Positions 1 to 64,000 of a DNA stretch of 64,000 bases are shown piece after piece (position 1 is the stretch's first letter; each line of letters begins with the position of its first letter). This DNA is from an uncultured bacterium (lineage in GTDB: Bacteria > Verrucomicrobiota > Kiritimatiellia > PWTM01). The notes under the pieces are model-generated. The model was not told the origin of the DNA. It did not search any database and saw nothing but the letters and a program-made list of their open reading frames with translations. Made by a program: the position numbers and the translations under genes. Where the stretch lies: assembly GCA_938010045.1 (NCBI GenBank), contig CALLFZ010000007.1:1-64000 (forward strand), given 5' to 3'.

Positions 1-229
1 CGTGCAGCGAGACAGTCGGCACCTCAACGGAGGTGTGCTTGGCCTTGCCGGCCCAGACCAGTTGCGGGGCGAGGTGCGAGGCGTAGGCGTGGGTCGTTTT
101 CTTCGCTCCCGCGTCGGGGGCGGCCTCCGGCGTCGCGAGCCTCACGGGCGGGTTATTCACGCGCTGCTTGTCCCGAAGTTCGTAGGCGGCAATCGGCCGC
201 TTGGCGTTGTTGTTCTGAGCCGTTGACAT
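1..229 (-). CDS. Site-specific DNA methyltransferase, N-terminal fragment (cut by window edge)
   Basis: Read leftward from an ATG at 229-227, the frame stays open for 76 codons to the window edge. The visible residues include PQLVWAGKAKHTSVEVPTVS, which I recognise as the lead-in segment of site-specific (adenine) DNA methyltransferases of the type III Mod kind. The catalytic DPPY and SAM-binding motifs would lie outside the window, so activity cannot be judged. Several positions that I remember as acidic or aromatic in relatives (around YAYDPHLDP) are Ala or His here (HAYASHLAP), so the copy may be decaying. No good Shine-Dalgarno precedes the ATG. Confidence is moderate because only the non-catalytic start is visible. 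Confidence 0.55.
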   Translation of the reverse strand, partial: MSTAQNNNAKRPIAAYELRDKQRVNNPPVRLATPEAAPDAGAKKTTHAYASHLAPQLVWAGKAKHTSVEVPTVSLH

Positions 230-647
230 GGTGTCGCCCGATATAGCATTCGCGTCGGCCTAACTCAAATGTCCGGTCGGCACCGCTGGGATGGATGCGA
301 CGTACGAGCGAACTCCGTGCGCGAGTCGAGCTCGGGGAGGGGGAGTCTCTCACCGCCGCGTGGGGGCGTGTGCGAGGTTTTGCGGTCCAGGGCGGGCAGC
401 CCGCAGTTCTGCACATTTAGGGAAGCGGTGGGCGCCGGCCGACGCGGCCCGGCCGGGCTGGCATCGCCGGTGTGTTCTCCCGATGTGTTTCGCGCGCGGG
501 GATGGCCGCGGTACGGGCAGATCGGCCGGCACCCAGCCGCTGTCAACTGCGCGATGTGGGTTCAATGGGCCCACGGCGTGAGAGCCTCGCGGAGCGGCCG
601 CTGGAGGGCGACGGAGGCAGCGACCGATCGCGACGGCTGGGCGAAGC
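230..647. other. Intergenic region without recognised gene
   Basis: The 418 bases between the methyltransferase start and the 3' end of the minus-strand glycoside hydrolase contain only overlapping GC-rich open frames with Arg/Pro-rich, non-repeating translations on both strands. I see no domain, RNA gene or clear terminator. The minus-strand genes on both sides point the same way, so the methyltransferase promoter should lie near 230-300. Confidence 0.5.
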
Positions 648-2993
648 TCATGGGACGACGGGTGCGGGAGGTGCGCCGCCGGTGATGTCGGCCGTTTCGG
701 GGGCGAGTTCGCGGCCGTCGGGCAGGCGCCATGGTTGTTCGCCAAAGTTGACGGTGACGACGGTGCCATCGCCGAAGACGCTTTGCTGGACTGAGCCGTC
801 GGGGGTCAGACGGCGATGGTTGATCATCGGGTGGAGCATCGTCCGGCGGTGGACGGGTGTCGCGATGCGGTAACTTTCGAGAAAGCGATCGCGGTCCTGG
901 TTCCATTCGGCGCGGTTGAACATGTACATCGGCGGTGTGCCATAGAGAGCGTTCCAGAGGTCGCGGCGACGCCAGAGTGCGGGCAGCTTATTGTTGTAGT
1001 CGCCCCAGTACCACTGAGCGACGACGCAATCGTGATAGACCAGCTCCCACAGCGGGAGGCGGTAGCGGTGGCCGGTTTGGAAGCGGGCGACCCGTTCGGG
1101 TACTTCGGTCCATTTACGCATGGTATCGCGGCCGGCGTCGGGCACGCGGAAGGGGCCGAGGCTTAGCATACCCTCGAAGTAGTGGACGAAGGGGACGGCG
1201 GCGTCGTGGCCGGTTTCAGAGCCGCACACAAGATTGAACTCGTGGGAGACGACCTTGAGCAACTCCATTTTGAAGGCGCGGCTTTCGGTGCGGGTCATGG
1301 GATGGTGGGGATCGTAGCACTCGCGCCACGGGGTGGCGGTGGTGGTATCGATGAAACGGGCACGGAAGGGGCGATGGGCGAGGTCCTCGCGGATGCGGCG
1401 TCGGGCCCAGTCTGGCGCGAGCCGGTCGCAGAGCACCGCGCAGGAGATCATCGTGCCGTCCTTGGCGCGGACCCGCCAGCCGCGAACCCAATCGCCGTCG
1501 GCACGGCGAATGATCCCGGTGGGCCAGGCGTCGGTGGTCCAGTCGCGGTGGATACTGGGCAGCTTTGGGAACTGCGCGGGATCCATGAGATCCTGGTAGA
1601 TGTCGTAGCGGCTGGTGAGGAAGCCAAGGGCGTTGATCGCCGCGACGTCCTCGGCGGTTCCGCCGGCGCTCCAGAGCACGCGGTCCATGCCGGCGGCGGC
1701 CAGTTCGCGCGCCATGTTCGTCCTGTCGCGATCCATGAACCATACGTTCGCCGCGCCGGCGAGGAGCTCGACGTTGGGGTTGCGGGCGAGCTTCTCGCGC
1801 AGCGTGACGAGTCGCCCCTGTTCGCGGACCCACTCGCGGTAGCGATGGCACATCGCGACGTAGCCGCCGCGGTTGAAGAGGACGAAACGGAGGACGCGCG
1901 GATAGCCGGCGGCGCCCGTTTGGGCATCCCATTCGGGGATGAGCCGCAGGTGTCCTGCGTGGCGTTCAAGTTTCACGGCGGCGTCATCGGGCGTTTCGAG
2001 GAGCAACATGCAGGCGGACTCACCGACGGTGATGCCGGAGAAGGCCATGCAAATGCCGTGGCCGCCATAGGCGATGAGGCGCATGGCGGGGACGGCGGGG
2101 TCGTCGGTGGGGAATCCGATGCCTTCGTTCATCGGGAGGATGAGTTCGGTGGGCGCGGGCGGATCGGGGAGGAGGGCCGGCGGGTACGCGAGGGGGCGGG
2201 GCATGGGGGTCTGGGCGCCGCCCAAGGGGGTGAGGACGATCCGCGCCTCGGGGCGATCACCGTCGAGCTCGAGCCGGGCGGTCCATGTGGAGTCGCCGAG
2301 GTCATCTGCGAGCCGCCATTCGAGCCACTGCGGACCGGCGCGTACCTCGGCCGCGGTCCAAGCATCGGATTCGGCGGCCGTGGACCACGATTGGCCGTTG
2401 CGAAGGTCGCGCAGCGTGAGGGCGGCCCGTGCGGGATCCAACGTGACCGCGATCTGGCGATTGCTGATGGAGACGACGGACTGCGGGGCGGGTGGAGGAG
2501 CCCGGTGGACGCTCACGGTCAACGGTCCCGCACGGAACTCGCCGGGGCCGACGCCGAAGATCCTGGCCTCGAGGCGTTCGCCCTCTCGGGACAGCCGTGC
2601 GCGGCTACGCAGCACGGCGTTGGAGGTCGAGCGGGCCGAGGTGGAGCAATACGACCACTCGAGCACTCGGCCGGAGGAGTCGATGCGGAGAAAGCCGACG
2701 ATGATCTTGCCCTCGCCGGCGGCGCTGACGGGCACCGACATTTCCGCGATGCCATCGAGCGGTGGAATCGCGATGTGGGGTCGCAGGGCCCAATCGCCGT
2801 GGCCGCGGTGAACGACGCGAACGGCATCGTGTTCGACGGACAATTTCGCTGCGCCCGCCTCGCGGGACCATACGCGGTCGGGCATGGCGCTGGTCTGCCA
2901 AAGGAGATCGCCGGCGGCGACGGCGGAGGCCGCGTACGATGCGGCGAGGAGCAGGGCTGTCGGAGTCGGCTGACATCGTTTGCTTCGCGTCAT
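648..2993 (-). CDS. Secreted glycoside hydrolase-like protein (GH101/DUF5696-type TIM barrel)
   Basis: 781 aa. The start is the ATG at 2993 with GAGGTGG seven bases upstream. It opens a clean signal peptide (basic n-region, LLLAASYAASAVAA, cleavage near residue 27). The open frame continues upstream only as Pro/Arg-rich shadow. Residues about 30-290 look like a beta-sandwich; about 300-720 resemble the TIM-barrel enzymes grouped as GH101-like or DUF5696. Typical segments are VYHDCVVAQWYWGDYNN and GTPPMYMFN. Candidate catalytic acids are the Asp in FIDTTTATP and the Glu in CGSETGHD; this assignment is inference. A role in outer-layer or periplasmic glycan degradation fits the fucosidase nearby, but the substrate is unknown. 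It stands alone on the minus strand. Confidence 0.7.
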   Translation of the reverse strand: MTRSKRCQPTPTALLLAASYAASAVAAGDLLWQTSAMPDRVWSREAGAAKLSVEHDAVRVVHRGHGDWALRPHIAIPPLDGIAEMSVPVSAAGEGKIIVGFLRIDSSGRVLEWSYCSTSARSTSNAVLRSRARLSREGERLEARIFGVGPGEFRAGPLTVSVHRAPPPAPQSVVSISNRQIAVTLDPARAALTLRDLRNGQSWSTAAESDAWTAAEVRAGPQWLEWRLADDLGDSTWTARLELDGDRPEARIVLTPLGGAQTPMPRPLAYPPALLPDPPAPTELILPMNEGIGFPTDDPAVPAMRLIAYGGHGICMAFSGITVGESACMLLLETPDDAAVKLERHAGHLRLIPEWDAQTGAAGYPRVLRFVLFNRGGYVAMCHRYREWVREQGRLVTLREKLARNPNVELLAGAANVWFMDRDRTNMARELAAAGMDRVLWSAGGTAEDVAAINALGFLTSRYDIYQDLMDPAQFPKLPSIHRDWTTDAWPTGIIRRADGDWVRGWRVRAKDGTMISCAVLCDRLAPDWARRRIREDLAHRPFRARFIDTTTATPWRECYDPHHPMTRTESRAFKMELLKVVSHEFNLVCGSETGHDAAVPFVHYFEGMLSLGPFRVPDAGRDTMRKWTEVPERVARFQTGHRYRLPLWELVYHDCVVAQWYWGDYNNKLPALWRRRDLWNALYGTPPMYMFNRAEWNQDRDRFLESYRIATPVHRRTMLHPMINHRRLTPDGSVQQSVFGDGTVVTVNFGEQPWRLPDGRELAPETADITGGAPPAPVVP

Positions 2994-3218
2994 GTGCCCA
3001 CCTCGTGTTGGCGACCCGCCGCAGGGTCTGTGCATTGAATGCTCGCATACGCCGTCGTAGTTGACCAGTGCGAGATCGAGCCGAGGGGCGCATGCGGCCG
3101 GAGAACTCGCCTGCGGCGGAGAACGGAGGGGAGAGACCGCACTGGACGGCTTGAGCGGGTCGGAGGGTGTGCTACGGTGTCGGCGGGTGAGAGAATGTCG
3201 AACCCTGGAGGCTCGAGG

Positions 3219-3451
3219 ATGAAGCTTCGGATTCGGAATGGTCCGCGGTGATGGCCGTCGTGGTGGGGGCGACGTCGGCGACGGCCGACCGGCGGGTAGC
3301 AGATCTTCGCTGTGAAGACCTAGTGAACCCCGCGGGGATTGAGACCCCGACCCCCCGACTGCGGTGGAGGATGTATTCCGAGACGCGGGGTGAGCGACCG
3401 ACGGCGTGGCAGGTGGTGGCGGCGCGGCGCGGCGACACGGTCGGCCATTGA
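3219..3451 (+). pseudogene. Remnant of an exported alpha-L-rhamnosidase (GH78 N-terminus), frameshifted and truncated
   Basis: The frame at 3248-3451 encodes VADLRCEDLVNPAGIETPTP, then RLRWRMYSETRGERPTAWQV. This is the hallmark N-terminus of bacterial alpha-L-rhamnosidases (family consensus LRCEYLxNPLGIDxPxPRLSW...QTAYQV). It stops after about 60 residues, where intact enzymes run to 700-1100. A good ribosome site (GGAGG) precedes the ATG at 3219, which starts MKLRIRNGPR and hits TGA at 3249-3251. Shifting frame by one base there joins this basic n-region to VMAVVVGATSATA, giving a complete signal peptide. So at least one frameshift and a large 3' deletion are visible. The CPBP protease begins 33 bases downstream. 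Confidence 0.75.
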
Positions 3452-3484
3452 CGCCGGGCGCTCGTGTTTGCGAGAGTGCGCGCC

Positions 3485-4120
3485 ATGAGCGCGCGGGTCT
3501 TGGCCCTCTACATGTTGTTCGCGTATGCGGCGATGGCACCGATGTTCGCGCTGCGGCGTGTCGGGTCGCTGGATTTCTGGTGGTGGATGTCGGCCAACGG
3601 ACTGGTGTTGTCCGCCCTCGGGTTGGCGCTGGATCGCGGGTTGCGGCGCGAACTGGCGGACGACCTGAGTCGCGGGTGGTCCGCGAAGATCGCGGGTGGA
3701 TGGATATCCGCCGTGGCGCTGGTCGGCGTGTTTGCCGTCGGCCAGGTGGTGTTGCGCGGGGTATGGCCGGCGGCGGAGGGCTGGATTGCGCGGGTGTATG
3801 AGCTGCGCGAGGGGGCGTCGGCGTGGCGCATCGGCATGCTGCTGACCTTCGTGATCGGGCCGGCGGAGGAGATCGTGTGGCGCGGTGTGGTGCAGCGCGG
3901 CCTTGTGGCGCGACTGGGGCCGTCCGCGGGCATCGCCGCCGCAGTGGCCGTCTATACGGGCCTCCATCTGGTGACCGGCAACCCGGTGCTGTGGCTGGCG
4001 GCGGCGGTGGCGGGCGCGGCGTGGGGCTGGATGTATCACCGGTGGCGTTCGCTGACGGCGAACATTGTAAGCCACGCGATGTGGGATGTGACGGTGTTCG
4101 TGCTGGCGCCGTTTCATTGA
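3485..4120 (+). CDS. CPBP-family intramembrane metalloprotease (Abi/CAAX-protease like)
   Basis: 211 aa from the ATG at 3485; a GTG at 3464 would add seven residues. Strongly hydrophobic, with about six membrane segments. The family's three motifs are visible: PAEEIVWRGV (glutamate pair and Arg) near residue 130, VYTGLHLV (metal-ligand His) near 160, and NIVSHAMWD near 197. These proteins are membrane-embedded zinc-type endopeptidases of the CAAX-processing/bacteriocin-immunity superfamily; the bacterial substrates are mostly unknown. It directly follows the GH78 remnant, so it may have been brought in by, or survived, the deletion that truncated that gene. No partner gene suggests a specific substrate. 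Confidence 0.82.
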   Translation: MSARVLALYMLFAYAAMAPMFALRRVGSLDFWWWMSANGLVLSALGLALDRGLRRELADDLSRGWSAKIAGGWISAVALVGVFAVGQVVLRGVWPAAEGWIARVYELREGASAWRIGMLLTFVIGPAEEIVWRGVVQRGLVARLGPSAGIAAAVAVYTGLHLVTGNPVLWLAAAVAGAAWGWMYHRWRSLTANIVSHAMWDVTVFVLAPFH

Positions 4121-4273
4121 CCGCGCCGGCGCACCGCGAGAGTGTTGGCCGCGGCCGTCGTTCCGGCATGGTTGCCGTCGTTTGGCGGGATCCGCAGAGT
4201 GTCGGTTGTTGCAACCGGGGATGGTTGGAACACGGCGCTCAGCCCGCGGCCACCGCTGGGGCGCCGGGGGGAG

Positions 4274-4969
4274 TCAAGGTTCCGTGATCAGTCCGGCGAG
4301 GTGTGGCAAGGCCTCCGCGAGATCGCGCGCGACCCAGCGGGCGCCGGCCGCGCGCAGTTCCTCTTCCGGAAAACTGGAGAGAATGCCGAGGCAGCGCGCG
4401 CCGGCCGCGACGCCGGCTCGGAGGCCGTTCGGGGCATCCTCGACCACCAGACATCGAGCGGGCGGCACGCCCAACGCCGCCGCCGCGGTGAGAAAAATCT
4501 CGGGATCCGGCTTTGTTCGGCCGATGTCGTTGCCGGTGATGTGCGCGTCGAATTCCTCCGGCGCCAGACCGATTTCGCGGAGGTTGCCGTCCAGCTTGAT
4601 CCGGTCGGCGCTGGTCGCGACGGCGGTGCGCAGACCGAGCGAACGGCAGGCGCGGACGAACTCGACGGCGCCCGGCAGGGGCGCGAGGCGCCCGCGGATG
4701 ATCTCGAGATAGATTTCGTAGGTGCGAGTTTTGTCCGACGGCAGGTTGAGGTGCAGTCCGCGTCGTTCAGCGGGACCTGCGAGGTAGCGGTCTTCGCCCG
4801 CGCCGACGAACGGGCGGAACTCCTCGGGCGCGAGGTCCGCTCCGTAGCGTTCTTGGAACATGCGGCGGGCGGCTTCGAGGATGAACGGCTCGGAGTCACA
4901 GAGGACGCCGTCCATATCGAAGAGCACGGCGTCCACAGCGCGGTTCGGGCTCGACGGGATCTGGGTCAT
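4274..4969 (-). CDS. HAD-superfamily phosphatase/phosphomutase (beta-PGM-like)
   Basis: 231 aa, start ATG at 4969; the longer open frame above it overlaps the AraC gene and is not HAD-like. Motif I is FDMDGVLCDSE (Asp18 nucleophile, Asp20 acid/base), motif II is the Thr/Ser in VATSADR, motif III the Lys in RTKPDPEIF, and motif IV VVEDAPNGL. The cap between residues about 30 and 100 is the small helical type seen in beta-phosphoglucomutase and phosphoglycolate or sugar-phosphate phosphatases. The Asp20 arrangement fits either activity and the substrate cannot be read from sequence. It lies 32 bases downstream of the AraC gene on the same strand, so it is probably co-transcribed and may serve the sugar pathway next door. 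Confidence 0.85.
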   Translation of the reverse strand: MTQIPSSPNRAVDAVLFDMDGVLCDSEPFILEAARRMFQERYGADLAPEEFRPFVGAGEDRYLAGPAERRGLHLNLPSDKTRTYEIYLEIIRGRLAPLPGAVEFVRACRSLGLRTAVATSADRIKLDGNLREIGLAPEEFDAHITGNDIGRTKPDPEIFLTAAAALGVPPARCLVVEDAPNGLRAGVAAGARCLGILSSFPEEELRAAGARWVARDLAEALPHLAGLITEP

Positions 4970-5001
4970 GCGCGACACCGTAGGGGGCGGGCGCGCGCAA
5001 A

Positions 5002-5943
5002 TCAAATTCCGGGCGGGGGACGGGCGGGGGCGCGTCGCTGCCGGTGCCGCGTCGTGTGCGTCGGAGCGGCGCGGGCGCCGAGCAGCGCGGTGGGCGCGAC
5101 GCCCAACGCGCGCCGGAAGGCGCGGGTGAAGTTGTGAGGGTCGGCGTAGCCCAGTTCGGCCGCGATGGTCTTGATCAGCGAGCGGCCGGTGAGAATTCGT
5201 TCCGCGGCGAGGTTCATGCGCAGGTGGCGCAGGTAGGCCATCGGGCTTTGGCGACCAAACTTGCGAAAGAGGCGGCACAGGTGACCGACGCTCACGTGGC
5301 CTGCGGCGGCGAGGTCGGTGATGCGGCGAATGTCGGCGGCGTGCGCCTCGATCAGCGCTCGGCAGCGCAGGTAGGCCTCGCGCGAGCCGCGGTCGGACGG
5401 TTCGGGCGCGGCGCGCGCGGCGATCCGGGTGATCAGATACGACAGCGCGATCGCGCAGAGCCGCTCGCGGCCGGGCCGGTCGTCCAGCGCGCGCGCGATC
5501 AGGTCATCGAACAGATCGCGGATGCGGTCCGGCTCGCTGACGCGGATCGCGGTGCCGGGCGTCAGCCGGACGGCGCGCAGGAGCTCGCGGGCCTCGGGAC
5601 CCGCGAAGACGACGAAGTACTTGAGCATGGGCGAGGCGGGATCGCACCGGATATCGTGCGGGGTGCGGCGGCCGTACACGAAGGCCGAGCCCGGCACGAG
5701 CGCGAGGTGGCGGCCGGCGAGGAGCAGTTCGCCGCGCCCGCGGGCGACGTACTCGAGGGTCGGGTGTGGAAAGCCGGGCCGACGCACGCGGTAGTCGGGC
5801 CGGCAGAGTTCCCACCCACCGCTGATCACCGTCAGGGGCCGTCCGCGGCGGGGTGCGAGCCGGAGGTAAAACCGGCGAGCGTCGGCGACCTGATGGCTGA
5901 AATATGGCGGTTCAGGCGGGGAGGGCAGCGGTGGCCGGCGCAT
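5002..5943 (-). CDS. AraC-family transcriptional regulator, probable controller of the fucose operon
   Basis: 313 aa from the ATG at 5943. Longer starts are possible up to 6045 but would run into the fucosidase leader, and no Shine-Dalgarno decides between them. Residues about 20-170 form a cupin-type AraC sugar-sensing domain (PTLEYVARGRGELLLAGR, then LVPGSAFVYGRRTPHDIR). The C-terminal 100 residues hold the double helix-turn-helix with the usual signature RSLIKTIAAELGYADPHNF. It is divergent from the GH29-fucI pair with about 107 bases between starts. This is the normal arrangement for an AraC activator and its target. A fucose-derived inducer is therefore likely but not shown. Confidence 0.88.
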   Translation of the reverse strand: MRRPPLPSPPEPPYFSHQVADARRFYLRLAPRRGRPLTVISGGWELCRPDYRVRRPGFPHPTLEYVARGRGELLLAGRHLALVPGSAFVYGRRTPHDIRCDPASPMLKYFVVFAGPEARELLRAVRLTPGTAIRVSEPDRIRDLFDDLIARALDDRPGRERLCAIALSYLITRIAARAAPEPSDRGSREAYLRCRALIEAHAADIRRITDLAAAGHVSVGHLCRLFRKFGRQSPMAYLRHLRMNLAAERILTGRSLIKTIAAELGYADPHNFTRAFRRALGVAPTALLGARAAPTHTTRHRQRRAPARPPPGI

Positions 5944-6050
5944 GTGGAAATAGTCAAAATATGACACCAAGCTGTCAACCGTGGCGATGGTGGTCGCGGG
6001 GTGGACGTGCAAGGCTAAGGACGGGCTCAGGTGCAAAGGAGACACGGACG

Positions 6051-7781
6051 ATGACGAAGCAGCAGATGGTCGGGTCGGCGGTGGTCGTTGCGGCGGTGCT
6101 GGCCGCGGCGGGTGTGCGCGGCGAGACGCGCGAGGAGCGCGACGCTCGGATGGCGTGGTGGCGCGAGGCGAAGTTCGGGATGTTCATCCACTGGGGCGTG
6201 TACGCGGTTCCCGCGGGCACATACCAGGGGCGAGAGATCCCGGGCATCGGCGAGTGGATCATGTTGCGCGCAAAGATTCCGGTGGCCGAGTACCGGGCGT
6301 TCGCAAAGCAGTTCAATCCGGTCAAATACGATCCCGAGGCGTGGGTGCGCCTCGCGAAGGCCGCGGGCATGCGCTACATCGTGATCACGTCGAAGCACCA
6401 CGACGGGTTCGCGCTGTTTGATTCGGCGGTGACGGATTGGGATGTCGTCGACGCGACGCCCTACGGGCGCGATCTGCTGCAGCCGTTGGCTGAGGCGGCG
6501 CGGCGACACGGTCTGAAGTTCGGCTGCTACTACTCCCAGGCGCAGGACTGGACGCATCCGGGCGGAGCGAAGTCGGGGTACCCGGACGGGGAGGGCTGGG
6601 ACGACGCGCACAAGGGCAGCTTCGACCAATACCTCGCGAAGATCGCGGTGCCGCAGACGCGCGAGGTGCTCACGAAGTTCCAGCCGGACATTCTGTGGTG
6701 GGACACACCCCATCTGATGACGCCCGAGCGCGCCGCGCCCCTGCACGCGCTGATCGCGCTGCGTCCGGGCCTGATCACGAACAACCGTCTCGGCGGCGGA
6801 TTTGAGGGCGACACCGAGACCCCCGAGCAGTACATCCCGGCGACGGGCTTCAAGGACCGCGACTGGGAAGTGTGCATGACGATGAACGACACCTGGGGGT
6901 ACAAAAGCTACGACCACAACTGGAAAAGTACCGAGACGCTGCTGCGCAATCTGATTGACATTGTGAGCAAGGGCGGCAACTACTTGCTGAACGTGGGGCC
7001 GACCGCGGAGGGCGAAATTCCCGCGCCGAGCGTGGAGCGGCTGCAGCAGGTGGGCGCGTGGATGGCGAAGAACGGCGAAGCCATCTATGGCACAACGGCG
7101 AGCCCGTTCCGCAATCTCGACTGGGGGCGGTGCACGCGCAAAGTGAAGGATGGCGTGACCACGCTCTATCTGCACGTGTTCGATTGGCCAGCGGATGGTC
7201 AATTGCGGGTGGAGGAGCTGCCGAACGAGATTCTCGACGCTCGTTTGCTCGCTCAGGAGCGCGAGGTGAAGGCTCGGCGGGACGGCGGCACGGTCGTGTT
7301 GGAGGTGGGGCCGACGGCGCCCGATCCGATCGCGTCGGTGGTGGTGCTGCGCGTCCGCGGCGATGTCGCCACCATGCCCTGGGTCGGCCGGCTGGCGGCC
7401 GATGGCACGCTGGTGCTGCCGCCCGAGGCGGCAGAGACGAAGGGCAATCTGAAGGTCGAGGGGAAGGGGCTTAGGCAGAATCTCGGGTTCTGGACCGATC
7501 CGGACGATTATGCGACGTGGCAGGTACATCTGCCGGCGGAGTTCCGCGGGACGCTCGAGTTTGAGGCGGCCGCGGTCGGAGCAGCGAAACTTGCGCTGGT
7601 GGTTGGCGGCGAGCGGGTCGAGATCAGTATTCCGGACACGAAAGACTACAAGCGGTTCACCCCGGTGAAGGTGGAGAATGTTCGGCTGCCGGCCGGCCGA
7701 TCTCAGGTGGAACTGCGGGCGGTGAAAGAGGGGTGGCGGCCGGTGAATGTGCGGGTCCTGCGGTTTTCGCCGGCGCGCTGA
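6051..7781 (+). CDS. Secreted alpha-L-fucosidase (GH29)
   Basis: 576 aa. The start ATG at 6051 has AAAGGAG eight bases upstream and opens a signal peptide ([20 protein letters not shown], cleavage near GVRG). The catalytic domain carries the family landmarks: [28 protein letters not shown] and PDILWWDTP. The Asp of WWDTP (Asp218) aligns with the GH29 nucleophile. The acid/base residue is not conserved enough in GH29 to name. Residues about 350-576 form C-terminal beta-domains. The enzyme removes terminal L-fucose from glycans outside the cytoplasm. fucI follows after 44 bases, so hydrolysis and isomerisation of the released sugar are linked. It is a full-length gene with no odd features. Confidence 0.93.
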
Positions 7782-7825
7782 ACGCGGCGCTCGGCGACGT
7801 ACCTCCACAGACGGGGAGGAGCACG

Positions 7826-9676
7826 ATGATGATGAGCGGTGCGAAGAGGAGTCGAACGACGGCGGCGGAGCCGGTACCGGCCGCGGTGCGGCCGGCGGGC
7901 TGGCGATGGGTGGGCGACTTTCCGGCGGTGGGCATCCGGCCAACGATTGACGGCCGCCGGCGCGGTGTGCGGGAGTCGCTTGAGGGCCAGGTGATGGCGA
8001 TGGCCCGGCGCGCGGCGGACCTGATTTCAAGCCAGCTGCGGTATCCGGACGGCACGCCTGTGCGCTGCGTGATCGCCGATACGTGCATCGGCGGCGCGGC
8101 CGAAGCCGCGATGTGCGCCGAGAAGTTCCGGCGCGAGAACGTTGGGGTGTCGCTCACCGTCACCCCTTGCTGGTGCTACGGCAGCGAGACGATGGACATG
8201 GATCCGCTCACGCCGAAGGCGATCTGGGGCTTCAACGGCACTGAGCGACCGGGCGCGGTGTACTTGGCGGCGGTGCTCGCGGCCCACAACCAAAAGGGGC
8301 GACCGGCCTTCGGTATCTATGGCCGGGATGTGCAGAACCGCGATGACGAGACCATACCACCCGACGTGCGCGAGAAGATCCTCCGCTTCGTCCGCGCGGG
8401 GTTGGCGGTCGCGATCATGCGGGGCAAATCGTACCTCTCGCTGGGCGGTACCTCGATGGGCATCGCCGGTTCGATCGTGGACCATCCGTTCTTCGAGCGG
8501 TACCTCGGCATGCGGGTCGAAACGGTGGACATGACCGAGCTCGTGCGGCGCATCGAAGAGACGATCTACGACCCGCAGGAGTTCGCGCGCGCGATCCGCT
8601 GGACCCGTGAAAAGTGCCGCGAGGGCGAGGACGTGAATCCGCCCGACCAACGCCGCGACCGGGTCCGCAAGGACTGGGAGTGGGAAACGGTCGTGAAGAT
8701 GACGATGATTGCGCGGGACCTGATGATCGGGAACCCGCGGCTCGCAGAGCTCGGGTTCGGCGAGGAGGCGCTCGGGCACAATGCCATCGCGGGCGGCTTC
8801 CAGGGGCAGCGGCAGTGGACCGACCACTTCCCGAACGGCGACTTCACCGAGGCGATTCTGAACTCGTCGTTCGACTGGAACGGCATCCGCGCGCCCTTTG
8901 TGTTCGCGACGGAGAACGACAGCCTGAACGGCGCCGCGATGCTGTTCGGCTACCTGCTGACCAACACCGCCCAGATCTTCGCGGACGTGCGAACCTACTG
9001 GAGCCCGGACGCGGTGCGCCGTGCGACTGGCCGCAAGCTGACGGGCATGGCGGCGAATGGGATCATCCATCTGATTAATTCCGGCGCCGCGACGCTCGAC
9101 GGTACCGGGCAGCAGTCACGGAACGGTCGCCCCGCGATGAAGCCGTTCTGGGAGATCACCGCAGAGGAGGTCGAACGGTGTCTGAAGGCGACGACGTGGC
9201 CGCCGGCGGTGTACGAGTACTTCCGCGGTGGCGGGTTCTCCTCCTGTTATCTCTCCCAGGGCGGCATGCCGCTGACGATGAGTCGCGTGAGCCTCGTGCA
9301 GGGGCTGGGGCCGGTGCTGCAGATCGCGGAAGGATGGTCGGTCGAGATCCCGGCCGCGGTGCATGACGCGCTGAACCGGCGCACCAACCAGACCTGGCCG
9401 ACGACGTGGTTCGTGCCGCGGCTGACGGGGCGCGGGCCGTTCGCGGACGTGTACAGCGTGATGAACAACTGGAGCGCGAACCACGGCGCCATCAGCTTCG
9501 GGCACATCGGTGCGGACCTCATTGCGCTGGCCTCGGCGCTGCGGATCCCAGTGGCGATGCACAACGTGGAGGAATCGCAGATCGTCCGGCCGTCCGCGTG
9601 GGGTCTGTTCGGCGCAATGGATCCGCAGGGGGCGGACTACCGGGCCTGCGCGAATTTCGGGCCGCTCTACGGCTGA
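7826..9676 (+). CDS. fucI: L-fucose isomerase
   Basis: 616 aa, slightly longer than the 591 aa of E. coli FucI. GGGGAGGAG lies five bases before the first of three ATGs (7826, 7829, 7832). The enzyme converts L-fucose to L-fuculose in the cytosol with a Mn ion. Family segments include [30 protein letters not shown] and [20 protein letters not shown]. Glu363, Asp387 and His553 have nearly the same spacing as the E. coli metal ligands Glu337, Asp361 and His528, so the active site looks intact. No fuculokinase or fuculose-phosphate aldolase lies in the window. The next pathway steps are elsewhere or use another route. Confidence 0.95.
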
Positions 9677-9698
9677 TGTCCGGCGGGTGGCGGGGTCG

Positions 9699-9721
9699 GC
9701 CGTGGCCGGCAGGGCCACGGC
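9699..9721 (+). terminator. Hairpin after fucI
   Basis: A perfect 9-bp inverted repeat (GCCGTGGCC, loop GGCAG, GGCCACGGC) starts 22 bases after the fucI stop. There is no T-run, so it is at best a weak intrinsic terminator or an mRNA 3'-end stabiliser. Confidence 0.45.
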
Positions 9722-9770
9722 GTGCGGGGGGCGGGTCCCGCGCGGCGCGCGGCGCGGCGTTCGCGGCGCA

Positions 9771-9815
9771 TCCCAAGGTTGGACGGCTGCGGCGCCAAGG
9801 CGTCCAACGATTGGA
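9771..9815. promoter_or_regulatory. Palindrome pair, 32-bp spacing (site 1)
   Basis: TCCCAAGGTTGGA at 9771-9783 and TCCAACGATTGGA at 9803-9815 start 32 bases apart, about three helical turns. The second is a perfect TCCAA-N3-TTGGA inverted repeat; the first has a shifted left half. The pair lies just upstream of a plausible promoter (9826-9855) for the ABC importer operon. The extended sequence GTCCAACGATTGGACGGGC (9802-9820) occurs again at 57760-57778, where a second half-pair also lies 32 bases on. A binding site for a dimeric regulator or an interspersed repeat are the two readings. Confidence 0.55.
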
Positions 9816-9825
9816 CGGGCTCCGG

Positions 9826-9855
9826 TTGCAGGGGCGCCGGCGCCCACGGTATAAG
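9826..9855 (+). promoter_or_regulatory. Predicted sigma70-like promoter of the ABC importer operon
   Basis: TTGCAG (9826-9831) and TATAAG (9850-9855) are separated by 18 bases and end eight bases before the GTG start at 9864. The transcript would have almost no leader, which agrees with the lack of a Shine-Dalgarno there. Confidence 0.4.
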
Positions 9856-9863
9856 CCGCGGGC

Positions 9864-12107
9864 GTGACGGATCCGAATGTCCACCCGCGGGGGCGCGCAT
9901 GGCGGCCTCTGGCGGCGGGCGCCGTGATCGTGGCGGCGACCGGAGCGGTGCTGTCGCGGTGCGACAACTCGCCATATCCGGCGGACGAGGCCGGGTCGGC
10001 GACGCTGTACTTCGCGATTAGTTCGCCGATCAACAAGCTCGATCCGGCGACCTCCTACTATTCCCACGAGGCCGAGGTGGTGGACAACGTGTACGAACCG
10101 CCGTTCGAGTACCACCACTTGCGGCGGCCCTACGAGCTGCAGCCGCTGGCGGCGGAGGCGATGCCGACGCCCGTGTTTCGCGGCCCGGACGGCCACGTGC
10201 TGGAGGGCGATCCGCCGCCGGAGGCCGTGGCGCGGGTCGAGTACACGATCCGAATCCGACCGGGCATGTGGTACGCCGACCACCCTTGTTTCGCGACGAA
10301 CGCGGCGGGTGAGCCGCTGTACCGCGGGGTCTCGCCGCGCGAGGTGCGCCACTGGCCGACGCCGAATGATTTTCCGGTCTTGGCCAGCCGCGAGGTCACG
10401 GCGGCGGACTATGTGCGCGGGTTGCGGCGGCTGGCCGATCCGCGGCTGCCGTGCCCAGTGTATGCGACGCTGAAGCGTGCGATCCTCGGGTTCGGCGAGT
10501 ACAGCGAAGCGCTTGCGCGCGAGCTGGCCGCCGAGCGTGCGCGACGGGCGGCGGCGGGGGACATGGAGGACGAGGACCGCCGGCCCATCGTGCTGGACTA
10601 TCTGGCCGTGCCGTGTCCCGGCATCGAAGTGGTGGATCGATACACGTTTCGGGTCGTGCTCGCGCGCAAGTATCCGCAGATCCTGTACTGGCTTGCGATG
10701 CACTTCGCCGCGCCCGTTCCGGAGGAGGCGCTGAGGTTCTACGCGGAGCCCGCGATTGCGGCGCGGCCGATGGACCTGAACCGATGGCCGGTCGGCAGCG
10801 GGCCGTTTTTTGTGCGGCACTGCGAACCAGACCGCCGGATCGTGCTGGAGCGCAATCCGCGATACCGGGGCGGCACGTATCCCACCGACGGCACGCCGGG
10901 CGACCGCGAGGCCGGTTTGCTCGACGACGCGGGCCGCCCCATCCCGTTTCTCGAGCGCGCGGTGATCACAGTGGAACGAGAGTCCATCCCGGCATGGAAC
11001 AAATTTCTGCAGGGATACTACGACTATACCGTCCTGACGCCGGAGGTGTTCGAGCAAACGATTCAGGTGGTGGGCAGCGGCGAGGCGACGCTCTCCGACC
11101 GGATGAGGGCCCGAGGCATTCGGCTCCAGACCTCGGTGGCGGCGGCGATCTATTGGGTGGGGTTCAACATGGCCGACCCGGTCGTCGGCGGGCTCGATGA
11201 ACGGCGGGCGGCGCTGCGGCGCGCGATCTCCGTGGCGCTCGATTACAACGAATACCTCGACATTTTTCTGAACGGTCAGGGCCGGGCGGCGCAGGGACCA
11301 ATTCCGCCGGGCATCTTCGGTGCGATCGACGGTGAGGCGGGCGTGAATCGCTGGACGGACCGGTGGGATCCGGTGGCCCACCGCGCGGCGCGGCGTTCGT
11401 TGGACGAGGCGCGCGAGTGGCTCGCGCAGGCGGGTTGGCCAGGCGGGCGCGGTCCCGACGGTCGGCCGCTGGTAATTCACCTCGATCACGCGTTCGCGGG
11501 CGATCCGACCTTTGTGGCGGTCTTCGACTGGATGCGGGGCCGGCTGCGGCAGCTCGGGCTCGAACTGCGCGAGCGTGGCACGGACCTTTCGCGCTACCGC
11601 GACAAGCTGGAGCGGGGCCACGTCCAGATGTACCGGCAGGGATGGTTCGCGGACTACCCGGATCCGGAGAACTTCCTCTTCCTGTTCTACGGCCCCAACT
11701 CAAAGTTGCGGTCGGGCGGAGCCAACATTTGCAATTACGAGAACCCCGAGTATGACCGGCTGTTCGAGAGGATGGAAGGCATGCGCGACGGACCGGCTCG
11801 GGCGGAGATTGTGTCGAACATGGTCGAAATCCTGCGCCGAGACGCGCCGCTGTGCTGGGGGTTCCATCCCACGTTGTATGTGCTCAGTCACGCGTGGCAC
11901 CGCAACGGCAAGCCCAGGGACATGACGCACAATACGCTGAAGTATCAGCGCGTGGACGTGGCGCTGCGGGAACAGTGTCGGCGGGAGTGGAACCGGCCGG
12001 TGATCGCGCCAGTGTTGGTGCTGGAGGCGGTCGTGCTGGTGGGCGCGTGGCGGCTCTCGCGTCGGAGGGCGGGCCGCGCCGATGCGAATGGGGCGGCCGG
12101 ATGTTGA
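9864..12107 (+). CDS. ABC importer substrate-binding protein, family 5 (dipeptide/oligosaccharide type), with C-terminal membrane anchor
   Basis: 747 aa, GTG start at 9864; no ATG lies early in the frame. An N-terminal hydrophobic segment (VIVAATGAVLSRC) serves as signal or anchor. The Cys resembles a lipobox but the Arg at -1 is atypical. The body is the periplasmic binding fold of the DppA/OppA family, starting with ISSPINKLDPATSYYS. It is long for the family because of an insertion of about 150 residues around positions 90-250. Unusually it ends in a second hydrophobic helix (APVLVLEAVVLVGAW) and a basic tail, suggesting tethering at both ends. The permease ATG overlaps its stop codon. The ligand is unknown; the fucose locus upstream makes an oligosaccharide plausible, by inference only. 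Confidence 0.85.
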   Translation: MTDPNVHPRGRAWRPLAAGAVIVAATGAVLSRCDNSPYPADEAGSATLYFAISSPINKLDPATSYYSHEAEVVDNVYEPPFEYHHLRRPYELQPLAAEAMPTPVFRGPDGHVLEGDPPPEAVARVEYTIRIRPGMWYADHPCFATNAAGEPLYRGVSPREVRHWPTPNDFPVLASREVTAADYVRGLRRLADPRLPCPVYATLKRAILGFGEYSEALARELAAERARRAAAGDMEDEDRRPIVLDYLAVPCPGIEVVDRYTFRVVLARKYPQILYWLAMHFAAPVPEEALRFYAEPAIAARPMDLNRWPVGSGPFFVRHCEPDRRIVLERNPRYRGGTYPTDGTPGDREAGLLDDAGRPIPFLERAVITVERESIPAWNKFLQGYYDYTVLTPEVFEQTIQVVGSGEATLSDRMRARGIRLQTSVAAAIYWVGFNMADPVVGGLDERRAALRRAISVALDYNEYLDIFLNGQGRAAQGPIPPGIFGAIDGEAGVNRWTDRWDPVAHRAARRSLDEAREWLAQAGWPGGRGPDGRPLVIHLDHAFAGDPTFVAVFDWMRGRLRQLGLELRERGTDLSRYRDKLERGHVQMYRQGWFADYPDPENFLFLFYGPNSKLRSGGANICNYENPEYDRLFERMEGMRDGPARAEIVSNMVEILRRDAPLCWGFHPTLYVLSHAWHRNGKPRDMTHNTLKYQRVDVALREQCRREWNRPVIAPVLVLEAVVLVGAWRLSRRRAGRADANGAAGC

Positions 12108-13081
12108 GGTACCTTCTGCGGCGCGTTGTGTATGCGGTGCCCATCCTGCTGGGCGTCAATCTGCTCACGTTCGCGTTGTTTTTCGGAATCCATTCGCCCG
12201 ACAGCATCGCGCGCACGATCCTCGGCGACAAACAGGTGGACGCGGAGATGATCGCGCGTTGGAAGCACGAGCGGGGCTATGACCTTCCGCGGTTCTGGAA
12301 CGGTGCGGAGCGTGGGGTTCGCCGTCTCACTCGCACGATCTTCTGGCAGAAGAGCGTGCCGTTGTTTCGGCTCGAGCTTGGGCGATCGGACATTGACCGG
12401 CATTCAATCGGCGAGGCCGTCCGGTCGCGCATGTGGCCTTCGCTTTCGGTCACTCTGCCGATGTTTTTGCTATCGCTGGTTGTGACCTTGGCGATCGCCA
12501 TGCTCGCGGCCTTCCACCGCGGTAGCGCCCTCGATGCCACCGTTCTGGTGGGCTGTGTGATCCTGATGTCGATTTCGACGTTGTTCTACATTATCGCGGG
12601 TCAGTTTGTCTTTGCGCGGGTGCTGAAGTGGTTCCCGTTCTCCGGCTACACGGAGGGCCCCGGCGCGGTTCGGTATGTGCTGATGCCGGTCCTGATTGGG
12701 GTGCTCGCGGGGCTCGGCGGGCAGATCCGGTTCGACCGCACGGTGTTCCTTGAGGAGATTCACCGCGACTATATCCGCACCGCGCGCGCGAAGGGACTTG
12801 GGGAGGGGGCGGTGCTCTTCCGGCACGCACTGAAGAATGCGATGATCCCGATCCTCACTTCTGTGGTCGTGACGATCCCGTTTCTCATTATGGGCAATTT
12901 GCTGCTTGAGAACTTCTTCGGCATTCCAGGGTTGGGCAGTTACGTGATGGACGCGATTCAGCGCCAGGATTTCGCGGTTGTCCGGGCGATGGTCTATGTG
13001 GGGTCGCTGCTGTATATCGTCGGGCTGCTGATGGTGGACATCGCGTATGTGCTGGTGGATCCGCGGGTGAGACTCTCCTGA
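12101..13081 (+). CDS. ABC importer inner-membrane permease 1 (DppB type)
   Basis: 326 aa, ATG at 12101 overlapping the previous stop by seven bases, so translation is probably coupled. The N-terminus MLRYLLRRVVYAVPILLGVN is the standard DppB opening. Six membrane segments follow. The ATPase-docking EAA loop is DYIRTARAKGLGEGAVLFRH near residues 225-245. The periplasmic part between TM1 and TM2 (residues about 30-105) is longer than usual. It acts with the neighbouring permease to form the transmembrane channel of the importer. Confidence 0.92.
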   Translation: MLRYLLRRVVYAVPILLGVNLLTFALFFGIHSPDSIARTILGDKQVDAEMIARWKHERGYDLPRFWNGAERGVRRLTRTIFWQKSVPLFRLELGRSDIDRHSIGEAVRSRMWPSLSVTLPMFLLSLVVTLAIAMLAAFHRGSALDATVLVGCVILMSISTLFYIIAGQFVFARVLKWFPFSGYTEGPGAVRYVLMPVLIGVLAGLGGQIRFDRTVFLEEIHRDYIRTARAKGLGEGAVLFRHALKNAMIPILTSVVVTIPFLIMGNLLLENFFGIPGLGSYVMDAIQRQDFAVVRAMVYVGSLLYIVGLLMVDIAYVLVDPRVRLS

Positions 13082-13088
13082 GTGGCCG

Positions 13089-14198
13089 ATGGGATACGTC
13101 CTTAACAACGCCGTGGTGGCGGCGCTGGTGCTGGCGGGCATCGCGGTGGGGCGTGCGATGCGGCGCTCGCCGCACTGGCGGCGCGCGTTCGCGGAGATTT
13201 GGCGCCGGCGCGGCGCGCGGGTGTCCGCTCGCGTGGTCGCGGTGTACGCGGCGATTGCGCTGCTCGACAGCGTGGGATGGCACCCGGCGGTGCGGGACGA
13301 ATCCGGTGCGATCCGGCGCGACACATCGGGCCGGATCGTGCGCGATGCGCGCGGGCTCACTGCGCTCGACGCGCTGCTCACGCCCTGGCGGACGGCTCGG
13401 GAAAAGACCTATTCGGCGCCCTTCGCGACGCGTCAGTTTGTGGCCGAGTACGTGCGGGGAGCCGACGGCTCGCTGGAGCGGACGTATCCGCGGTTACGGT
13501 ATCCCCGGCGCCATCCGCTCGGCACCGACCGCATTGGCGAGGACGTGTTCTACCAGGCGATGAAGGGCGTGCGCACCGGCATGCTGCTGGGGGTGTTTAC
13601 GACGGCCCTCGTCGTGCCCTTCGCGTTGATCGTTGGACTGCTGGCGGGGTACTTCGGCGGCTGGGTGGATGACGTCGTGCAGTACCTGTACACCGTGTTG
13701 GCCTCGATTCCGGCCGTGCTGCTCGTGATGGCGTTTATGGTGCTGTTCGGGCGCGGCCTGGTGCAGCTCTGCGTGATTCTCGGTGTGACGACGTGGACTG
13801 GGCTGTGCCGTGTCTTGCGGGGCGAGACGATGAAACTCCGCGAGAGCGAGTTTGTGGCCGCGGCGCGGGCGATGTGTGCCCCGCCGCTGCGGATCCTCTG
13901 GCGGCACATCGTGCCGAATGTGATGCATTTGGTCGTGATCACGACGGTGCTCGGCTTTTCCGGCCGCGTGCTGTCCGAGGCGGCGCTGACGTACATGGGC
14001 ATCGGCGTGGGCGTGGACACGTATTCGTGGGGCCGGATGATCAATGACGCTCGGCTCGAGCTGGCGCGCGATCCGGTGATCTGGTGGAAGCTGGCGGCCT
14101 CGTTTGTCGCGATGGTGGGACTCGTGCTGCCAGCGAATTTGCTCGGCGACGCGCTGCGGGATGCGCTCGATCCGCGGCTGAGGAGCGAGCCGTCGTGA
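13089..14198 (+). CDS. ABC importer inner-membrane permease 2 (DppC type)
   Basis: 369 aa, ATG at 13089, seven bases after the upstream stop. The transmembrane core is residues about 165-365. The EAA loop is FVAAARAMCAPPLRILWRHI, followed by the familiar GFSGRVLSEAALTYMGIGV. The N-terminal 160 residues (membrane segments plus a periplasmic portion with TYPRLRYPRRHPLGTDRIGED) are longer than in E. coli DppC but are seen in several family members. The last codon overlaps the GTG of the ATPase gene. Confidence 0.92.
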   Translation: MGYVLNNAVVAALVLAGIAVGRAMRRSPHWRRAFAEIWRRRGARVSARVVAVYAAIALLDSVGWHPAVRDESGAIRRDTSGRIVRDARGLTALDALLTPWRTAREKTYSAPFATRQFVAEYVRGADGSLERTYPRLRYPRRHPLGTDRIGEDVFYQAMKGVRTGMLLGVFTTALVVPFALIVGLLAGYFGGWVDDVVQYLYTVLASIPAVLLVMAFMVLFGRGLVQLCVILGVTTWTGLCRVLRGETMKLRESEFVAAARAMCAPPLRILWRHIVPNVMHLVVITTVLGFSGRVLSEAALTYMGIGVGVDTYSWGRMINDARLELARDPVIWWKLAASFVAMVGLVLPANLLGDALRDALDPRLRSEPS

Positions 14199-16210
14199 GC
14201 GGGGTGTCGAACGATACGTTCGGACCGCGCTCGGCGATCGTGATCGAGGTCGAAGGGCTCGGCATCGAATTTGCAGGCACGGGCGGTTCGGTGCGGGTGG
14301 TGGACGGGGTGTCGTTCCGGATTGCACGGGGGGAGGTGCTCGCGCTTGTGGGAGAATCGGGCTGCGGCAAATCGCTCACCGCACTGTCCCTGCTCGGTCT
14401 GCTGCCGCCCGGGGCGCGGATGGCATCTGGTTCGATCCGATTCGAGGGGCGTGAGCTTGCCCGTCTGCCGCCGGCAGAACTGCGGGAGATTCGGGGCAAC
14501 CGGATCGCGATGGTGTTTCAGGAGCCGATGACCGCACTGAACCCGGTGATGACGGTCGGTGCGCAGGTGGCCGAGGCGTTGCGGCTGCACGCGGGGTTGG
14601 GGCGGCGGGCGGCGTGGAGACGGGCCGCAGAATTGCTGGCGGGTGTTGGCCTGCCCGACCCGGAGCGGCGGTGCCGCGAATACCCGCACCAACTCTCCGG
14701 AGGACAGCGCCAGCGTGTGATGATCGCAATGGCTGTCGCCTGCGATCCGGCGCTGCTGATCGCGGACGAACCGACCACCGCGCTCGACGTGACCGTGCAG
14801 GCACAGGTGTTTGAACTACTGCGGAAGGTGACGGTGCAGCGGGGCCGGTCCTTGTTGTTGATCACGCACGACCTTGGCATCGTGTACGAGAACGCCGACC
14901 GAGTCGCGGTGATGTACGCCGGCCGTGTCGTCGAGGAGGCCCGGCGCGACGCTCTGTTCGCGCGGCCGCTGCATCCGTATACGCAGATGCTGCTCGGCGC
15001 GATCCCGGCGCGGTCCGAACCCGGCGAACGATTGGCGGTGATCCCGGGCCAGGTGCCGCCGCCGGTCGAGTGGGGGGAGGGATGTCGGTTTGCGGATCGG
15101 TGCCCGTTGGCGATCGCGGAATGCCGCGGGGAGCGGCCGGGACTGCGCGAGGTGGACCATGGACGGCGCGTCGCTTGCATCCGTGCGCCGGCGGCCGCGG
15201 TCGGCGGGCGAACCGCCTGCGCCTCGTCCTCGCGAGCTGCGGCTGCGACGAACCGATTGGTCGTTGAGGAGCTGCGGGTCTATTTCCCTGTGCGCGATGG
15301 CCTGTTCGGAGCGCGGCTCCTCGTGCGGGCCGTGGATGGCGTGGATCTGGTTGTGCGCGCGGGGGAGACCCTGGCGCTCGTGGGGGAATCGGGGTGTGGC
15401 AAGACAACGGTCGCTCGGGCGGTGGTAGGGTTGGCCCCCGTCACGGCGGGGTCCATTCGCGTGGACGGCGAGGAGGTGGCCGGGCGCACCTGCCGCCATG
15501 TGAAGGCGGTTCGGCGCCGGGTTCAGATGGTCTTTCAGGACCCGGCATCGAGTCTCGATCCGCGCATGCCCGTGGGCCAAGCGATCCGCGAAGGGATGGA
15601 GATTCACCGGATCGGCCGCGATGCGGCAGAACGGCGCGAACGCATTGCAGCGTTGCTCGACCGCGTTGGGTTGCCCAAGGCCTCGGCCGATCGTTATCCG
15701 CATGAATTTTCGGGCGGACAACGGCAGCGGATCGGCATCGCGCGGGCGCTGGCGGTGGAGCCGGAACTGATCATCTGTGACGAGGCGACCTCCTCGCTCG
15801 ACGTCAGCGTGCAGGCGCAGATGCTGAACCTGCTGTGCGATCTGCAGGCCGAGCGGGGACTGTCCTATCTGTTCATCACGCACGACCTCGGCGTCGTGCG
15901 GCATGTGGCCGACCGCGTCGCGGTCATGTACCTCGGCGAACTCGTCGAGCAGGGCGCGACGCGCGAGGTGCTGGAGGCGCCACTGCATCCCTACACGGCA
16001 GCGCTCATCGCCGCGGTGCCGCGGATCGGGGAGGGCGGCCGTCGGCGCCTTGTGCTGGCGGGTGATGTGCCGTCGCCGATCGAGCCGCCCGCGGGCTGCC
16101 GGTTCCATCCTCGTTGTCCGTACGCGATGGAGCGCTGCGGTGTGGAGGCGCCGCCGTGGTTTGGCCCGCCGGCTGGACGCCGCGTCCGGTGCTGGCTGCA
16201 CGAGGCCTGA
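14195..16210 (+). CDS. Fused double ABC ATPase (DppD-DppF in one chain)
   Basis: 671 aa, GTG at 14195 overlapping the permease TGA. Two complete nucleotide-binding domains are visible. The first has Walker A GESGCGKS (near residue 50), signature LSGGQRQR and Walker B LLIADEP; the second has GESGCGKT (near residue 400), signature FSGGQRQR and LIICDEA. Each half carries the C-terminal oligopeptide/dipeptide extension with a Cys cluster (CRFADRCPLAIAEC and CRFHPRCPYAMERC), which in relatives can hold an Fe-S cluster. In E. coli these halves are separate proteins; fused versions are known. It powers the importer encoded by the three genes upstream. Confidence 0.93.
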   Translation: MSGVSNDTFGPRSAIVIEVEGLGIEFAGTGGSVRVVDGVSFRIARGEVLALVGESGCGKSLTALSLLGLLPPGARMASGSIRFEGRELARLPPAELREIRGNRIAMVFQEPMTALNPVMTVGAQVAEALRLHAGLGRRAAWRRAAELLAGVGLPDPERRCREYPHQLSGGQRQRVMIAMAVACDPALLIADEPTTALDVTVQAQVFELLRKVTVQRGRSLLLITHDLGIVYENADRVAVMYAGRVVEEARRDALFARPLHPYTQMLLGAIPARSEPGERLAVIPGQVPPPVEWGEGCRFADRCPLAIAECRGERPGLREVDHGRRVACIRAPAAAVGGRTACASSSRAAAATNRLVVEELRVYFPVRDGLFGARLLVRAVDGVDLVVRAGETLALVGESGCGKTTVARAVVGLAPVTAGSIRVDGEEVAGRTCRHVKAVRRRVQMVFQDPASSLDPRMPVGQAIREGMEIHRIGRDAAERRERIAALLDRVGLPKASADRYPHEFSGGQRQRIGIARALAVEPELIICDEATSSLDVSVQAQMLNLLCDLQAERGLSYLFITHDLGVVRHVADRVAVMYLGELVEQGATREVLEAPLHPYTAALIAAVPRIGEGGRRRLVLAGDVPSPIEPPAGCRFHPRCPYAMERCGVEAPPWFGPPAGRRVRCWLHEA

Positions 16211-16231
16211 GCGGCGTGCGCCGGCGGCAAC

Positions 16232-16245
16232 CCCGCATGTGCGGG
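16232..16245 (+). terminator. Small hairpin after the ABC operon
   Basis: CCCGCATGTGCGGG is a short GC-rich stem with a minimal loop, 22 bases after the fused ATPase stop. There is no T-run. It is a possible end of the importer transcript. Confidence 0.3.
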
Positions 16246-16569
16246 CGCGGCCTCGAGTTCGTGCGGTACGCGCGACGGCGGTCCAACGGCCGCACTCACG
16301 GCGTGCGGCGATGACGCGGTTGTTGTCGCCGCGGGCGGTAACCTCGGCGCAAGACGATCACGTGCTTCGCTGAACTTACCGAGCTCGACACAAGGCGGAC
16401 GGCCGCGATTTCGGCTCACCGCTGCCGGACGGAGCGGCCATCGACGTGTGACTCGGCCAACTTCGGCGCGCGCGAAGACGCCGACTTCCGCCCTTCGCCC
16501 AACGAGGGGTAGAGCTACAGCGGTGGTGGGCCAGGTCGGACCGCGGTCGCATCTGAAAATTTGATTCGG

Positions 16570-16616
16570 CTGAACACCTTATACACAAGGTGAGCTGTAA
16601 CGATAACGATGTTCAG
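16570..16616. repeat. Nested inverted repeat
   Basis: The outer arms CTGAAC (16570-16575) and GTTCAG (16611-16616) enclose an inner repeat CACCTT-ATACAC-AAGGTG (16575-16592). A related string CTGAAC...ACACAAGG occurs about 200 bases earlier at 16371-16396. Function unknown; it could be a structured RNA, a recombination remnant or chance. Confidence 0.35.
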
Positions 16617-16894
16617 TGAAGGAACACAAAGACCGATTTAGGGTCGAGCCGCATGGGGCATTCGATCGAGCATTCGGAGGTCGGCATGCGTTGACCATCA
16701 TGACGGCGGATGGCCTTCGCGTAGTACCCTGCCACGCATGTCGGATGCCCGGGTTGACCCTCACCGGCTACGCGTTTGTGCTGGTCCCCCATCCAAGACC
16801 GGGGAGGGACACTGGTGGGAAGACAGACCCCGAATACACGCTCCACTCGATGTGTTTCGGCCGACTTGTTTTGCGAGGCCGAAGGGGGCCGAAG

Positions 16895-17018
16895 GGGGAC
16901 AGGTATCCGAAAGCCTTTGAGCTCGTGCGGCGCTGTTGTGCGGGTGCACAGCCCACGCCCAGAGAGCTGCCTGTCCCTATCGGCTCCTATCGGCTCCGCC
17001 GGCCGGGTGCCTGTCCCC
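16895..17018. repeat. REP/MITE-like cluster of GGGACAGG repeats
   Basis: GGGGACAGGTATCC (16895-16908) is matched at 12 of 14 positions by the reverse complement of GGGTGCCTGTCCCC (17005-17018). A third partial copy, TGCCTGTCCC, lies at 16968-16977. Between them is a perfect 10-bp tandem duplication, CTATCGGCTC twice (16977-16996). Inverted GGGACAGGCACC-like units are often seen with REP-associated tyrosine transposases, but no transposase is recognisable here. I regard this as a remnant or a non-autonomous element. Confidence 0.45.
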
Positions 17019-17304
17019 ACGGAGGCAACGAGCCGAATCAGCAATCTGCTTGGCCGGGTTTCGCCGCGGATATCGACGCGCCGCTACCCACGTTCCCGTC
17101 ATGCCCCCCCGGACCGCGGTCAGCCGCGCCGCGATGCCCTCAGGGGCTTCTCCGCCGACCGAGTCTCTGAGAAGCCTCGGGGGGGGAAGGTCGGCAGAGT
17201 CGTCGAGTCGATCCCAGCCGAGAGGCGAGGGGGTGAATCGAATATTGACCGCTGAGTCCCCAACACCCCAACCGCGCAATCGGCGCGGGTCGGCGGGCAG
17301 CCGC

Positions 17305-17333
17305 TTGGCATGGGCGAAGTCGTTCGGTATAGT
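17305..17333 (+). promoter_or_regulatory. Predicted sigma70 promoter of the URO-D/cytochrome/PabBC unit
   Basis: TTGGCA (17305-17310) and TATAGT (17328-17333) are separated by exactly 17 bases. The start codon follows 25 bases after the -10 box. It is the best promoter-like match in the gene-free region. Confidence 0.5.
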
Positions 17334-17358
17334 GCACCCGCCAAGTGAGTTCCTCGAA

Positions 17359-18810
17359 ATGAATGCGAACGCCCGAACCCCGGCGGAGATCGAGGCCCTA
17401 TACCAAACCCGCCTGCGCCGCTACGTGACCGCGCTGCGCAACGAGCGCCCGGACTGTGTGCCGGTCCGGCCGTTCGCCGCCGAGATGACGGCGGTGCACT
17501 GCGGCTACACCTGCCAGGAGGTCACCCATGATTACCGGCTCGCGTTCGAGGCGGTGATCCGCTGCTGCAAGGACTACGACTGGGACGCCGCAGTTGCGAA
17601 CATGGTCTACGTCTGGACCGGCCTGAGCCAGGCGCTCGGTCTCACCTATTACGGTGTCCCAGGTTTCGATGTGCCGCCCGACACTGGTTTCCAGTACCGC
17701 GAGCCCGACGCCGAGCACGCGTTCATGCGCGCGGACGAGTACGACGCGCTGATCGCGGATCCCTGTGCGTTCCTCTACGAGACGTGGCTGCCGCGCGTCT
17801 CGAACGCGATTGCGGGGCCGGACCGCCCGAACACCGCGCGCAGCATGCAAGCGCTCGTGAAGGGCGCGATGGCGATGCTTTCGTACTTCTATGCGTTTGG
17901 CCCGCAGGTGCAGCGCATGCGGACCGAGTGCGGCACGGTGTCTGCGATTGCGGGCATTCTGAAGGCGCCGATGGACATCCTCGCCGACAAACTTCGCGGC
18001 TACCTGGGGTTGGCGGAGGACCTGATCGAACGGCCCACGAAGGTTCGTGCTGCGTGCGAGGCTCTCATGCCGCACCTCTACCACGTCGCGCTCACGACCT
18101 CGGATCCTTCGGGCCTTGTGCCGATCGGGTTTTGGATGCACCGTGGCTGTGTGCCGTTTGTGTCGACCGACGACTTCGAGAACATCTTCTGGCCGACGCT
18201 GCGGCCGATCATCACGGAGCTTTGGCGCAACGGGCGCCAGACGTTGTTCTACGCGGAGGGCAACTGGGACGCGCACCTCGACCGGTTCGCGGAGCTGCCC
18301 GAGCGCAGCATCGTGTACCACGTCGACCGCGGCGATGTGCGGCTCGCGCACCGGAAACTGCACCACAAGTTTGCGCTGAGCGGCGGCATCCCGAACTTCC
18401 TGCTCGCGTACGGCACGCCCGAACAGGTGCGCGCCTGCGTGCGCGACGCGATCCGCGATGTCGGCGCCGACGGCGGCTACATCGTGGACGCGTCCGCGAT
18501 CATGCAGAACGAGGTGCGCCTCGAGAACGTGGGGGCGATGACCGACGCCGCGCGCGAGTTTGGCGTGTACAGCGGCGCACCTACGGGCGACCTGCCGGTG
18601 CGCGCGCCGGCCGACGGCGCCGAGCGCCCGCCGCCGGCGCCGGAGCTCGCGACGCCACCGTTGCCCCCGCCCGGCGTTTGCCGCACCTGGGAGCAGGTGG
18701 CGCCGGATATGCCGCCGGTTAGCGGCGATTCGGAGCTTGTGCGTCGCATCTGGACCGAGGTTGAGGGGTTCGCGCACATGTTTATTTGGCAGGTATTGCT
18801 CTCGTTCTAA
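17359..18810 (+). CDS. Uroporphyrinogen decarboxylase (URO-D) family protein, probable methyltransferase-like role
   Basis: 483 aa, ATG at 17359. The fold and several segments (YIVDASAIMQNEVRLENV, FALSGGIPNFLLAYGTPEQV) match the URO-D superfamily, which covers heme-pathway decarboxylases and corrinoid-protein methyltransferases (MtaA/MtbA and O-demethylation types). It is longer than HemE (about 350 aa) and lacks the HemE N-terminal substrate signature. I also do not see the HxC...C zinc motif of MtbA-type methyltransferases (YHVDRGD stands at a possible position). No corrinoid protein gene is adjacent. A uroporphyrinogen role is therefore unlikely and the true reaction is open. Its TAA overlaps the ATG of the cytochrome. 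Confidence 0.72.
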   Translation: MNANARTPAEIEALYQTRLRRYVTALRNERPDCVPVRPFAAEMTAVHCGYTCQEVTHDYRLAFEAVIRCCKDYDWDAAVANMVYVWTGLSQALGLTYYGVPGFDVPPDTGFQYREPDAEHAFMRADEYDALIADPCAFLYETWLPRVSNAIAGPDRPNTARSMQALVKGAMAMLSYFYAFGPQVQRMRTECGTVSAIAGILKAPMDILADKLRGYLGLAEDLIERPTKVRAACEALMPHLYHVALTTSDPSGLVPIGFWMHRGCVPFVSTDDFENIFWPTLRPIITELWRNGRQTLFYAEGNWDAHLDRFAELPERSIVYHVDRGDVRLAHRKLHHKFALSGGIPNFLLAYGTPEQVRACVRDAIRDVGADGGYIVDASAIMQNEVRLENVGAMTDAAREFGVYSGAPTGDLPVRAPADGAERPPPAPELATPPLPPPGVCRTWEQVAPDMPPVSGDSELVRRIWTEVEGFAHMFIWQVLLSF

Positions 18811-21206
18811 TGAGCCTGGTCGCCCACCGGAGATTGGGCCTCCCCCCGCACGCGGTGCGGGCCGCGTTCGCGTCGGCCGTGGGGGGAGCCGCGCTGGCGC
18901 TCGTCGTCCGGGCCGCGTCTCCGCCGGCCGCCGTTTCACTCGACGCGATCTTCACGGGCTCCTCGGCCTGCCGTGATTGCCATCCGCGATTCTACGAGCT
19001 CTGGGAGTCATCGCACCATGGCCGTGCAATGCAGCCGATCGGCGCCGTGCTCGCGCGCGGCGAGCTGCCGGCGCACGAGTCACCGCTCGAAATCGCGCCG
19101 TACCGCTATCACATGAGGTTGGAGGGCAACCGGGCCGAGATGATCGAGGACGGCCCTGACGGGCGAACGACCTATCCGGTGCTCTACACGCTCGGCGGCA
19201 AGAATGTCTACTACTTTCTCACGCTGCTCGACGGCGGGCGGCTCCAGGTGATGCCGCTGGCCTTTGATGTCGTGGGCCGCCGCTGGATCAACACCACGGC
19301 CAGCATGGTGCGCCACGCGGAGGGACTGCACGACGAGGCGCTCCATTGGAAGGAGCGGCCGCTGACGTTCAACACGTCGTGCTTCGATTGCCACGTCAGC
19401 CAGATGTCGCGCGGCTACGACCCCGCGACCGACACCTACCGGACGACCTGGAATGAGCCGGGGATCAACTGCGAGGTGTGCCACGGTCCGGGCGGCGAGC
19501 ACGTGCGTCGGTTTCGCGAGGCGCAGGAGCGCGGCCAGCCGCCGCCGACGAACCTCTTCCTGATTCGCATGAAGGACCTCACGCCGCAGCAGCGCAATGA
19601 CGCCTGCTCGCCCTGCCATGCGAAAATGCGGCCGCTCACGCCGGAGTACATCCCTGGCCAGCGGTTCTGGGACCACTACGACCTCGTCACGTGGGAGCAC
19701 CCCGATTACTATCCGGATGGGCGCGACCTCGGCGAGAACTACACGCTCGGTTCCTGGCTACTGAACCCGTGCGCGCGCAAGGGGCAGATGGACTGCCTCC
19801 ACTGCCACACCTCGAGCGGGCGGTACCGATTCCAGGGCGAGCGCGCGAACGACGCCTGTCTTCCCTGCCACCGCGAACGGGTCGAGAACGCGCCCGCGCA
19901 CACGCGTCATCCGGCCGGCAGCAAGGGGAACGAGTGCGTCTCCTGTCACATGCCGATGACCTGGTTCGCGCAAATGCGCCGCAGCGACCACTCGATGCGC
20001 CCGCCGGCGCCCTCCGCGACCATCGCGTTTGGTTCGCCGAATGCCTGCAATCTCTGCCACACCAACCAGACGCCCCAGTGGGCGGATGCGAAGGTGCGCG
20101 AGTGGCGCCGCCGCGATTACCAGGCTCCGATCCTGGCGCTGGGCCGGATGATTCAGGCGGCGCGGTCGAACGACTGGTCGAAGTTGCCGACGATGCTCGA
20201 GTATCTCGCGCGATCCGACGCGGAGGAGGTGGTCTCCGCCTCGTTGCTGCGGCTGCTCGTGGACTGTCCCGATCCGCGCGCGGTCACGGCGGCGCGCGAA
20301 CGTCTGGCCTCCGACCGATCGCCCCTCGTGCGCGCGGCCGCGACAGAGCTGCTCGCGCGTCATCGCGACGATTCCCTCGTTCGCGCGGCGCTGATCGCCG
20401 GCTGCCGCGATGAGTATCGCCTCGTGCGCATTCGGAGCGCGCTCGCGCTGTCCGGCGCGCTGCGCCCGCGCGACCCGCCCGATGAGCGCGCGGCCTGGGA
20501 GCGCGCGATCGCCGAATACCGCGCTTCGCTCGAATGCCGGCCCGATGACTGGGCCTCGCACTACAACCTCGGCAACCTGCACCTCGATCAGGGCGACGCG
20601 CGCGCGGCGGCCGTTGCGTTCGCGGCCGCGACGCGCATCGCGCCGGAACAGCCGATGCCGTGGGTCAACGGTGCGATCGCACACGCCCGCGCCGGCGATC
20701 TCGCGACAAGCGAGCAATGGTTGCGCCGCGCGCTCGCGGCCGATCCGACGAATGCGGTCGCGAATTTCAACCTCGCGCTCGCGGTCGCGGAGCGCGGCCG
20801 GCTCGACGAGGCGGAAGCGCTGCTGCGCCGCGCGCTCGCGAGCGATCCCCGCATGGCCGAGGCCGCCTACAACCTCGGTGTGTTGCTCGGCCAGCGCTCG
20901 CCCGCGCAGGCGATTGAGTGGACCGCGCGCGCGGTGCGCTTCCGGCCCGGCGATCCGCGCTACCGGTGGACGCACGCGTTCTATTTGCACCGCGCCGGAC
21001 GCACCGCCGAGGCGCGCGCGGAGCTCGAAGACCTGATCAACCGCCGGCCGCTGTATCCCGAGGCGGTGCTTCTGCTCGGAGAACTCTACGAGCTCGAAGG
21101 GCGCGCGGCCGACGCACGGCGGGTGTACGAGCTGGCGCTGCAGGACCCGGCGTTGCCCCCCGACGCCGTGGGGGCGGTGCGCGCGCGGCTGCGCGCGATG
21201 CGATGA
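18810..21206 (+). CDS. Octaheme c-type cytochrome fused to HEAT-like and TPR repeats
   Basis: 798 aa, ATG at 18810 overlapping the upstream stop. Residues 1-42 form an uncleaved or cleavable export segment. Eight CxxCH heme sites begin at Cys54, 191, 221, 266, 329, 350, 376 and 413 (CRDCH, CFDCH, CEVCH, CSPCH, CLHCH, CLPCH, CVSCH, CNLCH). Residues about 430-540 are HEAT-like helices and about 550-790 are tetratricopeptide repeats (ASHYNLGNLHLDQGDARAAA). The protein must sit outside the cytoplasm to receive heme. Relatives appear as cytochrome c554/TPR proteins in planctomycetes and verrucomicrobia. No catalytic heme ligand pattern (such as CxxCK) is present, so an electron-transfer or docking role is likelier than nitrite reduction. 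Confidence 0.88.
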   Translation: MSLVAHRRLGLPPHAVRAAFASAVGGAALALVVRAASPPAAVSLDAIFTGSSACRDCHPRFYELWESSHHGRAMQPIGAVLARGELPAHESPLEIAPYRYHMRLEGNRAEMIEDGPDGRTTYPVLYTLGGKNVYYFLTLLDGGRLQVMPLAFDVVGRRWINTTASMVRHAEGLHDEALHWKERPLTFNTSCFDCHVSQMSRGYDPATDTYRTTWNEPGINCEVCHGPGGEHVRRFREAQERGQPPPTNLFLIRMKDLTPQQRNDACSPCHAKMRPLTPEYIPGQRFWDHYDLVTWEHPDYYPDGRDLGENYTLGSWLLNPCARKGQMDCLHCHTSSGRYRFQGERANDACLPCHRERVENAPAHTRHPAGSKGNECVSCHMPMTWFAQMRRSDHSMRPPAPSATIAFGSPNACNLCHTNQTPQWADAKVREWRRRDYQAPILALGRMIQAARSNDWSKLPTMLEYLARSDAEEVVSASLLRLLVDCPDPRAVTAARERLASDRSPLVRAAATELLARHRDDSLVRAALIAGCRDEYRLVRIRSALALSGALRPRDPPDERAAWERAIAEYRASLECRPDDWASHYNLGNLHLDQGDARAAAVAFAAATRIAPEQPMPWVNGAIAHARAGDLATSEQWLRRALAADPTNAVANFNLALAVAERGRLDEAEALLRRALASDPRMAEAAYNLGVLLGQRSPAQAIEWTARAVRFRPGDPRYRWTHAFYLHRAGRTAEARAELEDLINRRPLYPEAVLLLGELYELEGRAADARRVYELALQDPALPPDAVGAVRARLRAMR

Positions 21207-22939
21207 ACCGCGGTCCCGCCGCCCCGACCATCCGAATGCACGATCCCGAGCGCGGCCCATGGCTTGGGCTTCGGCCGGACATCACGCTTGTTGCTCGGCG
21301 CATCGCCGAAGTGATTCCGCTGCTGGCGGAGGTCGAGACGGCTGCGCGTCGAGGCTGGTGCGCGGCCGGCTTTGTCGCCTACGAGGCGTCACCGGCCTTC
21401 GATCCGGCGATGCGCGTGCGGCAAGGATGGACGGGACCGCTCGCCTGGTTCGCGATCGGGCGGCTCGTCGCGGCGGGACCGCCGCGGTGGGGCGCCCCCC
21501 TGCCTGGGGTGGGGCCATGGCGTCCGCGGCCAGGGGCGGATGCCTTCCGCGCGGCCGTTGCCGAAATCCGTCGTCGCATTGCCGATGGGCGGGTGTACCA
21601 GATCAACCTCACCGCTCGCTGGCGCGCGCCGGCGCAGGGACGGGATCCGGAGGGTTGGTGGGCCGCGCTGTTCGGTGCGCAGCCGCATTCGTACTCCGCG
21701 CTGATCACAACGGATGATTGGGCCGTGGTGTCGGTTTCCCCCGAGCTATTCTTCCGCCTATACGGCGAGCGCATCGCGTGCCGACCGATGAAGGGCACCC
21801 GTCCCCGCGCGCCCGACGCACACGGCGATCGCGAACGCGGCCGCGAGCTGGCAGCGGCGATCAAGGATCGCGCAGAAAATGTGATGATCCTCGACATGGT
21901 TCGCAACGACCTCGGTCGGATCGCGCGACCCGGCACCGTGCGCGTCGCGCGGCTCTGGGCGGTGGAGCGCCATCCGACGGTTTGGCAGATGACGTCCACC
22001 GCCTTGGCCCGCACTGCGGCGCCGCTGCCCGAGATCTTCCGCGCACTCTTTCCGGCCGCTTCGGTCACCGGTGCACCGAAGATCGAGGCCATGCGCATCC
22101 TTGCCGAGCTGGAGCCGCTTCCGCGGGGCGTCTATTGCGGTGCGATCGGGTGGGTCGGCCCCGGGCGGCGCGCGGTATTCAACGTGGGCATTCGCACACT
22201 CTGGATCGATCGTCGGCGGGACGCCGCACTCTATGGTTCCGGGTGCGGGATCGTGTGGGACTCCGATCCGGCTCGCGAGTGGCGCGAGGCCCTCGACAAA
22301 ACGCTCGTGCTGGCCCACCCGAGGCCGACGTTCGACCTCCTGGAAACACTTCTGTGGCGACCGGAGCGCGGGTTCCATCTGCTTCGAGCGCATCTGGCCC
22401 GCTTGCGAGCGAGCGCGGAATACTTCGACCGTCCCTACGATGCGGGCGCGATCCGCGCTGCGCTCGACACCGCGGTGATCGGCGCGACATCACCGCGGCG
22501 AGTGAGGCTGACGCTGGACGCCTCGGGGCGGGCGGCGGCGACGGCCGAACCGCTGCGAGCCGGGCCCCGCGTCTGGACCGTCGGCTTGGCCCGTACGCCC
22601 GTGTCGTCGGGGAACGTCGTCCTGTATCACAAGACCACCTGGCGCGCGGTGTACGAGCGCGCCCGCCGCGAGTGTCGCAATTGCGACGATGCGATTCTCG
22701 TGAACGAGCGCGGCGAAGTCACGGAGAGCACGATCGCGAACGTCGTGGTGCGGCTCCATGGCGAGCTGCTCACGCCCGCCGCGCACTGCGGCCTGTTGCG
22801 CGGCACGATGCGGGAGGCGTTGCTGGCCCGTGGACGCGTCCGCGAGGCGGTGCTACGGCCGGCCGATCTGCGCCGCGCGGAAGAACTCTGGTTGATCAAT
22901 TCGGTTCGCGGTTGGATGCGCGCACGGTGGCGGGCGTGA
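21203..22939 (+). CDS. pabBC: Aminodeoxychorismate synthase component I / aminodeoxychorismate lyase fusion
   Basis: 578 aa, ATG at 21203 overlapping the upstream TGA. Residues about 100-360 are the chorismate-binding domain; RPMKGTRPR carries Lys197, the Lys of the PabB-type PIKGT motif that distinguishes PabB from anthranilate synthase. EIFRALFPAASVTGAPKIEA is a further signature. Residues about 365-578 are a fold-IV PLP lyase (PabC), with Lys477 in YHKTTWR as the probable PLP lysine and TESTIANVVV near the C-terminus. It converts chorismate and ammonia to p-aminobenzoate for folate. No PabA glutaminase is in the window, so it must be encoded elsewhere. Such fusions are known. Confidence 0.92.
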   Translation: MNRGPAAPTIRMHDPERGPWLGLRPDITLVARRIAEVIPLLAEVETAARRGWCAAGFVAYEASPAFDPAMRVRQGWTGPLAWFAIGRLVAAGPPRWGAPLPGVGPWRPRPGADAFRAAVAEIRRRIADGRVYQINLTARWRAPAQGRDPEGWWAALFGAQPHSYSALITTDDWAVVSVSPELFFRLYGERIACRPMKGTRPRAPDAHGDRERGRELAAAIKDRAENVMILDMVRNDLGRIARPGTVRVARLWAVERHPTVWQMTSTALARTAAPLPEIFRALFPAASVTGAPKIEAMRILAELEPLPRGVYCGAIGWVGPGRRAVFNVGIRTLWIDRRRDAALYGSGCGIVWDSDPAREWREALDKTLVLAHPRPTFDLLETLLWRPERGFHLLRAHLARLRASAEYFDRPYDAGAIRAALDTAVIGATSPRRVRLTLDASGRAAATAEPLRAGPRVWTVGLARTPVSSGNVVLYHKTTWRAVYERARRECRNCDDAILVNERGEVTESTIANVVVRLHGELLTPAAHCGLLRGTMREALLARGRVREAVLRPADLRRAEELWLINSVRGWMRARWRA

Positions 22940-23595
22940 GCGCGCACGGTCTGCGATCCGTCGGCGACGAGCATCCGTTCGGCACTCGTTGCCCAGGGAT
23001 CGAGATGCGAGGTCTGTGTCGGTGGCGTTCGCGCCGGCCATCGGCGAGAGCCGCGAATGGGCGGGGCCTCGCTGGGCTGCCGGCCGCGGTTCGAACACGG
23101 GGGCCGATGCGCGATGCACTCGAATCGGGTGATATGGCGCTCCGTGATGAGATGGGATGTGTTGCCGGCGGTGCGTCTGCCGACTGCAGCCTTCGCGGCT
23201 CCCTGCGTGCGGCGCGTGAGGTCACGAGACTGGCGGTTGCCGACCTGCGGGCCCGAGCCGTGTCGTGCTGAATGCACAGTGCGCCGCGGGGTGGATGCCG
23301 GGTGGGCGAAAACGGACTGGGCCATGGACGCGGACGCAGGTCCTCGCCGAAACTCGGTGGACGCAGGCCCTCGTGGCGGCTGCTCCGATTTTGGGCGGTG
23401 GGGTCGAGGCCGATGCGCGCGGTTCCGGCAAGGTCGGTTGAACCGGGCGGGAGAGGTCATGTCGTTCGTCGTGCGAGTGTCGGAACACTCTCGGATGGAG
23501 CGGCCGCTCTGAGAAGGGCGTTCGGGCGTGTGGCCATGACCGAAGCGAAGCGCGGCGCGGCTGGGGAGGGCCACGGCGTGGCGGCGAGGGGGGCG
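22940..23595. other. Intergenic region without recognised gene
   Basis: These 656 bases between two convergent genes have overlapping open frames in all phases, but none with a recognisable domain or a good start. No strong hairpin or promoter stands out. A GGTTCGAAC string near 23090 does not form a tRNA T-arm. Confidence 0.5.
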
Positions 23596-24642
23596 TCAGT
23601 CGAGCAGTGGACTGGCGGGTCGGGCGAGCGCGGCGAGTTCGCGATAGGGGCGAAATGCGCGCACGTCGTGCAAGCCGGCGAGCGGCTGGATCTGGATCGG
23701 TATCCCCGCCTCTGCCAGCGCCGCGAAGACATTGAGCCCACCCAGCACGATCATGCCGGCGCGTCCTTCGGAAATCGCTACGTCGAGCACAGGGCGGCCA
23801 GGTCGGCCCACCTCGAGGATGGCGTGCACATCCCGATCCAGTAAGAGACGGCGCACCTTCAACACCGCCGGCACGGCCATCGCGGGGATCTCGCGGAGGC
23901 TGGCGCCGACGAGGCCATGTCCGGTCCTCGCGGCGGCTTGCACTCGGGTCATGCCCGCGCGGATGAACAGTTCCAGAGGATCCACGGTGCTTCCGCGATA
24001 CTCGATCAGTTCGACGAAGCGCCGCGGGCTGCCGTCGGCGATTTCAAGCAGTCCGCCGAACCGGGACGTAACGGGAATGCCGAGCTTGAGAAGGATGCCG
24101 TTGACCGTGATACTGCAGAGCGAGCCGAGCGCGACGGAATCCGGCGGCACGACAGCCCCCGCGAACATCTCGCCTTCCCGGGCGAGCGCGATGCGGGATC
24201 CCATCCCCAGCCGGGCCTTGAGGACGGGCTCCAGCAACGGCACCGCGCGGGACAGATCCCGGGCCGAGAGGATGGCGGTGTTGACCACCACCGAGCCGGC
24301 CATGGTGCGCAAGTCATAGGTCATGCGGAAGCTGAGATCATCCACGCGCGCCGCGATAAACCCCAGCCGGGCCTCTGCGCCGATGCGTCGGGCCTCCTCC
24401 ACGCCGAGATCCGTCAGCCGACGGCCGCGGCGGCGATCCACCAGCCGGGTCCAGCCTGCGCGATCGGTGTGCGCGAGGTGCCAGCGGACGGCGCGCGGTC
24501 GGAGATCAATGCCCGAATCGGACAGCATCCGGGCGATCCGCGCCGCGCCGAGCGGACGCTCGGCGGCGAGAAGTACCCGGAGAATCGCCCGTTCGATTCG
24601 ACGCGCTCGCTCTGTTCTCGGTCGTCGTGTCGCTTCGTCCAC
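23596..24642 (-). CDS. nrpR: NrpR-type transcriptional regulator (HTH plus DUF128)
   Basis: 348 aa from GTG 24642. Residues 12-75 are a winged helix-turn-helix (RAILRVLLAAERPLGAARIA). Residues about 90-345 form one NrpR regulatory domain (DUF128), with segments such as TMAGSVVVNTAI and AGMIVLGGLNVFAALAEAGI. In methanogens NrpR represses nitrogen-assimilation genes and releases DNA on binding 2-oxoglutarate. Its divergence from glutamate dehydrogenase suits that job. The start is unsettled: an ATG at 24661-24659 begins MKRKK one frame away, separated by a run of seven A (plus-strand T7, 24646-24652). One base fewer would give a basic N-terminus fused to this frame, so slippage or a sequencing error is possible. 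Confidence 0.83.
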   Translation of the reverse strand: MDEATRRPRTERARRIERAILRVLLAAERPLGAARIARMLSDSGIDLRPRAVRWHLAHTDRAGWTRLVDRRRGRRLTDLGVEEARRIGAEARLGFIAARVDDLSFRMTYDLRTMAGSVVVNTAILSARDLSRAVPLLEPVLKARLGMGSRIALAREGEMFAGAVVPPDSVALGSLCSITVNGILLKLGIPVTSRFGGLLEIADGSPRRFVELIEYRGSTVDPLELFIRAGMTRVQAAARTGHGLVGASLREIPAMAVPAVLKVRRLLLDRDVHAILEVGRPGRPVLDVAISEGRAGMIVLGGLNVFAALAEAGIPIQIQPLAGLHDVRAFRPYRELAALARPASPLLD

Positions 24643-24728
24643 GCGTTTTTTTCCGCTTCATCTTGCCGCCCCCCCCATGGCGACTTCATGAAAACTCTTC
24701 ACACACACGCTAGCAGCATGGTAAGTCA

Positions 24729-24744
24729 ACGGCAAGATTGCCGT
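24729..24744. promoter_or_regulatory. 16-bp palindrome between nrpR and gdhA (candidate NrpR operator)
   Basis: ACGGCAAGATTGCCGT is a 7-2-7 perfect inverted repeat in the 261-base divergent region. Archaeal NrpR operators are GGAA-N6-TTCC, which this does not match, so the assignment rests on position. A second imperfect dyad, CGTGTGCAATTCGCACG, lies near 24854-24870, close to the gdhA start. Confidence 0.45.
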
Positions 24745-24837
24745 AGATCTCAATACTACGTCCCGTTCAAGATCCCTATTCTCCGATGAACTTGCGCGAA
24801 CCATCTAGAATGACAAGGCAGATGGTTGCTGCAATAG

Positions 24838-26244
<1,407 letters not shown>

Positions 26245-26263
26245 CCGGTTCGCGAATCCGAAT

Positions 26264-26295
26264 GAACGGCGCCGCGGTTCCTCGCGGCGCCGTTC
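26264..26295 (+). terminator. Strong hairpin after gdhA
   Basis: A perfect 13-bp stem (GAACGGCGCCGCG paired with CGCGGCGCCGTTC) with loop GTTCCT begins 20 bases after the gdhA TAA. It is followed by CCGTTTCGG, a poor T-run, but the stem is the strongest in the window. It likely ends the gdhA transcript before tsaD. Confidence 0.7.
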
Positions 26296-26353
26296 CCGTT
26301 TCGGTGCGCCTCGCCGCCTTGTGTGGGAGCGCCGAGGCCGGCACAGTATCCGC

Positions 26354-27406
26354 ATGGCCTTGATGCTCGGTATCGAAACCTCGTGCGACGAGACCGCCGC
26401 GGCGGTGGTGGAGACGGGCGGACGGATTCGTTCGAACGTCATCTACAGTCAGATCGTGCATCACGCGCCGTATGGAGGGGTGGTGCCTGAGGTGGCGGCG
26501 CGTTTGCACGCGGAACGGTTGCCGGATCTCATTGAGGAGGCCTTGCGGCGCGCGGCGGTCGAATGGGGCGACCTGGCGGGCGTGGCCGTCACGAGCGGCC
26601 CGGGGCTGGCCACGTCGCTGCTGGTGGGAGTGGCGGCCGGAAAGGCGTTGGCGCTGCGTCTCGGACGGCCGCTGTGGTCGGTTCATCATCTCATGGGGCA
26701 CCTCGAGTCGGTCTTTCACGACCCCGCGGCGACGGTGGAGGATCGCGTTGCGCGCGGAGTGGTGCTGCTGGTGTCGGGCGGGCACACCTGCATGGTTCGG
26801 GTGGGCGGCGGCTCGGAACCGCAGTTGATCGGGACGACGCTGGACGATGCGGCGGGCGAGGCGCTCGACAAGGCCGCGCGCATTCTCGGGCTCGGCTATC
26901 CGGGCGGTCCGGCCATGGAAGCGGCGGCGCGCGAAGGGAATCCGACTGCGATGGAGTTTCCGCGCGGTGGGATGGAGGAGGGGGATCTGCCGCCGGGATC
27001 CGGATTGCGGCCGGACCTCTGTTTCAGTTTCAGCGGGCTCAAGACGTCCTTACTGTATCGCCATCGCGAGGCGGTTCGATGTGGCAGGGTGCTGCGGGTG
27101 GCTGACTGGGCAGCCTCATACCAGGAGGCCGTGGTCGACGCGCTGGCGCTGCGGGTGCGGAGAGCGGTCGAGGAAGTTCGCCCGGCTTTCCTGGGGCTGG
27201 GCGGGGGAGTCGCGCGCAATGAGCGGTTGCGCGGGCGGATCGCCGAGGAGGCGGCACGCGCAGGATGCCGCTGCCTTGTGGCACCGCCGGAGCTGTGCAC
27301 CGACAACGGCGCGATGATCGCGGCGGCGGCGCTGGCGGGTCGTGGAACGATCGCTGATCCGCCCGAAGCGCTGGAGATCCGCCCGAACTGGCCCCTGCGC
27401 GGCTGA
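26354..27406 (+). CDS. tsaD: tRNA N6-threonylcarbamoyladenosine transferase subunit TsaD
   Basis: 350 aa; the ATG at 26354 gives the standard opening MLGIETSCDETAAAVVE after two extra residues. The ASKHA fold carries the metal-binding HHLMGHLES and the nucleotide loop VSGGHT. CFSFSGLKTSLLY and LGGGVARNERLR are family signatures. With TsaB, TsaC and TsaE it forms t6A37 on ANN-decoding tRNAs; those partners are not in the window. It follows the gdhA hairpin and so probably has its own promoter near 26320-26345. Confidence 0.95.
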   Translation: MALMLGIETSCDETAAAVVETGGRIRSNVIYSQIVHHAPYGGVVPEVAARLHAERLPDLIEEALRRAAVEWGDLAGVAVTSGPGLATSLLVGVAAGKALALRLGRPLWSVHHLMGHLESVFHDPAATVEDRVARGVVLLVSGGHTCMVRVGGGSEPQLIGTTLDDAAGEALDKAARILGLGYPGGPAMEAAAREGNPTAMEFPRGGMEEGDLPPGSGLRPDLCFSFSGLKTSLLYRHREAVRCGRVLRVADWAASYQEAVVDALALRVRRAVEEVRPAFLGLGGGVARNERLRGRIAEEAARAGCRCLVAPPELCTDNGAMIAAAALAGRGTIADPPEALEIRPNWPLRG

Positions 27407-27486
27407 GACGAGCCCGGGGCGGTTTGTCGCGAGGGGAGGACGGGCGCTACACTGGGCGCACGTCGGAGTGGATAGTTGAGGGTGAG

Positions 27487-27666
27487 ATGAGCCGGAAACT
27501 TGTATTCGGATTGGTGTTGATCGGGATCGCTGTGGTCGCGATGTTGTTGAACACGCGCGACACGGTCACTCTGAACCTTGCGGTGACCAGTGTCTCGATG
27601 CGCGCGGCGTTTGCATATCTTTCCTTTACGGTGGCGGGTGTGCTGGTGGGCATTCTGCTCAAATAG
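27487..27666 (+). CDS. LapA-like (DUF1049) small membrane protein
   Basis: 59 aa from ATG 27487. Two transmembrane helices (LVFGLVLIGIAVVAMLLN and AAFAYLSFTVAGVLVGILL) flank the short stretch TRDTVTLNLAVTSVSM. This is the layout of the LapA/DUF1049 domain, where the middle segment often contains N-x-x-x-V-x-x-x-F-like residues. In proteobacteria LapA aids lipopolysaccharide regulation; other members are uncharacterised. It ends six bases before the convergent transglycosylase. Confidence 0.65.
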   Translation: MSRKLVFGLVLIGIAVVAMLLNTRDTVTLNLAVTSVSMRAAFAYLSFTVAGVLVGILLK

Positions 27667-27672
27667 CACGGC

Positions 27673-28722
27673 TCAGCCGGGTGGTGGCAGCCGGTCGGGG
27701 TCCACGCCCTCTCGGGCGCGGATGGTCTCGAGGACCCGCGGCACGTACATCCGCGTTTCGAGGGGCAGCACGGCCACGATGTCATCGAAGCTGGCGCCGT
27801 TCGTGGATCGCAGGGCTGCGCTGACGCGTCCCTCGCCGGCGTTGTAGGCAGCCAGCGCCAGTGGCCAGGAGCCGAAGCGGTGGTGCAGCTGGCGGAGGAG
27901 ACGCGCCGCGGCGCGGGCGGAGCGCTGGGGGTGCGCTCGGTCGTCCTCCGGCTCGAGAGTCAAGCCGAGCGATTTCGCGGTGCCGGGCATCAGTTGAAAT
28001 AGACCTGCTGCGCCGCGCGGGCTGCGGGCGCTCGGATCGAACGAGGATTCCACCTGGGCGATCCACACCAACTCGGCGGGTATGCCTTCGGCGCGGAACG
28101 ATTGTTTGAGCACGGGCACCAGTGCGGCGGCGTCCGGCGGTGGGGGGGGAGCGGCGGTGACACGTCGGCGCCATGCGGCGCGGGCGCTTTCGGCTCGTGC
28201 GCGGCGGATTTGCTCGGGCGGTGGCGGGGGGGGAGCGCGCCGCGCGGGGGCGGGCTTGCGCCATGGCGGCGGCGGGGGCGGCGAAGCGCGAGGTGGCGGA
28301 GCGATCGGCGCGATGGCGATGGCGTCGCGCGCCGCGGCGAAATAGTCCAGCCGGGCGCGCAGCCACGCCGCGTACGGCGCGAATTCACGGATTTCGGCGG
28401 CGTGATCGGCCGCGAGCCGCAACCACGGCTCCAGCTCCGCCATGTCCTCCTCGGAGAGACCCTGCAGTGTCTCGTCCGCGGCCCGCAGCAGGTCCATCGC
28501 GTGTTGCTGCACCTCGGCCACAATCTGTGCGGTCCACTCCATGTGCCGGGCGCTGAACCACGCGTCCATTTGATCGGCAAGGTCGGCAAGTCGTTCGCCG
28601 ACCGCGTCCCAATCGAGCGCGCGGGCACGCGTTGCCGCCCATCCCGCGGCGACGCTCGCCAGAAAGCGGCGGCGGCCGCCGTCGAGCGGTCGGTGCGATC
28701 GAGACTCAGAGGGCCGGGCCAT
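27673..28722 (-). CDS. Lytic murein transglycosylase (SLT domain) with Tat-like signal and Pro-rich linker
   Basis: 349 aa, ATG at 28722. The N-terminus holds RRRFLASVAAGW, a twin-arginine-like signal rather than an ordinary Sec one. Residues 38-150 are helical. Residues about 140-205 are rich in Pro runs. Residues about 205-349 form the SLT catalytic domain: Glu225 in QVESSFDP is the catalytic acid, followed by GAAGLFQLMPGTAKSLGL and ALAAYNAGEGRV. It cleaves peptidoglycan glycan strands to 1,6-anhydro products in the periplasm. It stands alone between the LapA-like and GGDEF genes. Confidence 0.88.
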   Translation of the reverse strand: MARPSESRSHRPLDGGRRRFLASVAAGWAATRARALDWDAVGERLADLADQMDAWFSARHMEWTAQIVAEVQQHAMDLLRAADETLQGLSEEDMAELEPWLRLAADHAAEIREFAPYAAWLRARLDYFAAARDAIAIAPIAPPPRASPPPPPPWRKPAPARRAPPPPPPEQIRRARAESARAAWRRRVTAAPPPPPDAAALVPVLKQSFRAEGIPAELVWIAQVESSFDPSARSPRGAAGLFQLMPGTAKSLGLTLEPEDDRAHPQRSARAAARLLRQLHHRFGSWPLALAAYNAGEGRVSAALRSTNGASFDDIVAVLPLETRMYVPRVLETIRAREGVDPDRLPPPG

Positions 28723-29042
28723 CGGATTGAACCCTATGCTGCCGGCGGTCGCGATGCGAATCGAACGCGATGGGGCCGATTGTCCGCCGAAGATGCGGTG
28801 CCGGGCGCCGTTCAGGGCCGAACCACGGAGGGGCTCAGTCTGGAACCACCACTTCGAGACCGACCACCTCGGTGGTGGCAACCTCCCCGAACACCGCGCC
28901 CCGATCGCCAACCGCCCCGGAATCGCGGTGGATCCGCCGGCGGATCTCGTGTGTCACTCGTCCCCCGAAACGCTGGACGGGACGTGTCCGTGACGGCGGT
29001 TCTTTCGCCGCGGGAGCGGATCGTATAGCATGGCGGGCGATC
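28723..29042. other. Divergent intergenic region
   Basis: These 320 bases separate the transglycosylase and GGDEF genes. The only promoter-like hint is TATAGC about ten bases upstream of the GGDEF start region, with TTCTTT 18 bases before it. I see no RNA gene, repeat or convincing short gene. Confidence 0.45.
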
Positions 29043-30203
29043 ATGCCCGGAACATACGAGATGTGGGTGCAGGTGGCCGTCGCGTTTTTCGTCACCGCTG
29101 TCTTGCTGGCGCTCGGATACAGCCTGGCGAAGTACGAGTGGCTGTTGCGGATCGCGCGAAGCGGGGCGGCGGATCTGCCGCCCGCGGATCTGCTGGCGCT
29201 GAGCGTCTCACGGCGGCTACGGCGGGGCCGCGGGCCAAGCCATCGGTTTAGCCTGGTGCTGATCCGATGGCGGGCGCCGGCCACGACGGACGCCCAGGCT
29301 GAACGCCTCCGCCATCTGCGCGCGATGGTCCGGCGGACGGATGACGTGGTTCCGCTGGCGGAGGATCGGACGGTGGTGATCCTCGATGCGCCGTCCGCAC
29401 GCGTGAAGACAGTGATCGCGCGCTGGCGCGCGGCCCTCGCCAGCGCCGGCGAGACGACCGTAGGACCGATCGCGTCGGTGGTGGGAATCGCAGATCACCC
29501 GGACGACGGCGTGAGCGCGGAGGAGCTGCTTGAGGCGGCGGAATCGCGTGCAGAGGGCCTCATCGCTTCCGGCCACCACGGTGTGATGGACATTGGTCCG
29601 GACCAACAGGCCGAAGGAGCGTCAACGGACTCGTCGGATGAACCGCCGCTCTCGCCGGCCGAACAGGCGGTGCTCGATCCGTTGACGGGGTTGTTGAGTC
29701 CCGATCGTATGGGGCGGGCCGCGAGGAAGTTCATCGCGAACTGCCGTTACCGGGGGCGGCCGGTCACCGTGCTTCATGTGGATGTGGACCGGCTGGAGAG
29801 CATCAACGAGCGCTACGGGCGGGAGCACGGCGACGCGGTGGTGCGCGCATGTGCGGACACGTTGTCGGCGGCGTTGCGCGAGAGCGATTTGCTGGGCCGG
29901 GTGGGCGAGGACGAATTCTTGGCGGTCCTCGACTGTCCGCTCTCGGCGGCGGAGCCGGTGGCGCGTCGTTTGATCGAGCGGGTGCGGGCGTCGCCGGCGC
30001 GGATGGGTGACGTGCGGTTGCCATATGCGATCCGGGTGGGGATCGCGGGCATCGGGGGCGCGATCCGGCCAGCGCATGTGCTCGACGCGGCGGTGGCGGC
30101 GGTTCGATGGGCGCGGCGGCTGGGGCCCGGCACCTATGCGGTGTACCGGCCGGAGATGGAACGCGCGGAGCTTGAGGAACGGCCGGTGGAGGATGTGTGG
30201 TGA
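29043..30203 (+). CDS. Membrane-anchored GGDEF protein with variant active-site motif
   Basis: 386 aa, ATG at 29043. One N-terminal transmembrane helix (VAVAFFVTAVLLALGYSLA) leads to a region (about 60-175) that looks like a degenerate GGDEF or GAF-type domain (LRAMVRRTDDVVPLAEDRTVV). The C-terminal GGDEF domain follows from about 215: DPLTGLLSPDRM, then RVGEDEFLAVL. The motif reads G288-E-D-E-F, with Glu replacing the second Gly. Variants of this form are often seen and may be active, but it is not canonical. No EAL domain. Its stop overlaps the ATG of pdxJ, so it is co-transcribed with housekeeping genes. Confidence 0.8.
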   Translation: MPGTYEMWVQVAVAFFVTAVLLALGYSLAKYEWLLRIARSGAADLPPADLLALSVSRRLRRGRGPSHRFSLVLIRWRAPATTDAQAERLRHLRAMVRRTDDVVPLAEDRTVVILDAPSARVKTVIARWRAALASAGETTVGPIASVVGIADHPDDGVSAEELLEAAESRAEGLIASGHHGVMDIGPDQQAEGASTDSSDEPPLSPAEQAVLDPLTGLLSPDRMGRAARKFIANCRYRGRPVTVLHVDVDRLESINERYGREHGDAVVRACADTLSAALRESDLLGRVGEDEFLAVLDCPLSAAEPVARRLIERVRASPARMGDVRLPYAIRVGIAGIGGAIRPAHVLDAAVAAVRWARRLGPGTYAVYRPEMERAELEERPVEDVW

Positions 30204-30967
30204 TGAGACAAGATGCCTCGTCGGATCGTGTCCGCGGGCTGCGGCTGGGCGTGAACGTGGACCATGTCGCGACGCTGCGGCAACTTCGCGGCACTCCGTA
30301 TCCCGACGTGCTGCGAGCGGCGCGCGTGTGCGCGGCGGCCGGCGCACACGGCATCACGGTGCATTTGCGCGAAGATCGCCGCCACATTCAGGAGCACGAC
30401 GTCCACACGCTGAAGGCGTGGGGCGGCCTGCCGCTGAACCTTGAAATGGCTGCCGTGCCCGCGATGGTCGAGTTCGCGCTGGCGGTGCGGCCCGATGAGG
30501 TCTGCTTGGTGCCGGAGCGCCGTCTCGAACGCACGACCGAGGGAGGGCTCGATGTCGCGACGCGGCGCGCGGAGCTGGCGCCGGTGGTTCGGGCCCTGAC
30601 CGACGCCGGGATCGTCGTGAGCCTGTTCATTGAGCCCGAGCCGGCGCATCTGGAGGCGGCCGCCTCGATCGGTGCGCCGTATGTCGAGTTGCACACGGGG
30701 CGCTATTGCACGGCGGAGGGCTCGGAGGCAGCGCGCGAGCTCGACCGGCTGGTCCACGCCGCGCGGTTGGGCCATCGGATCGGGCTGCGGATCAACGCGG
30801 GACATGGCATTCATCTTGGGAATCTGCCGGGGATTCTTGAAATTCCGCATCTCGATACGCTGAACATTGGCCACAGTCTCGTCTGCGAGGCAGTGTTCAT
30901 CGGCCTCGAAGCGGCGGTGCGCGCGATGCTCGAGGGAATGCGCGCCTACCGGGGAGGGCGGTCGTGA
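30203..30967 (+). CDS. pdxJ: Pyridoxine 5'-phosphate synthase
   Basis: 254 aa, ATG at 30203 with GGAGG ten bases upstream and overlapping the GGDEF stop. PdxJ condenses 3-amino-2-oxopropyl phosphate with 1-deoxyxylulose 5-phosphate to give pyridoxine 5'-phosphate. Diagnostic residues: LGVNVDHVATLRQLRGTPYP (substrate His and Arg), HLREDRRHIQ, PDEVCLVPE and NAGHGIHLGNL. The partner pdxA is also in the window at 53536-54534 but in a different operon. Confidence 0.96.
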   Translation: MRQDASSDRVRGLRLGVNVDHVATLRQLRGTPYPDVLRAARVCAAAGAHGITVHLREDRRHIQEHDVHTLKAWGGLPLNLEMAAVPAMVEFALAVRPDEVCLVPERRLERTTEGGLDVATRRAELAPVVRALTDAGIVVSLFIEPEPAHLEAAASIGAPYVELHTGRYCTAEGSEAARELDRLVHAARLGHRIGLRINAGHGIHLGNLPGILEIPHLDTLNIGHSLVCEAVFIGLEAAVRAMLEGMRAYRGGRS

Positions 30968-31458
30968 AACGGCGGCGGAGCCGGGCGGGCACGCCAGCGC
31001 CGGCGGAGACCATTCTCGGAATCGGTGTGGACGTTGTCGAAAGCGAGCGTGTCCGCCGGGCGATCGTGAATTGGGGTGACCGGTTTCTCTCGCGAGTCTT
31101 CCGCGGCGAGGAGCGTGCCTATTGTGAGGCGCAGTCCGCCCCATGGCGGCATTTCGCCGGACGGTTTGCCGTCAAAGAAGCGGTGGCCAAGGCGTTCGGC
31201 ACCGGCATTGGCGACCGGGTCGGCTGGCGGGACATTCAGGTGATTCGCAACTCGCAGACCGGCGCGCCGGGGGTGCGTCTGTGCGGCGCGGCGGCGCGCT
31301 GGGCGAAGCGCCGCGGTATCCTGCGGATCCACGTCAGCATCACCCACAGCCACTCGCTCGCGATCGCGGTCGTGGTGCTGATGGGCCATCCGCCGGACGA
31401 GTCGGCGGACGGAGGCGGGCTCAGCCCTGCCACTCGGTCTGATCCACCGTCGTCTTGA
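30964..31458 (+). CDS. acpS: Holo-[acyl-carrier-protein] synthase
   Basis: 164 aa, GTG at 30964 overlapping the pdxJ stop (GTGA), the same pdxJ-acpS order as in E. coli. Metal and CoA binding residues are in GIGVDVVESERV (Asp) and FAVKEAVAKAFGTG (Glu). It transfers phosphopantetheine from CoA to acyl carrier protein. The N-terminal 17 residues and the C-terminal 25 are extra compared with the 126-aa E. coli enzyme. The 3' end overlaps the end of the convergent rnfB gene by 38 bases, so the C-terminal tail may be a by-product of that overlap. Confidence 0.93.
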   Translation: MKRRRSRAGTPAPAETILGIGVDVVESERVRRAIVNWGDRFLSRVFRGEERAYCEAQSAPWRHFAGRFAVKEAVAKAFGTGIGDRVGWRDIQVIRNSQTGAPGVRLCGAAARWAKRRGILRIHVSITHSHSLAIAVVVLMGHPPDESADGGGLSPATRSDPPSS

Positions 31459-32335
31459 AATCGGCAGTGACGACGGCGGGCACCTCCGCGTCACCGGCGG
31501 CGGCGATATCCTTCGGTGTCGGCTTGCCGACGTAGATCAAACCGTGCATGGGACATTTCTCGACCGCCGCGTCCACGCCCTCTAGTGCATCGGGATCGTA
31601 GGCGTCGTAATCGATGGTGGGCAGGTTCCCGTCGCGGAACTGGAAGAGCGGGCTGCGCTTTCCGCAGGCGCGGCAGCCGATGCACCCCACGGTGCAGACG
31701 TCCTTGACCTCTTTGCCGAAGTCCTTGTTGGAGCAGGCCACGGCGAGCATGCGGTCGCGCTTGAACGGCACCATCGTGATGATGTTGCGCGGGCACACGC
31801 GGGCGCACGCGCCGCAGCCGGTGCACGCCTCGTAATCCACCACGGCGATTCCGTCCACGATGTGGATGGCATCGAATTCGCAGGCGCGCACGCAGTCGCC
31901 GAAGCCGAGGCACCCGTAGGTGCAGCCCTGCACGCCGGCGACGAGGTTCGCCGCCGCGCAGGACCGCTCGCCCTCGTACGGCATCCGTTGCAGGCGATCC
32001 TCGAGTTTTGCGCGGCAGTGCACGATCGGGCGCTTCGGCCACGAGGGTTTGACATCGAGGCCCATGATCGCCGCGACCGCGGCGGCGACGGACGGACCAC
32101 CCACGGGACATTTGTCGGGCAGTTCGCCCTTGAGCACCACGGCCTCGGCGTAGCTGCCGCAGCCGACGTAGCCGCATCCTCCGCAATTCGCACCCGGCAG
32201 AGCCGCGAGCACGTCGTCCACGCGGGGGTCAGTGTCCACCCGCAGCGCATCCTTCGCCCAACCGAGGACGTACCCGGCGCCCACGGCCAGCACCAGCATC
32301 GAACCACCGGCCAAACCAATGACGATGGGATCCAT
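31421..32335 (-). CDS. rnfB: RnfB-type electron transport complex subunit with several Fe-S clusters
   Basis: 304 aa, ATG at 32335; TTG or GTG codons just upstream are possible. An N-terminal helix (residues about 5-27) anchors it to the membrane. The first cluster is the Fer4-like site CGGCGYVGCGSYAEAVV followed by a Cys about 10 residues later. Ferredoxin-type clusters follow: CTYGCLGFGDCVRACEFDAI, CTGCGACARVCPRNI and CTVGCIGCRACGK, with a last CPMHGL. This is the long RnfB form typical of anaerobes, in which Rnf couples ferredoxin:NAD oxidoreduction to Na+ or H+ transport. The other rnf genes are not in this window, so the upstream neighbours are unusual for the complex. Confidence 0.9.
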   Translation of the reverse strand: MDPIVIGLAGGSMLVLAVGAGYVLGWAKDALRVDTDPRVDDVLAALPGANCGGCGYVGCGSYAEAVVLKGELPDKCPVGGPSVAAAVAAIMGLDVKPSWPKRPIVHCRAKLEDRLQRMPYEGERSCAAANLVAGVQGCTYGCLGFGDCVRACEFDAIHIVDGIAVVDYEACTGCGACARVCPRNIITMVPFKRDRMLAVACSNKDFGKEVKDVCTVGCIGCRACGKRSPLFQFRDGNLPTIDYDAYDPDALEGVDAAVEKCPMHGLIYVGKPTPKDIAAAGDAEVPAVVTADFKTTVDQTEWQG

Positions 32336-32637
32336 ACTCACCAATATAGCCCGAGCTCAGCCACCTGCACAAACGGCCGAAGCGCCGCTGGTAGTTCGCT
32401 TCGCGCCTCGGGAGCGCGTCTGAGCGGGACCACCCGCCGAACAAGGCGCAGATCCGATGGTGGGACTTGGTCGATCAGGCTGTACGGGCAGGGGCGCACA
32501 CATCTTCCCGGCGTCGGGCTGTAGGCCCTCCGAAGCATGATGAGGTCGGCGGCGGCCGAAGAGCCGGGCGCTCGCAACGGACGATCCGACAGGGCGACGG
32601 ATGAATCACAGAACGGCGCGCGGGCGACGCGGACGCG
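32336..32637. other. Gap between rnfB and the pseudopilin gene
   Basis: These 302 bases contain no recognisable gene. It should hold the rnfB promoter on the minus strand; TATATT occurs about ten bases upstream of the rnfB start, without an obvious -35. Confidence 0.4.
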
Positions 32638-33198
32638 TCACCAGCTCGTGATGTCATCGTAGTTTGCGGAATTCTTTGGATCGCTCTTGCCGTTCGGACC
32701 GCGGGACCAGACCGCGACATTCTGGCCCGGCAGCGCCTTGTATACGCCGTCCGGATCATGAACGTCGCTGATGCTGCGGTCCATATTGCTGTCGAGCGCA
32801 AACCGGTAGGGGTTGCCCCACGGGTCAACCATCAAGCCAGCCGCGTTGGTGGAGATTCCACTGATCTTCAGGAACACCCGTTCCCGGGGGTTGCGGGCTT
32901 TCTCGTCAGGATGCGCGGTGAGCACTTTGACGATTTGGATCGTCACATCGCCCTCCAAGCTATTTTCGACGGGCCACTTACTGTATTCCTCGAGATAGGC
33001 CTTGAAGGCCGAGTAGAGCGCCTGCACCTCAATCTCCGCGCGACGGAAATCGGCCGCCTTTTGCGCCCGGTTGATCGCGGGGAACACCAGGGCGGCCAGG
33101 ATGGCGATGATGCCGATGACGACGAGAAGCTCGATGAGCGTGAATGCGGCCCGCTCTCGCGCCGACCGCAGTCTTTTCGCATGGGCTGGCAGACTCAT
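32638..33198 (-). CDS. Type II secretion/type IV pilus pseudopilin, GspG-like
   Basis: 186 aa, ATG at 33198 in front of a prepilin leader. The cleavage site precedes FTLIELLVVIGIIAILAALV, with the conserved Glu at position 5 after the Phe. The following helix (AEIEVQALYSAFKAYLEEYS) and the DPWGNPYRFALD segment are typical of major pseudopilins of the GspG type. Such a protein needs a prepilin peptidase and an assembly platform, none of which are in the window. Isolated prepilin-like genes are common in PVC bacteria. A separate extended frame upstream is rejected. Confidence 0.85.
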   Translation of the reverse strand: MSLPAHAKRLRSARERAAFTLIELLVVIGIIAILAALVFPAINRAQKAADFRRAEIEVQALYSAFKAYLEEYSKWPVENSLEGDVTIQIVKVLTAHPDEKARNPRERVFLKISGISTNAAGLMVDPWGNPYRFALDSNMDRSISDVHDPDGVYKALPGQNVAVWSRGPNGKSDPKNSANYDDITSW

Positions 33199-33326
33199 CT
33201 CCAGCGTCTCCGCGGGCTCGTCTCCACCCGTCAACCGTAGTATGCCACTGTGGGCAGGACGTTTCAATGCTCCGAGGGGTGGATTCCGGCCGCGAGGCTG
33301 GCGGGTGTCCGTCGCCGGAAGGCGCG

Positions 33327-36300
33327 TCATTCCGACCTCAGGTGTGGAAGAAGGGGGCCGTGGGAGAGCATCCAGACCGCGGTTTGGACGGACAGAGTGC
33401 CGATCAGCGCGAGTGCGGCGGCCGCGATCCATGAGATCCGCCACCACGAGGCCCATCCCTCCCATCGCGGAGGAAAGGCCGCCAGAGCCGCCGCCAGGCC
33501 TAGCAGCAGCCCGGCCCATGCGAGAAGCCATTGGTCCAAGGCAGCCTCGCCCCAGAGCCGCCGACGTGTCCAGCCCAGCGCCAGTAGCATGGCCAGCTCG
33601 CTGCGACGTTCGATGAGGGTGCGCCATGCCAGAACGCCAAACCCTAGCCCTCCGAGCGCGAGCCCCAGGGAGCTGAACGCGAGAAAAATGTCGAGATAGG
33701 CACGGTGGACATCGAGGAGCGAGTCGAGACGGTCGCGGGTGGACGTCCACTCGAATCCCCAGTCCTCGAGACGGTCGGCGAGGGTCTCGAGCAGCGGTTC
33801 GCGCCATTCGGCCGGCGCCTCAATCAACAACATGCGACGAGGGGCGGATGGGAAACGCTCGAGAAGGCGTTGTTCGTCGAGCACCAGGTGGCCCTGAAAG
33901 ATTGTGTCATCGAGCAGGCCGACGATGCGCAGCGCAAACGGCCGCCCACGTTCGTCGGTCATGGGGATCCGATCGCCGATCCGTACGCGCAGTCCCCAGG
34001 TGGCGACGGAGGCGTCGAGGACGGCGGGGATCTCGTCGGGGGCAGTCGGGAGCGCGAGGGCGGACCACGGCCGACCGGGCGCGGCGTTGGCGGGCGCGCG
34101 GCGCCAGGAGAACGCGCCGAGCTCGTCGAGCGTGGCGGTGGGTACGCCGAGCAAGGGCGGTTGGTCCACTCGCTGAATATTGCGACAATCGGCCGCTGTT
34201 CCCTCGACGCGCCGCAGGGCGAGCACGCGCACACCGGGCTGGTCGAGAGCGTCGTCCAGCCGCCAGCGGCGGCGACCGTCCGTCGAGGTGGGATCGTCGG
34301 GCAGCGCGATTGAGGTTTCCGCGAGCGCGGAAAAACCTCCGGCCGGCGAATCGCGCGGCTCGGTGGGCGGAGTGCGAGGCCGGTGAGTCTCCACCGCGAA
34401 GACGACAAACCATCCGCAGGCGGGCACGAGCAGCGCGGCGAGGGTTCGGCCGGGATGGCGCCGCCAGGCGTGCGGTCCGAAGGGCGTGGGCGACGGGTGC
34501 GTGCGGGACGGCGGCGAACGCAGCCAGAGCCGCCCCACGAACCCACTGCCGAGGAGCGTGAGTGCGCCGGCGGCGAGTCGGGGCAATGGACGCTCGAGCG
34601 CCGCACGGCCAGCGATCCGCGGCACGGCGAGCGCGGCGGCCAACGCGATCGCCGCGAGGGCGAGCGTTGTGCGCTTGGAGACATGGGGCCGGCGGCGACC
34701 CGCGGAGAGCGAGTCGGCGCGGGCGGGTGGCGTGGCGGAATGCCGGCGGATCACAGCGGCCGCTGCGAGCAGTGCGACGAGCCACCCGAGCAGGGCGCCG
34801 ATCGCGGGCGCAGTGAACGGGACGACGGTCCACAGCGGCGCGCCGCCGGCCGCATCGCGCCAGACCGATCGGAGGCCGGCGACCAGCGCGCAGGCCAGTG
34901 CGATGCCCGCGGCCGCTCCCGCCATGGCCGCCAGCAGCGCGACGAGGGCCGTTTCGGCCAGCAGCCAACGCGCAATGTCGCGGCGGGTGAAACCGAGCGC
35001 GACCAGCAAACGGATCTCCGGTTCACGGCCGGCAAGTGCGGCGCCAAACATCCACCCTTCGAGCAACAGCGCGGCGACGATGACGAAGGCGCCGAGACCA
35101 AGAAACAGCATCGTGAAGTCGGGACCGCCGCGCGCCGCGCGGCGGGCGGCCTCGCGCACATCGGTGAATCGCGCGGCCAGCGGGACTCGGCGGGTCGCGC
35201 GCTCCACATCCGCCGTGGTGACCGGCGCGGGCCAGCGGATCGCCGTGGCCACTCCGAATCGGTTGCTCCAGAGGGAGACGGCCGTGTCGTACCGTAGCCA
35301 CGCCTTCGGCGCGCCGCGCCACCGCGACCAATCGTCCTCGTCGGCGGGACGAATCCGCGAGATATCCAGCGGCAGCGACGTCTTCCAATCGCGACAGGAG
35401 GTGGCCTGTGAAATACCCGGGAGGTCGGGGACCAGCCCGGGATCGCGGGGCTGCGTGGTGACCGCGCGAACCCGAACGACCGTGTGGGTTTCGACGAGGC
35501 GCTGTTGTGCATCGAGGATGAAGTACTCCGCGCGCAACCGATCACCCGCCCGCACTGCTAGATCGTTCGCGAGGTCGGCGTGGACGACGATCTCGTCAGC
35601 GGCCACATCGGGTGGAAGCGGTTCGCCGACCACGCCGGACGCAAAGGAGTACGGCACAAAACGGTCTGGGGTTCGCCACGCATTGACGAAATAGGTGAGC
35701 AGGGGCCGGCCGCCGCTCAGCGCGTTCGTGAGATGATCCACGATCGCGGCATCAAGGACCACGCCGGCGGATCGGAGCTCGGCACCGCCGTCGGGTAGAG
35801 AGCGGATTTCAAAGTTGCGGCCCGCCGGACCGGCAGCCTCCTCAACGGCCCTGCGCAGGTCGTCCAAGGTTGGGACGGTCGCGCTCCGCCCGATCAGCAG
35901 AACATTCGCGACACCGGGGCGGCCGCTGAACGCCGCGAGCGCTTCACGGTGGACGAAGGCGTTGAGCGGCGGTTCAACGGAGGGGCGCACATCAAACCGC
36001 CCGCCGAATTCGTCGGCGACGATCTGCCGGACCGTCCATCGGGCGGCGGCCCATGCGGTCGGCGCGGCGCCCAACGGTACATCCGAGGGTAGTCCGGAGG
36101 CCATGGGGACTCGCAGCACGAGCTCATCGCCCGGCGAGGCATCGAGGCGTTCGGCCAGGCGCCGCGAAAGCCAGACCTCGCCCTCGGCGGGCGCTGCGGG
36201 CCGAGCGTCGAAGAAACCGAAGAAGCTTTCGTCGACGCCGAGCACGCGGACGCGGCCAGTCCGCCGACCACGATCGGGTAGCGTGGCCAGACCGTCGAAC

Positions 36301-36569
36301 ACCAGAAGGCGGGCCACCGGGGCATCGCCGAGCGGGCCGAGGCCGTTGTCAAGGGCCAGCGGCAACGGCGCTGGTGCGGCGAGTTCGACCGCGACGTGCG
36401 CGTGCCCGATGCGGAGGCGGCCAACACGTTCCAAGCTTTCCTGGACCGAGCGGCCCACGAGGAGCGCGGCGGTGATCGTCATGGTGGCGACGATCCCGCC
36501 GAGCAGCGTGCCGGCATGACGGCGCAGGTGATGTCGCGCCGAGCGGCGGAGCCATTGTCGGCGTGTCAT
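33327..36569 (-). CDS. FtsX-domain ABC transporter permease with two FtsX units
   Basis: 1080 aa; the ATG at 36569 overlaps the TGA of the ATPase gene by one base, and a GTG one codon before is also in frame. TM1 is residues 20-40, followed by a periplasmic domain (about 45-500), a membrane block (about 500-620: LGLGAFVIVAALLLEGWMFG and further helices), a second periplasmic part, and a C-terminal FtsX block (about 980-1070). The 8-10 helix, two-unit plan fits the YbbP/DevC-like group, which with LolD-type ATPases extract or release envelope lipids or proteins rather than import. It is encoded with its ATPase and a glycosyltransferase. Confidence 0.85.
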   Translation of the reverse strand: MTRRQWLRRSARHHLRRHAGTLLGGIVATMTITAALLVGRSVQESLERVGRLRIGHAHVAVELAAPAPLPLALDNGLGPLGDAPVARLLVFDGLATLPDRGRRTGRVRVLGVDESFFGFFDARPAAPAEGEVWLSRRLAERLDASPGDELVLRVPMASGLPSDVPLGAAPTAWAAARWTVRQIVADEFGGRFDVRPSVEPPLNAFVHREALAAFSGRPGVANVLLIGRSATVPTLDDLRRAVEEAAGPAGRNFEIRSLPDGGAELRSAGVVLDAAIVDHLTNALSGGRPLLTYFVNAWRTPDRFVPYSFASGVVGEPLPPDVAADEIVVHADLANDLAVRAGDRLRAEYFILDAQQRLVETHTVVRVRAVTTQPRDPGLVPDLPGISQATSCRDWKTSLPLDISRIRPADEDDWSRWRGAPKAWLRYDTAVSLWSNRFGVATAIRWPAPVTTADVERATRRVPLAARFTDVREAARRAARGGPDFTMLFLGLGAFVIVAALLLEGWMFGAALAGREPEIRLLVALGFTRRDIARWLLAETALVALLAAMAGAAAGIALACALVAGLRSVWRDAAGGAPLWTVVPFTAPAIGALLGWLVALLAAAAVIRRHSATPPARADSLSAGRRRPHVSKRTTLALAAIALAAALAVPRIAGRAALERPLPRLAAGALTLLGSGFVGRLWLRSPPSRTHPSPTPFGPHAWRRHPGRTLAALLVPACGWFVVFAVETHRPRTPPTEPRDSPAGGFSALAETSIALPDDPTSTDGRRRWRLDDALDQPGVRVLALRRVEGTAADCRNIQRVDQPPLLGVPTATLDELGAFSWRRAPANAAPGRPWSALALPTAPDEIPAVLDASVATWGLRVRIGDRIPMTDERGRPFALRIVGLLDDTIFQGHLVLDEQRLLERFPSAPRRMLLIEAPAEWREPLLETLADRLEDWGFEWTSTRDRLDSLLDVHRAYLDIFLAFSSLGLALGGLGFGVLAWRTLIERRSELAMLLALGWTRRRLWGEAALDQWLLAWAGLLLGLAAALAAFPPRWEGWASWWRISWIAAAALALIGTLSVQTAVWMLSHGPLLPHLRSE

Positions 36570-37255
36570 CACGCGAGCGGTTCAAGGCGACCCTCCGCGA
36601 GGGTCCATCGGCGGGCCATGCGGGACGCGAGTTCGAGGGAGTGGGTCACGACGACGAGGGCGAATCCGAGCGCCTGGTAGAGATCCAACAACACCTGCGT
36701 GGTGACGAGGGCGGTGGCGCGGTCGAGTGAGCCGGTCGGTTCATCGGCGAGCACGAGGCGCGGGCGGCGCACGAGCGCGCGGGCGAGCGCGACGCGCTGC
36801 TGTTCACCGCCCGAGAGCTGGGCCGGGCGGTGGTGAAGGCGGGACGAGAGACCCACGCGGTCGAGCAGTTCCCGCGCATACTCCTCGGGCGCGGCCCCGC
36901 GCTGGTCAGCGAGCAACGGCAGCAGGACGTTTTCGAGAACGGTCAAATGTGGCATGAGAAGATGTTGCTGAAAGACGAACCCGACCAGCTCGCGGCGTAC
37001 TCTGGCCAGCTTCGTGTCATCGGCTTCTGCGAGATTGACGCCGCCGAGCCGCACAGCCCCCGAGGTCGGGATATCGAGAGCACCGGCGAGGTTCAGCAGC
37101 GTGCTCTTGCCCGAGCCGGAGGGGCCGACGATCGCGGCCGACTCGCCATCGTTGAGTTGCCACGTCACGCCGCGGAGCACCTCGACGGGCGGCCCGCCTT
37201 CGGGGCCGGGGTAGGTCTTGGTGACGTTGAGCATGTCCAGCAGGGGAGTCGTCAT
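36569..37255 (-). CDS. LolD/MacB-type ABC transporter ATPase
   Basis: 228 aa, ATG at 37255 overlapping the glycosyltransferase stop. Walker [10 protein letters not shown] (near residue 45), Q-loop VFQQHLLMP, signature LSGGEQQR and Walker [13 protein letters not shown], then His in VVTHS. The [16 protein letters not shown] and [14 protein letters not shown] phrasing is diagnostic of the LolD/MacB-like group that partners with FtsX-type permeases. The permease follows immediately. It powers mechanotransmission to the periplasm rather than substrate passage. Confidence 0.95.
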
Positions 37256-38556
37256 ATGTTCGATGCGACGGTATGAGGGCGGACCGAGTCCAGAACACGC
37301 AGCCAGCGAGCGGCGATGACCGAAGACGAGAACTCGCGGATCACCACTTCGCGGCCGTGGGCCCCCCGCTCACGCAGTCGGGCGGGGTCGGCGAGCGCCG
37401 CCCGCAGGGTTTCGAGCAGGGCGCGGGGATCTGAGGGGTCGTAGAGCCAGCCGCCGCCGGTGAGCCGGACAATCTCGCCAAAGGCGCCGCGGTCCGGCTG
37501 GACGACGGGCACCCCGGCGGCGAGGGCTTCGAGCAGTTGGAGGCCGCCGCCGTCCTCGATGTGCGAGGGCACGCAGAGCAGCGAAATGGATAAGTGGAAG
37601 TCGGCGGTGTGGGTGGGATCGAATTCGGTTTCGAAGTTGGCGTCGGACAGATCGCCCGAGGCGGCGAGGCGACGGCGCCATCGGCGCAGCACGGCCCGGT
37701 CGGGTGGGAGCGCGCCGCCCACCGCGCGCAAGCGGAGGCGATGAAGGGTCGGGTCGCGCCGCAGTTCAAGCCACGCCCGAAGGACGTCCTCCAGACCGAG
37801 CGCCGCACAAAGGCGCGCTCGAAAGCCGATGGTCGGAACGGAGGGTCGCGGCGCCGGCTCGGCGGGGGCTTCGACGGGCGGACCGATCACCTCGATTTGG
37901 CCGGAGGCCAGGCCGAGGCGCGGGGCAAACCGGGCGGCGTAGGCGCGCGTGACCGCGACAAAGCCAGCGATATCGCGCGCGCGATCCCGCAGTTCGGCCT
38001 CCACTGCCGCCCGGTGGGAGGGCGGCAGAGCGTCGAGCCAGACATCCTCGTCCTGCAGCAGGCAGAGGACCGGCGCGTGGAGTTCCGTCCGTAGGCGGCG
38101 TGCAAGGCCGACGAGCAGCGCGTTGGACAGAACGATGGCATCGGGCGGGCCGTCGTTCCGGAACCACTCGATGAGACGATCGAGTTCGGCGGCTTGGCGG
38201 CCCGTTTCGCCGCGCAGCATCGAAAGGGTCATGGGCCCAAGCCGACGGGGGTCCACGCGGCCGGCCCGCCGAGCGGCGAGCTGAAGACCTGCGGGAGCGT
38301 CGAGCCACGCGGCCAGACGGGGCCATCGGCGGGCAAAGTCGGGCGCCCATTGTTCTAAGGCGATGCGGATGGCACCGAACTGCAGGGGGGCTTGACGCAC
38401 CGCCGCGGCGGTGGGATCGGTGACCGGGAAGTAGAGCGGCACCATCACGGCGTCGGCGCCGGCGGCGCGGAGCGCCCGGGCGAGCGCGAGATCCCGGTGA
38501 CAGTTTTGGCAGTAGAACTGCCCGCCGGATCCCGCCGTCACGATCGCGATCTTCAC
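37252..38556 (-). CDS. GT-B glycosyltransferase (GT4-like) with N-terminal CxxC motif
   Basis: 434 aa, GTG at 38556 (VKIAIVTAG). It belongs to the GT4-like group that opens with AGSGGQFYCQNCHRDLALAR; the YCxxC pair is a familiar but unexplained feature of this family. The C-terminal donor domain contains LSISLLCVPSHIEDGGGLQL, matching the EX7E-type retaining enzymes, and a QPDRGAFGEIVRLTGGGWLY segment. It precedes an LolD-like ATPase and an FtsX-like permease, with stop/start overlaps. The order glycosyltransferase, ATPase, permease recurs in other PVC and acidobacterial genomes as I recall, suggesting a shared envelope-glycolipid task. Acceptor unknown. Confidence 0.8.
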   Translation of the reverse strand: MKIAIVTAGSGGQFYCQNCHRDLALARALRAAGADAVMVPLYFPVTDPTAAAVRQAPLQFGAIRIALEQWAPDFARRWPRLAAWLDAPAGLQLAARRAGRVDPRRLGPMTLSMLRGETGRQAAELDRLIEWFRNDGPPDAIVLSNALLVGLARRLRTELHAPVLCLLQDEDVWLDALPPSHRAAVEAELRDRARDIAGFVAVTRAYAARFAPRLGLASGQIEVIGPPVEAPAEPAPRPSVPTIGFRARLCAALGLEDVLRAWLELRRDPTLHRLRLRAVGGALPPDRAVLRRWRRRLAASGDLSDANFETEFDPTHTADFHLSISLLCVPSHIEDGGGLQLLEALAAGVPVVQPDRGAFGEIVRLTGGGWLYDPSDPRALLETLRAALADPARLRERGAHGREVVIREFSSSVIAARWLRVLDSVRPHTVASNI

Positions 38557-38668
38557 GCCGGCATCGTAGTGCGCGCGCGGCGGAGCCGCAATGTTCGATG
38601 TGCGGCGTAGGTGAGTGGAGATCGGCCTCGCGATGCACCACGGCAGGGTGCCGTTTGCCCAGGGCGGA

Positions 38669-40081
38669 TTAGCCGCGGCGGATGAGCCGGGCGGCGTAGG
38701 CGCCGTCGGTGGAGGTGTCGGTGGGCACCAGCAGGCGTTCGGCCGCCAGCGTGAACTCGGGGTGCCGCTCGAGAAACGCCGCGACTTGGCGGGTATTTTC
38801 CTCGGGCTCGAGGCTGCAGGTGCTGTAGACGAGACGGCCGCCCGGACGCACGCGGGGCGCGAGGGCATCGAGCAGCGCGGCCTGAACGCGGGTGAGCCGC
38901 TGGAGGCGTCCGAGCGAGAACGACCACCGGACGTCGGGTCGGCGGCGGATGACGCCGGTGTTGGTGCACGGGACGTCGAGCAGGATCGCGTCGAACATCG
39001 CGGGCTGCTCCGGAGTGGGTGTCCAGTGGGCCGCGTCCGCCTGGACCATTTCGATGTGATCGAGCTTCAAACGATGCAGGTTGTCGCGGAGGCGGGCGAG
39101 CCGGTCGGCGTGCACGTCGCAGGCCAAGAGGCGGCCGCGGCCGCCCATGGCTTCGGCGAGCATCGCGGTTTTTCCGCCGGGCGCCGCGCAGGCGTCGAGC
39201 ACGAGTTCACCGGGACGTGGGTCGAGCATCGCTGGCGCGATCGTGGTGGAGGGATCCTGAATGTACAGGAGGCCGGCCTCGAACCCGGGCAAGGCTGTCG
39301 GCCGCACGCCGTGGGCGAGCGCAATGAAGCGCTCCGGCGCATACGGGTGGGGTTCGGCCGCGAGGCCGTGTTCTCGCAGATTCGCGAGGTACTCTTGCAC
39401 AGCGGGGGCGCCCGGGCGGAGGCGCACGCAGACCTGCGCAGGCTGGTTGTTCCATTCACACAATCGGTGCGCGCGCAGCGCGCCCAGTTCGCGTTCCCAG
39501 CGCTCGATCAGAATCGGCGGGTGGGAGAGCCGCACCGAGGGCGGCATGCGGCGCATTCGCAGCAGAATCTCGTTGCGGTTGGCCTGCGCGCGACGGAGTA
39601 CCGCGTTGATGAGGCGGGCGGCCCATCCCACGCCGAGCGCGCGCGCGGCCTCCACTGTCTCGTACACGGCGGCGTGATCCGGGATTTTCTCCATGAACAA
39701 GAGCTGAACAAGACCGAGGTGCAGCAGCGCACGCACGGGCGAGGTCGGGCGTTCTCTCAAATGGCCACGGAGGATCCAGTCGAGCGTTTCGCGTCGGCGG
39801 ACGGCGGCGAAGACGTAGTCCTGAACGTCAGGTCGCCCGGTTGCGACGGTCTCGAGTAGGCGGTCCGGAAACGCGCGGGTTTCAAACCAGCGCGCGAGAA
39901 TGCGCGCCGCGGCCACGCGCGGCGGCTCGGGACCGGCGGTTCGGAGTGTGGGAGGGCGTCCTCGCACGCGCGAGAGTATTCGGCGGGACAGTGGCGGCCG
40001 CAAGCGGATCCGTGCCCGGAACGGATGGCGCCGAGACGAACGCCCGTCGGCCGACCGGGCCGCGACCTTCGATGACTCCAT
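38669..40081 (-). CDS. rsmB: 16S rRNA (cytosine-967-C5) methyltransferase
   Basis: 470 aa from ATG 40081. The first 40-50 residues (Arg-rich, low complexity) may not be translated; the NusB-like domain starts at RVAAARILARWFETRAF near residue 55, and a GTG around 39970 could be the real start. The methyltransferase half has SAM-binding DACAAPGGKTAMLAEA, the nucleophile region DVPCTNTGVIRRRPDVRW and the catalytic Cys in STCSLEPEEN. It methylates C967 in the small-subunit rRNA. It is upstream of the glycosyltransferase on the same strand with 112 bases between. Confidence 0.9.
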   Translation of the reverse strand: MESSKVAARSADGRSSRRHPFRARIRLRPPLSRRILSRVRGRPPTLRTAGPEPPRVAAARILARWFETRAFPDRLLETVATGRPDVQDYVFAAVRRRETLDWILRGHLRERPTSPVRALLHLGLVQLLFMEKIPDHAAVYETVEAARALGVGWAARLINAVLRRAQANRNEILLRMRRMPPSVRLSHPPILIERWERELGALRAHRLCEWNNQPAQVCVRLRPGAPAVQEYLANLREHGLAAEPHPYAPERFIALAHGVRPTALPGFEAGLLYIQDPSTTIAPAMLDPRPGELVLDACAAPGGKTAMLAEAMGGRGRLLACDVHADRLARLRDNLHRLKLDHIEMVQADAAHWTPTPEQPAMFDAILLDVPCTNTGVIRRRPDVRWSFSLGRLQRLTRVQAALLDALAPRVRPGGRLVYSTCSLEPEENTRQVAAFLERHPEFTLAAERLLVPTDTSTDGAYAARLIRRG

Positions 40082-40247
40082 CGGTGCGTCCGAGTGGGCG
40101 CGAGCGTGTGCAGGGTGGGCGATGGAGGTGGGGCGGCGCCGCAGAACCGAATTGGAGAATCCGTTGGTCCGCTGAGATTCCGCGAGGCGAACGCGGGTAG
40201 AGACGACACGCCGTTTCGGTCGCCGCGCCATCCCGTGGCTTCGCGTG

Positions 40248-40275
40248 TTGACTCATTGCCCGCACAGCTTATATT
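40248..40275 (+). promoter_or_regulatory. Predicted distal promoter of the exported-protein unit
   Basis: TTGACT (40248-40253) and TATATT (40270-40275) are 16 bases apart. Starting here gives a leader of about 130 bases to the ATG at 40415, which includes the GTCCA-N6-TGGAC dyad. Confidence 0.45.
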
Positions 40276-40332
40276 GGGTTGCAACATATGAGCGACGAGA
40301 TTCGCGGCCGCAGGTCAGAAGCATGGTTATGG

Positions 40333-40348
40333 GTCCATGTACGTGGAC
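40333..40348. promoter_or_regulatory. GTCCA-N6-TGGAC dyad upstream of the exported-protein gene
   Basis: GTCCATGTACGTGGAC is an inverted repeat of 5-bp arms with a 6-bp core, 12 bases before the proximal -35 box. It could be a regulator site for the promoter at 40360-40389. Unassigned. Confidence 0.35.
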
Positions 40349-40359
40349 GGCGGAGAGAG

Positions 40360-40389
40360 TTGACACCGAGAAACAGGTGTGGGTAGGAT
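40360..40389 (+). promoter_or_regulatory. Predicted proximal promoter of the exported-protein unit
   Basis: TTGACA (40360-40365) is a perfect -35 box; TAGGAT (40384-40389) follows after 18 bases. The start codon lies 25 bases downstream. This and the distal pair are the strongest promoter-like matches on this strand. Confidence 0.5.
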
Positions 40390-40414
40390 GTAGCCAGAAC
40401 GGGGGTGTGCAGCG

Positions 40415-41065
40415 ATGAACAAATGGTGGGCGATCGCGGCGATGAGCACGGTGCTGGCCATCACGGCGATGGCGCAGACCAACGTGTACAGCAAGAACGC
40501 GGTGGGCGTCATCCGCGTTGACATCCCTGCCAATGCATGGCGCTTGGTCAGTTCTCCGCTTGTTCCGATGGGCGGAACGAATCGGGTGAGCGATGTGCTG
40601 GGGACCAACGACATCCCGAACGGCGCCACGGTGCTGTTTTGGAACGGGCTCCAATATGTAGCGGAGACGTTTTACGCGGGCTTCGGCTGGTACCCGAATA
40701 CAAACACCTTGGCCCGGGGGTATGGATTCTGGTTGCGTGCGCCGAGTGCGTTTTCGCTTTACCTGACGGGGGAGGTGCCCTCGGTCACGAACACGACGGT
40801 CAACCTGGCGCCCGGCTATCAGTTGGTGGCGTTTCCCTATCCCGTGGACGTGCCGATTTCGAACAGCGTTCTGAACGTTGTGGCGTCGAACGGAGACACC
40901 ATTCTGGCGTTCACGGGCAGCAATTACGTGGCGTCGACCTACTACAGCGGTTTCGGTTGGTACCCCGGGGACTTTATGCTGCGAATGGGGCAGGGATACT
41001 GGTATCGGGCCGGTAGCGCAACCGAATGGAACGAGCCGAAAAACACTCACTATACGTATCCATGA
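40415..41065 (+). CDS. Exported protein made of two related repeats, function unknown
   Basis: 216 aa, ATG at 40415. A signal peptide (MNKWWAIAAMSTVLAITAMA) is followed by a twofold repeat of about 70 residues each. Unit 1 (about 40-115) has NGLQYVAETFYAGFGWYPNT and ends GYGFWLRAP; unit 2 (about 130-205) has GSNYVASTYYSGFGWYPGDF and ends GYWYRAG. Shared features are the alternating aromatic (FGWYP) core and a Gly-Tyr-Trp tail. I do not recognise the family, although a beta-rich surface protein is likely. A PEP-CTERM gene with a good ribosome site follows after 44 bases, so both may be co-transcribed. Confidence 0.75.
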   Translation: MNKWWAIAAMSTVLAITAMAQTNVYSKNAVGVIRVDIPANAWRLVSSPLVPMGGTNRVSDVLGTNDIPNGATVLFWNGLQYVAETFYAGFGWYPNTNTLARGYGFWLRAPSAFSLYLTGEVPSVTNTTVNLAPGYQLVAFPYPVDVPISNSVLNVVASNGDTILAFTGSNYVASTYYSGFGWYPGDFMLRMGQGYWYRAGSATEWNEPKNTHYTYP

Positions 41066-41109
41066 GCGGGTTCGCCGGACGGGGCACGTACGTAGTAAGG
41101 AGAACGCGA

Positions 41110-41781
41110 ATGAATCAATTCACACGGTTGGTGCGAAGAGTCGCGATCACACTCGTTTTGGCGGCGGTCGGAACAGCCGCGGCGGGGATCCTGGTGGATT
41201 GGACAACTCCTCCCGTGCCTCCGAATGCGCCGAAATTCTATCAGCACGACGGTGTCTCGCTATTGCCGGACGCCTCGTTGTTTCTCGCCTTCTGGTCTCC
41301 TGACCTGACGATTGGCTTCAATCCGACAGCGCCAGGGTCTCCGACGGGCGGCGATGTGTTTTTGGGCGCGCGTTCGACGCACGGTCCGGTGGCTCCGCCG
41401 ATTCCGTTCAATGGCCAGATCGTCGGGTATGGGGCGGGAGATTATTTTGTCGAAAGCTCGTACAGTCTGCCGCCCGACGCGTTCGTGGGTGGCTATGTCT
41501 ACATTGTTTTCTTTGAGTTCCCGTTCTCGTCCTACACAACGCCGTCATCGATTCCACTCGGTACGTTCTATGGGATTGCTCCCGTGGTCCCGTATGGGCC
41601 GTTGAGCGATGCTGACCCCAGCAATGCCCCGCCGCCGCCGCCGCAGGTTGTGGACTACGGACCTGGAACGTTCATCGCATCCTATGTCATTCCTGAGCCG
41701 GCGACGGCTCTGATCACGTTGGTGGGCGCAGCGTCGGCGATCTGGATTCGCAGGCGCCGCCGGGAGAAGGGCGCCGAGTAA
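41110..41781 (+). CDS. PEP-CTERM sorted exported protein
   Basis: 223 aa, ATG at 41110 with AAGGAG seven bases upstream. A signal peptide (residues 1-25) and a C-terminal sorting tail are clear: VIPEPATALITLVGAASAIW followed by IRRRRR, i.e. PEP motif, hydrophobic helix and basic end. PEP-CTERM proteins are handled by exosortase in Gram-negative bacteria that make extracellular polysaccharide. The mature part (about 190 aa) contains Pro-rich strands and no recognised domain. An exosortase gene is not in the window. It is next to the two-repeat protein; the pair may form a surface structure. Confidence 0.85.
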   Translation: MNQFTRLVRRVAITLVLAAVGTAAAGILVDWTTPPVPPNAPKFYQHDGVSLLPDASLFLAFWSPDLTIGFNPTAPGSPTGGDVFLGARSTHGPVAPPIPFNGQIVGYGAGDYFVESSYSLPPDAFVGGYVYIVFFEFPFSSYTTPSSIPLGTFYGIAPVVPYGPLSDADPSNAPPPPPQVVDYGPGTFIASYVIPEPATALITLVGAASAIWIRRRRREKGAE

Positions 41782-41829
41782 TCGGCGAGTGTCGTCGGCG
41801 ACGGACGGGATGTTCGGACCCCGGTGGGC

Positions 41830-43425
41830 TCAACCGCCGGGGTTCGTGTTGTGGGCGGCGTTCGCTTGCGCCGCCGCGTCCAGCACGTGCTCGAGCGCGT
41901 CGGCCGTGAGGGGCTTTCTCAGATACGCGAGTGCACCGGCGCGGCGGCCCTCCGTGATGCGCGCCAGGTCGGCGAATCCTCCCATGAGTGCGACGGGACA
42001 CTGACCGCCCAGCTCGACGATCTGGCGCAGGAGGTCGACTCCATCGGTCGGTTCTCCGAGCACGAGATCGGCCAGCACAAGGTCGTAGGGGGTGTGGCGG
42101 CTGCAGTTCTCGCTGATCTTGTCGAGTGCGTCGGCCGACGACGAGGCTTCATCGGATTCACAGTTGAGTGAGCGAAGCAACTCCACCGCGTGACGCCGGT
42201 GATGGGGGGCATCGTCCACGACCAGCACACGGCGCCGCGGACGCGCGGCCGACGCGGTTGAGCCCGAGCCCGTGGCGGCCGAGGTGGAGGCTGCCGGCCA
42301 TGCGCGGGGGAAGAGAAGCCGGATTTCCGTGCCGGCGGGCGACGGCGTCGAACGAACGAGGGAAAGGCCGCGGTGCGCCCGCATGCACAGAAGGACGCGC
42401 ATCAGCGCCAGACCGTCGCCGGACACGATCGAGCTCACCGCGTAGGGTTCGAAGATGTGATCCATCTCCTCGTCGGTCAGCCGCGCGGTGGTGTGCAGAC
42501 GGATCACGCCGTAGGTGCCGCTCACCCCTTGGACGAGATGGCCCCAGGGGTCCACGTGCTCCTCTTCGCGCAATTCGACGGTGAGCCGTCCGCCCGAGGT
42601 CAGTGCGCGGATCATGGCCGCCACCAATGGGCCGATCGCGGTGCGCACGGTGGCCGGGTCGCCGGTGGCCGGGAGGGGCGACGATCCGCGGTCCACCTCG
42701 ACAATGACATCAGGTCGGGCGGCGCGAAGATCATGAATGATCGGGGAATCGAGGGCGGCCCCGACGGCGTCTCGCAGGTCGAATAGCTCCGCCGAATCCC
42801 GCGGGGACTGGCACAGTGCCCGAAGCGTGCGCAAACGATCGAGACCGCGATCGAGGGCTTCGCGCTGCTCGGGCGGCCAACTGCGCACCAGATCGGTCGG
42901 CAGATTCGCGAGGAGACGGAGCAGTGGATCCAGCTCCGCGCCCAGCCCACGGACGAGCCGGTGGGCCACCTCGAATCGCTCGGCGCGGACGGCGCGAGTT
43001 TCTCGGAGGGTCGCATCCTGGCGTGCGAGCTCCCGTTCCGCCGCGAGCCGGTCCCGCAACCGGCGCGCCGCGATGGCCGCATCGAGCCGGCGCGCGATGT
43101 CCTCGGGGCGGGCCGGTTTCTGCAGGTAGTCGGCGGCACCATCGCGCAGCGCCTGCACAGCATTCGCGGCCGTGCCATGGCCCGTCAGGATGAGAACCGG
43201 CACGCTGGGATGCCGCTCGCGGACTCGGCGCAGAAGCTCCAGACCATCCATCTCGCCGAGCACCATATCGGCGAGCACCGCATCGGGCGTTTCGCGCTCC
43301 ATCTGTTCGAGGGCGGCGGCGCCGGACGCTGCCCCGGTGACCTGATAGCCGAGATCCTCGAGGCTGGCCGCAAGGCCGGTCAGCACGAGTTCGTCGTCGT
43401 CCACGATGAGAATGCGCGTTGTCAT
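41830..43425 (-). CDS. REC - kinase-like - REC response-regulator protein without phospho-acceptor histidine
   Basis: 531 aa, ATG at 43425 overlapping the kinase stop. Residues 1-125 form a receiver (Asp53 in VLADMVLGEMDG). Residues about 140-390 form a helical dimerisation segment and an ATPase-like domain. The usual H-box GLAHEINNPL reads GLGAELDPLL, with Ala163 in place of His, and the G-boxes are weak (IFEPYAVSSIVSGDGLAL). Residues about 405-531 form a second receiver (Asp453 in LADLVLGEPTDG). So it probably accepts phosphate from the kinase and binds no output DNA domain. It may be a phosphate sink or regulate the kinase by mimicry. Function inferred from architecture only. Confidence 0.85.
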   Translation of the reverse strand: MTTRILIVDDDELVLTGLAASLEDLGYQVTGAASGAAALEQMERETPDAVLADMVLGEMDGLELLRRVRERHPSVPVLILTGHGTAANAVQALRDGAADYLQKPARPEDIARRLDAAIAARRLRDRLAAERELARQDATLRETRAVRAERFEVAHRLVRGLGAELDPLLRLLANLPTDLVRSWPPEQREALDRGLDRLRTLRALCQSPRDSAELFDLRDAVGAALDSPIIHDLRAARPDVIVEVDRGSSPLPATGDPATVRTAIGPLVAAMIRALTSGGRLTVELREEEHVDPWGHLVQGVSGTYGVIRLHTTARLTDEEMDHIFEPYAVSSIVSGDGLALMRVLLCMRAHRGLSLVRSTPSPAGTEIRLLFPRAWPAASTSAATGSGSTASAARPRRRVLVVDDAPHHRRHAVELLRSLNCESDEASSSADALDKISENCSRHTPYDLVLADLVLGEPTDGVDLLRQIVELGGQCPVALMGGFADLARITEGRRAGALAYLRKPLTADALEHVLDAAAQANAAHNTNPGG

Positions 43426-45470
43426 GGGCGATCGGCCTTGTCGGCTGCCAGTGGCAGCTCGAGGATGAACGTTGTGCCCTCACCGACGCGGCTTCGAACC
43501 TCGATGTGGCCGTGGCGCTGCCGCACGAGCGACTCCGCAACGGTTAGGCCCAGTCCGGTGCCCTTGCCGCCCTTGGTCGTGAAAAACGGCGTGAAGATGC
43601 GCGGGAGCAGCTCGTCGGGGATCCCGATCCCGGTATCGCTGATGCGGAGGGCGACGCGGCCTTCGTGGGTCTCTGCGGCGATGGTGACCGACCCTCCGTC
43701 GGGCATCGCATCGCGCGCGTTCATCAGAAGATTGAGCAGAATCTGGATCAATTCGCGTCCGGGCATAGCGAGCCGCACATGCAGTTCCCGCGCGTCAACC
43801 TGAAGGGCGATGCCGCGGCGCTGGAACTGATGTGCGAGGAGATCGCGTACGAATGCGATCGCGTCGCCCAGCACACAGCTTTCGTTCGACGCCTCCGACG
43901 GTCCTCCGAGACACAGCAGCTCCCGCACCAGCGAGGCGATCGTCTCAATGCCCCGCTCGATCATTTCGAGGTTCTTTGCTCGCGGGAAGTCGGCCGGCAG
44001 GGCATGGCGAACCGCGTCGAGGTGGCTGAGCATCCCTTGGAGCGGATTGCTGATTTCGTGCGCGAGGCCCGCGGCGAGGACGCCGAGCGAACTGAGCCGA
44101 TCGGCGCGTTCGAGCGCTTCCCGCTGGCGCGCCTGCATCGCCTCGAGCTCGGCTTTCAACTGCGCCTCGCGCGCCTCGCGCGACTCGGTGACGTCCTTGA
44201 CCATCCCGTCATACCCGATCAGACGGCCGTCGGCGTCGCGTCGCGCCGCCACGTGGCTGCGCACCCACCGGATCGATCCGTCCTTGCGGCGCAGCCGATG
44301 CTCGATGGGCTCCGCCGATCCGGTCGCAAGCACCTGCGCCGACTGGCGGCGGACGAGGTCGCGGTCCTCGGGGGGAACCATTTCGATCCACAGATACCGA
44401 TCCGCGGCATATTCCTCCGGCGTGTACCCGGTGACGGCCTCGCAACCCGGTCCGTGGTGCGTGGCGACCGGCTGACCGTTCCGCAGTTCGACGGTGTAGA
44501 CGTAGTCGGTGACGCTCTCGAGAAGCCGTTTGTACCGCTGTTCGCTTTCGGACAGCGCAGTTTCGGAGGCTCGGCGCCGTGCGTTCTCCTCACGCAGGCG
44601 GCCGTTCGCGAATTCGAGATCGCGGGTACGCTCAGCGACCATGTCTTCGAGGTGCGCACGGTAGCGCTCGAGCTCCCGCTCGGCCTCGTGGCGCCGAGTG
44701 ACGTCGATCACGATCCCCTGATAGCCGACCAATCGGCCGGACTCGTCGCGGCGGATGAGTCCGCGTTCTTCCACGTAGTACACCTGCCCCGCCGCCGGGA
44801 CAAACCGATACTCGAGCTCATACGTGTCGGCGCCGGACCGCACCGCGGTCGCAAGTTCTTCGCGCACGCGCGCAATGTCCTCCGGATGAATCAACGACGC
44901 ATACGGCGGACGGCCGGCCAGCAGGTCGGCCGGCTCCAGGCCGAAGCGGCGGACGTTGTCGCTGACGTTCAGCACGGGCCAGTCATCGCCCGGTCCCCAC
45001 TCGAACACCACGGCGGGGCTGCGGTTGACGATCGCGATCAGCTCGGCGTAGCGCTGCGCGGTGGCCTGCATTTCGGCTTGGGCACGGCGCTGCGCGGTGA
45101 TGTCGCGCGAGATTCCGAAGGTGCCGATCACGCGACCGTCCGGCGTCAGCAGCGCTCGTTTGACCGTCGACACCCAGGTTTCGCGGCCGTCCGGCCACGT
45201 CTCGCGTTCCTCCTTCCGGATGACGTCGCACTCGCGACGGATCAGCCGTTGCTCGTCCGCGAGGGCTTCGTCCGCGTGAGGTGAGGCAAAAACATCCGCA
45301 TCGGTTCGGCCGATCAGTTCCTCGGGCGAGTCGCGCCCGCACCAGCGCGCCATGCTCCGACTGACGAGCACAAACCGGCTCTCGAGATCCTTGAAGTAAA
45401 TGTTGTCGACCGAGTGTTCGAGCAGCGCCTGTAGGCAGAGGTCGCGGGTGGGGCGGTCAACCGATGTCAT
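43422..45470 (-). CDS. PAS-domain sensor histidine kinase, soluble
   Basis: 682 aa, ATG at 45470 (no clear Shine-Dalgarno). There is no transmembrane segment, so it is cytosolic. Three PAS/PAC modules occupy residues about 10-130, 145-265 and 300-430, with the coiled coil ERELERYRAHLEDMVAERTR between the second and third. The kinase core has His471 in LAAGLAHEISNPLQG, N-box LNLLMNARDAMP, and G-boxes ISDTGIGIPDEL and GGKGTGLGLTV. The dimerisation box is of the NtrB/DctB type. The partner protein immediately follows. The sensed signal is unknown. Confidence 0.93.
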   Translation of the reverse strand: MTSVDRPTRDLCLQALLEHSVDNIYFKDLESRFVLVSRSMARWCGRDSPEELIGRTDADVFASPHADEALADEQRLIRRECDVIRKEERETWPDGRETWVSTVKRALLTPDGRVIGTFGISRDITAQRRAQAEMQATAQRYAELIAIVNRSPAVVFEWGPGDDWPVLNVSDNVRRFGLEPADLLAGRPPYASLIHPEDIARVREELATAVRSGADTYELEYRFVPAAGQVYYVEERGLIRRDESGRLVGYQGIVIDVTRRHEAERELERYRAHLEDMVAERTRDLEFANGRLREENARRRASETALSESEQRYKRLLESVTDYVYTVELRNGQPVATHHGPGCEAVTGYTPEEYAADRYLWIEMVPPEDRDLVRRQSAQVLATGSAEPIEHRLRRKDGSIRWVRSHVAARRDADGRLIGYDGMVKDVTESREAREAQLKAELEAMQARQREALERADRLSSLGVLAAGLAHEISNPLQGMLSHLDAVRHALPADFPRAKNLEMIERGIETIASLVRELLCLGGPSEASNESCVLGDAIAFVRDLLAHQFQRRGIALQVDARELHVRLAMPGRELIQILLNLLMNARDAMPDGGSVTIAAETHEGRVALRISDTGIGIPDELLPRIFTPFFTTKGGKGTGLGLTVAESLVRQRHGHIEVRSRVGEGTTFILELPLAADKADRP

Positions 45471-46573
45471 GGCGGTTATTGATTTCGCTTCGGGCTGAAG
45501 TATAGCAGAGAAACGACGCGGCCGCCCTTGTAGCGCGGCGAGGCGGCTGAACCGTTGGGTCCCCTCTCGGCTTCGAGGCAATGGAGTGCAGCGGGGGCTC
45601 GCCGCAAGGGCCGGCGGCGACCTCATCCGCACGCCGAAGGGCACCCACTGCGGTCTCGGCGCCCCGGTGGCAGCGAGCGGAGTCACGGTGATCACGCACA
45701 GGCCCGATGCCATCCGCTCGACGCTACGCGCTCCCACCTCGATGTGGCTCCCTCTGGGCTCCGGTCGAGACTTGCGCTGCGGTGTTCGTTCGGGCGGATC
45801 TCGCAGTGACCGTTCCGCTCGGTCTCGGCGGGCAGGACCCGGGAGAATGCACGCGGGGCGCTTGGGCAGCAGAACGAGGATCAGCACCGGAAACGGATGG
45901 TTTCGACGGCGGTGGAGATCACGAACGTTTCGGTCGCGGCCGCCGTGATCGCCGATGATCGTTTGCGCGGTCGGCGTCTCTGAGCTGACGATACGGTGGG
46001 CGGACGGCGCGTCGCACCAGCCCTGGTCGCCGGTGTCGGATTCGATGTGTTCGAGCGGCTCCGCGGGCGAACCCGACGCGGCCGGACCTTCGAGGCGTCG
46101 GCGAACCCCATGCGCCTGCGGTCGATCGCGCTCGAACTCGTGGGCGAACGATGGTGCCTTGCGACACGGCATGCGGAGCGTGCTCAGCATGACGTCCACG
46201 GGGTGGAGGCGGAGGAGCGTGCGAGCGCGGGCGCGACGGTCCGTTCCTTCCATGTTGCCGCGCCCAGCGCACGGCGGGCGAGACGTTGGGTCCGCATCGG
46301 GGTCTGCTCGACGGGTGGTGCGCAGGCGACTTGGCGGAGGTGATCCTACCGATGGGGACGCGAGTGCGGTCCTCGAATGCGATTCTGCCGCTGTGTTCGT
46401 GCAGGACGCCCTGCGGGCCGGCGGGAGGACCGAGGCGACGTTCACTGCCGAGCGCCGCGACGGAGCGAGCGCGAATCGATGGCGAACAGAACGCGCTCGG
46501 CCGCCCTTGCGGCAACGGCCAAGGCAATCGTGATGAGTTTGGAGATCTTGAATGGGGCAGGTGATCGCAGCGG
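45471..46573. other. 1.1-kb region without recognised gene
   Basis: No open frame is convincing on either strand. On the minus strand, overlapping frames of 200-300 codons look Arg/Pro-rich and carry no conserved motif. The base composition stays high-GC. It may hold a degraded gene or a regulatory leader for the kinase gene; no strong hairpins or promoters stand out. Confidence 0.45.
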
Positions 46574-47527
46574 TCAGGCGGAGGACGGTGGTGAGGCGGA
46601 CGATCGGCGATCCGCGGTGCCGAGGTACACCGCTTCGAGCCGTTCGCCCTGCGAGAGGCCGAGGATCGGGACCCGCGCATCGAGAAGGGAGCGCAGAATG
46701 GCGTCGTGGACCTGCTCGGGCGGGAGGCGCCGCGCATCGTAGCGGGCAGTGAGTCGCCGCTCACTGGCCGACCACGCAAAGGTGACGGCGGGCAAGAGGG
46801 CGCGCAGCGCGTCGAGCGGCGGCTCCTCACGGCCGCCCAGCTGTAGCTGCACGAGGTCCTGGGCGCCCGTGAGCTCGTCGATGGGACCCGAGCGAACGGT
46901 TCGGCCGCGCTCGATGAACACGACGTGGTCGCAGAGCAATTCGATTTCGTGCAGGTTGTGCGAGGAGATGACGATGGTTCGGCGGCCGCGCTGGCGAGCG
47001 AGGAACTCGCGCATGTGAGCCACCTCGCGGGGATCGAGACCGCTGAGCGGTTCGTCGAGCAGCACGATTTCGGGCATTCCGAGAAAGCACTGCGCGATCA
47101 TGATCCGCTTGCGCATCCCGTGCGAGAGTGTTCGGGCGGGCGCTCGAGCGCGGTCGGAGAGGTGGACCAGCTCCAGCAGACGATCGGCTTCGCGGGCGGC
47201 GGTGCGGGGCGAGAGCCCCTGGAGGCGGCCAAGAAAGGCGAGAAACTCGCGGGGACGGCTGTCGCGGGGCAGTTCGGAATCCTGCGGCAGCAGCGTCAGG
47301 CGGCCGCTGTCGCGCGCGGGGTCGAACGCGCCTCCGAATGCTTCGACCGCACCTTCGTCCGGTCGCGTGAGGCCGGCCGCGATCGCGAAGGCGGTGGTTT
47401 TCCCCGCACCGTTGCTGCCGACCAGACCGCAGATAGAGCCCGAGGGGACTTCGAATGAGAGTCCGTCCAGCGCGCGCAGCCGGCGGTATTGTTTCACAAC
47501 CCGGCGCCATGCGATCGCCGTCTTCAC
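46574..47527 (-). CDS. ABC-2 type exporter ATPase
   Basis: 317 aa, ATG at 47527 overlapping the permease stop. Walker A GSNGAGKTT near residue 40, Q-loop LLPQDSELPRD, signature LSHGMRKR (Gly-to-His substitution relative to LSGG is common in this class), Walker B IVLLDEPLSGLD and the switch His in SSHNLHE. The C-terminal 100 residues are a typical regulatory tail. It energises the permease at 47524-48429. The substrate is unknown; such pairs export drugs, lipids or peptides. Confidence 0.93.
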   Translation of the reverse strand: MKTAIAWRRVVKQYRRLRALDGLSFEVPSGSICGLVGSNGAGKTTAFAIAAGLTRPDEGAVEAFGGAFDPARDSGRLTLLPQDSELPRDSRPREFLAFLGRLQGLSPRTAAREADRLLELVHLSDRARAPARTLSHGMRKRIMIAQCFLGMPEIVLLDEPLSGLDPREVAHMREFLARQRGRRTIVISSHNLHEIELLCDHVVFIERGRTVRSGPIDELTGAQDLVQLQLGGREEPPLDALRALLPAVTFAWSASERRLTARYDARRLPPEQVHDAILRSLLDARVPILGLSQGERLEAVYLGTADRRSSASPPSSA

Positions 47528-48429
47528 AGATCCCGCCTCCGAAAGACCGCGTAGCCTGCGGAAAGGTACGTCACGCTGAGGGCGGTGAGGTGGATGAGAG
47601 CGGGGATCCAGGAGCCGGGGTCGGCGCGCCAGAGTTGCAATCGTTGGTGTTGGGGAGTCAGCCAGCGGGCGAGGTGCCAGAGCTCGCGAATTCCGGAGCC
47701 GTACCAGAGCTCACACATCCATGACACCACGCTGAGCGCGAGCATGCCGAGCATCGCGACAGCGGTGGCGCGGCCGGGCGACCGCAGGCAGTGCGACACG
47801 CCGGTCGCCAGCCCAACATAGGCCAGCGCGAAGACCCACGTTCGCAGCGCCGTGACCAACATGCCTGCAATCACCGCCGCGCCGTCCGTGGCCGCCATCC
47901 GGACTGTCGCGACCACCCAAGCGCCGAGGCCACCGACGAGCAGCGCCACGCCGACCAATGCGACTTGGCCGAGCCATTTGCCGAGACTCCAGGCAAGGCG
48001 GGACGTGCGCTGCAATGCATACCGTGCCGAGCCTGAGGCGAGTTCCTCCGAGACGCGGGTCGAGGCGATCAGCACGACCAGCAGCGGTGTGTAAAAGAAT
48101 GCGAGGCCGCCGTAGATGAGCACAATCGGCGGTGTGCCGATCAGGTCGTTCACGAGGGAATCCTCACCGACGGCTCGCGCAACCATGCGGCGGAATCGCT
48201 CGCTTTTCCAGATCGAACTGCTCACGGTGCCGGCGGCGGCCGGCTCATCGAGCTGTAGGGCGCTGCTGAGCTCATCCTCTACCTTTTGCAATACGTTGAT
48301 CGCGGAGTTGGTCGTGAGCACCGCCATCGCGGTGTAAAGGATCAACACCACGAGCGCGCGCCGGCTCCGCAGCGCGTCGAGAAACTCATGGCCCGTGACC
48401 ACCGTGAGGGCTCGTAGGAACCCGTTCAC
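47524..48429 (-). CDS. ABC-2 type exporter permease
   Basis: 301 aa, ATG at 48429 overlapping the stop of the coiled-coil gene upstream. The layout is a cytosolic N-terminal amphipathic segment, TM1 (ALVVLILYTAMAVLTTN), a long non-membrane stretch (about 50-105), then five helices: IVLIYGGLAFFYTPLLVVLI, LGQVALVGVALLVGGLGAW, LRTWVFALAYVGLATGV, AVAMLGMLALSVVSWM and ALIHLTALSVTYLSAGYAVF. The C-terminal FRRRDL ending is frequent in ABC-2 permeases. It probably forms homodimers with two copies of the ATPase. Confidence 0.88.
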   Translation of the reverse strand: MNGFLRALTVVTGHEFLDALRSRRALVVLILYTAMAVLTTNSAINVLQKVEDELSSALQLDEPAAAGTVSSSIWKSERFRRMVARAVGEDSLVNDLIGTPPIVLIYGGLAFFYTPLLVVLIASTRVSEELASGSARYALQRTSRLAWSLGKWLGQVALVGVALLVGGLGAWVVATVRMAATDGAAVIAGMLVTALRTWVFALAYVGLATGVSHCLRSPGRATAVAMLGMLALSVVSWMCELWYGSGIRELWHLARWLTPQHQRLQLWRADPGSWIPALIHLTALSVTYLSAGYAVFRRRDL

Positions 48430-49160
48430 GGTTGCGCGCCCCGGTCGGCTCGGCGCAAAACATCCTCGATGCCGAGCAGCGGTTCGGCGACCGAAGGGTC
48501 GACGAGATCACCGAGGTCGAGGCGTCCTCCGTTTTGCCGCCACGACGGCAGTTCGCGATCCATCTCGTCGTAGGTCAACACGACGGCGTCGGAGAGGTCA
48601 CGGATCATGCGCGCACCGACCTCGGGGGTGATCGGCTCGCCCGCCTGCACGGCCGCGGCGAATTTCTCGAACCGGTCCCGCATGCGGAGGTTCATTGCCT
48701 GCACCAACACGTCGAACTTCGCGGCCTCCTCCGGCCCCAAGCCGGCGCGAGTGACGAAATTGTTCCGCGCGATTTCGGACCGGACGCGCCAGGCTTCGAT
48801 CGCCTCGTCCAGCCGTTCGCGGAGGGACCGCTCGTCGCCCGGGCGGCCGCGCAGCTCGGACAGGGGCAGACGTCGCCGCGCCCGGTTGGTTGCGGCCGAA
48901 GGCTCAGTGCCGGCTTCCGGAGACGCGACGGGTGCATTCGTGGGCACGTCGGAGGCGGGCGCGGCCGAGCGAGCCGCCTCGGGCAAGCGAATGAACTGCG
49001 TCAGTTGCGAAAGCGTGCCGGCCTGCCGCTGACGCTGGCGGAGCTGCTGGCGCAGTTCCTGCGCTTCGCGTTCGAGACGGGCCGACTCCCGGCGGGCGGG
49101 CCACGACCCAATGGCCATCCCCAGGACCAGGACGAGAGGTAACCAAATGAGACCTTTCAT
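48426..49160 (-). CDS. Uncharacterised single-pass protein with coiled coil, ABC-2 partner
   Basis: 244 aa from ATG 49160; a GTG at 49193 in the same frame adds 11 residues and no ribosome site decides. One transmembrane helix (LIWLPLVLVLGMAIGSW) is followed by a basic, Glu/Arg/Gln-rich coiled coil (about 25-60), a Pro/Ala-rich linker with SPEAG, and an all-helical region from about 110 to 230 without a known domain. It overlaps the permease start by four bases, so it is the first gene of the exporter operon. Similar proteins I cannot name; a periplasmic or regulatory adaptor of the exporter is the natural guess. Confidence 0.65.
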   Translation of the reverse strand: MKGLIWLPLVLVLGMAIGSWPARRESARLEREAQELRQQLRQRQRQAGTLSQLTQFIRLPEAARSAAPASDVPTNAPVASPEAGTEPSAATNRARRRLPLSELRGRPGDERSLRERLDEAIEAWRVRSEIARNNFVTRAGLGPEEAAKFDVLVQAMNLRMRDRFEKFAAAVQAGEPITPEVGARMIRDLSDAVVLTYDEMDRELPSWRQNGGRLDLGDLVDPSVAEPLLGIEDVLRRADRGAQP

Positions 49161-49512
49161 GCCCCGGTACACTAGCATGAGTAGCTTTCTCACGGAATTG
49201 GATGGCGATCCCTACGACAGCGTGGGGTGGCCGAACACAGCGGGGGGGACCGCGCCCGCCGTATACGCATGGCCGACACAGGGCTGTTCCTCGATGGTGA
49301 GACGGGCCGACGCAGACGGTCAGCTCCCGATTGCAGGATGGGAGGACGGCCCCACTGTTGAAGCGTCTGCAACGGCGGAGTCCGCCAACCTGCAAGCCGC
49401 AGGGGGGCGATCCGATTGTCCCAGGGATTCACCGGGCGGTGGTACGACCCACCGGGTGGGCGGTTCCGGGACGGTTCGTCGCGGCGCGGACGTGGCCATC
49501 CCGCCCCGCGGC
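49161..49512. other. Gap between purE and the exporter operon
   Basis: This 352-base stretch separates purE from the coiled-coil gene downstream on the same strand. GC-rich palindromic bits occur (CCCACCCGGTGGG near 49450-49470) that might end the purDE transcript. I see no short gene or RNA. Confidence 0.4.
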
Positions 49513-50028
49513 TCAGAGCTGCTCGAGTTCGCTCTCGAGTTCGGCGTTCGCGCGCTCGACGGATTCCTTCAGGGCCGCCTTGTGGCGCGCGAGGGCTTCG
49601 CGCAGCGCCGGGTTCGAGAGGGCCAGAATCTCGACTGCGAAGATCGCGGCGTTCACCGCGCCGGCTTTGCCGATCGCCATGGTTGCGACAGGAATGCCGC
49701 CCGGCATCTGCACGGTCGAGAGGAGCGCGTCGAGACCGTCGAGCGCGCCGCCGGAGAGAGGAACGCCGATCACCGGCAGCGTTGTGTTGGCCGATAGCAC
49801 GCCGGCGAGGTGAGCTGCGCAGCCGGCCGCGGCGATGATGACCTTCAGGCCGCGATCGGCGGCGGTTCGCGCGAAGGCCGCGGCCTCGTCGGGCGTGCGG
49901 TGCGCGGATTGGACGCGCACTTCGGCGGCCACGCCGAACTTCTTCAGGGTCAGCACGGCCTCCTTCATGATCGGCCAATCTGACTTGCTGCCGATAAGAA
50001 TGGCGACCTCCGGTGCGGTGTGGTTCAT
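49513..50028 (-). CDS. purE: 5-(carboxyamino)imidazole ribonucleotide mutase
   Basis: 171 aa, ATG at 50028 with AAGGAG ten bases upstream; the start overlaps the purD stop (ATGA). Class I PurE signatures: GSKSDWPIMKEA near residue 12, SAHRTPDEA near 40, and the closing AAGCAAHLAGVLSANTTLPV. It moves the carboxylate of N5-CAIR to give CAIR in purine synthesis. The C-terminal tail (ALKESVERANAELESELEQL) is helical. The N5-CAIR synthetase purK is not in the window. Confidence 0.96.
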   Translation of the reverse strand: MNHTAPEVAILIGSKSDWPIMKEAVLTLKKFGVAAEVRVQSAHRTPDEAAAFARTAADRGLKVIIAAAGCAAHLAGVLSANTTLPVIGVPLSGGALDGLDALLSTVQMPGGIPVATMAIGKAGAVNAAIFAVEILALSNPALREALARHKAALKESVERANAELESELEQL

Positions 50029-51341
50029 GGTTGGTCTCCTTGTTGAGAGGTGGTTGGAGTGCCGACGGCCGGCCTCGTCCATGCGCGCAGGGCAATGTCG
50101 CGCCGGTACTGCATATTCCGAAATCGAATTCGCTCCACCGCCTCATAGGCTCGGCGCACGGCGACCGGAATGGTGGAGCCGAGGGCCGTCACGCCAAGGA
50201 CGCGGCCGCCCGCGGTGACCACTTGTCCATCGCGCCGGGCGGTCCCGGCGTGAAACACGACCACGTCGGGCAGGCGCTCGGCCTCCTCCAGTCCTTCGAT
50301 CGGATCGCCGGTTTCATAGATCCCCGGATATCCGCCCGCGGCCATCACGACGCAGACGCACGCTTCGGGGCGCCACCGGATCAACGAAGGATCGAGGCGG
50401 CCGAGAGCGCAATCGAGGAGCGTGCGGGCAAATGGCCCTTCCCAGCGGGGGAGAAGGGCCTGAGTTTCGGGATCGCCGAACCGGCAATTGAATTCGAGGA
50501 CCTTGGGACCGTCACGCGTGATCATGAGTCCGGCGTAGAGCACGCCGCGGTACTCGATGCCGCGCCGGCGCAGTTCGCGGAGCACCGGTTCGAAGATGAG
50601 CCGGCGCAAGCCGGCCGCCTCGGGATTCTCGACGACCGGCGCGGGCGAATACGCGCCCATCCCGCCGGTGTTGGGTCCTTTGTCCTGATCGAAGACGCGC
50701 TTGTGATCCTGCGCGGAGGGCAGCAGAGCGATGCGCTCGCCGTCCACTAGCGCGAGGACCGAGGCCTCCTCGCCATCGAGCCGCTCTTCCATGAGCACGG
50801 TTTCGCCGGCCTCGCCGAAGACGCGGCGGTCGAGCGCATCGCGCACGGCCTGCTCGGCCTCTTCGATCGTGTCACACACCGTTACGCCCTTCCCGGCTGC
50901 GAGGCCGTCGGCTTTCACCACGAGCGGTGCGCCGTGCCGCCGAATCCACTCAATGGCGTCCTCCGAGCGCACAAACGCCTGGGCGCGCGCGGTGGGAACA
51001 CCGGCGGCGGTGAGGATCTCCTTGCAGAACGCCTTGCTGCCTTCGATGCGGGCGCCGTCGCGGCCGGGGCCGAAGACTGGGATGTTCCGCGCGCGCAATT
51101 CGTCCGCGAGGCCAGCGCAGAGCGGCGCCTCCGGCCCGACCACGACCAAGTCGGGGCGTTCGCGGAGCGCGAGCGCGACGAGGCCGGCGATATTGGATGG
51201 GGCCACCGGCACATTGCGCGCCAGTTGAGCGGTGCCCGCGTTGCCGGACGCGACGAGGATCTCGGGCCGCTCTGAGTCATGCGCGAGCCTCCACACCAAC
51301 GCGTGTTCCCGGCCGCCACTGCCGACCACCAGCACCTTCAT
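50025..51341 (-). CDS. purD: Phosphoribosylamine-glycine ligase (GARS)
   Basis: 438 aa, ATG at 51341 with GGAG about ten bases upstream. ATP-grasp enzyme: N-domain MKVLVVGSGGREHALVWRLA, ATP-grasp with KADGLAAGKGVTVC near residue 145 and EFNCRFGDPETQ near 290. It joins phosphoribosylamine and glycine. The last 15 residues overlap the purE start region and carry little conservation. purD and purE are co-transcribed; the order differs from E. coli purHD. Confidence 0.96.
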   Translation of the reverse strand: MKVLVVGSGGREHALVWRLAHDSERPEILVASGNAGTAQLARNVPVAPSNIAGLVALALRERPDLVVVGPEAPLCAGLADELRARNIPVFGPGRDGARIEGSKAFCKEILTAAGVPTARAQAFVRSEDAIEWIRRHGAPLVVKADGLAAGKGVTVCDTIEEAEQAVRDALDRRVFGEAGETVLMEERLDGEEASVLALVDGERIALLPSAQDHKRVFDQDKGPNTGGMGAYSPAPVVENPEAAGLRRLIFEPVLRELRRRGIEYRGVLYAGLMITRDGPKVLEFNCRFGDPETQALLPRWEGPFARTLLDCALGRLDPSLIRWRPEACVCVVMAAGGYPGIYETGDPIEGLEEAERLPDVVVFHAGTARRDGQVVTAGGRVLGVTALGSTIPVAVRRAYEAVERIRFRNMQYRRDIALRAWTRPAVGTPTTSQQGDQP

Positions 51342-51420
51342 TCCCGCGCTCTCCTGCGCCCCGTCGCGTCGCGAGGCGCCGCGCACTGATACCGAATGCG
51401 GCCGAACGGATCAAGTCCGG

Positions 51421-51437
51421 TGTAGCAACGTGCTACA
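51421..51437. promoter_or_regulatory. 7-3-7 palindrome over the gtrA -10 region
   Basis: TGTAGCA-ACG-TGCTACA is a perfect inverted repeat. Its right arm provides TACACT (51434-51439), a plausible -10 box for gtrA, whose ATG is at 51447. A repressor bound here would block transcription of gtrA and possibly of the divergent purD. Regulator unknown. Confidence 0.5.
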
Positions 51438-51446
51438 CTGCGCGGC

Positions 51447-51899
51447 ATGATCCGGCGCTGGATGCGAACATGGTCGACACAGTTGGCGCGGTATGCGGTT
51501 TCCGGTCTGGCGGCGGCAGCCGCGGACCTGATCGTGTACGTGGTGCTCAACCGGATGGGCTGGCATCCGCTGGCTGCCCACCTCGTGAGCCGGCCGGTGG
51601 GGGGGGTCGTCAGTTTCTCGGCGAATCGCTGCTGGACATTCCGCGGGCGACGCTTTGCATGGCCGCTGCTCGGACAGGTCTGGCGCTATGGGGCGGTCTG
51701 GGGCAGTGCCTACGTGGCGACGGAGATCCTGATTTGGCTGTATCTGCAATGGATTCCCGGCCGGCCGGTGGTGGTGAAGGTGCTCGCCGAACTGACGGCC
51801 GGTTTTGTGGCGTTTTGGGTACAGCGGGAGTGGACTTACCGTGGATTCGCGGAGGCGGCGTCCTCGGAGACGCCCGGCGGGCGCCTAGGGGGCGCCTGA
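51447..51899 (+). CDS. GtrA-family membrane protein
   Basis: 150 aa, ATG at 51447. Four transmembrane helices: residues about 13-33 (LARYAVSGLAAAAADLIVYV), 43-61, 75-95 and 103-122. The RYAVSG opening and SFSANRCWTFR (SxxxNrxwtF) segment are the GtrA signature. Family members help flip or position undecaprenyl-linked sugars in O-antigen and cell-wall glucosylation. No glycosyltransferase is adjacent, though a polyprenyl sugar transferase begins at 63703. The 3' end overlaps the convergent MBL gene by 15 bases. Its transcript would be nearly leaderless. Confidence 0.88.
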   Translation: MIRRWMRTWSTQLARYAVSGLAAAAADLIVYVVLNRMGWHPLAAHLVSRPVGGVVSFSANRCWTFRGRRFAWPLLGQVWRYGAVWGSAYVATEILIWLYLQWIPGRPVVVKVLAELTAGFVAFWVQREWTYRGFAEAASSETPGGRLGGA

Positions 51900-52673
51900 G
51901 AGGTCAAGCGCGAGTCCGTCCCACGGCACCTCGATGCCTCGCGGCAGTTCGCGCTGGGTTGTCTCGTGGTCCAGCGCGTGACAGATGTGCGTGATGAAGG
52001 AACGGCGCGCGCCGATCTGCTGAAGCAGTTCAACGGATTCACCGAGGCTGAAGTGGGTGGGGTGGGGCTCGTGCCGCAGACCGTCCAGAATCATCACGTC
52101 GAGGTCGTGCAGCGCTTCGCGTGTAGCGGTGGGCAGGTGGTTGCAATCGGGGAAGTAGGCGGCGCGGCGGCCGTCGGCGTCGAATAGAAATCCGTGGATG
52201 TTGAACGGGCCGTGGCGGCACGGCAGCGGCGTGATGCGCAGCGAACCGATGGATATCGGTTCCTCCGAAAATCGGCGGAGCTCGAGCGCGGGTCGGGTGG
52301 GGCCGGCCGGCTCAGCTTCGAACGCGTAAGCAAACGCGCGGCGGAGGACCGCGAGCGACGCGGCCGAGCCGTAGACGGGCACGGGGCCCCCCTGCAGTTC
52401 GTTGAACCGGCGGAGGTCGTCGAGGCCCATGATGTGGTCCGCGTGCGCATGGGTCAGCAGCACGGCATCGGCGCGACGCACGCCGTTGCGGATGCACTGG
52501 CGGCGAAACTCGGGCGTTGTGTCCACGACAACCGCCTCGCCGGTCGCGGCCTCGACGTAGAGGCTGCTGCGGTCGCGCTGGTTTCGCGGATCGGCGGAGC
52601 GGCACACCGCGCAGTCGCAGCCGATCGCGGGCACGCCATGGGAGGTGCCGGTGCCGAGAAAGGTCAAGCGCAT
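51885..52673 (-). CDS. MBL-fold metal-dependent hydrolase (PhnP/RNase Z-like)
   Basis: 262 aa, ATG at 52673, overlapping the end of rsmA by ten bases. The metal-binding signature is THAHADH (near residue 75) with further ligands in FPDCNH and the terminal FITHICHALDH. The opening MRLTFLGTGTSHGVP and the Cys pair CDCAVC resemble PhnP cyclic-phosphodiesterases and related YcbJ-type enzymes. The substrate is unknown; a nucleotide or cyclic-phosphate role is suggested by family only. It closes the surA-pdxA-rsmA operon where E. coli has apaG-apaH. Confidence 0.85.
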   Translation of the reverse strand: MRLTFLGTGTSHGVPAIGCDCAVCRSADPRNQRDRSSLYVEAATGEAVVVDTTPEFRRQCIRNGVRRADAVLLTHAHADHIMGLDDLRRFNELQGGPVPVYGSAASLAVLRRAFAYAFEAEPAGPTRPALELRRFSEEPISIGSLRITPLPCRHGPFNIHGFLFDADGRRAAYFPDCNHLPTATREALHDLDVMILDGLRHEPHPTHFSLGESVELLQQIGARRSFITHICHALDHETTQRELPRGIEVPWDGLALDLSGAP

Positions 52674-53539
52674 GGGGGGGGCTCCGGGGCGGGGGGCGGC
52701 AGGCCCAGCGCGCGCGCCAGGCGGGTCCAGGCGGCCGGCTCGAGCGCATCCGGGCGGTCGCGGGGCCGAACACCGAGGCCGGCCCAGCCGTCACGTTGGT
52801 CGAGGGCCGCGAGATCTAGGCCAGTGCGTTCGAGCGCGCGCCGCAGTTGTTTGCGCCGGGCACCGAACACCTGTTTGAGCAGTCGAATCAGGGCGGCGAT
52901 ATTGACCGGTTCGCCCAGCGGCGAAGGTCGGCGGTCCAACCGGATCAGCGCGGACTCAACCTCGGGAGCCGGCAGAAAGCAGGTCGGGGCGATGATGCGG
53001 GGACGGCTCATCGCGTACAGGTGCTGCGCGACGATCGAGAGCAGCCCGTATGCCGGCGAGCCCGGCGGCGCGATGAGACGTTCAACCACCTCGCGTTGCA
53101 ACGTGATCACGAGCCGGCGGGGCGGACGGGGTTCCTCGAACAACCGTACAAGGATTCGCGTGCCGACCGAATAGGGAAGGTTGGCGACCACCACCTCGTG
53201 TCCCGAGCGCAGCCAGGCGCCGAGATTGGCGGTCAGCGCGTCCGCGCGGACCACGCAAAGGTTGGGGGAACCTCCCAGCCGCTCTTGCAACAGACGTGCG
53301 AGACGCTCGTCCATTTCGACGGCGACGACGCGGCAGCCCCGTGCCAACAAGGGTTCGGTCAGTGCGCCGCAGCCGGGTCCGATTTCGAGGACACCCTCGC
53401 CCGGGACCACGTCGGCGAGGTCCACCACGATCCGTGCGACGTTTCCATCCACGAGGAAGTTTTGCCCGAGCCGGCGTGAGGGACGGAGCCGGAGTTCCGC
53501 CAGCCAGCGACGGACCTCGCTGGGTCGCGTTACGTTCAT
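52664..53539 (-). CDS. rsmA: 16S rRNA dimethyladenosine transferase
   Basis: 291 aa, ATG at 53539, overlapping the pdxA stop. The N-terminus RPSRRLGQNFLVDGNVA is the standard KsgA opening. SAM motif I is LEIGPGCGALTEPLL, and motif IV is NLPYSVGT. The methyltransferase domain is residues about 15-205, with a helical C-terminal domain thereafter. It dimethylates A1518 and A1519 of 16S rRNA. Position after pdxA matches the E. coli gene order. Confidence 0.95.
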   Translation of the reverse strand: MNVTRPSEVRRWLAELRLRPSRRLGQNFLVDGNVARIVVDLADVVPGEGVLEIGPGCGALTEPLLARGCRVVAVEMDERLARLLQERLGGSPNLCVVRADALTANLGAWLRSGHEVVVANLPYSVGTRILVRLFEEPRPPRRLVITLQREVVERLIAPPGSPAYGLLSIVAQHLYAMSRPRIIAPTCFLPAPEVESALIRLDRRPSPLGEPVNIAALIRLLKQVFGARRKQLRRALERTGLDLAALDQRDGWAGLGVRPRDRPDALEPAAWTRLARALGLPPPAPEPPPCA

Positions 53540-54534
53540 TCCTCCGCCCATGGGTTGCGCCGGCGGGATAATTCGGCAGCCATGCGAAGGGCGGCGAGCA
53601 TCGAGGAGGGCGAGGCGAGGCCTCGGCCGGCGATCTCCATGGCGGTGCCATGATCGGGCGACGTTCGAACCACCGGCAGGCCGAGCGTGATATTGACCCC
53701 ACGGTCCATCGCGAGGGCTTTCAGCGGCGCCAGCCCTTGGTCGTGATACATGGCGATGACCATCGCATAGCGGCCGAGCCGGGCGTGATGAAAGACCGCA
53801 TCGCCCGAGAGCGGACCGACCAACGGCCATCCGCGGCGGCGGGCCGCCCGGACCGCCGGCGCGATGATGCATTGCTCCTCGGTTCCGATCGTGCCGCGAT
53901 CGCCCGCGTGCGGGTTGAGACCGCACACCGCGATCTCACCGCTCAATCCGAGCCACTGCAGCGCCGCGACGGACAGTTCGAATGTGTCGTGCAGCAGAGC
54001 GGCGGTGATCCGGCCGGCCACGCGGCGGATGGGAAGGTGCCGGGTCGCGAGCAGTACGCGTAGGCCACCCCCGCACAGCAGCATGCCGACGCGCCGGCGA
54101 CGGCACAGGCGGGCGAGGTATTCCGTGTGACCGGGCGCGGTGATGCCGGCGGCGGCCCACGCGGCCTTGTGGATCGGCGCGGTGACCAGTCCAGCCCACC
54201 AACCGCGGCGCGCGCCGACGACGGCTGCTCGAACCCATGCGGCGGAAGCGCGCCCCGCATCGGCCCGGACGCAACCGGGGCGGCGGCGCACACGGGGCGA
54301 ATCCGGCGGCGGCCATACCACGAGGCGGGCCCTCGCCGGACGGGTTGGATCCTCGATCGCCGGTGGCGCCGCGCAACCGAGCTCTCGAGCCGTCGTCCGA
54401 AGCACGTCGGGATCTCCGATCGCCACCGCGGTCACACCGCGCGGCCACGCGCGGTCGGCGGCGGCCTTGAGCAGAATCTCGGGGCCGATGCCGTTGGGAT
54501 CGCCGAGCGTGACCGCGAGCGTCAGACGGCTCAT
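53536..54534 (-). CDS. pdxA: 4-hydroxythreonine-4-phosphate dehydrogenase
   Basis: 332 aa, ATG at 54534, seven bases after the surA stop. The opening LAVTLGDPNGIGPEILLKA, metal ligand His in APGHTEYLARL and the catalytic YHDQGLAPLK segment define PdxA. It oxidises 4-phosphohydroxy-L-threonine for the DXP-dependent B6 pathway completed by PdxJ, which is encoded 23 kb away. Residues about 55-100 carry a PRARLVVWPPPDSPRVRRRP insertion of basic, low-complexity character, unusual in the family. Confidence 0.94.
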   Translation of the reverse strand: MSRLTLAVTLGDPNGIGPEILLKAAADRAWPRGVTAVAIGDPDVLRTTARELGCAAPPAIEDPTRPARARLVVWPPPDSPRVRRRPGCVRADAGRASAAWVRAAVVGARRGWWAGLVTAPIHKAAWAAAGITAPGHTEYLARLCRRRRVGMLLCGGGLRVLLATRHLPIRRVAGRITAALLHDTFELSVAALQWLGLSGEIAVCGLNPHAGDRGTIGTEEQCIIAPAVRAARRRGWPLVGPLSGDAVFHHARLGRYAMVIAMYHDQGLAPLKALAMDRGVNITLGLPVVRTSPDHGTAMEIAGRGLASPSSMLAALRMAAELSRRRNPWAEE

Positions 54535-54541
54535 CAGAAGG

Positions 54542-55546
54542 TCAGGGGCGCGTCTCCTGCAGCACGCGGACGAAGTGCCGAACGCGCAGCTCACTCATCC
54601 ACTCCTCCATTCTCTGCTCGGTTTGCTGTTTGATGAGTTCGCGTTCCAGCTCCAGCGCGACTTCCGAAAAGGGTCGCACGCGCGCCTCGTGGCGTGCCTC
54701 GAGCCGCAGCAGGTGCAACTCCTCGGGAAGTTCGATGACGGAGCTGACCTCGCCGGGTCGGAGCGTTTTCACCACGCGCGCGAGTTCCGGCCGCAGCTCG
54801 GTCGGTGGTCGCCATCCGAGGTCGCCGCCCTGGTCGGCGGCGGGTCCCTCCGAAAACTGGCGCGCGAGGTCGGCGAACGACTCCCCCCGGCGGATGCGCT
54901 CGCGCAGCGATTCGGCGAGGCGGCGGCGCGCCTCCGCCTCCTCGGCGCTCGAGCCCTTTCGCAGCACGAGCAGGCGGATACGGACCTGTTCGGGCTCGCG
55001 GTATGACTCCAGTCGCGCGACATAGGCGGAGTACAGTTGGGCCGGCGAGACGGTGACGCGATCCCCGACTTCTTGGCGCCGCAGCAGCATCACGCGCAAG
55101 TCGTCACGGATTTGCCGGCGGTACTCCTCGTAGCTCATGCCCTCCGCGGCGAGTGCGGCGAGCAGTCCCGCGCGGCCGCCCTCGAAGCGCTCACGGACGA
55201 TCTGGTTGATGTGCCCCTCGACGACGGGGTCCGGCAGGTCGAGCTTGCGGCGCTCGGCCTCGGCGAGGATCAGTTCGCGTTCGATCAGCGCGCGCAGGCC
55301 GGCTTGGTAATTGCGTTGCAGTGCCTCGTCCAGCTCGCGGCCGCTGAGCGTTCGCGCGGCCTGCCGGTCGGCGCTCTGCACATACCGCAGCACGTCACTG
55401 ACGAGGATCGGTCGGTCGTTCACGACGGCCGCGTAGCCATCCAGCAGCAGGCGCTCCGGTGCCGTCGACGCGGGGGTGGCGGCAACGGTCAGCAGCAGCA
55501 CGGACACGATGGCGCGCATGCAGATGATGGCGGGCATGGCCCTCAT
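54542..55546 (-). CDS. surA: Periplasmic parvulin-type peptidyl-prolyl isomerase (SurA-like)
   Basis: 334 aa; the ATG at 55546 and two further in-frame ATGs (55537, 55519) all give a signal peptide (AIVSVLLLTVAATPASTA). The N-terminal chaperone part (about 35-165) is helical with VNDRPILVSDVLRYVQ and LIERELILAEAERR. One parvulin domain (about 165-290) has LLVLRKGSSAEEAEARRRLA, FAQFSEGPAADQGGDLGW-like residues and VIELPEELHLLRLEAR. SurA helps fold outer-membrane proteins. It carries a single parvulin repeat, where E. coli has two. The operon order surA-pdxA-rsmA follows E. coli. Confidence 0.87.
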   Translation of the reverse strand: MRAMPAIICMRAIVSVLLLTVAATPASTAPERLLLDGYAAVVNDRPILVSDVLRYVQSADRQAARTLSGRELDEALQRNYQAGLRALIERELILAEAERRKLDLPDPVVEGHINQIVRERFEGGRAGLLAALAAEGMSYEEYRRQIRDDLRVMLLRRQEVGDRVTVSPAQLYSAYVARLESYREPEQVRIRLLVLRKGSSAEEAEARRRLAESLRERIRRGESFADLARQFSEGPAADQGGDLGWRPPTELRPELARVVKTLRPGEVSSVIELPEELHLLRLEARHEARVRPFSEVALELERELIKQQTEQRMEEWMSELRVRHFVRVLQETRP

Positions 55547-55654
55547 TTGGTACTCGAGTTTGCGAACAGTTTCAAACCGGCCCCGCGCGCGGACGCGCGG
55601 CGGAGTTCGGAGAAGACGCCGGGGCCGCGAGGTGGATGCGGCGAATCGGTTTTC

Positions 55655-57004
55655 TCAGACCGTGATTCGCCACATGGGGATGCCCAGACGGCGGCGGGCA
55701 TTTTCGCCGGGCAGGCGGAGCGTGCGCCGCCAGGGCTCCTCGTCGCGCTCGGTGCGGGGGTGGGAGGAGAGAAACAGTGCTGTGCCGAGCGCAAGGCAGT
55801 GTTTGCCGTAGAGTTCGCGGACCGCGTCCATCACGCGCGAGGCGGCGGTCATGCGCTCGATGCGCGGCCGGTCTTCGAAAAGGTCGGGCTGCTCAACATG
55901 GTCGGCCTCGATCTCGCCGAGCACGACCATCGTGGCTCGGTACGGCGTGGCCGGCTCGTACAGACGTTCGAACAGCGCCCGCAGCGCGGGCAGGATCTCG
56001 TGGGTAGCGGCGGTGGCGCGGTCGAGCCGCGCGCCGGCGGCGCGACGCCGGAAGTCTTGCTTCACCAGTACGGCCAGCAGCGAGCGGGCACGCAGGCCAT
56101 GGCGCCGCAGTTTCATGAAGGCGGACTCGGCGTTGCGCACGAGTCGCGCATACACAAATTCGCGGTCGGTGGAGGGCGAGGAGAAGGTTTTGCCCTTGCT
56201 GATGGTCGCATACGTGCTCGTTGGGGCGGGCCGGACCGGGTACATCGAATCACCGCGAAGCTCGTTCCAGATCTCAAGCCCCACCTTGCCGAGCCGGCGC
56301 TCCGCCCAAGCGGGGGACTGTCGCACGAAGTCCAGCGCGGTGCGCAGGCCGTATGTTTGCAGCAGGGCGACGGTGTTCGGGCCGAAGCCCCAGATTTCTT
56401 CGAGCGGCCGCTCGGCGAGGAACTGGTGCAGTTCGACGCCGGGCACGGCGGTGAGGCCGGCAGGTTTGCGGATGTCCGAGGCGAGCTTGGCAAGGCTTTT
56501 GGTCAGGCTCAAACCGATCGAGACGGTCAGACCAAGCTCCGCGGCGATGGCGGACTGGATGCGGCGGGCGATGCCGATGTAGTCGTCGCGATGGATCCGG
56601 CGCAGGCCCGTGAGGTCGGCAAATCCTTCGTCAATCGAGTGCTCTTCGACCATCGGCGTGAAGCGGCGCACGATCTCAAACATGCGCAGCGACATCAGGC
56701 TGTAGGTTTCGTAGTCACTCGGCAGCACGACGAGATCGGGGCAGCGGCGACGAGCCTCCCCGAGAGGCACGCCACGGCGGATGCCGAGCGCTTTTGCCTC
56801 GTAGGAGGCGCAGGCGATGATGCCGCGTTCCTTGCCGGTAACGATGGGGCGGCCACGCAGTGATGGATTGAGGGCCTGCTCGACTGACGTGAAAAAGGCG
56901 TCGCCATCGAAATGGATGATCGCACGAGGGTAGTCGTCGAGCCGCCACGGTGAGCCGACGGAGGCCGCAGGCGCGCCGGAGGGAACTGGCGTGGACGGGT
57001 CCAT
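55655..57004 (-). CDS. dinB: DNA polymerase IV (Y-family)
   Basis: 449 aa, ATG at 57004, four bases after the lexA stop. Active-site acids: Asp33 in HFDGDAFFTSVEQ and the Asp-Glu of HSIDEGFADLTG (near residue 120). The finger/thumb region contains SIGLSLTKSLAKLASDIRKP and a helix-hairpin GFGPNTVALLQ. The N-terminal 20 residues before the catalytic core are extra. The C-terminal tail reads basic and lacks a clear QxxLxLF clamp-binding motif. It acts in translesion synthesis. Following lexA directly, it should be induced with it during SOS. Confidence 0.95.
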   Translation of the reverse strand: MDPSTPVPSGAPAASVGSPWRLDDYPRAIIHFDGDAFFTSVEQALNPSLRGRPIVTGKERGIIACASYEAKALGIRRGVPLGEARRRCPDLVVLPSDYETYSLMSLRMFEIVRRFTPMVEEHSIDEGFADLTGLRRIHRDDYIGIARRIQSAIAAELGLTVSIGLSLTKSLAKLASDIRKPAGLTAVPGVELHQFLAERPLEEIWGFGPNTVALLQTYGLRTALDFVRQSPAWAERRLGKVGLEIWNELRGDSMYPVRPAPTSTYATISKGKTFSSPSTDREFVYARLVRNAESAFMKLRRHGLRARSLLAVLVKQDFRRRAAGARLDRATAATHEILPALRALFERLYEPATPYRATMVVLGEIEADHVEQPDLFEDRPRIERMTAASRVMDAVRELYGKHCLALGTALFLSSHPRTERDEEPWRRTLRLPGENARRRLGIPMWRITV

Positions 57005-57008
57005 GCGT

Positions 57009-57620
57009 TCAGCCGTACTTGCGGATCACGGCGCGGACGACGCCGCCGATGACGAGCGATCGGCGCGGCCGGATGGGGGAGTACTTGCGATTGGCCGGAT
57101 CAAGCCGGACGCCTTCCTCGTCGCGGATGAAGTACTTGAGCGTCCATTCGTCATCCACCTGCGCGACGACGATGTCGTTGTTTTTGGGCTGCACGCCCCG
57201 TTCGACGAGCACGAGGTCGCCGGGGTGGATGCCGGCTTCGATCATGGAGTCACCGGTGACGGTGAGCAGAAACGTCGCTTCGGGGCGGCGGATCAGGAAC
57301 TCGTCGAGGCTGAGGATGTCGGCGAGCTCCTCCTCGGCGGGCGAGGGAAAGCCGGCGGCGACGGTGCCGAGCATGCGGAGCGTGCCGCGCAGTCGCGGGG
57401 TGGGGGCCAACTTGCCGGCGGCATCCTTGCGGACGTAGCCGAGGCGGGTCAACCGCGTCCAGAGGCGGAACGCGGAATGGCTGGAGCGGAACCCCATCAG
57501 GGCCATCAGTTCCTGATAGCCGGGGAGGCGGTCGTGAGCGCGCACGAACTCGCGCAGCCGCCGCAGTTTGTCGTTCCATGTCAATCTTCGTCGGGGCATG
57601 GTGGCGATCTCCGTGCTCAT
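57009..57620 (-). CDS. lexA: LexA repressor (autocleaving SOS regulator)
   Basis: 203 aa from ATG 57620. An alternative ATG at 57599 has GGAG eleven bases upstream. The first start would be almost leaderless, given a -10 box at 57633-57638, so the shorter start may be used. N-terminal winged helix (LREFVRAHDRLPGYQELMAL); cleavage site AAG with Ala89-Gly90; peptidase S24 domain with Ser125 (GDSMIEAG) and Lys162 (DEWTLKYF). Spacing fits LexA. A perfect box lies in its promoter, and dinB follows, so this is an SOS operon. Confidence 0.94.
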   Translation of the reverse strand: MSTEIATMPRRRLTWNDKLRRLREFVRAHDRLPGYQELMALMGFRSSHSAFRLWTRLTRLGYVRKDAAGKLAPTPRLRGTLRMLGTVAAGFPSPAEEELADILSLDEFLIRRPEATFLLTVTGDSMIEAGIHPGDLVLVERGVQPKNNDIVVAQVDDEWTLKYFIRDEEGVRLDPANRKYSPIRPRRSLVIGGVVRAVIRKYG

Positions 57621-57632
57621 GCTGACAGGGAT

Positions 57633-57661
57633 ACAATAGTGAACGATCGTTCACTTTTCAA
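57633..57661 (-). promoter_or_regulatory. lexA promoter
   Basis: On the minus strand the -35 box TTGAAA (57661-57656) and the -10 box TATTGT (57638-57633) are separated by exactly 17 bases, and the LexA box fills this spacer. The start codon at 57620 lies 12 bases after the -10, so the transcript is nearly leaderless at the first ATG. Confidence 0.7.
57639..57654. promoter_or_regulatory. LexA box (SOS operator)
   Basis: GTGAACGATCGTTCAC is a perfect 16-bp palindrome with GAAC-N4-GTTC, the same core as Gram-positive LexA boxes. It sits between -35 and -10 of the lexA promoter, the classic position for autorepression, and so governs both lexA and dinB. Confidence 0.8.
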
Positions 57662-57760
57662 GTGGTGCCATCTCCGCCGTGGTCCCCGTCGTGATCCCGC
57701 GGGATGGGGGGCGACGGCCTTGGTGCCCGCGCGAGTGGATGGTGCACGAGGCCGGGGCTG

Positions 57761-57805
57761 TCCAACGATTGGACGGGCGTCGAGGTGGAACGTCCAAGCA
57801 TTGGA
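57761..57805. promoter_or_regulatory. Palindrome pair, 32-bp spacing (site 2)
   Basis: TCCAACGATTGGA (57761-57773) and TCCAAGCATTGGA (57793-57805) start 32 bases apart; both are perfect TCCAA-N3-TTGGA dyads. The first extends to the 19-mer also found at 9802-9820. It lies about 100 bases upstream of the lexA promoter, and about 394 bases upstream of the CoADR gene. Regulator or repeat identity unknown. Confidence 0.6.
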
Positions 57806-57841
57806 AAATGCCCGCGATCTCTGGGGCTGCCGGGACGGGCG

Positions 57842-57858
57842 CACGGCAGTGTGCCGTG
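57842..57858. promoter_or_regulatory. 7-3-7 dyad in the lexA/CoADR region
   Basis: CACGGCA-GTG-TGCCGTG is a perfect inverted repeat. It could be an operator or a hairpin in a leader; nothing assigns it. Confidence 0.35.
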
Positions 57859-58198
57859 GACGGCTGCGGTGAAGTTCGGACCTTGGGGGCCGCAGCGTTG
57901 CGAGTGTCTGCCGCCGCTCGGTGGCGAGCCAACGCGGTGCCGCGCGCGCGGTCGCTGGTGGGGGACCGCGCTTCCCAGGCCGCGCACGTCGCGCACCGCT
58001 GGAACGGCCGCCCTCAATGCGCGCGGCGATCGCGCGCGGAGAGGCCTTGGAACGGGCGGGGTCTCTCGGGGGGCGTGTTCGCTCGGCCGTGGAGAATTTC
58101 GAACTGTGCAATCCGCTCGCGCCGGGGTTGCCGCGGAGGGTGGGAGGCGTTAGGTTGCAAATCTCAGCCCCGTCGGGGCGGGGCGAATGGAGCGAGAC

Positions 58199-60685
58199 AT
58201 GAAAAAGGTGGTGATCATCGGCGGTGTGGCGGGCGGGGCGTCGGTGGCGGCGAGGTTGCGGCGGCTGGACGAGTCGGCGCAGATCGTGGTGATCGAGCGC
58301 ACGCGCTACGTGTCCTACGCGAACTGCGGGCTGCCGTACCACATCGGGGATCTCATCAAGGATCGCAACCTGCTGCTGATCCAGTCGCCGGAGAGCCTGC
58401 GCGCGTCGCTCAACATTGACGTGCGGACGGGCGAGGAGGCGATCGCGATTGACCGCGGGGCGCGGCGGGTGCGTGTGCGGCGGCTCGCGGACGGTAGCGA
58501 GTACGACGAGGCCTACGGCGTGCTGGTGCTCGCGCCGGGTGCGCGGCCGGTGCGGCCCGCGTTGCCGGGCATGGACGACTCGCGCGTGTACGTGTTGCGC
58601 AATGTCGAAGACATGGACGCGATCCGGCAGCGCGTGGACGCGGGCGCGCGCGCGGCGATCGTGATCGGCGGAGGTTACGTTGGCGTGGAGATGGCCGAAA
58701 ACCTGCGGCACCGCGGGCTCGAGGTGGATCTGGTGGAGATGGTGGACCAGATCCTGCCGCCGCTGGACCGCGAGATGGTGGCGCCGCTCGAGGAGCACAT
58801 GGCGGCGCGCGGCGTGCGGCTGCACCTCGGGACGGCGGCGGCGGCGATTCGAGAGTCGCCGGGCGGGCGCATCTGTGCGGAGCTGAAGAACGGTACGGTG
58901 CTGACGGCCGATTTCATCGTTCTGGCGGCGGGTGTGAAACCGGAGAGCGAGCTGGCGGCGGCGGCCGGGCTCACGATCGGACCGCGCGGCGGGATTGTGG
59001 TGGACGAGCACATGCGCACCTCCGATCCGAACATCTACGCGGTGGGCGATGCGGTGGAGGTGCGGCACGCGGTGCTGCCGGGGAGCTGGACGGTGCCGCT
59101 GGCGGGTCCGGCGAACCGCCAGGGACGAATTGCGGCCGATTCGATCGCGGGTCGTGACAGTGCTTACCGGTCCACGCAGGGTACCGCGATCGTGAAGGTG
59201 TTCAACATGACCGCTGGCGGCACGGGCGCAACGGAAAAGAACCTGCGCGCGGCGGGGATCGAGCACCGCAAGGTGTATCTCCATCCGTCGGGACACGCGG
59301 GCTACTACCCGGGCAGCGCGCCGATGCACATCAAACTGTTGTTCACGCCGAAAGAGGGCCGCATCCTCGGCGCGCAGGTGGTCGGGTACGACGGCGTGGA
59401 TAAGCGGCTGGACATTTTTGCGACGGCGCTGCGCGCGGGACTGACGGTGTACGATCTGGAGCATCTCGAACTGGCGTACGCGCCGCCGTACGGTTCGGCG
59501 AAGGATCCGGTGAACATGGCCGGATTCGTCGCCTCGAACGTGCTGCGGGGCGACGTTCGGTTCTGGTACGCGGAGGAGTTTCCGGAGCAGACGGAGGGCG
59601 CGTTGATTCTGGATGTGCGGGGGCCGGCGGAGTTCGAAAGCTGGCACATTCCGGGCGCGCGCAACCTGCCGCTGGGAGAATTGCGGCGGAGGCTCGGCGA
59701 GCTGAACCGCGAACAGCCGATCCGGCTCTACTGCAAGGTGGGGTTCCGGAGCTACTTGGCCTACCGGGTTCTGGTGCAGTCGGGTTTCCGCGACGTCGCG
59801 ACGCTGGCCGGAGGGGTGACGACGTTCCGGTGTGTACATCGCGCGCTGGTGGCGAAGCCGGAGCGGGAGCCAATCGCGACGTTGCCATATGCGGAGGAAG
59901 AAATGGAGGCACCCGCGGCGCCTCCGACGGCCGCGCCTGTCGCGGCGCGGGAGCTCGATTGCGCCGGCTTGCAGTGTCCCGGGCCGATCCTCCGGGTGCG
60001 CGAGGCGATCGAGCAGATGAAACCGGCGGAGGAGCTCGTCGTACGGGCGTCGGATCCGGGGTTTCGCTCGGACATTCGTGCCTGGTGTGAGCGCAGCGGA
60101 CACGTGCTCCTGGACCTGGTGGAGGAGGACCAGGGAAGAATCCGCGCGCGCATTCGGAAGGGCGGCGCAGCGGCCGTGGCGGTGGCTCCGGCCGCCGCGA
60201 GCGGCGCGGCCTCCCGTGACCAGACGATCATCGTGTTTTCGGGCGATCTGGACCGAGTTCTGGCGGCATTCGTGATTGCGAACGGCGCACTGGCGATGGG
60301 CGGCCGCGTGACGATGTTTTTCACCTTCTGGGGGCTCAACGCCTTGCGGCGTCGTCCCACCGCGCCGGTGGAGGGAAAACCGCTGCTCGACCGCCTGTTC
60401 GGGATGATGATGCCGTGCGGGGCGGGAGCGTTGAAACTCTCGAGGCTGAACATGGGCGGACTCGGAACCGCACTGATGAACTATGTAATGCGGCAGCGGC
60501 AGGTGGCGAGCCTGCCGGAGATGATCGAGTCGGCGCGGCGCGGGGGGGCGCGGCTGATTGCGTGCACGATGTCCATGGAGGTGATGGGCTTGAAACCGCA
60601 AGAGTTGATGGAGGGTATAGAGTTCGGTGGCGTCGCGACGTTTCTGGCCGAGGCAGAGCGGTCGGGCGGTGCCTTGTTCATCTGA
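58199..60685 (+). CDS. CoA-disulfide reductase / rhodanese / TusA / DsrE2 four-domain fusion
   Basis: 828 aa, ATG at 58199 with GGAG six bases upstream. Domain order: FAD/NAD(P)H oxidoreductase of the CoADR group (1-440; Cys43 in NCGLPYH, FAD site VIIGGVAGGASVAA, second site VIGGGYVGVEMAEN); rhodanese (about 455-550; Cys512 in LYCKVGFRS); TusA/SirA (about 585-655; Cys588 and Cys593 of CAGLQCPGPILR); DsrE2-like (about 680-828; Cys740 in MMMPCGAGALK and Cys789 in CTMSME). Together these handle persulfide sulfur, from disulfide or polysulfide reduction through transfer to a carrier. All listed Cys are present. Similar fusions are known, the cellular acceptor is not. Confidence 0.9.
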   Translation: MKKVVIIGGVAGGASVAARLRRLDESAQIVVIERTRYVSYANCGLPYHIGDLIKDRNLLLIQSPESLRASLNIDVRTGEEAIAIDRGARRVRVRRLADGSEYDEAYGVLVLAPGARPVRPALPGMDDSRVYVLRNVEDMDAIRQRVDAGARAAIVIGGGYVGVEMAENLRHRGLEVDLVEMVDQILPPLDREMVAPLEEHMAARGVRLHLGTAAAAIRESPGGRICAELKNGTVLTADFIVLAAGVKPESELAAAAGLTIGPRGGIVVDEHMRTSDPNIYAVGDAVEVRHAVLPGSWTVPLAGPANRQGRIAADSIAGRDSAYRSTQGTAIVKVFNMTAGGTGATEKNLRAAGIEHRKVYLHPSGHAGYYPGSAPMHIKLLFTPKEGRILGAQVVGYDGVDKRLDIFATALRAGLTVYDLEHLELAYAPPYGSAKDPVNMAGFVASNVLRGDVRFWYAEEFPEQTEGALILDVRGPAEFESWHIPGARNLPLGELRRRLGELNREQPIRLYCKVGFRSYLAYRVLVQSGFRDVATLAGGVTTFRCVHRALVAKPEREPIATLPYAEEEMEAPAAPPTAAPVAARELDCAGLQCPGPILRVREAIEQMKPAEELVVRASDPGFRSDIRAWCERSGHVLLDLVEEDQGRIRARIRKGGAAAVAVAPAAASGAASRDQTIIVFSGDLDRVLAAFVIANGALAMGGRVTMFFTFWGLNALRRRPTAPVEGKPLLDRLFGMMMPCGAGALKLSRLNMGGLGTALMNYVMRQRQVASLPEMIESARRGGARLIACTMSMEVMGLKPQELMEGIEFGGVATFLAEAERSGGALFI

Positions 60686-60701
60686 GGCAGCGGAGGGCGT
60701 G

Positions 60702-63626
60702 ATGCAAGCTGGGCGAAACGGCGGAACGGGGAGGGCGGGAGGTGTGCGGTGGACGCTGGCGGCGGCGATCACAAGTGTGCATTGGGCGGGAGCGGCGGAG
60801 CTGTCGGCGTCGAGCGTGGTGTCTGCGGGCGCGGCGGACGTGCGAACGGCGGCTCCGCTGATTGAGATCTCGGCCCGGCGTCCGCATCACACGCGCCATG
60901 TGTTCGGTCCGCCGCCCGATGCGTCGGGCGCGGTGGTCGAGTGTCGGATGCATCTGGCGGAGTGGAGCGGGTCGCCGCCGGCCGTGTACCTCTACGCGAT
61001 GCAGACAGGCGGGTTTGCCTACGCGCGGCTGACGCTGGCGCAACTGGCGGTGGGGCGGTGGACGCCGCGGCGCGGCGCGGGGGGGCCCGGCAGCACGGTG
61101 GCGGTGCCGAACTGGACGGGCGGATGGGCGCGGGTGCGGTTTGCGTATGCGGCGAATGTGGTCGCGGCGAGCGTCTGGCCCGAGGAGGGGCCGGAACCGA
61201 CGTCGTGGCAGGTGTATGACGCGGTTGATGGGTTGGCGGTTACGGGCCTTGCGGCCGGGGTGTGGTTGCCGCCCGAGGGCGGATCGCGTGCCACGGTCTG
61301 GATCGAGGATGTGCGGATTCGCGCGCCCGCGCCGGCCGACGGCCTGGATGTGCTGGTGCCGGCGCAACTTCCGCTGGAGTGGCCGCCGAAGGCGCCCGGA
61401 CCGATGGTGATGCAGACCGCGGGGTGTGTGACCGTGGTGGGCGGCGATCTCGCGGCGGCGATGGATGCACGTTCGGGCCGATGGCTGCGTCTAACCCACC
61501 GCGGCAGCGGTTTGGAATTTCTCGACCCGCACAGCCGGGAACCGTTGTTTCGGTTCAGTTGCGTGGAATGGCCCGGCGGACCGCCGCGGACCTTCAGCGC
61601 GCCGGACTTCACGAGAATCGAATGGCGCACGGACGGGGCGGGAACGATTGAAGCGGTGTTTCGGGATGGGCCACCCGAGGTGACCGAGGCGCGGGTACGG
61701 TTCGAGGCCACCGCCGATGACGGAATCCTGGTCCGCTGTGCGGTGGAGTGCCCGAGCGCGATCGTGTCGCGGGTGGAGTGTCCGATTCTTCCGATTTCGC
61801 TGGCGCTGGGCGGTGATTCGTCGGACGACCGTCTTTTGATTCCGCACAGTCACACGGATGGCATTCTGGTTCGTGAGCCGGGGGCACGCGACCGGAGCCT
61901 GGGCGGACGCCATCCGGGCGACGCGGCGGTGCAGATGATGGCGGTGTATGACGAAACGGGGGGCCTGCTCACCGCGGCGCGGGACACGCGCGGGGAAATG
62001 AAGGAACTGCGCGCGGTCACGCGGGCTGGCCGGTCGTTCACGATGGTGTGGGCGCACGATCGGCCGCAGGTGCGCGGGGGAGGCGAGGTCCCGTACTCGA
62101 TCTGGCTGGGGGCGTTTCGGGGCGATTGGCGCGACGCGGCCGATCTCTACAAGCGGTGGGCTCGCCAGCAGTTTTGGTGTGCGCGGCGGTTGACCGAGCG
62201 CGATGATATTCCTGGCGTTCTGAAGGAGGGGGCCGTGGGCGTGATCTATGCGATGGCGAACGAGCAGGGGTACACGGGCGTATTTGGGGAGGGGCTCGAC
62301 CGCGTGCCCGAGGTGGCGCGGAGGTGGCGAGAGCGGCTGGGTGTGCCGCATGTGATCGTCGTGCCCTATGGCTGGGAGCGGCGAGGCACCTGGGCTGGCA
62401 TCCATTACTTTCCGGCGGTGCCGTCGGACGAAGCGTGGACCGAGGCGAACCGGCGTCTCGCCGCGGAGGGGAACGCGTCGCTCTTTTTGATCTCCGGCTT
62501 TTGGTGGGTGGTTCGCCGAGCGGCGACCCGCAACGGGCCGGCGTTCGACGATACCGCGGAGTTCGAACGTCGGCGGGGAATCGTGATTGCGGCGCCGGAC
62601 GGTTCACCGTGGTGTGTGGACAACTACGGGAAAGTCGGCACGCACGGCGACTGGCGGGGCTGGTCGGTGGCGCTCTGTCACGGTTGTGCGGCCGCGCGGG
62701 GCACAATGAAAGAGATCGTTCTTCGGGTGGCCGCGCTCGGGGTTCCGTTGATCAGTTTCGATCAGGAGATTGGCGGGCGACAGGCGGCGCCGTGCTTTTC
62801 GGCGCAGCACGATCACCCGCCGGGATGGGGGGCCTGGATGTGGAGCGACTTCACGAATCTCTGCGCCGGTATTCTGAAGGCAGCGAAGGCACAAGGGCGG
62901 ACGATCGGTCTGCTCACGGAGAACTGCGGCGAGATGTTGATCCCGGTGATGGCCTCGTTCTGGAGCCGACAGTTCGGGGTAGTGGACCACGCGACGCCGG
63001 GCGATGAGAACGTCGGCCTGTTTTCGTACCTCTACCACGAGTACGTCACCGCGATCGCGGCGGCGATGGTGCAGGGGCAGGGACCCCGCGAGGCGGTGCC
63101 GAGTCCCGGCCTGCGCGCACAGGCCATGGCCCACGCGCTGGTGCGCGGGCTGATTCCATGTCCCTTTGCGCTGTTGGTGCCCACGGAGGGCCCCGCCGAG
63201 CGGCGTCCCGCGATGGCCGAAGCGTTCCTCGGTTTCGCGCCGGCCTACGGACGGTTCCCGGAGTTTCTCTTGCTCGGCGAGACACTGCGGCCGCCTCCTC
63301 TGAGGTGCGCGCAGCGCGAAGAGCAGTACACGGTTCGAGGCGGCCCACGCCAAGCAGGTCCCCGTCGCGTCGCGGTGCCGCTACCCAACGTGGTGGCGGG
63401 CCGGTTTCGCTCGCCGACCGGGGCAATCGCGACTGTGCTCGCGAACCCGACGGCGGCGGAGCAAACGGCGGAGGTTGCGCCGTTCGAGGCGGGACGGCCG
63501 GCCACACTGTACGGAGAGGGCGGCCAGAGGTTGGAGGAGTGGTCCGACCTACCGGCGCGATGCGTCGTGACGATGCCGCCGTACTCCTGTCGGTTGCTCG
63601 TTGTTCCGGCGGCCTCAGCGCCCTGA
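60702..63626 (+). CDS. Secreted DUF6259-type putative glycoside hydrolase
   Basis: 974 aa. GGAGGG four to nine bases before the ATG at 60702 favours that start; a signal peptide follows after a basic Gly/Arg stretch (LAAAITSVHWAGAAE). Residues about 30-230 are a beta-domain, about 250-500 a second sandwich, and about 500-840 a TIM-barrel-like part (EGAVGVIYAMANEQGYTGVF, PLISFDQEIGGR, LLTENCGEM). Candidate catalytic acids are the Asp of FDQEIGG and the Glu of TENCGE; this is inference. A C-terminal beta-domain (about 850-974) closes it. The general plan resembles the protein at 648-2993, without close sequence identity. Probably acts on polysaccharides outside the cell. It is 16 bases after the CoADR gene. 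Confidence 0.72.
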   Translation: MQAGRNGGTGRAGGVRWTLAAAITSVHWAGAAELSASSVVSAGAADVRTAAPLIEISARRPHHTRHVFGPPPDASGAVVECRMHLAEWSGSPPAVYLYAMQTGGFAYARLTLAQLAVGRWTPRRGAGGPGSTVAVPNWTGGWARVRFAYAANVVAASVWPEEGPEPTSWQVYDAVDGLAVTGLAAGVWLPPEGGSRATVWIEDVRIRAPAPADGLDVLVPAQLPLEWPPKAPGPMVMQTAGCVTVVGGDLAAAMDARSGRWLRLTHRGSGLEFLDPHSREPLFRFSCVEWPGGPPRTFSAPDFTRIEWRTDGAGTIEAVFRDGPPEVTEARVRFEATADDGILVRCAVECPSAIVSRVECPILPISLALGGDSSDDRLLIPHSHTDGILVREPGARDRSLGGRHPGDAAVQMMAVYDETGGLLTAARDTRGEMKELRAVTRAGRSFTMVWAHDRPQVRGGGEVPYSIWLGAFRGDWRDAADLYKRWARQQFWCARRLTERDDIPGVLKEGAVGVIYAMANEQGYTGVFGEGLDRVPEVARRWRERLGVPHVIVVPYGWERRGTWAGIHYFPAVPSDEAWTEANRRLAAEGNASLFLISGFWWVVRRAATRNGPAFDDTAEFERRRGIVIAAPDGSPWCVDNYGKVGTHGDWRGWSVALCHGCAAARGTMKEIVLRVAALGVPLISFDQEIGGRQAAPCFSAQHDHPPGWGAWMWSDFTNLCAGILKAAKAQGRTIGLLTENCGEMLIPVMASFWSRQFGVVDHATPGDENVGLFSYLYHEYVTAIAAAMVQGQGPREAVPSPGLRAQAMAHALVRGLIPCPFALLVPTEGPAERRPAMAEAFLGFAPAYGRFPEFLLLGETLRPPPLRCAQREEQYTVRGGPRQAGPRRVAVPLPNVVAGRFRSPTGAIATVLANPTAAEQTAEVAPFEAGRPATLYGEGGQRLEEWSDLPARCVVTMPPYSCRLLVVPAASAP

Positions 63627-63667
63627 CGCGCACAGATCGGGCCGCGGCGCGGCGCGTCGCTCCTTCC

Positions 63668-63696
63668 TTGTGGCGGCGGGCGGCGACCGCTACGAT
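63668..63696 (+). promoter_or_regulatory. Possible promoter of the sugar transferase gene
   Basis: TTGTGG (63668-63673) and TACGAT (63691-63696) are 17 bases apart, with the ATG seven bases later. The match is weak. Confidence 0.3.
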
Positions 63697-63702
63697 GGCG
63701 GT

Positions 63703-64000
63703 ATGCGAGGGCGCGCGCGGGACACCTTCGATGCGATGTGCAGCGCGATCGCGGTCGCCGCGGACTTGGTCGCGGTGTTCGCGGGCTTTCTGCTCGCGGT
63801 GTGGATCCGTTTCGATTCCGGCTGGATCGCGGTTCCGAGAGGCCACCCGCCGCGCGCAATGTATGTCTATGCGGCCGGCGTGGTCGCCCTGCTCTACACG
63901 CTGCTCTTTCAGGCGCTCGGCCTATATCGTCGGCCGCAGGATGGCCACTTCACGGACAAAATTCCGCGGCTCGTGCGCGCGTCGGCGATCGGCACGCTGC
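63703..64000 (+). CDS. Polyprenyl-phosphate sugar-1-phosphate transferase, N-terminal part (cut by window edge)
   Basis: Open from ATG 63703 to the edge (99 codons). Two transmembrane helices (AVAADLVAVFAGFLLAVWIR and YVYAAGVVALLYTLLFQALG) frame WIRFDSGWIAVPRGHPP; the second is followed by LYRRPQDGHFTDKIPRLVR. This is the N-terminal membrane part of initiating sugar transferases (WbaP/CpsE type) that begin exopolysaccharide assembly on undecaprenyl phosphate. The catalytic domain lies outside the window. It fits the PEP-CTERM and GtrA genes as part of extracellular polysaccharide making. Confidence 0.78.
   Translation, partial: MRGRARDTFDAMCSAIAVAADLVAVFAGFLLAVWIRFDSGWIAVPRGHPPRAMYVYAAGVVALLYTLLFQALGLYRRPQDGHFTDKIPRLVRASAIGTL

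Follow-up and report, generated by a model that had tools for sequence, protein, structure and literature searches.

We identified a 13-bp palindrome, TCCAA-NSN-TTGGA, that constitutes a real, strongly constrained, class-specific and genome-wide family of sites in the Kiritimatiellia, and whose function is probably a chromosome-wide protein assembly. Two pairs of these sites fall within the 64,000-nucleotide stretch analysed here (the window), which comes from a draft genome of 3.2 Mb and ~69% G+C (G000). In that genome the sites are abundant, exactly phased and free of promoter bias, and their conservation in a congener leaves a footprint resembling that of a protein site. The explanation that we favour, and to which we would give about an even chance, is that the roughly 107 site clusters of G000 are binding sites of a putative Kiritimatiellia-restricted DNA-binding protein, which would assemble cooperatively in pairs and arrays on one face of the helix and have an architectural role. 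If the sites amount to a genome-wide code, it is located in a poorly studied and almost uncultured class.

Sites and spacing in the window and its genome

The window contains the four palindromes and both 32-bp start-to-start spacings described in a sequence-only reading (Table 1), as well as the 19-mer GTCCAACGATTGGACGGGC, which is indeed common to positions 9802-9820 and 57760-57778. Allowing up to one mismatch, the window holds six matches against 0.60 expected, a number attained by none of 100 shuffles. Other TCCAACGATTGGA sites carry different flanks, so the shared 19-mer is no copied segment; its identity reflects a common site together with a few chance flanking matches.

Table 1 Paired palindromes and adjoining genes in the window
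Feature	Position	Strand	Sequence or Pfam match	Remark
Left site, pair 1	9771..9783	.	TCCCAAGGTTGGA	1 mismatch to TCCAANNNTTGGA
Right site, pair 1	9803..9815	.	TCCAACGATTGGA	32 bp from left site
Left site, pair 2	57761..57773	.	TCCAACGATTGGA	
Right site, pair 2	57793..57805	.	TCCAAGCATTGGA	32 bp from left site
L-fucose isomerase	7826..9676	+	PF07881/PF07882/PF02952	5′ neighbour of pair 1
Family-5 solute-binding protein	9864..12107	+	PF00496	3′ neighbour of pair 1
LexA-like S24 repressor	57009..57620	-	PF00717	Adjoins pair 2
DinB-type polymerase	55655-57004		PF00817	Next after the LexA-like gene

Pair 1 is located in a 187-bp gap between the fucose isomerase and solute-binding protein genes, ~50-90 bp upstream of the GTG start of the latter, which is the first gene in a peptide-type ABC importer. 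A promoter had been predicted directly 3′ of this pair, but the sequence immediately beyond 9815 does not score as a sigma-70-type promoter. Pair 2 is flanked by lexA and a CoA-disulfide-reductase-like gene, in the gap from which the two are divergently transcribed. We rejected a LexA box as the identity of pair 2, since lexA has its own palindrome, GTGAACGATCGTTCAC, and the congener G001 retains this palindrome but not the TCCAA pair. This separate LexA-type palindrome lies at 57639-57654, just upstream of lexA-dinB, within a gap that is otherwise not conserved in G001. On the other side of pair 2, a single ORF (58187-60685) combines CoA-disulfide-reductase-like, rhodanese, TusA and DsrE domains. 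An RNA element at the pair was also rejected, the one sub-threshold Rfam match not covering it.

Across the 3.2 Mb of G000 we found 152 perfect matches to TCCAANNNTTGGA and none to the reversed control pattern. When spacers of 17-21 bp were allowed, 45 perfect pairs were recovered, all with a spacer of exactly 19 bp. Within 519 kb around the sites, perfect sites less than 150 bp apart lay exactly at 32 bp in 45 of 45 cases, and for 98 of the 106 perfect sites a partner with no more than two mismatches lay at exactly 32 bp, with essentially none at other distances. The earlier view that chance repetition of both a 19-mer and its spacing is unlikely is upheld by these counts, and the genome scan for TCCAA-N3-TTGGA pairs that it proposed places the motif far above background, with the 32-bp spacing enriched. 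The site is defined by its ten outer letters. Its central position is C or G without exception (A or T in 0 of 90 sites in G000), G being slightly favoured before it and C after it, while the spacer and flanks of G000 sites carry little information content. When all 5-3-5 dyads were scanned, TCCAA ranked first in five of the five genomes examined; the arms are longer in G013 and G103 (TTTTCCAANSNTTGGAAAA).

Class restriction, helical phasing and candidate binding proteins

Among 289 genomes sampled from the phylum (97 Kiritimatiellia and 192 from outside the class), perfect pairs occurred in 26, all of them Kiritimatiellia. At least 20 single sites were present in 30 of the 97 Kiritimatiellia, with a maximum of 1,477, compared to one of the 192 others, which had 29. 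When named bacterial genomes were scanned for the pair, the named matches listed were Kiritimatiellae, Lentisphaerae or Verrucomicrobia. Site counts are patchy inside genera (117 vs 2, 181 vs 2 and 1,473 vs 5), and such sharp contrasts provide a clean comparative route to the putative reader protein. A phage-borne element was rejected, as pairs were nearly absent from virus contigs in a scan of the whole of IMG/VR (2 stretches). We found no description of the motif among the open-access papers that the search covered.

In most of the lineages examined, adjacent sites are separated by whole numbers of helical turns. G000 uses the 32-bp step only, G013 has runs of sites with steps of 31 and 32 bp, and G022 has up to 11 sites with steps of 31, 32, 31, 31 and 32 bp, the mean of ~31.4 bp corresponding to three turns of B-DNA; steps of 22, 30 and 31 bp occur in G111 and G125. 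The arrays of G022 and G024 are amplified by copying, and their regular step therefore partly reflects unit length. In the complete genome G103 most sites are single, and with up to one mismatch allowed 38 neighbour gaps of 22-190 bp cluster at multiples of 10.5 bp (R=0.87, equalled by none of 20,000 random draws). This phasing is the most telling because it is independent of duplicated array units, and the gaps would serve as a natural data set for the study of assembly on one DNA face. Gaps pooled from G001, G103, G013 and G087 are likewise clustered when the 28-35 bp class is excluded (R=0.77, p=0.00005). The exception is G175, with 1,473 sites, where among the matches listed the gaps are 17, 22-23, 28, 31-32 and 38 bp and the short gaps are fitted better by half-turn steps of ~5.25 bp than by whole turns.

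Dyad symmetry, the fixed 32-bp phase and the conservation of site letters over drifting spacers make putative protein binding on one face of the DNA a well supported reading of these sequences. In the explanation that we favour, a dimer would read the 13-bp dyad, and two dimers three helical turns apart would lie in contact on the same helix face. The pair, or the array in relatives, would be bound cooperatively, with the bound DNA bent, wrapped or bridged, and the role may be an architectural one in chromosome organisation or very broad modulation. The best reading of the putative binder is a nucleoid-associated or Lrp-type oligomer more than a local repressor. SlmA, Noc, MatP and SeqA belong to nucleoid or chromosome-maintenance site systems, and SeqA also prefers same-face pairs of sites. 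Their sites resemble those described here in being short dyads distributed genome-wide and unlinked to promoters; they differ in sequence and taxon and, unlike those of MatP and SlmA, the G103 sites lie around the whole chromosome with no confinement to ori or ter. Against the favoured explanation stand the change in copy number from 1,473 to 5 inside one genus, which is fast for an architectural system, the many off-phase gaps of G175 (17, 28 and 38 bp among the matches listed), and the core-gene bias of G103 with perfect dyads inside coding sequence, features that also resemble uptake sequences. We put forward more tentatively, at clearly less than an even chance, a class-specific chromosome mark in which one palindrome, present in hundreds to more than 1,000 copies in core DNA and keeping phase over up to ~18 turns, would be served by a putative self-assembling reader and be rapidly gained and lost between congeners.

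No binding protein was found among the candidates tested. Lrp sites are usually A/T-rich at their centre, whereas in the present motif G or C invariably occupies the dyad position, and a further difference is that promoters are ignored. The likeness to Lrp/AsnC sites lies in 13-bp palindromes, helically phased groups, a spacing of two or three turns and global reach; FL11, an Lrp-family protein of Pyrococcus, binds as a dimer on a 13-bp palindrome with neighbouring dimers two or three turns apart (PMC2995911). By this analogy the site groups would work like an Lrp array, and their membership of the Lrp/AsnC sites is putative. All site-rich genomes searched carry a gene for an Lrp/AsnC protein (PF01037), and genomes without PF01037, where counted, have at most four sites. 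The YugG-type Lrp, the one conserved Lrp with an HTH in these genomes, is also encoded by the site-poor congeners G030, G275 and G108, and its recognition helix differs among site-rich genomes with the same site; it is therefore an unlikely reader, and was rejected since neither its presence nor its recognition helix tracks the site. A ParB-family paralogue was rejected too, there being typically one chromosomal copy, with extra copies that do not track sites. Genes for an HU-family protein, an Lrp/AsnC protein and an aminotransferase stand in a row in L106 (5943-7960), and the HU neighbour of the Lrp gene is found in only some members of the window's family (G000, G001, G003 and G004).

Core genes, promoters and gene gaps

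DNA uptake sequences are the main rival reading, because the G103 sites occupy core genes and avoid accessory islands. The motif would then mark self DNA for natural transformation and accumulate via transformation-driven allele replacement, which we regard as unlikely. Up to 1,477 copies over a background near zero recall the uptake sequences of Neisseria and the Pasteurellaceae, which likewise have hundreds to more than 1,000 copies, sharp lineage restriction and the core bias seen in G103. In that genome 64% of the sites lie within genes, with all three frames represented; they are found in the core genes uvrB, uvrC, priA, clpX and murC (named by recognisable sequence), and the 20-kb site-free regions are sulfatase, transporter and exopolysaccharide islands. 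Of the proteins next to sites, 30% have close homologues in other sampled families, compared to 3% of those in the islands (p=8e-6), a core-gene bias measured in G103 only. The same core bias is known for neisserial DUS (PMC2397512). ComEC, rejected as a discriminator, was uninformative since all 44 of the 44 genomes tested for it have it, the site-poor ones equally. Uptake sequences need no helical phasing and, to our knowledge, are not palindromic, whereas the Kiritimatiellia motif is a palindrome, paired or arrayed in a phase that is exact in G000 and strong in G103, and the G000 sites are paired and mostly intergenic; an uptake role for it is putative. The two readings may also combine, with a chromosomal mark that binds protein building up in the part of the genome that is inherited vertically.

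A large regulon of classical operators, with the two dimer sites together making up an operator for a tetramer in the manner of LysR or Lrp regulators, we hold to be decidedly improbable. The dyad and its 32-bp pairing would suit such a regulon, as would the sites located 40-130 bp upstream of start codons and a weak divergent-gap bias in G103 (p=0.012), but there is no promoter bias in G000 or in 12 other MAGs. With genes called by an in-house program, 72 of 106 G000 sites fall outside genes, though non-coding DNA makes up only 11.5% of the sequence, and about one third fall inside genes. Tandem, divergent and convergent gaps number 26/8/6 with sites and 138/34/28 without in G000 (chi-square p=0.87), and 43/15/15 with and 175/45/48 without in the 12 named MAGs (p=0.59), the pairs being located mid-gap. 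Promoter operators are not distributed like this, across convergent gaps and the interiors of genes. The genes next to the sites have mixed functions, with few orthologues having common sites across families, and a conserved regulon was rejected: the ~18 clusters of neighbours shared across MAGs, several of them from close relatives, are near chance by estimate. In G022 a pseudopilin operon carries a phased array of seven sites (L258 2272-2474), which separates its gspJ- and gspK-like genes.

That the sites ignore promoters suggests a role in chromosome organisation or in very broad modulation, and not a local switch. About 100 pairs at an exact 32-bp spacing in G000, with up to 1,477 copies of the motif in relatives, point to a putative protein coating or organising the chromosome in place of an ordinary gene switch. 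The sequence-only reading had weighed an operator, a nucleoid-protein site and an interspersed repeat for pair 1, and had proposed looking for enrichment upstream of genes, where G000 gave no promoter preference. A putative protein site is the part that stands, with a putative nucleoid type fitting best. The reading of pair 1 as the importer's own operator is unsupported, there being ~107 clusters, with equal use of gap classes and a third of sites inside genes, and a copied repeat in G000 also fell away.

Conserved letters and copied arrays

Comparison with the congener G001 (~75% DNA identity) allowed about ten orthologous places to be judged. The pair is kept at four of these (L050, L078, L079 and L106) and not at the others, among them the one beside lexA at 57761. 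Where it is kept, 78 of 80 site letters are identical between G000 and G001, compared to 50 of 100 central and spacer bases (p=6e-14), although the sample is small and the site-letter value is inflated by the restriction to pairs that are kept. Conservation of letters over drifting spacers is the footprint of a protein-like site.

These comparisons bear on a dispersed or tandem repeat family of REP or minisatellite type spread by copying, a very unlikely source for the sites at large. Arrays in G022 and G024 are clearly amplified by copying: those of G022 have common spacers in the same order, and those of G024 are tandem 31-bp units. Spacers of CAIVKH also resemble one another, and copy number varies fast within genera. 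In G000 the spacers, central bases and flanks are unrelated among 45 pairs, so the pairs were not copied from one another; homology of copies beyond the palindromes is absent there, being present only in G022 and partly in CAIVKH, and between congeners conservation is limited to site letters. A RAYT/REP element was rejected on 0 matches to the RAYT-type transposase PF01797 in G000, G001, G005 and G022. REP/REPIN elements with RAYT share paired palindromes in mostly intergenic positions, but the G000 sites have no shared flanks, a free spacer, exact spacing and no RAYT in the genus. Copying is thus refuted as the source of the G000 pairs. Chance palindromes, for which the short length of a single site speaks and nothing more, have practically no probability given 152 matches against none in the control and an exact 32-bp spacing in 45 of 45 cases.

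The tandem units of G024 contigs (e.g. C38:6424-6592) have near-identical spacers and form a minisatellite built on the palindrome. An intragenic pair with both sites perfect is kept between congeners at 75% identity (L079 4000-4044 and L245 9908-9952).
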